Part shown: positions 1 to 32,573 of the stretch, piece after piece
Position numbering within the stretch: the first letter of the stretch is position 1
Layout of the letters: each line of letters begins with the position of its first letter
Assembly: GCA_913063525.1 (NCBI GenBank)
Contig: CAJXYV010000013.1
Coordinates: 1-32,573, forward strand
Length of the DNA: 32,573 nucleotides
Source of the DNA: an uncultured Verrucomicrobiota bacterium
GTDB taxonomy: Bacteria; Verrucomicrobiota; Verrucomicrobiia; Verrucomicrobiales; Akkermansiaceae
Direction: 5' to 3'
Program-made: the position numbers and the translations under genes
Notes under the pieces: generated by a model
What the model saw: only the letters and a program-made list of their open reading frames with translations
Databases searched by the model: none
What the model was told of the DNA's origin: nothing

Positions 1-2
1 AA

Positions 3-416
3 CTCATCCGCCAGCTCGGCCAATCCCACACCGTGCTCATCTCCACCCACATCCTCTCCGAAGTGGAAATGACCTGCAACCGCGTCATCATCATCGATGG
101 CGGGCAAATCAAAGCCGCCGACACCCCCACCAACCTCATCGCCGAAATGCGGGCCGCCGGCCGCATCCAAGTCGAAATCCAAGCCAACACCGAAGTCGTC
201 GCCGCAGCCCTCAACCGCCTCGACCACGTCAAAAAAGTCACCTCCGAACCGCTCGATGGCGACTGGACCCGCTACACCGTCTGGGTCGAATCCGGCACCG
301 ACACCCGCGAACACATCGCCCAGCTCGCCTCCCAATACGGCTGGCCCCTGCGCTCACTCTTCCGCCACGTCGCCACCCTCGAAGACGTCTTCGTCGAACT
401 CACCCGCAAAGACTGA
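3..416 (+). CDS. ABC transporter ATP-binding protein, C-terminal part (5' end outside the window)
   Basis: Open frame from the window edge: LIRQLGQSHTVLISTHILSEVEMTCNRVIIIDGGQIKAADTPTNLI. STHIL-SEVE H-loop and post-H-loop region of GldA/NatA-type ABC ATPases. Confidence 0.9.
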   Translation, partial: LIRQLGQSHTVLISTHILSEVEMTCNRVIIIDGGQIKAADTPTNLIAEMRAAGRIQVEIQANTEVVAAALNRLDHVKKVTSEPLDGDWTRYTVWVESGTDTREHIAQLASQYGWPLRSLFRHVATLEDVFVELTRKD

Positions 417-421
417 CGGAA

Positions 422-494
422 GAAGTGCGGAGCGCGGAGTTTAGAGTGCGGAATATCTTTTATTCCACACTCCGCACTCGAAACTCCGCACTTC
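422..494. repeat. Imperfect inverted repeat built from CCGCACT/AGTGCGG iterations
   Basis: Left arm gaagtgcggag(cgcggag)tttagagtgcgga against right arm ttccacactccgcactcgaaactccgcacttc, with a 7-nt insertion and minor mismatches. The right arm recurs at 1132-1163. Confidence 0.7.
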
Positions 495-843
495 AACGAC
501 CGCGGGTGAATGTTTCGAGCGCATGCGGATGGACTTCGATGAGGTCAGCCTCCTCGATGAGGTCGATGATTTTTGGCCAGAGTTGCAATAGAGTACTCTC
601 CAAATCGCGCTTCCGAATGTTGCCCAGTCGAACCCAGATAACTTTAGGCGGCGGACCTTCCAGCATCAGTCGATCAAAAAAATCGGTATCCCTCGTAAGA
701 ACGACCCAATTATTTTGGCGGGCATGACGCCAGAGCTGCAGGTCGGTGGGGCGCTCACCTAAATCACTGGCATGAGTGCCATCGATCAGCAGATGATCGA
801 GAAGCGATGCTGGGAGATTTTCGTCGACGAGCAGGTGATTCAC
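493..843 (-). CDS. DUF5615-like PIN-related protein (putative toxin)
   Basis: VNHLLVDENLPASLLDHLL...WVVLTRDTDFFDRLMLEGPPPKVIWVRLGN. DUF5615 pattern with LxDENLP and TxDxDF motifs. A GTG start at 843 overlaps the upstream TGA (GTGA). The track start at 900 is probably too long. Confidence 0.8.
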   Translation of the reverse strand: MNHLLVDENLPASLLDHLLIDGTHASDLGERPTDLQLWRHARQNNWVVLTRDTDFFDRLMLEGPPPKVIWVRLGNIRKRDLESTLLQLWPKIIDLIEEADLIEVHPHALETFTRGR

Positions 844-1064
844 GACGCCCGTTGCACGGTCGTGCGTGCAGAGCTCAGGCGACGCGCATACTCGATACAA
901 GCCAGAACAGCAGCTTGGTCGAGGCTGGGGTGCGCCAACATCACATCATCCACCGTGTCACCCGCGCTCAAATACCCGAGGATGGTATCCACCGTGATTC
1001 GAGTACCTTTAACGACGGGACGGCCGTTGCAAATTTCTGGGTTAATCTCAATCTGTGCTGTCAT
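840..1064 (-). CDS. DUF433 domain-containing protein (putative antitoxin partner)
   Basis: MTAQIEINPEICNGRPVVKGTRITVDTILGYLSAGDTVDDVMLAHPSLDQAAVLACIEYA. Canonical DUF433 motif GxPVxxGTRI. Confidence 0.9.
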   Translation of the reverse strand: MTAQIEINPEICNGRPVVKGTRITVDTILGYLSAGDTVDDVMLAHPSLDQAAVLACIEYARRLSSARTTVQRAS

Positions 1065-1103
1065 TGATTGGTAATTTACCGCAATCGGCCTGAAGGCGCA
1101 ACA

Positions 1104-1163
1104 CAGAGTTTCAGAGTTTCAGAGTTTTAGCTTCCGCACTCCGCACTCGAAACTCCGCACTTC
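1104..1163. repeat. Three 8-bp tandem units (cagagttt) followed by a near-identical copy of the 463-494 repeat
   Basis: cagagtttcagagtttcagagttt at 1104-1127. ttccgcactccgcactcgaaactccgcacttc at 1132-1163 differs from 463-494 at one position. Confidence 0.75.
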
Positions 1164-1164
1164 T

Positions 1165-1329
1165 TCACTCCCCTTTGGCGTAGACGTCTTCTTCGGTGAA
1201 GACAATCATCATCGGGCGGCAGCAGATTTCGCAATCGTAGTCCACCTCGGTCGGCATTTCATCGGGGTGTGGTACGGCGACTTCGAAAACTTCAAAACAG
1301 GTCGGACAAGTGACTTCGGCGAATTCCAT
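1165..1329 (-). CDS. CPXCG-like cysteine-rich small protein (54 aa)
   Basis: Manual translation: MEFAEVTCPTCFEVFEVAVPHPDEMPTEVDYDCEICCRPMMIVFTEEDVYAKGE. Paired CPTC and CEICC motifs. Below the length cutoff of the ORF track. Confidence 0.8.
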   Translation of the reverse strand: MEFAEVTCPTCFEVFEVAVPHPDEMPTEVDYDCEICCRPMMIVFTEEDVYAKGE

Positions 1330-1646
1330 GCCTCAATCTATCAGAGAAGTTCGCGCGACTCAATCGAGAATCGCCTCATCGTTCACAACCTCCTGCGTGC
1401 TGCGGGGTACCGATCCCAATTAACAGACATGCAATCGAGTCCCCCAAGATTTAAATTGCACTCATCGCCGGCCACACCAACCCACCCAGATTATGCAGGA
1501 TTGAGATGATATCAGAGTAAAAAATCAATGCGTCGAGACCAAGGATCAACGCGTGGTATCCAAGGATCGGCAAAGATTCGGAGACGGCGACTGGCTTTTT
1601 ACTTTCCCAAAGCAATCTCTGCGTTTTGAATCGTTGAAGAATCAGC

Positions 1647-2423
1647 ATGTCCAATCACAAACCACCGCAAGAGCATCCGCTGGCTAACATTTTGATCAAT
1701 GTGATCATTCCCGTGCTGATTCTGAGCTACCTCAGCAAGGATCCGGCCCTGCAGGAGAAACTCGGAAAGATGGTCAAACCTTGGCACATCGGCCCGCTCA
1801 AGGCGATGATCCTCGCGCTGGCTCTGCCGCTCGGCTACGGGGCGTGGCATTACCTGAAGACTCGCAAGGGCAACTTTTTCTCGGCGCTCGGCCTGATTTC
1901 GGTCGCACTTTCCGGCGGCTTGACCCTCTATTTATGGAATGCGAATGGCACGGTGAAGCCGCACGCGGGGCTGCTCTTCGGGATCAAGGAGGCATTGATC
2001 CCGCTGGTGCTGGGGATCGCGATTCTCACCTCCCACCGGACGCCGACGCCGTTGATCCGCGTCTTTCTTTACAACGATTCGATTTTCGACATCCCGAAGA
2101 TTGAAAATCGAGTGGCCGAGAATTCCAGCCACGCCGAATACGAGCGGATCTTGCTGGGGGCGACCCAACTCTTTGCCGCCTCATTTTTCCTCAGCTCGCT
2201 GATGAATCTGGGTCTCGCCCAGTGGTTTTTTCGCGGCTTTGACGCGGCGGCGTTCGATGCCTTGGAGAATTTCAACACCATCATTGCCAGAGTCACGGGT
2301 TGGGGCTTTGCCGTGATCGGCGTGCCGACTCTGATCTTCCTGTTTTTCACCCTGCGCCGTTTGCTCAAAGGCCTCGGCAAGCTCACCGGCTTGACCGATG
2401 ATGAGCTGATGCTCCCCCGCTAA
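1647..2423 (+). CDS. Multi-pass integral membrane protein (VC0807-like family suspected)
   Basis: Several hydrophobic segments in MSNHKPPQEHPLANILINVIIPVLILSYLSKDP... Family assignment is from recall only. Confidence 0.65.
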   Translation: MSNHKPPQEHPLANILINVIIPVLILSYLSKDPALQEKLGKMVKPWHIGPLKAMILALALPLGYGAWHYLKTRKGNFFSALGLISVALSGGLTLYLWNANGTVKPHAGLLFGIKEALIPLVLGIAILTSHRTPTPLIRVFLYNDSIFDIPKIENRVAENSSHAEYERILLGATQLFAASFFLSSLMNLGLAQWFFRGFDAAAFDALENFNTIIARVTGWGFAVIGVPTLIFLFFTLRRLLKGLGKLTGLTDDELMLPR

Positions 2424-2434
2424 TGCAAACAAAA

Positions 2435-2460
2435 CAGCGCCGCCAACTGAGGCAGCGCTG
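2435..2460. terminator. Possible bidirectional terminator hairpin between convergent genes
   Basis: cagcgccgccaactgaggcagcgctg: cagcgc pairs with gcgctg, with inner gcc/ggc pairing. Lies between the convergent genes ending at 2423 (+) and 2490 (-). Confidence 0.5.
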
Positions 2461-2489
2461 CTTGCTTTGAAAAAGGCAAATGGGCAAGG

Positions 2490-2774
2490 TCAGTCCACCA
2501 GATTATCCACTCGCTGTGCGAGTTCGATATCCAGATCCGTCACGCCACCGGCGTCGTGGGTGGTCAGCTTCAGCGACACCTTGGTGTGCTTGATGATGAT
2601 GTCGGGGTGGTGCTGCGCTTCCTCGGCGATCTCGGCGAGATCGTTGACGAAATCAATCGCTTCCGTAAATTCCTCGAACTCAACAGTCCGAGTGATGGCT
2701 TTTTTTTCGTAATCCCACTCGGGACATTTTTTCAATGCGGCGGTGAGATCGTCGTCTTCGAGAAGGTCGGACAT
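2490..2774 (-). CDS. 4a-hydroxytetrahydrobiopterin dehydratase (pterin-4a-carbinolamine dehydratase)
   Basis: KAITRTVEFEEFTEAIDFVNDLAEIAEEAQHHPDIIIKHTKVSLKLTTHDAGGVTDLDIELAQRVD. Contains the family EAQHHPD signature. Confidence 0.95.
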   Translation of the reverse strand: MSDLLEDDDLTAALKKCPEWDYEKKAITRTVEFEEFTEAIDFVNDLAEIAEEAQHHPDIIIKHTKVSLKLTTHDAGGVTDLDIELAQRVDNLVD

Positions 2775-2913
2775 AAGGAGTATTTGGGAAAAAGTTCGAC
2801 GGAAGTTTGCCGCTCATGGTTCACCATTGGCAAGCTCGTTTCTCCTCAATCATCAAAAATGATGATGCCATCCGTTGCATCGTTGCCGATCTAGGCTTAT
2901 AGTCACCACTGTC

Positions 2914-3351
2914 ATGAAAAGACCCCTCACCGCATTGCTGGCCGCTTTTGCATTTTCATCGTGCGTCCCGCCCATCACGCCCCAGACCCGGATCGCGGCC
3001 AATCCGCATCAATTCGCCGAGCTCAGTGCGAAGGAAAAAGATCTGGTCAGCCACGGCCAGATCACCCGCGGCATGTCGCCCTCTGCGGTTTTTTTCGCGT
3101 GGGGCAACCCTTCGCAGCGCTATGAAGGATCGGCGGATTCAAAGAAAACAGAGCGCTGGGATTACGTCGGCTCACGCCCCGTTTACACCACCAACTTCTA
3201 CGGCGGCTATGGCATCGGCCACTACGGACCCTATGGCCACCACGGCTATTCCACCCTAGGCGTCGGACCCGAGATTGCCTACATCCCCGATCGTTTGGCG
3301 TCGGTATGGTTTGTCAACAATCGCGTGGACGCATGGGAACGCACCCGCTAA
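2914..3351 (+). CDS. Putative lipoprotein with Gly/Tyr/His-rich segment
   Basis: ATG at 2914: MKRPLTALLAAFAFSSCVPPITPQ. Lipobox-like FSSC; internal NFYGGYGIGHYGPYGHHGYS. Confidence 0.7.
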   Translation: MKRPLTALLAAFAFSSCVPPITPQTRIAANPHQFAELSAKEKDLVSHGQITRGMSPSAVFFAWGNPSQRYEGSADSKKTERWDYVGSRPVYTTNFYGGYGIGHYGPYGHHGYSTLGVGPEIAYIPDRLASVWFVNNRVDAWERTR

Positions 3352-3486
3352 CCGCGAATCCTGGGATTGAAGACGCGAATCGGCACGACCTGATCCGCTC
3401 GCGCTTGCCACTCTTTCTTATCTTACCCGTGTTTCAAAGTTTGCATTATTTTTGAAAATCACGAGGCTCTTCGTAAATCACAGCAC

Positions 3487-4167
3487 ATGAATCTTAAATC
3501 CGTACTCACTCTCGCAGCAGCTATCTCCACCGCCGCTCTGTTACCCTCCTGTTCGAATCTTTCCTCGCGCAGCGGGAGTCTGGCAGCGTACCACGCCTAC
3601 GACCGCCCGACCCAGCAGCCGAAAAACCCCAACAACGTTAGCGTGAAGGTATCGCTCAGCAGGCAACGCGTTTACGTCATGGAAGGGTCGACCGTCCTAC
3701 TCGCCATGCCCGTATCCGTAGGCGCAGCAGGCAGCGCAACCCCTGCCGGTAGTTTCACGATCTTCAACAAGGAACAAAAAAAACGCGCCAACACCCACGG
3801 TTATGCCTACAACGGCAGCATGGTTCGAAAAACCATGCTCAGCAGCAAACCCGCAGGCTGGAATTTCAAGGGAACCCCGATGCCGTTCTGGTGTGAATTC
3901 AAACCCAACTACGGCTTTCACACCGGCTGGGTCAAACACGAGCCCTGCACCCACGGCTGCATCCGCATGCACGAAAACCTCTCTCCCAAGTTCTATCGCC
4001 TCGTCAAGCTCGGCACTCCCGTCAACATTGCCTATTCGCAGCCACAAGACGCCACCTGCGGCAACATCCCCCTGCCGCCAGACGCCGGACCACTGCCCGA
4101 CTACGACGGCAGTATGTACACCGGCGATGGCTATTTCAGCCAACACAATCAAACGAAGTTAGACTAG
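3487..4167 (+). CDS. L,D-transpeptidase (YkuD family), predicted lipoprotein
   Basis: Lipobox LLPSC; catalytic region FHTGWVKHEPCTHGCIRMHE (HGCIRM). Confidence 0.92.
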   Translation: MNLKSVLTLAAAISTAALLPSCSNLSSRSGSLAAYHAYDRPTQQPKNPNNVSVKVSLSRQRVYVMEGSTVLLAMPVSVGAAGSATPAGSFTIFNKEQKKRANTHGYAYNGSMVRKTMLSSKPAGWNFKGTPMPFWCEFKPNYGFHTGWVKHEPCTHGCIRMHENLSPKFYRLVKLGTPVNIAYSQPQDATCGNIPLPPDAGPLPDYDGSMYTGDGYFSQHNQTKLD

Positions 4168-4339
4168 TTCCACGGAAAAAACGGTTTGTGCTTGGCGTGC
4201 GGGCCGGCGCGATCGTATAACATTCGGATGCTTTACAGCTCGTATTTTTTCGGCTTGCATCGCTAAAGTATGCCATTAAAATAAATAACGACGTAAACAT
4301 TCATCTGAATCGAACCGTTAAAAAACTAAAATAACCACC

Positions 4340-4555
4340 ATGGTCCCTATTCCAGTCCGTTTATCCACCGAAATGATCAGCCGCCTCGACCGCGTTGCTG
4401 GTCAAATGTCAATCTCACGATCCGCCATCCTGAGACTTGCAATGCAACAGTGGCTTGATGCTGTCGAGCAATACGGTTCAAATCCGCTATTGGCACCTCC
4501 GAACTCCGAACGACGTGGCAAAGCTGCGTCTTCCGGAAAAGGGCACACGTTCTGA
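4340..4555 (+). CDS. Ribbon-helix-helix (CopG-like) DNA-binding protein
   Basis: MVPIPVRLSTEMISRLDRVAGQMSISRSAILRLAMQQWLDAVEQ. RHH pattern. Confidence 0.8.
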   Translation: MVPIPVRLSTEMISRLDRVAGQMSISRSAILRLAMQQWLDAVEQYGSNPLLAPPNSERRGKAASSGKGHTF

Positions 4556-4580
4556 ATCAGCGCCTGCCGCTTGATCCAAC

Positions 4581-4619
4581 AGCCATTATCGTGCTAAGGC
4601 GCGATAATGGCTGTTTTTT
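4581..4619 (+). terminator. Rho-independent terminator
   Basis: agccattatcg-tgctaagg-cgcgataatggct followed by gttttttc. Confidence 0.85.
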
Positions 4620-4708
4620 CAGGGGGGGAGGAAGACACGGCTCAGCTGCCTGAGCTTGACTCGTCAGTTCGAACTGGAATCTTGTTTATACCCCTATTTT
4701 CCACCCCG

Positions 4709-5677
4709 ATGTCCGATCTGTCACGAGCCGCCGCGTCCATCCTGTTCACGATTCTGTCGTTGCCCTGCGCATTGGCAGCCGCCTCGCCAACGCCGCAGCA
4801 GCAGAGAACTCCGCGCTTTCACGATCCATCAACACCCGTCCGCCATGGCGATACTTGGTCCATTTTTTCCACGGGCAACGGCATTGCCACCCGCTACTCG
4901 CAGGATTTAAAAACATGGACGGAGGGCGAGCCTGTTTTCAAGGAACTCCCCGCGTGGCACCGGGAAATGATCCCGGGTCAAAAGGGCCATCTGTGGGCCC
5001 CCGACGTGATCCAGCGCGGCGGGCGCTACCTCCTCTATTACTCCGTCTCGACATGGGGCAAAAACACTTCTGCCATCGGCCTCGCCAGCAGCCCCACACT
5101 CGACTTCAAGGATCCCGCCTACCGCTGGAAAGACGAAGGCTGCGTGATCCGCTCCGACGATCGCACGCCCTACAACGCGATCGACCCCCAACTTTTCGCC
5201 GATCCGGACGGCAGCCTGTGGATGGTCTTCGGTTCGTTCTGGACGGGTATCCAACTCATCGAGCTCGATCCCAAGACCGGACTCCGCCACCCGCAACGCC
5301 AAAAAGTCCGCCAGCTCGCCTGGCATGAATCCATCGAGGCTCCTTCCCTACTCAAGCACCGCGGCTATTACTACCTGTTTGTGAATTGGGGAATCTGCTG
5401 CAAAGGCCTTGCCAGCAGCTACGAAATCCGAATCGGCCGCAGCCGCAAGGTCACGGGCCCCTACCTAGACGCCGCAGGAAGCGACCTCGCTACCGGTGGT
5501 GGCAGCATTTTCCTCAAGTCCGAGGGCGACCGCATCGGTCCCGGCCACGCCTCGTTCATCGAGGAAGCGGGGAGCACCCGCGTCTTTTTTCATTACTACG
5601 ATCGCAAGCGCTTCGGTGCCCCCACCCTCGGCAATCTCCCTCTCCATTGGACAAAAGACGATTGGCCCGAAATCTAG
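4709..5677 (+). CDS. Glycoside hydrolase family 43, arabinan endo-1,5-alpha-L-arabinosidase-like, secreted
   Basis: In-frame ATG at 4709 followed by a signal-like sequence ILFTILSLPCALAAA; HLWAPDVIQRGGRYLLYYSVSTWG, NAIDPQLFADPDGSLWMVFGSFWTGIQLIEL. The track start at 4607 overlaps the preceding terminator and is unlikely. Confidence 0.88.
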   Translation: MSDLSRAAASILFTILSLPCALAAASPTPQQQRTPRFHDPSTPVRHGDTWSIFSTGNGIATRYSQDLKTWTEGEPVFKELPAWHREMIPGQKGHLWAPDVIQRGGRYLLYYSVSTWGKNTSAIGLASSPTLDFKDPAYRWKDEGCVIRSDDRTPYNAIDPQLFADPDGSLWMVFGSFWTGIQLIELDPKTGLRHPQRQKVRQLAWHESIEAPSLLKHRGYYYLFVNWGICCKGLASSYEIRIGRSRKVTGPYLDAAGSDLATGGGSIFLKSEGDRIGPGHASFIEEAGSTRVFFHYYDRKRFGAPTLGNLPLHWTKDDWPEI

Positions 5678-5805
5678 CCCGCAATCTTCACACGGCGCGT
5701 TCTGAAATGGATGGCGTCCGGTTCCTTGGCCCACGGCGACGCTCAATGATGAGATCGCATTCTTTTTGTTTTGTGGTAGATTGAACCAATCCCCCTTGAA
5801 GACGC

Positions 5806-7512
5806 GTGAATCCCCCCTCGCTCAATCCCTGCCAAGGCGACACCATCGCCTACTTCTCCATGGAAATCGCCTTGGAGCCAGGAATGCCGACCTACAGCGG
5901 CGGCCTGGGAATGCTGGCGGGAGACACTGTGCGCTCCGCCGCCGATCTGCGGGTGCCGATGGTCGCCGTGACACTCGTGCACCGCAGGGGCTACTTCCGC
6001 CAGCACCTCGACCCCAGCGGTTGGCAGACGGAAGAGGAAGTGGCTTGGGAGGTCGCGAAGTTTTGTCAGGAATTGCCAGAGCGCGTGCAAGTCAGCATCG
6101 AGGGCCGCGCCGTCCACATCCGCGCGTGGCAATATATCGTCACCGGCATCAGCGGCCACGTTTTACCCATCATTCTATTAGACGCGGATCTGCCCGAGAA
6201 CGCGGATTGGGACCGCACCCTCACCCACTACCTCTACGGTGGCGACTCTCACTATCGGCTTTGCCAGGAAATCATCCTTGGCATGGGAGGCGTCCGGATG
6301 CTGCGCGCGCTGGGCTACCAGCAGGTGCGACGCTTCCATTTAAACGAGGGCCATGCAGCCCTGCTAGGCGTCGAATTGCTCGATGAACGGGCCCGCAGCT
6401 TCAATCGCGCAGTCTTCAACACGGAAGACGTGCAAGCCGTTCGCGAGCAATGTGTCTTCACCACCCACACGCCCGTCCCCGCAGGTCACGACAAGTTTCC
6501 GCTCGACCACGTGGCGCACGTCCTCGACCGCTCGGACTTGTTCACCATGTCGGAAGTCTTCTGCTGCGCCGATGAATTAAACATGACTTACCTGGCCCTC
6601 AACCTCTGCCACTACGTCAACGGCGTGGCAAAAAAACACGCCGAAGTTTCCCGCCAGATGCTCATTCCACACGACGGACTGCATCACTATCAAATCGACT
6701 CCATCACCAATGGCGTCCACCTCGGCACCTGGACCGCCCCCTCGTTTGTCCAATTGTTCGACCGCCATATCCCCGGCTGGCGCACCGATAATGCCAGCTT
6801 GCGCAGCGCCCTGCGCATCCCGAAGGAGGAAATCTGGCGGGCGCATCAGGCCGCCAAGGCCCGCGCCATCGACGAAGTCAACCGCCGCACGAACGCCCAC
6901 TTCGACCCCGAAGTCTTCACCATCGGCTTCGCCCGCCGCGCCACTTCCTACAAGCGCGCCGACCTCATCCTCACTGATCCGGCGCGGCTGCGCGAAATCG
7001 CCACCTGCCAAGGCCGCCTGCAGATCATTTACGCCGGCAAGGCCCACCCGTGCGACGAAGCAGGCAAAAAAATCATCCAGCAAATCTACCAAATGCGCGA
7101 CAGCCTGCGGCCGGAAGTCCTCGTCGTTTACCTCGAAAACTACGATTGGGAGCTAGGCCGACTACTCACCGCCGGCGTCGACCTGTGGCTCAATACGCCT
7201 CTGCCGCCAATGGAAGCCAGCGGCACCAGCGGCATGAAAGCCGCCCTCAACGGCGTGCCCAGCCTTAGCGTGCTCGACGGCTGGTGGATAGAAGGTTGCA
7301 TCGAAGGATTCACCGGCTGGTCCATCGACGACACCGTCAAAGATCCCGCCGCCTCGCTCTACCACCAACTCGAAAACGTCATCCTCCCGCTCTATCATTA
7401 CGAGCGCAACCACTTCATCCGAGTGATGCGCCACGCCATCGCCCTCAACGCCTCCCACTTCAACACCCAGCGCATGGTTGGGGAATACACGGTCAAAGCG
7501 TACTTTGAGTGA
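5806..7512 (+). CDS. glgP: Alpha-glucan phosphorylase (GT35, short form, about 568 aa)
   Basis: GTG start. [27 protein letters not shown]...[17 protein letters not shown]...[10 protein letters not shown]...[25 protein letters not shown]. Confidence 0.93.
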
Positions 7513-7536
7513 GATTTAACCGAAAAATAAGATCTT

Positions 7537-9930
7537 TCACTCATGCGAGCTGACTTGATAGCCCATGCTCCGATAGGCAACGAGACGCTTGCGGTGCATG
7601 TGCGCCGTGAGTGGATGTTCTGGCTCAACGTAGTCGTAAATGCGAACTTCATCTTTGCCGGCACATTCACGATGGAGGCGGCCGGCGTATTGAACCAAGC
7701 GCCCCTTGAAAGACAGCGGAAGCGTGAGGAATAAAGTGTTTAGCTGCGGCAAATCAAATCCTTCGCCGAGAAGTGACGAAGTAGCGAAAAGAACAAATCC
7801 TTCACCGACGAGGCAATGTGCATCGATATTTTCCATAATCGCCGTACGTTGCTTTTTGCCCATGGCACCATCGATTCTATGGATTCGCGCGGCGAGACTC
7901 GGATTCACCGCTTTGAGCAAGCTCTCAAGAATTTCTAAATGTTCCCTCCGGTCGCTTAACACTGCACAGTTGCGACCTTCGGCTAGAGCGGCGGCAACAT
8001 CTGCGTTAATCTGCTCGTTTCTCCCCGTGTGATTGACTAGAAGATCCCAAACTTGGTGAATCGGCATTCGTGCTTCTTCAGCTGGGAGACCAAGGTGAAT
8101 ATCGCGAACGATAAGTTTACGAAGTATTCCAGATTCGTCTTTTGAATCCATCCGGTGATGGATCGGCCCGCATTGGAGGAACAATATCTTCTGAAGTCCA
8201 TCTTTCCGAATCGGCGTGGCTGTGAGCCCCAGAAAAAATCGACAAGGACAAACCTTCATCACCGCCTCAAACGACGCTGCCGGAATATGGTGACACTCAT
8301 CGACGATGACCTGAGTGAAGGGCTCCAATAATGAAGGGGGATTCGGGGCTTTGGCGAGTGTTTGCACCATACCAACCACGACTCCACACGATAACGAATC
8401 AGACTTCTGGCCAAGAATGCCAATTTCTTTGGGATCCAATCCCAGAAAATCCCCCAGTCGCAAGCGCCATTGCTCAAGCAGTGGCTTACGGTGAACGAGG
8501 ACGAGCGTGGAAACATTGCGAGCAGCAATGATGGCACAACCCATAACCGTTTTCCCCGCTCCGGGCGGAGCAATCAAAACACCATCCTCATGTTTCAACA
8601 TCGCATCCACCGCGGTTTGTTGAGATGGACTCAATTCACCTTGAAATTTGAAAGAGCCCATCCTTTCCGCGGGACGGGCGTCTTCGATGAGCATGCGACC
8701 ACCCGCTTTTCGACACAAATCTAGCGCCGCTTGCGTGACACCCCGTGGCAGCATCAGCCGATTCGGGTGAATCTCTCCGCAGAAAATGAACCGAGGAATA
8801 TTATACATCCCAAGGCGAAGTCGCTGTTTCTCAAAAAACACCGGATTCGCCAAAGTCGCCAAACGTTTAAGCGCCGCAATCAGGCAAGCAGGAAGCTCTG
8901 AAGTAGAGATTTCCAATTGAGCATACCGTATCGCCTTGGCCGTTCCGGTGAATATACCCCGCGTGATTGCCTCAGGAATCACATCCAGCGCACGATCTTC
9001 GTATCGCACAAATATATCTTGTCCCGATTCCCCCTCCGTTACTGCGGGAGGCAAAGTGAAATCGACGAGATCATTGAGCTGCTCTCGGCTGATTCTTTGA
9101 AGTTCGGAAAGATAGCTCCACTGATCCCGGTGCGGTAAAAATGATTCGTCCACGAATACCGAGTTACCCAGTTCTCTGGGCTTTGCCTGCAAGGGAAGGG
9201 CAATCAAATTTCCAAATCCACCAGCAGGCAACTTGTCTTGATTCGGAAAAAAACGATCATATGACGACAATTTCATCACTGGGCGAAATGATGAGGCCTT
9301 TGCCACAATCAGAGTGCCGAGCCGCCTAGCCATAAGAGCCGGTATTGGCTCACCAAAGAAGATCCATGCGTGGCCACCATCCCCAGAGCGAGAGCGTTCA
9401 ATCGCAGGATCAACCCCCAACTCCTTCGCCGCAGCACAATAAGCCAGAACATCTTCACGCCAACCTTCTCCATCAAAATCGGCAGCAAGGAAGATACACG
9501 AGTCATCCTCACGAATGGCGTAAGTCCCGATCGTTTGCTTGCCCGTTAGATGATCACGCGCAACCAATTCATCAAACGGCGAGAATGCTTGGTGGAGACA
9601 TTGAGAACACTTCACCTGCGGTTTATCACAAATCCCCCTGACCCATTCATTCCGGCAAACGGGAGAATACCCCTTGCGACCTGATTTCGGATTTTCCCAA
9701 AGCCTTGGAAAAACGTCGCCACGGCAACGGAAAAGAGACAGAAACAAGCGGATCTTTTCCGATGGCGGCATCGGGAATGAGACGATACCCGCTTCCTCTG
9801 AAATGCTTGAGGTTACCAGCCTTTCACGTTCGTTGATCAGCGCCTCTCGCTTCTGTTCGAGCTCTAGGAGTTCCACGTCAATCTGGATCAGTCGGTTCAA
9901 CGACCGATTGATATGACTGAAAAACGGCAA
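7537..9930 (-). CDS. TOTE-type archaeo-eukaryotic primase (AEP) domain fused to an SF2 DEAD/DEAH-family helicase
   Basis: N-terminal Cys cluster VCRNEWVRGICDKPQVKCSQC; AEP-like LAADFDGEGW, ERSRSGDGGHAWIFF, SYDRFFPNQDKLPAGGFGNLIALPLQ. Helicase Walker A APPGAGKT, DECH box VIVDECHH, GLTATP, and motif VI QYAGRLHRE. Confidence 0.92.
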   Translation of the reverse strand: MPFFSHINRSLNRLIQIDVELLELEQKREALINERERLVTSSISEEAGIVSFPMPPSEKIRLFLSLFRCRGDVFPRLWENPKSGRKGYSPVCRNEWVRGICDKPQVKCSQCLHQAFSPFDELVARDHLTGKQTIGTYAIREDDSCIFLAADFDGEGWREDVLAYCAAAKELGVDPAIERSRSGDGGHAWIFFGEPIPALMARRLGTLIVAKASSFRPVMKLSSYDRFFPNQDKLPAGGFGNLIALPLQAKPRELGNSVFVDESFLPHRDQWSYLSELQRISREQLNDLVDFTLPPAVTEGESGQDIFVRYEDRALDVIPEAITRGIFTGTAKAIRYAQLEISTSELPACLIAALKRLATLANPVFFEKQRLRLGMYNIPRFIFCGEIHPNRLMLPRGVTQAALDLCRKAGGRMLIEDARPAERMGSFKFQGELSPSQQTAVDAMLKHEDGVLIAPPGAGKTVMGCAIIAARNVSTLVLVHRKPLLEQWRLRLGDFLGLDPKEIGILGQKSDSLSCGVVVGMVQTLAKAPNPPSLLEPFTQVIVDECHHIPAASFEAVMKVCPCRFFLGLTATPIRKDGLQKILFLQCGPIHHRMDSKDESGILRKLIVRDIHLGLPAEEARMPIHQVWDLLVNHTGRNEQINADVAAALAEGRNCAVLSDRREHLEILESLLKAVNPSLAARIHRIDGAMGKKQRTAIMENIDAHCLVGEGFVLFATSSLLGEGFDLPQLNTLFLTLPLSFKGRLVQYAGRLHRECAGKDEVRIYDYVEPEHPLTAHMHRKRLVAYRSMGYQVSSHE

Positions 9931-9981
9931 AAGTCGATCGTGGAAATTGCCACTGCGCTTTTAGACTACTGAATAACCGGA

Positions 9982-10437
9982 CTACGCGCGAAGGAGCAGT
10001 CTCAAGTCGAGACCTTGATCGCGGTGTGCAGCAAAATCCCCATCAAGCGCGACCAGAGTCAATTTCCCGCAGACTGCAAAAGCCGCTAGGTAGGCGTCCA
10101 TCCAAACCTTGGGAGATGCCGAATCAAGGTCCGCAAATTCGTGCCAGAGGTCGCGGGTCCCAGCAGGTTCGGCATCTATCATCCGCACATTGGAATGAGC
10201 ATGGCAGTCGCTGAGTATTTTCAGAGCGTCACGATTACTAACTGGAGCACAATCGTAACGCCGATGCAGTGCTGGCGTGGTGAGGAGACGCAGACACGAT
10301 TGTTCGGTAGCACGGCAGAAGCATGCAGGCGCGTCGGGCGTCGCCTGCGAAAAGAAATCGTTTGCTAGCTCATGGTGATCGTGCCCCTCAAAAGCAGCCG
10401 CAATCCAGAGGTTCGTATCAATCAAGAATCCCGGCAT
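9982..10437 (-). CDS. vapC: PIN-domain toxin (VapC-like)
   Basis: MPGFLIDTNLWIAAAFEGHDHHELANDFF...KVWMDAYLAAFAVCGKLTLVALDGDFAAH. PIN acidic residues at IDTN, DAYLAA and LDGDF. Confidence 0.9.
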   Translation of the reverse strand: MPGFLIDTNLWIAAAFEGHDHHELANDFFSQATPDAPACFCRATEQSCLRLLTTPALHRRYDCAPVSNRDALKILSDCHAHSNVRMIDAEPAGTRDLWHEFADLDSASPKVWMDAYLAAFAVCGKLTLVALDGDFAAHRDQGLDLRLLLRA

Positions 10438-10723
10438 GGCGAAGGTCTTCCTCTTCGTTGGCTTGCTGGATAATTTTCAGGCTCTCATCCAGAGTCGGTG
10501 GGACAAAACCCGGCGACTTGCGCGAGCGGATGACAGGAAGACCGGTTCTGGGATGAACCCCAAGCTGCGGCTTTTGGCTAGGCATGGTAGATGTGACTGT
10601 CCGAACATCCAAACCACAACGAAGCAAATCAGCAACAAGATCCGCCACCCTTCGACCTTCGCTGGAGGCACGGGCCTTCACGTCCCGAATCAATGGCTCC
10701 GGCAGATCAAAGATCGTTTTCAT
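10418..10723 (-). CDS. RHH-type antitoxin (VapB/FitA-like)
   Basis: ATG at 10723: MKTIFDLPEPLIRDVKARASSEGRRVADLVADLLRCGLD. Overlaps the vapC start by 20 nt. The track start at 11020 crosses the divergent promoter region and is unlikely. Confidence 0.85.
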   Translation of the reverse strand: MKTIFDLPEPLIRDVKARASSEGRRVADLVADLLRCGLDVRTVTSTMPSQKPQLGVHPRTGLPVIRSRKSPGFVPPTLDESLKIIQQANEEEDLRHAGILD

Positions 10724-10855
10724 ACCATCACACTGCCACAAATAAGAATTTTTGTCAATTTTGCGATTTTTCGCGTCAAAGGCTGTCACAATTTGCCACG
10801 ACCCGCAGATTTCCTGCGTCTCGACGCGCTTTGCCAGTTGCGCTGTCCGCTCGGC

Positions 10856-11863
10856 ATGGCAAAGTCTGCCAAGAAATCGATGATCACAGATAACTTGCAA
10901 GAACGGATCGAGGAAACCAGTGGCTGGATTCAGTCGGTGAAAAATGAAATGGCGCAGGTGCTCGTCGGCCAGGAGCGCTTGGTAGACAGGTTGCTGATCG
11001 GACTGCTGTGCAACGGCCACATCCTGCTGGAAGGCGTACCCGGCTTGGCCAAAACCTTAGCGGTCAAGGCCCTTTCCGGTTCCTTGCACGCGTCGTTTGC
11101 ACGCTTCCAGTTCACTCCCGACTTGCTGCCCGCCGACCTCGTCGGGACGATGGTCTATCACCCGCAGGAAACGAAGTTCGAGCCGAAGCTTGGACCAATC
11201 TTCAACAACCTGATCCTCGCCGATGAAATTAACCGCGCTCCGGCCAAGGTACAATCCGCTTTGTTAGAGGCGATGCAGGAGCGCCAAGTGACGCTGGGCG
11301 ACCGCTCGTACCCGCTGCCCAAGCCGTTTCTCGTGCTGGCGACGCAGAACCCGATCGACCAGGAAGGCACCTATCAGCTGCCCGAGGCGCAGCTCGACCG
11401 CTTCCTCCTCAAAGTCACCGTCGGCTACCCGACGAAGGATGAGGAGTTAGAAATTCTCGACCGGATGGCGACCTCCACCCCCCCCTATGAAACCAAAACC
11501 GTGGCGATGCCCGAGCAAGTCGCCGCCTCGCGTGACTTGGTCAACGAAGTTTACATCGACCCGGCGATCCGCAAATACATCGTTCAAATCATCCACACGA
11601 CGCGCTTCCCCGGCCTTGTCGATGCGTCTTTGAAAAACCTCGTTCGCTCGGGCGCCTCGCCGCGCGGCACGATCAATCTCGCGCTCACCGCGCGAGCCCG
11701 TGCCTTCATGCAGGGCCGGGCCTACGTCACGCCGCAGGATGTGAAAGACATGGCGCTCGATGTCCTGCGTCACCGGATGTTACTCACCTACGAAGCCGAG
11801 GCCGAGGAGATGACCACCGATGCGGTGATCGAGCGGATCATGAATAAAGTCGCGGTGCCTTGA
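10856..11863 (+). CDS. MoxR-family AAA+ ATPase
   Basis: GHILLEGVPGLAKTLAVKAL...NLILADEINRAPAKVQSALLEAMQERQVTLG...LATQNPIDQEGTYQLPEAQLDRF. Start at 10856 or 10880. Confidence 0.95.
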   Translation: MAKSAKKSMITDNLQERIEETSGWIQSVKNEMAQVLVGQERLVDRLLIGLLCNGHILLEGVPGLAKTLAVKALSGSLHASFARFQFTPDLLPADLVGTMVYHPQETKFEPKLGPIFNNLILADEINRAPAKVQSALLEAMQERQVTLGDRSYPLPKPFLVLATQNPIDQEGTYQLPEAQLDRFLLKVTVGYPTKDEELEILDRMATSTPPYETKTVAMPEQVAASRDLVNEVYIDPAIRKYIVQIIHTTRFPGLVDASLKNLVRSGASPRGTINLALTARARAFMQGRAYVTPQDVKDMALDVLRHRMLLTYEAEAEEMTTDAVIERIMNKVAVP

Positions 11864-11877
11864 GACATTTCTGATTG

Positions 11878-12771
11878 ATGCTAACAGACGCACAAATCGA
11901 AGAAATGATGGCGCGCGTGCGCAAGCTCGAGCTCAAAGCCCGGCGCTTGGTGCGCGAATCTTTTTCTGGCGAATACCTGTCCTCGTTCCGCGGGCAGGGT
12001 TTGGATTTCGACGATTTCCGCGAGTACCAACACGGCGACGAAGTCCGCTTCATCGACTGGAACGTGACGGCGCGGATGAACCAGCCATTCGTCCGTAAAT
12101 TCCGCGAAGAGCGCGAGCTATCGGTGATTCTGGCGGTCGATGTTTCAGGTTCGGCCGACTATGGCAGCGTGTTCCTGAGTAAACGCGAAGTCGCGGCAGA
12201 GACAGCGGCGGTGCTGGGATTTAGCGCGCTACACAACGGCGACAAAGTAGGACTGCTGATCTTTGCCAACGAGCCGATCCTTTTCATCCCACCCGCAAAA
12301 GGCAGTCGCCACCTGCTGCGGATGATCCGCGAAATCCTCGTCGCCAAGCCGACCCAACCTGGAACCTCCGTCGCGGAAGCCTGCGATTTCCTCGTCCGCA
12401 CGATGCGCCGCAAGTCGCTGGTTTTTCTCATCTCCGACTTCTTCGCCGACTCGTTAGACAAACCCATGGGCAAGCTGGCGCGGAAACACGAGACGATCGC
12501 GCTGCGGGTGTTAGACCCGCTGGAATCCAAACTCCCGACCGCAGGCAAGGTCGTCATGATCGACCCCGAAACCGGATTCGAAACGCTGGTGAATACCGCA
12601 AACCAAAACCTGCGGATGAGCTACTCGAAGCTGATGAAACGCCAGCGCGAAGGCGCGGACGCGGCTTTCAAAAAACACGGCATCGACTCCGCGGATTTAA
12701 AAACCAATGGCGACACGCTGGCGGCGCTGCACCAGCTCTTGAAAAAACGCAGCCGCAAACGCGCTGGATAA
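11878..12771 (+). CDS. DUF58 domain-containing protein
   Basis: FSGEYLSSFRGQGLDFDDFREYQHGDEVRFIDWNVTARMNQPFVRKFREERELSVILAVDVSGSADYG. Confidence 0.95.
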   Translation: MLTDAQIEEMMARVRKLELKARRLVRESFSGEYLSSFRGQGLDFDDFREYQHGDEVRFIDWNVTARMNQPFVRKFREERELSVILAVDVSGSADYGSVFLSKREVAAETAAVLGFSALHNGDKVGLLIFANEPILFIPPAKGSRHLLRMIREILVAKPTQPGTSVAEACDFLVRTMRRKSLVFLISDFFADSLDKPMGKLARKHETIALRVLDPLESKLPTAGKVVMIDPETGFETLVNTANQNLRMSYSKLMKRQREGADAAFKKHGIDSADLKTNGDTLAALHQLLKKRSRKRAG

Positions 12772-12777
12772 TTCTTG

Positions 12778-13284
12778 ATGAACGAAAAGTCAGCCACCTT
12801 TCAACTGCTAGAACCACCCTCGCCCGAGGCCTTGGTTCCTCATTCGTGGCTGGAACCGTGGATGATCGCCGTGGCCGTGATCCTAGCCGCGCTGGTCGCT
12901 TTTTTGATTTTCAGAAAGAAGAAAACCGCGGCATTCGACTCGCTTTCTTTGAGGCAGGCCGCCTACGCCAAAGCGGCGGGCGCGTTAGAAAATATCGCCA
13001 CAACCGCCGCGCGGGATGCTGCGGTGCAATGCTCACTGATCCTGCGGAGTTATCTTGCCACCGCCGTCTGCGACCCGATGCTTTTTGAAACTCACGAGGA
13101 AACGCTGTCGCGCCACGACTCATTGAAAGGATTTTCTGACACCGCGCGACTCGCCGCACAGCACGGATTTTCCCGCCTCGCTTCGATGAAATACGCGGCG
13201 GAGATTCCCGACGCCGACGCACGGGAGGTGATCCAAGAATCACACACGCTACTCGAAACCCTGCACCACGGATTCCAATCATGA
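12778..13284 (+). CDS. DUF4381-like membrane protein of the Bat/MoxR operon
   Basis: One N-terminal TM segment (WMIAVAVILAALVAFLIFRKKK) followed by a helical domain; position between the DUF58 and VWA genes. Confidence 0.65.
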   Translation: MNEKSATFQLLEPPSPEALVPHSWLEPWMIAVAVILAALVAFLIFRKKKTAAFDSLSLRQAAYAKAAGALENIATTAARDAAVQCSLILRSYLATAVCDPMLFETHEETLSRHDSLKGFSDTARLAAQHGFSRLASMKYAAEIPDADAREVIQESHTLLETLHHGFQS

Positions 13285-14297
13285 GTGCGTTTTTCCAACA
13301 CTTCCGCTTTGCCCAGCCGGGCTGGCTATTACTCCTCTTGCCCGCGCTCCTGCTGCTGGCCCTGCGCCGTGGCAGAGGCACCGAGGCTGCTGTCATCTTC
13401 CCCAATCTATCAGTTCTTGTTAGCCTCGGCAGCCGTGCCCGCCAGATTGCTTGGAGCCTCGGGCTGCCGCTCGCGTTTCTCGCATTGTTCTGCGCGATCC
13501 TCGCCATGGCCCGCCCGATCTGGCGCAACGAATATCAGACACGTTCCGCCAGCGGCATCGATATCATGATCGCTCTGGATCTATCGCTGTCGATGGATAT
13601 CCCCGATTTCATCGACCGCGGGGAACATGTCAAACGCATCGAAGTCGCAAAAAAAGTCGTCGATGACTTCATTGAGCGCCGTCCCGAAGATCGCATGGGA
13701 CTGGTCGCCTTTGCCGGCCGACCGCGCGATGCCAGCCCGATCACGCTCGACCATCGCTGGCTGAGAAAGTCGTTAGACGAACTCCGCCTCAACGATCAGC
13801 AGGACAATGGCACCATCAAGGAGCAAGGCACGGCCATCGGCTCCGCCCTAGCAGCTGCGGCCGTGCGGCTCGAGGCCCGCGACGCCAAAAGTAAAATCAT
13901 CGTCCTGCTCACCGACGGTGCCAGCAACTCGGGGAAAATCTCCCCGCTCGAAGCCGCCGAACACGCCAAAACTTTGGGGATCAAAATCTACACTGTGGCA
14001 ATCGGCACCACGGAAGGCCGGGTCAGCACCAACGTCATGCGTTTCCCCTATCAGGAATTCGATTTACCCACCCTTCAGAAAATCGCCACGCTCACCGGCG
14101 CGGAACATTACTGGGCGCAGGATCTGGCCGCACTTAAAAAGACCTTCACCACCATCGACAGCCTGGAGAAAAGCAACGCCAAAAGCCTGACCGTCACCGA
14201 CGACACCGAACTCTTTCCGTGGTTCGTCGGGCTGGCACTGCTCGCGGCCCTCGCCTCTGCAGCCTACTTCGCCCTCAACCCACCCCCGTCCGCCTGA
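13281..14297 (+). CDS. batA: VWA-domain protein (BatA-like)
   Basis: IDIMIALDLSLSMDIPDF (MIDAS DxSxS), KIIVLLTDGASNSGKISPLEAAEHAKTLGIKIYTVAIGT; N-terminal double TM. Confidence 0.9.
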   Translation: MSAFFQHFRFAQPGWLLLLLPALLLLALRRGRGTEAAVIFPNLSVLVSLGSRARQIAWSLGLPLAFLALFCAILAMARPIWRNEYQTRSASGIDIMIALDLSLSMDIPDFIDRGEHVKRIEVAKKVVDDFIERRPEDRMGLVAFAGRPRDASPITLDHRWLRKSLDELRLNDQQDNGTIKEQGTAIGSALAAAAVRLEARDAKSKIIVLLTDGASNSGKISPLEAAEHAKTLGIKIYTVAIGTTEGRVSTNVMRFPYQEFDLPTLQKIATLTGAEHYWAQDLAALKKTFTTIDSLEKSNAKSLTVTDDTELFPWFVGLALLAALASAAYFALNPPPSA

Positions 14298-14301
14298 GTC
14301 G

Positions 14302-16251
14302 ATGAATTTCGCCCAACCCGGCATTCTCTTTTTGCTGATCCTACTTCCGATCTTGGGCGCGGTGGCGATCTTCACGTCGCGCGCGCGGCGGCGGCAGTGG
14401 GCGGTATTCATCGCCCCGCGTTTGCGCGAATCGCTCTTGAAAAAAAGCAGTTCCCTGCCCCGCTGGCTCGCGCTGTTTTTCCTGCTCACCGCCTGCGCCG
14501 CCATCATCATCGCGCTGGCACGGCCGCGCGCAGACGCTGGCACCAAACAGGAAAAAACCCGCGGCCGCAATGTGATGGTCGCCCTCGACATTTCAAAAAG
14601 CATGCGGGTTACCGATGTGAAGCCGGACCGACTCGCCCAGGCCAAAGTCGTCATCTACGAACTGCTGGAAGCGATGCCTAACGAGCGCATCGGCTTCCTC
14701 GGTTTCGCCGGAACACCCAACGTTTACGCCCCGCTCACCATCGACCACAGTGCCGTGCGCGAGACGGTCGATCAGATCGACGAAACCTGGGCGCCGCTCG
14801 GTGGCTCAGACCTGGCCGCCGCCGTCCACCTCGCCACCGAGACGTTGAAAAAGACCGGCCAGAAAAACAACACACTCGTCATCATCAGCGACGGCGAAGA
14901 AATCCAAGACGAAAGCCACCACGGAGAACTCGAATCGATGATCGCCGAGGCGGAACACGCCGGAGTTTACATCGTCGCCATCGGCGTCGGCACCGAGGAT
15001 GGCGGCTTGGTCCCCAATCCGAATTCCCCCACGGGCCAAATGGTGGATCACGAAGGACACCCCGTCGTCAGCCGCTTGGAAGCCGGCGTCATGCGGAAGT
15101 TAGCGGAAGAAACCAAAGGCCGTTTCGCTATCGCCGGCTCCGGTCTAAATATCCCCACGCTGGTGAAATCCGTTGTCATAGGGATGGACGTCTATGAGAT
15201 GAGTGGTCGCGAAAAGCGCCTGTCGATCGAGTTCTACCAGTGGCTGATGTTTCCTGCGATTCTCTTCCTCACCGTCGCCATCGTGGCGGGTACTCGTTGG
15301 AAAGGAATCCGCGCGGCGATATTTCTTGCAGGCACATTTTTAACGATCCCCCGCACGCAGGCAAATGAGGCGGACATCGCTAGGGAAGCACTGGCAGGAC
15401 GACACTACCAAGAAGCCCGCAATGGCTATCACCAACTGGCGGAAACCTCGAAAATCCGGGAGACGCAGGCCCGCTACCGTCTCGGCGAAGCGACCGCCGC
15501 CTACCGCGCAGGAGACTTCCGCGAGGCGCGCAGCGCCTACAGCCAGTCCTTGCTTTCAGTCGATCCCAAGGTTCAAACCAGCGGCCACCTCGGCATCGCC
15601 AACTCGCTGTTCCAGCTCGGTTGGAAAGGTCTATCCGGGGAGAATTACCCCAGCGATCCCGCGTCGCTGCCAGACCTCAATCGCTTCGACACTATCGCCA
15701 AAGAGGCGCTCGCCAAACTCCGCGCCTCCGATGTACCCGACGAAGGCGAAGCCCCCGGCTATGTGCGGATCGAATCGCTGATCACTAACTGGGCCGATGC
15801 ATCTCGCCACTACAGCTCGGCACTCGCCCTGGCTCCCGGCGACTCTGTCGCGCAGAAAAACCGGGAGCTGACGATCACTTTTCTCAAGCGGCTCGATGAA
15901 TTGCTCAACGAGGAAAAAAAGAACACCGAGCAATCGATGCCCCAACACATGCCCGGCACCGGCCCGCCCCAAGAAGGTGAGGATGGCGACCCGAATGACG
16001 GCGAAGACGGCCCGGATGGTCGCAAAAAAAATGGCAAAAGAGGCAAGGGTGACAAGGATCCCAAAGACGGCAGCGACAAAGACGAAACCAAGAAAAAAGA
16101 CGACGCCGATGGCAAAGACAAAGACGGCGAAAACCCCAACGAATCATCCAAAGAACGCGCCCACCGAATTCTGAAGGAAAATGCGGATCTCGAAAAAGGC
16201 CCGCTTGCCCCGGGCCGCCGCGAATTCAAAAACGCAGAGAAAGATTGGTAA
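14302..16251 (+). CDS. VWA plus TPR protein (BatB-BatC-like fusion) with charged low-complexity C-terminal region
   Basis: VMVALDISKSMRVTDVKPDRLAQAK, LVIISDGEEIQDESHHG; then a second hydrophobic region, TPR-like ADIAREALAGRHYQEARNGYHQLAE, and an Asp/Lys/Gly-rich tail. Confidence 0.88.
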   Translation: MNFAQPGILFLLILLPILGAVAIFTSRARRRQWAVFIAPRLRESLLKKSSSLPRWLALFFLLTACAAIIIALARPRADAGTKQEKTRGRNVMVALDISKSMRVTDVKPDRLAQAKVVIYELLEAMPNERIGFLGFAGTPNVYAPLTIDHSAVRETVDQIDETWAPLGGSDLAAAVHLATETLKKTGQKNNTLVIISDGEEIQDESHHGELESMIAEAEHAGVYIVAIGVGTEDGGLVPNPNSPTGQMVDHEGHPVVSRLEAGVMRKLAEETKGRFAIAGSGLNIPTLVKSVVIGMDVYEMSGREKRLSIEFYQWLMFPAILFLTVAIVAGTRWKGIRAAIFLAGTFLTIPRTQANEADIAREALAGRHYQEARNGYHQLAETSKIRETQARYRLGEATAAYRAGDFREARSAYSQSLLSVDPKVQTSGHLGIANSLFQLGWKGLSGENYPSDPASLPDLNRFDTIAKEALAKLRASDVPDEGEAPGYVRIESLITNWADASRHYSSALALAPGDSVAQKNRELTITFLKRLDELLNEEKKNTEQSMPQHMPGTGPPQEGEDGDPNDGEDGPDGRKKNGKRGKGDKDPKDGSDKDETKKKDDADGKDKDGENPNESSKERAHRILKENADLEKGPLAPGRREFKNAEKDW

Positions 16252-16255
16252 CATC

Positions 16256-18688
16256 ATGAACAATTTGAAACATTTCATCTGCGGCATTTATGCCATCACC
16301 GTTTGCGCGCTGCTCTGCAGCCACAGCCATGGCCAGACGTCCAGCCGGCTCTCCACCACCTTTCTCGCCCGCGGCGAACAAGCGCTGTTGGAGGTCGCCG
16401 TCGTAGGAGCCCAACCCACCGAGATCCCAGAAATCGGGATGGTCAAAAACGTCACGATCCGCCCCTCCGGCAGAGGCCCGATGACGAGGATGCTGCCTGG
16501 CCGCAAACTGGAGTGCGTCTTCGAGTATCTGGTCAGCAGCTACGAAATCGGCACTTACGTCATCCCGCCGATCGAGGTCGCGGTGAACGGTGGCAAAAGC
16601 TTCACCGAGCCGCTCGATTTTTTGATCTTCAATCCCGACGAGCTCCAGTGGTCTGAGGTGCAGGCGAGCGGCAAAACCATCCGCTACGCCAGTTCCTTCC
16701 GCACGCTGAACGACAAGCCCTTTGAAAACGAGACGCTAGCCACCGAGATCAAAGTCTTCGTGCCCGAAGAACTGGTCGTCGAAGACTGGGGGATCCCCGA
16801 CTTCGAACGCGATGGAGTGGCCGCGTGGCGCTTCCAGCCGTCGGCCATGCGCAGTCGCATCAACTTGTTAGGGATGCGCTATGTCTCGGTCGCCTACCCT
16901 AGCACCATCACCCCCACCCGCAGCGGCAAGGTCGGCATCGGCCCCGCGAAGATCCGTCTCACCACGCGCGAAGTCGTCATGGACCCGACCACGCGCCAAG
17001 TGAACACCGAGGTCTACCTGCAGGTCCCCAAACTCGAAATCGAGGCCATGCCGCTGCCGGACCGCGCGCCCGCGGGTTTTGAAAACGCCGTCGGCAGCTT
17101 CCGGCTCAGCGCCACCAGCACCGCCAGCGAGGTGCAGGAAGGCGACCCGATCACCGTCGATCTCACGGTCAGCGGCAGCGGCAATCTCGACACGCTGCGT
17201 CCGCCGACACTGGCGGATCCTAACGGCTGGAAAGTTTACGGCACCACCACCGACCCGCGCGGCGACGAGCGCCGCCAGCTTTCCGGCAGTATCAGCTTCC
17301 ATCAGTCGATCCGCCCGCTGGAAATGAAAGCGGAAATCCCGTCATTCCGCCTCATCTACTTCGACCCCAGAGATGAAACCTACAAGACGCTCACCACCGC
17401 GCCCATCCCGCTGCAAATGCACCCCAACCCTGCGGCCAATCTGCCGCCAAGCGCCGTGCCGCAAGCGCCATCCATTCCATTAGAACGCATGACCGACATC
17501 CTCGCCGTGCTTCAGCCGGCCCGCCTCACTGCTCCCGCCACGGCGACTTTTCCCGCATGGATCGGCCACGCCATCGGCTCCTTCGTCGCGCTCTGTCTGA
17601 TCGCCCGAGCCTGGTTTTTGCGCTACGGCGCAAACCGTAGCAAATCCCCCGAGCATCTGGCACGCGTCGCAGCCCTCCGCGAGATCGAAAAATCCAGCCC
17701 CGCCGATGACAGCGCCTTCCTCAAATCCGCGGGAGCTTATATCGAACACTGGCTCGGCAGAAATCAGACTCCAGACGTCCAGGCGATCCTCGCCGAGCGC
17801 GACGCGGTTTGTTTCCGCGCCGAAAAACCCAAATCCGTGTTAGATTTCAAACGCCGCGCCCAAATCCTCGACATCCTCCGCAAGGCCGCCGTCGCGCTCC
17901 TGTTCATCGCCGCCCTCGGCTGGCCCCAGCCCGTGCGCGCCGCAGACATCGCCAGCCAAGCCCTCGCAGCTTACGAATCCGCCAAATACGAAGACGCCGT
18001 CAAACTCTGGCTCAGCGCCGGAAACTACAACGAGCTCGCCGCCGACACGCTCTATAACATCGGCAACGCCTGCTACCGCGCAGGCTCCCCCGGCCAAGCC
18101 GCGCTCTACTACCGCCGCGCCATCGCTCGCAATTCCAGCCACCCCGAAGCCCGCCAAAACCTGCGTTTCCTCGAGCGCAAATACGGTTCGATCGTCGTCC
18201 AGCGGCCCGACTACCAATACGCGCTCGCTAGGTTTCCACTCGGTGCCTGGCAAGCCGCCTGTTGGAGTGGCCTGTGGCTTTGCGGCCTGGCCCTGCTCGT
18301 TTTCCCCGCCACGCGGCCGGGTGCCCGCCTGCGTCTCGTCGCCGTCGGTGCTCTGGTGTTAGGCCCCATCCTCGCTTCGGCCGGGGCACTGGGTTGGCAC
18401 TATTTCCCGGACGACGCCGAGTTTTCGCCGCTCCCAACCCAGGCCGTGGTCATCGAGGAAAAAGTCACCCTCCACGCCGACGCCGCCCGCACCTCGCCAG
18501 AAATTATCGATGCCCCACCCGGCTCGCTGTGCGAAGTCATCAGCCGCTCCGGCCGCTGGGTCTACATCGCCTTCGCCAGCAAAACCCGCGGCTGGGTGCC
18601 CATCGAGTCGATCGAAATGGTGATCCCCAGCCAGCCCCCCGCCCCGCCCAAGTTCCAAAAGCCCAAGGCCGACGGCAAAACGGCCTGA
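16256..18688 (+). CDS. BatD-like protein fused to a BatE-like TPR/SH3 module
   Basis: ATG at 16256. N-terminal signal and BatD-like beta-rich region; internal hydrophobic segment KAAVALLFIAALGWPQPVRA; then TPR (ADTLYNIGNACYRAGSPGQAALYYRRAIARNSSHPEARQNL) and SH3-like (KVTLHADAARTSPEIIDAPPGSLCEVISRSGRWVYIAFASKTRGWVP). Confidence 0.85.
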   Translation: MNNLKHFICGIYAITVCALLCSHSHGQTSSRLSTTFLARGEQALLEVAVVGAQPTEIPEIGMVKNVTIRPSGRGPMTRMLPGRKLECVFEYLVSSYEIGTYVIPPIEVAVNGGKSFTEPLDFLIFNPDELQWSEVQASGKTIRYASSFRTLNDKPFENETLATEIKVFVPEELVVEDWGIPDFERDGVAAWRFQPSAMRSRINLLGMRYVSVAYPSTITPTRSGKVGIGPAKIRLTTREVVMDPTTRQVNTEVYLQVPKLEIEAMPLPDRAPAGFENAVGSFRLSATSTASEVQEGDPITVDLTVSGSGNLDTLRPPTLADPNGWKVYGTTTDPRGDERRQLSGSISFHQSIRPLEMKAEIPSFRLIYFDPRDETYKTLTTAPIPLQMHPNPAANLPPSAVPQAPSIPLERMTDILAVLQPARLTAPATATFPAWIGHAIGSFVALCLIARAWFLRYGANRSKSPEHLARVAALREIEKSSPADDSAFLKSAGAYIEHWLGRNQTPDVQAILAERDAVCFRAEKPKSVLDFKRRAQILDILRKAAVALLFIAALGWPQPVRAADIASQALAAYESAKYEDAVKLWLSAGNYNELAADTLYNIGNACYRAGSPGQAALYYRRAIARNSSHPEARQNLRFLERKYGSIVVQRPDYQYALARFPLGAWQAACWSGLWLCGLALLVFPATRPGARLRLVAVGALVLGPILASAGALGWHYFPDDAEFSPLPTQAVVIEEKVTLHADAARTSPEIIDAPPGSLCEVISRSGRWVYIAFASKTRGWVPIESIEMVIPSQPPAPPKFQKPKADGKTA

Positions 18689-18919
18689 GGCGAGCGCGCT
18701 GTCATCGCCGCAGTCGCGCGCTTTAACGGGCGATGGGCTACGTGTACAATCGACAAATCAAGCGGTGCGCTTAATTGAATTAGATTAAATATACATATCG
18801 CACGAATGCCTACGTTTCATAGGTTTATCTACCGTTGCAAGGTATACGTCGAATAAGAAGAACATGAGCTGCTAAAAAAATATGATTGCAATCCGATTTG
18901 GAATCTATATTTTTTGAGA

Positions 18920-19390
18920 ATGTCTTGGTGCTCCGAATGGATACGTGATTGGCTGAAGCAAGGAATAAAGAGAACGCAAAACGATCTCGCCCACCTTGCC
19001 GATATCGATCCTGGTAATGTTTCACGCTGGTTAAGTGGTCAATCACGGCCAGACCCGAAAGCGCTTGGGACGCTCACATCAGCTCTTACCGAACAGGAAT
19101 CTGCGGATCTCTTGGTGGCGTGGGTGAAGGATATGCTGCCTGCGGGCCATGAAAAGCTGGTTCACATTTATTCGCTGGTCTCCGAGACGGAGGCGGGCGA
19201 AACAAAAGAGCCAGCAGGAAAGAAACAGGCTCCAGCCGCTGTCGACGCCACGAAATTCCCAGATGGAATCAGTGCCGACCTCAAGGAGCAGCTGGTCCAC
19301 TTTAGCAAGTTGTCGGTGGAAAACCCCGACATCCGCAAGATCATCGACATCTGTTACGAGGCGATCACCCGGAAATCCGGCGGCGAATAA
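18920..19390 (+). CDS. XRE-like helix-turn-helix protein
   Basis: WLKQGIKRTQNDLAHLADIDPGNVSRWLSGQSRPDPKALGTLTSAL. HTH pattern; ATG at 18920. Confidence 0.78.
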   Translation: MSWCSEWIRDWLKQGIKRTQNDLAHLADIDPGNVSRWLSGQSRPDPKALGTLTSALTEQESADLLVAWVKDMLPAGHEKLVHIYSLVSETEAGETKEPAGKKQAPAAVDATKFPDGISADLKEQLVHFSKLSVENPDIRKIIDICYEAITRKSGGE

Positions 19391-19428
19391 GCCTGATCCC
19401 GAAAACAAAATTCAAGTTCAACCCAAAA

Positions 19429-19457
19429 AGCCCTCGAGCATTCGAGGGCTTTTTTTT
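19429..19457 (+). terminator. Rho-independent terminator
   Basis: aaagccctcga-gca-ttcgagggcttttttttcgt. Confidence 0.9.
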
Positions 19458-19533
19458 CGTGGTGGCCGCGCTGGGTGGCAACGCGCTAAAATGAGTTGGC
19501 CGCTACCGGATTCTGCAGCTATACCCTGTGCCG

Positions 19534-20763
19534 ATGAGCGAAGCCGCCAGCAATGCGAAGAAGCCCCGCGTCAATGTACGACGGCCGGATGTCATGGAAC
19601 GGGTTTCTGCCGAGGTGGCGATCCATTTCCACTCGACGGTCGTGGAAAAGCTGCGCGACCGCGGTGGTAAAATCACCGTCGGCCACACCACGGTGATGCT
19701 GGCAGAGCAGTTCGGTTTTTGTTACGGCGTGGAGCGCGCGATCGATCTGGCATACGCCTCGCGAAAGGTTTTCCCGGACAACCGGATCTTTCTCATCGGC
19801 GAAATCATCCACAACCCGGATGTGAACCGCCACCTGCGCGAGATGGGAATCGTCTCGCTGCCGTGGCAGGATTTGGATTCGAGTTACGACGATCTCACCG
19901 AAGACGATGTGGTAATCGTGCCGGCCTTTGGGGCACCGACCCTGTTCATGAACAAGGTGGAAGAGCGCGGCTGTTATGTCGTCGATACGACTTGCGGCGA
20001 TGTGATGAAAGTCTGGCGGCGGGTGCGCGGCTACGCCAAGGACGGCATCACCTCGATCATTCACGGCAAGTCGAATCATGAAGAAACCCGCGCCACCGCA
20101 TCGCGCGCGCTGGGCGAAAAGGGCGAAGGCATCTATCTGATTGTTCTCACCCTCGCCGATGTCGATTACGTCTGCGACTACATCCGCCACGGCGGCGACA
20201 AGGCGGCTTTCATGGAGCGCTTCCAAGGCGAGCATTCCGATCATTTTGATCCAGACATCCACCTGCGCCAAGTCGGGGTGGCGAACCAGACGACGATGCT
20301 CAAAAGCGAAACGGAGGAAATCCAACGCCGCATCCGCCAAGCAATCATCGACCGCGATGGCAACGAGGGCGCGTTCCAGATGTTCGATACCATCTGCGGA
20401 GCGACCCAGGAACGGCAGGACGCGCTATTCGAAATGCTGCGCAAGCCGATGGATCTGCTGCTGGTCGTCGGCGGCTACAATAGCTCGAACACGATCCATT
20501 TGGTGGAAATCGCAGAGCCCGAGGTGCCGACGTTTTTCATCCGCAGCGCCGACTGCATCAAGTCGCTTGAGGAAATCATCCACTACGATCTCCACCGCCT
20601 GCAGGAAAAGACTTCCAACTATTCGCAGCTGTTTGCCGGCGACCGCGATGTCGTCATCGGCATCACTGCGGGCGCTTCCTGTCCGAACAACCTCATCGAA
20701 GAGACGCTGATCAAAATGTTCGAGCTCCGCGGCATCGACCGCGAAGCGCTGGCGCTGGCTTGA
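19534..20763 (+). CDS. ispH: 4-hydroxy-3-methylbut-2-enyl diphosphate reductase
   Basis: MLAEQFGFCYGVERAIDLAY...FLIGEIIHNPDVNRHLREMGI...VVDTTCGDVMKVWRRV...ITAGASCPNNLIEETL. Conserved Cys residues of the Fe-S cluster. Confidence 0.95.
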   Translation: MSEAASNAKKPRVNVRRPDVMERVSAEVAIHFHSTVVEKLRDRGGKITVGHTTVMLAEQFGFCYGVERAIDLAYASRKVFPDNRIFLIGEIIHNPDVNRHLREMGIVSLPWQDLDSSYDDLTEDDVVIVPAFGAPTLFMNKVEERGCYVVDTTCGDVMKVWRRVRGYAKDGITSIIHGKSNHEETRATASRALGEKGEGIYLIVLTLADVDYVCDYIRHGGDKAAFMERFQGEHSDHFDPDIHLRQVGVANQTTMLKSETEEIQRRIRQAIIDRDGNEGAFQMFDTICGATQERQDALFEMLRKPMDLLLVVGGYNSSNTIHLVEIAEPEVPTFFIRSADCIKSLEEIIHYDLHRLQEKTSNYSQLFAGDRDVVIGITAGASCPNNLIEETLIKMFELRGIDREALALA

Positions 20764-20764
20764 A

Positions 20765-22744
20765 TCAAAGGTACTTCATGAAGGCCGTGTAAACCTCCGA
20801 CGGGATGTCCAACAGGCTGTAGTCCTTGGCCGAGACAAACAGCAGGCTTTGCTTGCCCTTGCCTAACAACTCGTTTTCAGAGCCGAAGATTTGGTGCTCG
20901 AGGGTGCAGAACTTGCGGTTAAAGTCTGAGACGCGGATTTTCACGGTGATGGTGTCAAACTCGCGGGCCTCGCGCACGAACTTGTGTTCGAAGGAGCGGG
21001 TGAGGATATAGAAGTGAGTGGTCTTGAGGTCGAAGTCGGGCATCGCCTTGTTGAAAAACAACTCGCGAGCCTTGCCGACAAACATCGCATACATCCCGAA
21101 GTAAACATTTCCCACGGAATTCGTGTCGGAATAACTGGCGATGGATGAATAGACGAACCACTTATCCTCGAAATGACCACCGAAGGCGTGGCCATCTTGA
21201 GGTGCCACCACATCGGAGCCAGTGATCACCGTTGCGGTTTTGGTGATGGCGCGGATCGCGGGAATTTCCGAAGCAGCCTCGATCACCTCCCCGGCTTTTT
21301 CCGTGACCACCCGCAGCAGGTCGGCGTTGAAGACCAGCCAGATCACGTAAACCAGCGGCAAAACCGCGCCGAGAATGAGCAGCGAAGTTTGGCCATTCAA
21401 GTAGCCGAAGGCGAAGATCACCAGCGAGAGGCTGGCCATCGAGAACATCCGGATTTGTGGCAGCGGATTCTGCGAATTGGGGACAAAGCAGCGCGCGATC
21501 GCCAGCGCGGCATAGCCGACAAAAAACGAGGCATAGAATACCATGAAATACTCCAGCTCCAGCTTGGCCCAAATGCCGATCAAGGTGACGAGACCGACGA
21601 TAAGGAATGTAGGAATCGGCGAGCCGAGGATCTGTTTTGGGATCAGCGAAATGAGCATGTTTTCGCTCTTCTCGACGTTCTTTTCGAGGAACCACTTCAG
21701 CGCGACGTAGCCGCTGTCGAGCGTGGTCAACGCACAGATCGCTAGGAAAGAAAAGTAGGCCAGCGGCATCACGCTGCCGGGCTTGAAGGCCTTGGTGAAG
21801 TACTGGGTGACTAGGTCATGGGCGTACATGAACCCGTCGAGCCCCGGCTGTGCGGCGAGCGGCTGCCCCTCCTCAGTCATCACCCACAGCGCCAGGCAGC
21901 CGTGGAACAAAAGCATCAAGAAAAAGATCGACCCGCCAAAAAAGTAGCTGGCGCGGATGGAGGTCTTTTCCCGGTGGATCTGGATCGCCCGCTGCCAGTG
22001 TTGCAGGTCCAACCAAGGCCCGACTAGCAGACCGATGACCAGCGGGATCGCATACCCGAGCAGGGTCGGGCCGGTCCACAGTTTAGGGAATGGCTCGGAC
22101 CACTGAAGACCGGTCGGCACCAAGGGATTTAATCCGAACAGAATCGCCGCCACGCAGGCGACGAGTAGGCCGCCTAACATCGCATGACTCAGTTTGATCT
22201 TCTGAATGCCGAACTCCTCGCCAAACAAACAGCCGGCGACGAGAATCACAAATACCAGCAGACACAGGTAGAGGCTGAAAAGCGGACCCGTCGCTAAGTT
22301 CAACGGCACAAACAGGTACTTCACCAATGCAAACACCGTCAGCGCCAGCGCGACGATCTGGTAGAGATAGAGAATCAGCCGGAACGGTTTGGAGAATTTA
22401 TCAAAGAAAATGGCCAGCGACTCCTGCCCGCCGCTATGGGTTTGCGCCACCCGCTGGGTGAGAAATCCAAACAGCATCAAGCCCAACGCATTGGGGACTG
22501 CGAATAACAGCAGGCCCTGAAGGCCGAACATGAAGGTCATCTGGACGCTGAAAAACAGCCCCAGCCCCCACATCCACGACAATGCCACCGAATTCCCCCA
22601 CAGGACTGCGTTTAACCAGCGAAAGTTCATAAAGGATGCAAAGGAACCCCGATTTGCGCCATGGAGCAAGCCAGATTCCACCGAATTGAAAGAATTGGAT
22701 CTTTCGTCAGTTGAAGAAACCGTTTTGTCAGTTGAAGAAGCCAT
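20765..22744 (-). CDS. Multi-pass transporter-like membrane protein fused to a C-terminal hotdog (acyl-CoA thioesterase-like) domain
   Basis: N-terminal ~500 aa with many TM segments and SSS/APC-like layout; C-terminal ASYSDTNSVGNVYFGMYAMFVGKARELFFNKAMPDFDLKTTHFYILTRSFEHKFVREAREFDTITVKIRVSDFNRKFCTLEHQIFG resembles 4HBT/hotdog proteins. Confidence 0.75.
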   Translation of the reverse strand: MASSTDKTVSSTDERSNSFNSVESGLLHGANRGSFASFMNFRWLNAVLWGNSVALSWMWGLGLFFSVQMTFMFGLQGLLLFAVPNALGLMLFGFLTQRVAQTHSGGQESLAIFFDKFSKPFRLILYLYQIVALALTVFALVKYLFVPLNLATGPLFSLYLCLLVFVILVAGCLFGEEFGIQKIKLSHAMLGGLLVACVAAILFGLNPLVPTGLQWSEPFPKLWTGPTLLGYAIPLVIGLLVGPWLDLQHWQRAIQIHREKTSIRASYFFGGSIFFLMLLFHGCLALWVMTEEGQPLAAQPGLDGFMYAHDLVTQYFTKAFKPGSVMPLAYFSFLAICALTTLDSGYVALKWFLEKNVEKSENMLISLIPKQILGSPIPTFLIVGLVTLIGIWAKLELEYFMVFYASFFVGYAALAIARCFVPNSQNPLPQIRMFSMASLSLVIFAFGYLNGQTSLLILGAVLPLVYVIWLVFNADLLRVVTEKAGEVIEAASEIPAIRAITKTATVITGSDVVAPQDGHAFGGHFEDKWFVYSSIASYSDTNSVGNVYFGMYAMFVGKARELFFNKAMPDFDLKTTHFYILTRSFEHKFVREAREFDTITVKIRVSDFNRKFCTLEHQIFGSENELLGKGKQSLLFVSAKDYSLLDIPSEVYTAFMKYL

Positions 22745-22933
22745 TTTGCCTGTTGAAGAGACCGTTTCGCCTGTTGAAGAGACCGTTTTGCCTGTTGAAG
22801 AAACCGTTTTGCCTGTTGAAGAGACCGTTTTGCCTGTTGAAGAGACCGTTTCGCCTGTTGAAGAAACCGTTTTGCCTGTTGAAGAAACCGTTTTGCCTGA
22901 TGAAGAGACCGTTTCGCCTGTTGAAGAGACGCG
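22707..22933. repeat. 21-bp tandem repeat, about 10.6 copies, consensus gttgaagaRaccgttttgcct
   Basis: Unit starts at 22710, 22731, 22752, 22773, 22794, 22815, 22836, 22857, 22878, 22899 and 22920 (exact 21-bp period). Confidence 0.95.
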
Positions 22934-23112
22934 CTGAGCGGTCGTGCGATGTTTGGGGGCAGCGGGGCCTTTTGTTCCAGTTTCGCGAAAATTTGAACTT
23001 GAGGCCTTGGACGGGATGGAGAGACTCAGCGCTCCTAGCGGTGAATTACCATTGAAGCCGCCGCATTCACCCTCTTTACTTCCGGCGCCAGCAAGGGCAA
23101 CCCTACCATTTC

Positions 23113-24777
23113 ATGATTGAGAATATCCGCAAATACACTGGCCTCATGATCGTGGTCTTCGTGATCCTATTCATTAGCTTCTTCTTCCTCGATACCCGTT
23201 CCGTGCGGAACATGAGTGGGGGCCACGCCGTCATGAAGATCGCCGGTCGTTCCTACAACGACAAGGAGTACCGCAGCCTTGGCACGGGCTCGTTCGAGCT
23301 GACGCGCAATCTCGCCAGCGCGGGCGACTTCGGTCTCTATGAGTTTTTGATGGGACTTTCCAGCGGTGCCACCAGCCAGGATGACGCATCTGAGAAATTC
23401 TTTGTTGGCCGGATGATCCTGCGCCAGGCGAAGGAGGAATTCGGAGTTTACCCGGGCGAAGAGGATATCTCCGCCTACCTCAAGAGCCTCCGCGTCTTCG
23501 CCGGGCCGGATAGCCAATTCAATCCAGAGACCTACCGCAACTTCATCGAAAAGGGCATGGGCCGCCTCGGCCTGACGGAAAAGGATCTGCGCGAGCTCGC
23601 TTCCGACGTGATCGCCTCCAAGAAAATCAACGCCATCGTCGGCAGGGGCCTGAGCGTGGACCGCAATGCCGTGGCGAAGGACCTGGCCCTCGAAAAGCAG
23701 CAGATCTCGGGCGAAGTCGCGAAGCTGGAACTGGCACCGTACGAGGAGAAAATCCAACCGACGGAAGAGGAAATCAAAAAATACTGGGAGACGATCTCCG
23801 ACTCATTCACCACCGAGCCACGCCGCAAGTTCACCTACATCATCGCCACGCCGAACCTGCCTGCTGAACCGAAGGTGGACGAAGCTGCGGATTCCATCGC
23901 CGACGCGACCGCCAGCGAAGACGTGAAAAAAGCCGCCGCGAAGAAGAAGGAAGACGCCAAGGCCAAGCGCGCCGCCGAGTTCGCCGAAGAGCGCCGCAAG
24001 AAGCAGCTCGAGCTCGACTCGCTCGTCGACGACTTCTCCTATCAGCTAGAGCAGCAAAAGGGCTCGGGCTTCGAAGATCTGGCCAAGCAAAACAAGTGGG
24101 AGGTCAAAACATCCGAGTTCTTCTCGCGCACGACCGCACCGAAGGAGCTCGACCTGGCCCTCCGTTCTTCGAGCAAGGGCAGCAAGCTCGCCGAGGAACT
24201 TTTCCGCATCGAGCCGACCAGTGATCCGGTTTCGAAGATTTCGCAACCGATCGCGATCGGCGAAAACCAATGGGCGGTCGCCCGCTTGGACGGCGAAGAG
24301 AAGTCCCGCCCGAAAACCTACGAGGAAGCCCGCGCCGATGCCCGCGCCCAGTACATTTCCGAAAAAGCGAGCGAAGCCCTGAAAGCCGCCGCGACCGAAG
24401 CATCGACGAAAATCAAGAGTGCGCTGGCCGCTGGCAAATCCTTCGCCGATGCCGCCAAGGAAGCTGGCATCGCTGAGACGAAAGCGTTTTCAGCCGTCAC
24501 CAGCAGCTCCAAGCCCGACACAGCGACGCAGCCTGCCAATCTATTCACCGCCGCCCGCACCATCGATCCCGGCAGCCTCGCCGACGTGATCACGGAATCG
24601 GACCGCGCGTTCATCCTCTTTGTCGGCAAACGCGAAGTGGTCAAGGAGGCCGATGCCGCCAAGAGCATCGACGCCGAAGTCGCCTCCAGCACGACCAAAA
24701 ACGAGACCGTCGCTTTCATGTCGTGGATCGCCGCCCGCACCGAGGCCGCCAAGGTCGAGCAACTCTACAAGCGCTGA
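23113..24777 (+). CDS. SurA/PpiD-like peptidyl-prolyl isomerase or chaperone, membrane-anchored
   Basis: MIENIRKYTGLMIVVFVILFISFFFLDTRS N-terminal anchor; SurA_N-like SYNDKEYRSLGTGSFELTRNL...FVGRMILRQAKEEFGVYPGEEDISAYLKS; long charged C-terminal helical region. Confidence 0.8.
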   Translation: MIENIRKYTGLMIVVFVILFISFFFLDTRSVRNMSGGHAVMKIAGRSYNDKEYRSLGTGSFELTRNLASAGDFGLYEFLMGLSSGATSQDDASEKFFVGRMILRQAKEEFGVYPGEEDISAYLKSLRVFAGPDSQFNPETYRNFIEKGMGRLGLTEKDLRELASDVIASKKINAIVGRGLSVDRNAVAKDLALEKQQISGEVAKLELAPYEEKIQPTEEEIKKYWETISDSFTTEPRRKFTYIIATPNLPAEPKVDEAADSIADATASEDVKKAAAKKKEDAKAKRAAEFAEERRKKQLELDSLVDDFSYQLEQQKGSGFEDLAKQNKWEVKTSEFFSRTTAPKELDLALRSSSKGSKLAEELFRIEPTSDPVSKISQPIAIGENQWAVARLDGEEKSRPKTYEEARADARAQYISEKASEALKAAATEASTKIKSALAAGKSFADAAKEAGIAETKAFSAVTSSSKPDTATQPANLFTAARTIDPGSLADVITESDRAFILFVGKREVVKEADAAKSIDAEVASSTTKNETVAFMSWIAARTEAAKVEQLYKR

Positions 24778-24812
24778 GCCTCAAACTCAGTCCGGGCCTG
24801 TCCCCCCACCCC

Positions 24813-25151
24813 ATGTCCGCTTCCGAAGACATCCAAGAGCTCTTCGACAACGCCAACGGCCACCTCGCCGTGGGCGAATTCGACGAGGCCATCGCCCTCT
24901 ACCGCCGCTGTGTCGCGCTGGATCCCACGTTTTTCGACGGCTGGCACGCGCTCGGCATGGCCCTGCTGAAAATGGGAGCCGTCAAGGAAGCGATCGGTTG
25001 CGGGCTGCAATCCGTCACGCTCCAGCCGAACGACCTGCTCGCCTGGACCAGCCTTTCCCAGATGTACGTCCGCGACGGCAACATCCCCGAAGCCGAAGCC
25101 GCCAAAGGCAACGCCCGCATCCTCTCGCTGGGCGGCAGGGTGGTGAAGTGA
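24813..25151 (+). CDS. TPR-repeat protein
   Basis: ATG at 24813: ANGHLAVGEFDEAIALYRRCVALDPTFFDGWHALGMALLKMGAVKEAIGCGLQSVTLQPNDLLAWTSLSQMYVRDGNIPEAE. Confidence 0.85.
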   Translation: MSASEDIQELFDNANGHLAVGEFDEAIALYRRCVALDPTFFDGWHALGMALLKMGAVKEAIGCGLQSVTLQPNDLLAWTSLSQMYVRDGNIPEAEAAKGNARILSLGGRVVK

Positions 25152-25159
25152 CGCGAGTC

Positions 25160-25399
25160 CTACGAAAGGCGATCCCCTTCGTCGGGCTCAACATCGGGAA
25201 TCAATTCAAGGATGCGGTCAAACTCGGCCAAGTCGGCTTTGGCGGCCCGTTCCTTCAAATAGTCAACGGTTGCCAACGAGGCCAACTTTTCGGCAGCAGC
25301 GGAAATTATAAACTGGTTCATCGAGTAACCATCCTTGGTAGCAAGGTCCTTGATGCCACGGTGGAGAGATTCAGGAATGCGGAGTGACATGGTAGCCAT
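25160..25399 (-). CDS. RHH antitoxin (HicB-like C-terminal/Arc-type)
   Basis: MATMSLRIPESLHRGIKDLATKDGYSMNQFIISAAAEKLASL. Arc/HicB-type RHH. Confidence 0.85.
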   Translation of the reverse strand: MATMSLRIPESLHRGIKDLATKDGYSMNQFIISAAAEKLASLATVDYLKERAAKADLAEFDRILELIPDVEPDEGDRLS

Positions 25400-25402
25400 G
25401 AT

Positions 25403-25819
25403 TCAATAATCGATTCGAGTTAGGGCTTGAGCTGCGGTGATGGCGCGAATGCCAAGCGATTCAGCGCCTCTGAAATCCTTGAGGTTGTTCGTAATAATGT
25501 AGGGGGTACCCGCGGCAAGCGCCAATTCTAACACCATGTCGTCGTCACTATCGGGTAGGTGGGGCCGCCAACTAAAGTAAATCTGCTGCTGACGAGCCAA
25601 GACGCACAAACCATTAATGATAGCCATGATCTGAGCACTGCTAAGCGCTGGCAGCATCCCAGGACGCAACGCCACTTCTTCGTACTCCATCGCCAACGGA
25701 ACCGAAAGAGCGATGCGGATGCTACCCGATCGGATGAGACGCAGTACCCGGTGGCTCGCTCCAACACGGGAACGAAGCGCCGAAATGAGAATATTTGTGT
25801 CGAGCACTGCAAACACCAC
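25403..25819 (-). CDS. PIN-domain toxin component (PilT-like)
   Basis: VVFAVLDTNILISALRSRVGASHRVL...HLPDSDDDMVLELALAAGTPYIITNNLKDF. GTG start at 25819 or 25816; the ATG at 25870 is also possible. Confidence 0.88.
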   Translation of the reverse strand: MVFAVLDTNILISALRSRVGASHRVLRLIRSGSIRIALSVPLAMEYEEVALRPGMLPALSSAQIMAIINGLCVLARQQQIYFSWRPHLPDSDDDMVLELALAAGTPYIITNNLKDFRGAESLGIRAITAAQALTRIDY

Positions 25820-25973
25820 GGTATTATTGACGATACCACCGAAAATGCAAGTCAGGACTACAAAAACCAACTTCCTTCATCCGCACATCCCCGTCCTTGC
25901 GCGGGTGGCGGGTTCTGTGTTTCCCTCGCCGCGACGCCGCTATTCCGTCTGCTCACTTTCTACTTCTTCCAAA

Positions 25974-27554
25974 ATGTTCTACCTGACCACCGCCATCGAC
26001 TACACCAACGGCTCCCCACACATCGGCCATGCCTATGAAAAGGTGCTTGCCGACGTGATCGCCCGCTACCGCCGCCTGCGCGGCGACGAGGTGTTTTTCC
26101 TCACCGGCGTCGACCAGCACGGCCAGAAAGTCCAGCAGACGGCGGAGAAGGAAGGCATCACGCCCGAGGCCTTCGTCAAGCGCACCACCCTGAAATTTTC
26201 CGATCTGTGGCAGAAACTCGGCGTCCAATACGACGGCTGGGCCGAAACCATCGACGAGCGCCACAAGGCCTGCGTTCGCGCCATCCTCAGCGAGCTCAAG
26301 GGCCAAGGCCAACTTTACAAAAAAGCCCACGCCGGCCACTACTCGGTCCGCCAGGAACAATTCCTGCAAGAGCGCGACCGCGACGAGGCCGGCAACTTCG
26401 GCCCCGAGTGGGGGGAAGTCGTCGAGATCGAGGAGGAAAACTGGTATTTCAAACTCAGCGAGCACACCGATTGGCTCAAGGAATTCATCGAGAACCACCC
26501 CGAGGTCATCATCCCCGCCTTCCGCAAGGCCGAGCTACTCAACGCGCTGGAGCGCAATTCCGGCATCGACCTCTGCATCTCCCGCCCTAGGGAGCGCCTA
26601 CAATGGGGCATCGAATTTCCCTTCGACGAAAATTTCGTCACCTACGTCTGGTTCGACGCGCTGATCAACTACATCTCCTTCGCTGGCTACAAGGCCACGC
26701 CGGGTGCGGGTCTACCGGACTTCGCCAAACTCTGGCCCGCCGACAGCCGCCCGGTGCACATCATCGGCAAGGACATCCTCATTCCCGCGCACGGCATTTA
26801 CTGGCTGTGCATGCTGCACGCCATGGGCTTCACGGATGCGCAAATGCCGCGCCTGCTGGTCCACGGTTGGTGGAACATCCGTGGCGAAAAAATGTCCAAG
26901 TCCACCGGCAACATCGTCGATCCCAGTGAATTGGCCGACAAATTCGGCACCGAGGCGCTGCGCTACTACCTCGTCCGCGACATCGTCACCGGCAGGGATT
27001 CCGACTTCGACATGGACCGCCTGATCATGCTCTTCAACACCGAGCTGGCGAACGAACTGGGTAATCTCTGCAATCGCGCGCTCAACATGAGCCAGCGTTT
27101 TACCGAAGGCGTCCTTCAACCCGGCGGCCCGCTGACCGAGGATGATCTCGCACTCCAAGCGTCGCTCGCCGAATCCATCGCCAACTATCAAACGGCGATG
27201 GACGAATTCGACATTTCCAAAGGCCTCGAAGCCCTGAGCCGCCACATCGTCCATTGCAACGGCTACGCCGAGCGGATGAAGCCGTGGGCCCTTAACAAGG
27301 ATCCGGAAAACAAGGAGCGCCTCGCCACCGTGCTCTATCACCTCGCGGAAAGTGTCGCCCACGCCGCCGTCCTGCTGTCGCCCATCCTGCCCGATGCTGC
27401 GGCGCAACTTGCCGACCAGCTGAATTTACCCGCGCTGACTTCCCTCAAACTCGCCGATCTCCACTGGGGACTGCTCCCCGCCGGCCACAAGCTCGGCCAG
27501 CCCAAGCCCGTATTCCCGCGCATCGTGCAAGAAGCGGCTGCGGAAGGCGGATGA
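25974..27554 (+). CDS. metG: Methionyl-tRNA synthetase
   Basis: ATG at 25974: MFYLTTAIDYTNGSPHIGHAYEKVLADVIARY (HIGH); GEKMSKSTGN (KMSKS). Confidence 0.97.
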   Translation: MFYLTTAIDYTNGSPHIGHAYEKVLADVIARYRRLRGDEVFFLTGVDQHGQKVQQTAEKEGITPEAFVKRTTLKFSDLWQKLGVQYDGWAETIDERHKACVRAILSELKGQGQLYKKAHAGHYSVRQEQFLQERDRDEAGNFGPEWGEVVEIEEENWYFKLSEHTDWLKEFIENHPEVIIPAFRKAELLNALERNSGIDLCISRPRERLQWGIEFPFDENFVTYVWFDALINYISFAGYKATPGAGLPDFAKLWPADSRPVHIIGKDILIPAHGIYWLCMLHAMGFTDAQMPRLLVHGWWNIRGEKMSKSTGNIVDPSELADKFGTEALRYYLVRDIVTGRDSDFDMDRLIMLFNTELANELGNLCNRALNMSQRFTEGVLQPGGPLTEDDLALQASLAESIANYQTAMDEFDISKGLEALSRHIVHCNGYAERMKPWALNKDPENKERLATVLYHLAESVAHAAVLLSPILPDAAAQLADQLNLPALTSLKLADLHWGLLPAGHKLGQPKPVFPRIVQEAAAEGG

Positions 27555-27639
27555 ATCACGCAAAATCGGACCACCGACCAAGGTCGGCGACCACATCCGG
27601 GATGATTTGACCTAAATTCTGATATTTTACTTTTTTCCT

Positions 27640-27821
27640 CCTGAATATCGGTTACAAGCGAATCGCTCTGCGTGACTCCGGTCATACAGAGTGCAAGCTA
27701 CATCAGGTTTGGCCAAGTGATTCGGTTAATCTCCGGGGGGAAGTTAACTGGACCTAGTCAAGTCCGTGGCCCGAGCACGCGCGTTGGAGATCCGGGGGGA
27801 GATCCAACGCGCGTTTTTTTT
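27640..27821 (+). ncRNA. Candidate structured transcript upstream of rnpB, ending at a strong terminator (unassigned)
   Basis: Successive hairpins by eye: ctctg..tgac-tccg-gtca..cagag, gttaa..ttaac, ggac..gtcc, then the terminal 12-bp stem and T8. No convincing ORF. Confidence 0.4.
27777..27821 (+). terminator. Rho-independent terminator with perfect 12-bp stem
   Basis: acgcgcgttgga - gatccggggggaga - tccaacgcgcgt followed by ttttttt. Confidence 0.9.
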
Positions 27822-27873
27822 GATGTCGCAGCTTTTCCTTGGATCCGCCTGAATTGTGTGCTAGATTGAATTC

Positions 27874-28265
27874 GCCGCTCCCCGGACGGTCGCAGTCCCG
27901 CGCAAGCGGGGGTGAGGAAAGTCCGGACACCACAGGGCAACGTGCCTCATGAAAGTGAGGGATGGGAACCGCGAGGAACCTAGACGGAAAGTGCAGCAGA
28001 AAGTAAACCGCCGATGACCGCGCGCAAGCGTGGCACAGGTAAGGGTGAAACGGTGGAGTAAGAGCCCACCGCGCTTTGGGGTAACCCAGGCGGCTCGGCA
28101 AACCCCACGTGGTGCAAGACAGAACAGAGGAAGGGCTGCCCGCCCGTTCATCCTCGGGTATTAGTCGCATCCTGCGCAAGCAGGGCGCTCCGCTCCGGCG
28201 GAGTGAGAGAAATGGCCGTCCAGCCTCGCAAGGGGTGGACAGAATCCGGCTTACAGGGGAGCGGC
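27874..28265 (+). ncRNA. rnpB: RNase P RNA (bacterial class A)
   Basis: GAGGAAAGTCCGGACACCACAGGGC, AGTGCAGCAGAAAGTAAACCGCC, GGTAAGGGTGAAACGGTGGAGTAAGAGCCCACC and GGACAGAATCCGGCTTACAG. Closing P1 helix GCCGCTCCCC (27874-27883) pairs perfectly with GGGGAGCGGC (28256-28265). Confidence 0.97.
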
Positions 28266-28438
28266 AACTCCCTCACACTCGCAGCCCTGCTGCATGACCT
28301 GGGGTGGCCTAACTCTTTGTTTGCAAAAGCAGTGAAGCCCAAGTTCGCCTGACCTATGGCACACCCGCCGCGAAAAAAAGATCCATTCACCTCAAATCAA
28401 GTTGAGAAATCCCCGAATCGCGCTTATCTTGTCCGGTT

Positions 28439-29530
28439 ATGAAATGGTCACTCAAACTCGGTAGTATTGGCGGCATTGGTGTCTACCTTCATTGGACGTT
28501 CGGCCTGTTGATCGCCTGGATTTTTCTGGCCCACCTTGGTGCGGGTCAGACGACTGGCCAGGCGGTCGTGGGGGTGGCATTTATCCTCGCGCTGTTTGCG
28601 TGCGTAGTGATGCACGAATTCGGCCACGCGCTGGTGGCGAAACATTGCGGGGTGCGCACTCGCGACATCACGCTGTTGCCCATCGGAGGCGTCGCCCGCA
28701 TGGAGCGCATCCCGGACAAGGCGATGCAGGAGTTCTGGGTCTCGGTGGCGGGGCCGGCCGTAAACGCCCTGATCGCGGGCATCTTGTTTATCGTTTTGGC
28801 GCTGTTTGACCATTGGCAGCCGGTCCGGACGCTGGAAGGACTGGAGGGCGGCTTTGTCGAGCAACTCATGTGGGTCAACCTCTTCATTGGCGCCTTCAAT
28901 CTGCTGCCCGCGTTCCCGATGGATGGTGGCCGCGTGCTGCGTTCCTTGCTGGCCACCCGCATGGGCCGCCGCCGGGCGACAGTCATCGCCGCCAATATCG
29001 GTCAGGTGATGGCAATTCTGCTCGGAGTCGTCGGCTTTTTTTACAACCCCGTTCTGATCTTCATCGCAGTTTTCGTTTACCTCGGTGCCCAGGCGGAAAT
29101 GGACTATGTCGAAACCCAGTCGGCGCTCGAGGGCTTGCACGTGCGCGACGCGATGATGACCCGCTTCCGCACGCTCGCAGCCGGCGACAGCGTCGGCACG
29201 GCGGTGGAGGAACTGCTGGCGGGGGCTCAGCAAGATTTCCCTGTTTTGGAGGATGGACAAGTTCTCGGCATCCTGCGCCGCAACGATCTGGTCAAGGCGC
29301 TGACAGATGGTCGCCAGACGGCGACCGTCGCGGACGTAATGTACCGGGAATGCATCCCCGTGGACGAGTCCGATGTGCTGATGATGACGCTGGAATCGAT
29401 GGGCAACAACCAAAACTCCAGCGTGCCAGTGCTTGGCCGAGGCCGCTTCGTCGGCCTACTGACGCTCGAAAACATCAGCGAACTGTTGATGGTCAACGCC
29501 GCCCTGACCGGTGTGGCACCAGCCCGCTGA
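28439..29530 (+). CDS. Site-2 protease family (M50) with C-terminal CBS domains
   Basis: CVVMHEFGHALVAKHCGVRTRDITLLPIGGVARME (HExxH), NLLPAFPMDGGRVLRSLLA; paired CBS-like region VRDAMMTRFRTLAAGDSVGTAVEEL...VADVMYRECIPVDESD. Confidence 0.95.
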   Translation: MKWSLKLGSIGGIGVYLHWTFGLLIAWIFLAHLGAGQTTGQAVVGVAFILALFACVVMHEFGHALVAKHCGVRTRDITLLPIGGVARMERIPDKAMQEFWVSVAGPAVNALIAGILFIVLALFDHWQPVRTLEGLEGGFVEQLMWVNLFIGAFNLLPAFPMDGGRVLRSLLATRMGRRRATVIAANIGQVMAILLGVVGFFYNPVLIFIAVFVYLGAQAEMDYVETQSALEGLHVRDAMMTRFRTLAAGDSVGTAVEELLAGAQQDFPVLEDGQVLGILRRNDLVKALTDGRQTATVADVMYRECIPVDESDVLMMTLESMGNNQNSSVPVLGRGRFVGLLTLENISELLMVNAALTGVAPAR

Positions 29531-29646
29531 TCGATCTAGCGGATCGGTGAACGGATTAGGCTGTGCTTTTTTTACTGAAGACTGAAAACTAGCGGCATCG
29601 CCAGCTTTGGCTTGCGCGGCATTGGCAAGAACCCCAAGGATGGTGC

Positions 29647-30414
29647 ATGGACCGTTGGTTTCTCATTGCTGCCACTTTGCTCGCTGCTGCGGGCGGGATC
29701 TGGGGCATGATCTCGGTCCACCGCGGCAAGCGCAGCCCGTGGACGCTGGCGTGGATGTTCGCGGTGCTCCTGTGCCAAATCGGCTTTCTCGCCGTGCGCG
29801 GTGAAATGCGATCGGCCTGTCCGCTGATGGATCGAGGCGAAATCCTCGCCTTCCTCGCTTGGTCGCTGACCTTGTTCTATTTGTTAGTGGGCCCCGCTTA
29901 CCGCATTTCCTTGCTCGGGGTTTTCACCGCGCCGGTCGTGGCGATTTTCCAGCTGGCAGCGCTCATCCCCGGCACGCTGACGGCCAATCCCACCAAATTG
30001 GCGCAAGGGAATCCGTGGCATGAAACCCACTCCGCCATGTCAGTGCTGGCCTACGGCGCCCTCGCCTTGGCCGCCGTGGCAGGCGTGATGTTTCTCGTGC
30101 TCGACCGCCAACTCAAGGAGCAGCATTTGAAGAGCGGGCTATTCCGCAATCTGCCGCCCGTTCGGGAATTGCTGATTTCTCTGGAGCGCCTGCTGTGGCT
30201 GGGCACGGCATTGTTGAGCGTCGGCATCGTGGCGGGATTTTTGATGCCGCGGACTGCGGCGGCTTGGGGCCATTTCATTGCCGCCATCGCGGTCTGGGCT
30301 GCTTACGCCTTGCTGCTGGCAATCAAGCAGGTGCGAGGAATGACGGGTCGGCGGCTTTCGCTGTCGGCGGTGGTTTTGTTTTTGCTGTCACTGGCGGTTT
30401 TTGCATTCGTCTGA
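29647..30414 (+). CDS. HemX/CcsA-like cytochrome c assembly membrane protein
   Basis: Multi-TM protein with NPWHETHSAMSVLAYGALALAAVAGVMFL and PVRELLISLERLLWLGTALLSVGIVAGF; immediately upstream of hemA. Confidence 0.85.
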   Translation: MDRWFLIAATLLAAAGGIWGMISVHRGKRSPWTLAWMFAVLLCQIGFLAVRGEMRSACPLMDRGEILAFLAWSLTLFYLLVGPAYRISLLGVFTAPVVAIFQLAALIPGTLTANPTKLAQGNPWHETHSAMSVLAYGALALAAVAGVMFLVLDRQLKEQHLKSGLFRNLPPVRELLISLERLLWLGTALLSVGIVAGFLMPRTAAAWGHFIAAIAVWAAYALLLAIKQVRGMTGRRLSLSAVVLFLLSLAVFAFV

Positions 30415-31424
30415 TGGAACTTCTTTGTCTCGGCCTCAATCACCGCACCGCACCCGTGGAGGTGCGGGAGCGATTTGCCGTGGGCGCGCCGTTGTTGGGC
30501 AAAGCGGCCAACGAGCTGGTCGAACTAGCGGAGGCGGCGGAAGGCGTGGTCGTCTCCACCTGCAACCGGACGGAATTTTACCTCGTCGCAGAGAATGCGC
30601 GGGAGGCGTTCGGCAAGATCGAGCTCAGACTGGCCAAGAAGATCCAAGTGGACTCGAGCGTGGCGACACACTTTTACCGCAAGGAAAAGACCGCCGCCGC
30701 CCAGCACTTGTGCCGGGTGGTCAGCGGCTTGGACTCGATGATGCTCGGCGAAACCGAGATTTTCGGCCAAGTCAAACAAGCCTACCAAGCCGCGTTGGAA
30801 GCCGGATCGACCGGCGCGGTACTGAACCGCGTATTCCAGCGCGCCTTCGGCATCGGCAAGAAGGTTCGCACCGACACCTCGATCCAAGAAGGCTCAACCT
30901 CAGTCGGCAATGTGGCCGTGGATCTGGCTGAGAAGATTTTCGGCCACCTCAAGAACAGCGAGGTGATGATCCTCGGAGCTGGCGAAATGAGCCGAACCAC
31001 CGCGCAAAGTTTGGTCTCCCGAGGCGCGAAATCGATTTTCGTGGCAAACCGCTCCTTTGACCGCGCGCAGGAATTAGCCACCGAGATGGGCGGCACCGCC
31101 CTGCGTTTCGACGACTGGCAAAGCGTGCTGCAGCGGGTGGACGTCGTGATTTCATCGACCGGCGCCCCACACGCCATCGTCCACCGCGCCGACGTGGAAA
31201 AAGCCCGCCGGGCGCGCAAGTACCGGCCGCTGTTTTTCATCGATATCGCCGTCCCGCGCGATATCGACCCTGCCGTGGGAGAAATCGAAGAAGTCTACCT
31301 TTACGACATCGACACGCTCGAGCAATTGGCCGAAGAAGCGCGCACCCGCCGACAACTCCAAATCGAGCAATGCGAGCGGATCATCGACCTCGAGTTAGAA
31401 AAACTGAATTTACCTGGAACTTGA
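30414..31424 (+). CDS. hemA: Glutamyl-tRNA reductase
   Basis: ATG at 30414: MELLCLGLNHRTAPVEVRERFAV, VVVSTCNRTEFYLV, SGLDSMMLGETEIFGQVKQAY, INEGSTSVG-like IQEGSTSVGNVAVDLA. Shares one nt with the upstream stop (TGATG). Confidence 0.96.
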   Translation: MELLCLGLNHRTAPVEVRERFAVGAPLLGKAANELVELAEAAEGVVVSTCNRTEFYLVAENAREAFGKIELRLAKKIQVDSSVATHFYRKEKTAAAQHLCRVVSGLDSMMLGETEIFGQVKQAYQAALEAGSTGAVLNRVFQRAFGIGKKVRTDTSIQEGSTSVGNVAVDLAEKIFGHLKNSEVMILGAGEMSRTTAQSLVSRGAKSIFVANRSFDRAQELATEMGGTALRFDDWQSVLQRVDVVISSTGAPHAIVHRADVEKARRARKYRPLFFIDIAVPRDIDPAVGEIEEVYLYDIDTLEQLAEEARTRRQLQIEQCERIIDLELEKLNLPGT

Positions 31425-31666
31425 TTCCCGTCAGGGCTGCTGAAGCCCCGGCCTCATTCATCCGCTGCGGATGCCCCGCACCAAAAGAACGGCCAAAGGT
31501 TTCTAGGACACATGATTCGCATGATTCCCATCATTCGCCTTGCCTTTCAAAAGGCAGATGCAGGCCTAGACGACGATGCCAAATAAAATACCGAATTTCG
31601 CTTATTGCGGTTCATGTGGCTAAAAATGGGAATTGCAAAATCGGCCTGCGGATGTCAGTTTGACGT

Positions 31667-31984
31667 ATGCCTGTGGGAACTGAAAAAATCATTCGGATTG
31701 CCTCAGACGAATTCCGCAAACTCGCCCCACAAGCCACGGGAATCGAGATCGAGGAAATCGAAGAAACGGCTTCGGGTCACTCCGTCGTGACACTCGGCTA
31801 CTGGATCAAGGATTCAAAACCGGCGCCTTCCAAAAGCGACGGGGACTCGCAACCGATTTTCAAAGGCCTATCCGCCGACTTCATCAATCCTTGGAGAAGG
31901 AGATACAAACGAGTGGAGGTGGATCCCAAATTGAACAAGGCGGTCTCGATCAAAATGTATGAACCGCCGCTGGGTGTGTCATGA
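31667..31984 (+). CDS. Small uncharacterised protein, possible antitoxin partner of the downstream PIN-like gene
   Basis: 105 aa with no recognised domain; ATGA stop/start overlap with the next gene. Confidence 0.65.
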   Translation: MPVGTEKIIRIASDEFRKLAPQATGIEIEEIEETASGHSVVTLGYWIKDSKPAPSKSDGDSQPIFKGLSADFINPWRRRYKRVEVDPKLNKAVSIKMYEPPLGVS

Positions 31985-32484
31985 ATCCGAACATTCGCGA
32001 CTTCATTTCCCACTACCACAGCAAAGGAGTGCTGATTGATACTCAGCTATTGCTGGTCATTTTGGTGGGAAACGTGGAGCCGCGTTTAATTGGCAAAGTG
32101 GCACGAACGGATGACTATTCCCGATCTGATTATGAACGGCTGCGGGATCTTCTCGGACATTTCAGCCAATTCATCACCCTTTCGCAAATTTTGACGGAAG
32201 CCGGAAATCTCCTCAAAAGAAACTGTCCGACGCAAAACATCCTGCTCGATCTGAGCCGGGAACTAGCACTCTTTGTCCATGCGGAAAGAACGAGAGAGCC
32301 CCAGTCCCCCTCCAGACAAATCACCCACCATCCCGCATTCTGTCGTCTGGGCTACGCGGATGCTGCAATTTTGACTGCCGCCGCGGGAAAGTATCTCTTG
32401 CTAACGGCAGACCGCCCTTTGCAAGACACGGCTCGAAATACCGGGGTTGATGTTCTGCCATTTCAATGGCTGCAAGCCGTTTAG
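31981..32484 (+). CDS. Divergent PIN-like domain protein
   Basis: GVLIDTQLLLVILVG (first acidic position), LGYADAAILTAAAGKYLLLTADRPLQ (PIN-like ADAAI and TADRPL). Confidence 0.7.
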   Translation: MNPNIRDFISHYHSKGVLIDTQLLLVILVGNVEPRLIGKVARTDDYSRSDYERLRDLLGHFSQFITLSQILTEAGNLLKRNCPTQNILLDLSRELALFVHAERTREPQSPSRQITHHPAFCRLGYADAAILTAAAGKYLLLTADRPLQDTARNTGVDVLPFQWLQAV

Positions 32485-32501
32485 GACAAAATTTGTCGGA
32501 C

Positions 32502-32573
32502 ATGACCCATAAAATTCGTCAGCTTGGACTTGCACCCCGATGCATCAGTGGCCATGGAAAGGGCTGTGCTGCG
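32502..32573 (+). CDS. Possible start of a gene truncated by the window edge
   Basis: ATG followed by 24 open codons to the edge: MTHKIRQLGLAPRCISGHGKGCAA. Short and unsupported by homology. Confidence 0.2.
   Translation, partial: MTHKIRQLGLAPRCISGHGKGCAA

Follow-up and report, generated by a model that had tools for sequence, protein, structure and literature searches.

The window analysed here is a stretch of 32,573 nucleotides from an uncultured Verrucomicrobiota bacterium of the family Akkermansiaceae. Its minus strand carries three tandem open reading frames (10723-10418, 10437-9982 and 9930-7537), and the end of the first gene overlaps the start of the second by 20 nt. This layout is the one given in a preliminary description of the same DNA, which took the three genes for an RHH antitoxin, a PIN nuclease and a TOTE-type primase-helicase that may form one defence unit. 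The features of the locus are as follows.

10418..10723, minus strand: RHH antitoxin (VapB-like), 101 aa, recognised by its homology to the RHH antitoxins found next to 21 of 23 PIN homologues (Pfam RHH_5 gives an E-value of just 0.078, which is not significant).
9982..10437, minus strand: PIN-domain toxin of the VapC family, 151 aa (TIGR00028, E 1.7e-26, above the cut-off; PF01850, E 1.1e-6).
9901..9981, minus strand: intergenic gap of 81 nt, with the likely TTG start of the helicase at 9900 according to the alignment of homologues (51 nt if the start is TTG 9930).
7537..9900, minus strand: short-form AEP-TOTE primase joined to an SF2 (XPB/UvsW-like) helicase, about 787 aa, without C-terminal nuclease (PF22548, E 2.8e-90, ResIII and Helicase_C; AlphaFold2 model; PDB fold matches).

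Homologues of the helicase align from residue 11 of the open reading frame, which corresponds to TTG 9900. Translation therefore probably starts there, and the gap that follows the PIN gene is probably 81 nt; the 51 bp of the preliminary description apply only if TTG 9930 is used. The Pfam matches establish the AEP domain and the SF2 helicase that had been recognised by eye. The AEP residues DFD, SGxGxH and YDR are intact in the window protein, as are the helicase motifs GKT, DECH, TAT and GRLHR, and nearly all of these residues are invariant among 78 homologues. The protein terminates just past Helicase_C, so that the reported lack of a C-terminal nuclease holds. The AlphaFold2 model has a mean pLDDT of 87.4, and the best PDB fold matches of the helicase core are T4 UvsW and XPB. 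No relative of the helicase was found in viral contigs, and the matches in phage records concern the helicase domain only, none of them covering 80% of the query.

The PIN protein passes the NCBIfam cut-off for TIGR00028, the VapC-type Mtu_PIN family, and the acidic residues D7, E45, D113 and D131/D133 can be read from its sequence, which agrees with its earlier assignment. The first gene keeps the RHH label despite its weak Pfam score, since a homologous antitoxin adjoins nearly all PIN homologues. PDB searches gave no meaningful match with the antitoxin and no match with the PIN protein. In the genome (3.0 Mb searched), the general PIN model has 28 matches and Mtu_PIN has 9, mostly in the same genes; about 30 PIN genes are present, two of which are closely related to that of the window. 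Across 195 genomes of the bacterial family, we found 23 further homologues of the window PIN, none of which has an AEP-helicase within 1.5 kb. The window pair is also absent beside related helicases. Judged by its homologues, it is an ordinary, autonomous vapBC with predicted toxin-antitoxin activity. The preliminary description had proposed a candidate operon of the RHH-PIN pair and the helicase, to be refuted if homologous helicases in related genomes lacked the pair; taken literally, this is what the comparison shows, and a conserved operon of these three genes is rejected. In another genome of the genus, an RHH antitoxin resembling that of the window is located at L302:4967-4767 (-), near an AEP-helicase of the longer form described below, on the opposite strand and downstream of it.

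The composition of the block departs from that of its surroundings: GC3 is 0.50, 0.55 and 0.53 in the three genes and 0.70-0.79 in the larger flanking genes, which is why the block looks acquired from elsewhere. On one side lies an alpha-glucan phosphorylase gene (5806-7512, +), convergent with the helicase gene, with 24 bp between the stop codons; on the other, from about 10.87 kb, a moxR-DUF58-vWA-BatD operon. The latter is kept in relatives of the genus and family, and the DNA upstream of moxR is unlike in each of them. No consensus sigma-70 promoter was found between 7400 and 11100, and the PIN-helicase gap showed neither a terminator-like nor a sigma-70-like site. The window contains no tRNA gene, and no flanking repeats were found around the block.

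The phosphorylase gene, tried as a syntenic anchor, failed in that role, since its homologues in the family are only about 35% identical, unlike the rest of the region; it was possibly acquired separately. A second PIN gene of the window (25403-25870, -; PIN_3, E 9e-19), also of low GC3 (0.56), sits between the region of a SurA-like protein gene and the methionyl-tRNA synthetase gene.

Among the relatives of the window helicase, the gene immediately upstream changes from one locus to the next. VapBC pairs occupy this position in L002 (69% identity to the window helicase) and in L317 (66%), where restriction-modification genes follow downstream. Counting the window, three of the six non-redundant relatives that share at least 62% identity have a vapBC pair, and the three PIN proteins share no similarity beyond the fold. 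PIN genes are absent from all 88 control loci. With a chance per gene of 0.7-3%, three vapBC in six close relatives have a binomial p of about 7e-6 to 5e-4. The upstream gene encodes HipA in L224/L047 (54-55%), Fic in L227 (56%), in L091 and in the orthologous pair (84%) L048 and L094, and an AbiEii-like protein in L049. Other upstream neighbours are an AAA_21 ATPase with an HNH-like protein in L320 (54%), the same type of ATPase with a DUF4276 protein in L321 (52%), a 105-aa protein with a DUF2283 protein in L225, a small pair of no recognised family in L007 (Bdellovibrionaceae), and a 382-aa protein matching no known family in L316 (70%). In L003 and L004 (62-68%), no toxin is recognisable immediately upstream. 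The junctions are often tight: the PIN stop codon overlaps the TTG start of the helicase in L317, the overlap takes the form ATGA in L321 and amounts to 1 nt between toxin and helicase in L048, and the gap is 5 in L091. The gap of the window is looser than in many relatives. Clustering of the neighbours gave no single conserved partner, just recurrent classes.

Two of these neighbours can be noted in their own right. The ATPase and HNH-like pair at L320:6576-8404 (-) resembles Septu. A protein family that begins with MSEYQ (276-416 aa, no convincing Pfam match) occurs three times beside AEP-helicases, at L316:4744-5889, L051:8785-10032 (-) and L081 about 8301-9131 (-), and is a possible novel effector.

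We extended the comparison to homologues drawn from the phylum, class and order and from GTDB contigs, whose neighbourhoods were retrieved, and scanned the same-strand open reading frames immediately upstream with Pfam (E<=1e-3). The helicases come in two forms, a short one (about 770-840 aa) like that of the window and a longer one with a C-terminal DUF559 nuclease, which makes up one clade of the tree save for a single long-branch sequence (L090). In Verrucomicrobiota, a toxin or antitoxin gene lies immediately upstream of the short form and on the same strand in 17/42 loci (AbiEii 7, Fic 4, HipA 2, PIN 2, HicB 1, AbiEi_2 1), and about 60% of the loci have no recognised toxin there. Among DUF559-fused helicases, only 1/56 has a toxin or antitoxin gene in this position (0/34, then 1/22, a HipA, in a second set). 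On the downstream side of the short form, a toxin is present in 3-4/42 loci; as a control in the same class, hsdR has an upstream Fic in 2/29 loci, hsdS often occupying the slot. With loci counted as independent, the short-form upstream count differs from that of the long form with a Fisher p of about 7e-7, from that of the downstream side with 6e-4 to 2e-3 and from that of hsdR with 2e-3. These values are indicative, since kin loci are not fully independent, some of the open reading frames were curated by hand and the neighbourhoods had been viewed before the toxin categories were set.

The DNA of kin loci was then compared and searched for flanking repeats and tRNA genes. Several toxin-helicase pairs, and some long-form helicases, turn out to be compact insertions at tRNA genes, bounded by direct repeats.

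L047, 4112-8630 (4519 bp, helicase orientation): HipA and helicase; the 3' end of tRNA-Val is duplicated, 39 nt.
L244, 4017-8456 (4440 bp, helicase orientation): AbiEi-AbiEii and helicase; tRNA-Gly, 30 nt.
L243, 5008 bp: tRNA-Gly, 32 nt.
L059, 5249 bp: DUF559-type helicase with an NTase pair; tRNA-Met, 57 nt.
L076, 4829 bp: tRNA-Leu, 31 nt.
L063, 3656 bp: DUF559-type helicase alone; tRNA-Met, 33 nt.

Among the relatives, L047/L224, L243 and L244 are tRNA insertions with direct repeats; the window copy shows no such ends. No integrase-like open reading frame was recognised inside the tRNA-bounded units. One of them has an uninterrupted counterpart: the joined flanks of the HipA unit in genome G550 match a continuous site in G978, of the same genus (92% over 519 nt), which shows that the HipA toxin and the helicase were inserted together, and precisely. 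The helicase regions of L243 and L244 are 91% identical in DNA and the ends of the two units are similar; the toxin modules in between differ.

Outside the phylum, homologues carried by plasmids keep this arrangement with other toxins upstream. On an Arcobacter plasmid, an open reading frame in the AbiEi position and AbiEii precede the helicase (gap 6), and on an Acinetobacter plasmid HigB and HigA do so (gap 25). Many plasmid homologues are instead accompanied by Tni-type or Tn3-type transposon genes, and others by an overlapping partner of about 183 aa that belongs to no known family. On plasmids of Massilia, Cupriavidus and Azotobacter (L283:3813-4361, L284:3795-4358, L285:3873-4418), the overlap of this protein with the helicase start is 8 nt. 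In Alphaproteobacteria (L008-L014 and L286, the latter with annotated TniB and TniQ), the AEP-helicase lies directly 3' of Tni-type transposition genes, as transposon cargo would.

The anatomy of the locus, the intact motifs, the unrelated toxins that recur independently in one slot and the co-insertion at tRNA genes in some relatives suggest that loci of this type are compact plug-in units serving defence or survival. We propose, at slightly less than an even chance, that the window is one case of a unit in which a nuclease-less AEP-TOTE-helicase is combined with a toxin module that is swapped between loci; it has the short helicase and, directly upstream on the same strand, the toxin module. 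The toxin module would stand in for the nuclease, DUF559, that the longer sisters carry as a fusion. The helicase would engage invading or aberrantly replicating DNA, and the toxin would act as a separate trans effector, arresting the cell by RNA cleavage once the antitoxin disappears or repression of the operon is lifted. The antitoxin may repress the shared operon. An exchangeable effector acting in trans would predict toxins upstream of the short helicases and not of those fused to DUF559, and the way in which the fused nuclease and the upstream toxin complement each other is the strongest hint that toxin and helicase cooperate. That the toxin is an effector controlled by the helicase, or cooperating with it, is what we infer from this pattern, and the defence function is likewise putative. 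The earlier idea that the PIN nuclease is the trans effector of one unit is not borne out for the window pair, and finds support in its broader version, that of a toxin in the slot of the short form. Overall, the interpretation of the preliminary description is partly supported at the level of sequence.

A different explanation would be that the AEP-helicase is a replication protein, or the cargo of a tiny mobile element, which the toxin-antitoxin module merely stabilises, with no mechanistic link between the two; we regard it as somewhat improbable. The 4.4-5.2 kb units with direct repeats of 30-57 nt hold little besides toxin and helicase, and this explanation accounts for them as well as partner swapping does, including the lack of a recognised integrase-like open reading frame and the one empty site. 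Homologues do occur in Tni-type and Tn3-type transposons and on plasmids, and AEP-helicases are replication proteins of other mobile elements (PMC5862659). However, no origin was identified, stabilisation leaves unexplained why the toxin lies upstream, on the same strand and often overlapping, and toxins are near absent from the DUF559-fused sisters although these are tRNA-inserted too (L059, L063, L076).

It may also be that, in a genome rich in toxins, an ordinary vapBC landed by chance in front of an AEP-helicase, the two keeping separate functions and promoters. The number of PIN genes in the genome, two of them close to that of the window, and the lack of an AEP-helicase beside all 23 homologous PINs speak in favour of such an event; since this vapBC family is autonomous and a promoter would fit in the 81-nt gap, it keeps some probability for the window. 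We nevertheless find it unlikely, given that three of six close relatives carry vapBC pairs unrelated to one another, that toxins are generally enriched upstream of short forms and that low GC3 is common to all three window genes. Less probable still is that helicases and toxin modules simply gather in defence islands or variable sites, as neighbours and not as operons. Toxins are indeed also found farther off or downstream (L005, L006, L072, L083), restriction-modification genes follow L317, and hsdR, a typical island gene, sometimes has an upstream Fic; but the same-strand upstream bias is strong, start and stop codons overlap, and the minimal toxin-helicase units leave out other island genes.

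A bolder version of the partner-swapping proposal, which we consider rather unlikely, is that a class of minimal elements of 3-5 kb, lacking an integrase and inserting at tRNA genes, is built around the short AEP-TOTE helicases as its constant core, and that any toxin placed in the slot (VapC, HipA, Fic, AbiEii, HigB, others) is licensed or triggered by the helicase, as a separate effector in replacement of the nuclease fused in the sisters. If the coupling is true, one conserved primase-helicase would serve chemically unrelated toxins (an RNase, a kinase, an AMPylase, a nucleotidyltransferase), and the triggering of toxin-antitoxin modules in conflicts with phages or plasmids becomes testable by module swaps. 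Minimal tRNA-inserted units would show that toxin-based defence can travel without a recombinase of its own. We found no description of partner swapping between toxins and AEP-helicases in the open literature searched, which does not include the 2022 review that defines TOTE.

The TOTE conflict systems of Aravind et al. 2022, as cited in PMC12458937, combine an effector with TPR, OB and TBP partners. The window helicase has the AEP domain named for TOTE in Pfam (PF22548), and to this extent the earlier label stands, but it has no TPR, OB/cold-shock or TBP partner nearby and the slot is taken by ordinary toxin modules. No TBP or cold-shock gene was detected among the larger window open reading frames scanned, the immediate neighbours are the alpha-glucan phosphorylase and MoxR genes, and the only TPRs in the scanned frames are those of a BatD-like protein encoded in the bat operon. 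Since these partners are absent, we do not file the locus as a TOTE system despite the name of the domain. Likewise, the AEP domain matches the CRISPR PrimPol model of PADLOC, but no cas gene is present among the scanned window open reading frames. XPB/Rad25 and T4 UvsW, the top structural matches of the helicase core, are SF2 helicases without an AEP domain, with roles in repair, transcription or recombination. The AEP primases of mobile elements (PMC5862659) are also primase-helicase fusions carried by mobile DNA; unlike the present one, those described are for the most part PrimPol-PV1 replication proteins, joined to other helicases, and a replication role is putative here.

The RHH-PIN pair itself has the traits of a type II VapBC (Mtu_PIN, TIGR00028), with a VapC-type PIN protein that has its catalytic acidic residues, a cognate antitoxin directly upstream that overlaps the toxin gene, and many autonomous homologues in the bacterial family; it differs in being followed by an AEP-helicase, a layout seen in 0/23 relatives of its PIN. 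The long AEP-TOTE-helicase-DUF559 sisters share an AEP and SF2 core that is about 40% identical, and are sometimes tRNA-inserted, but theirs is a fused C-terminal nuclease with hardly any upstream toxin. In partner-swapping toxin-antitoxin networks (PMC10440598), as here, a conserved gene has next to it a fixed slot in which unrelated toxins replace one another; in those networks the constant partner is an antitoxin domain, in the present case a primase-helicase.
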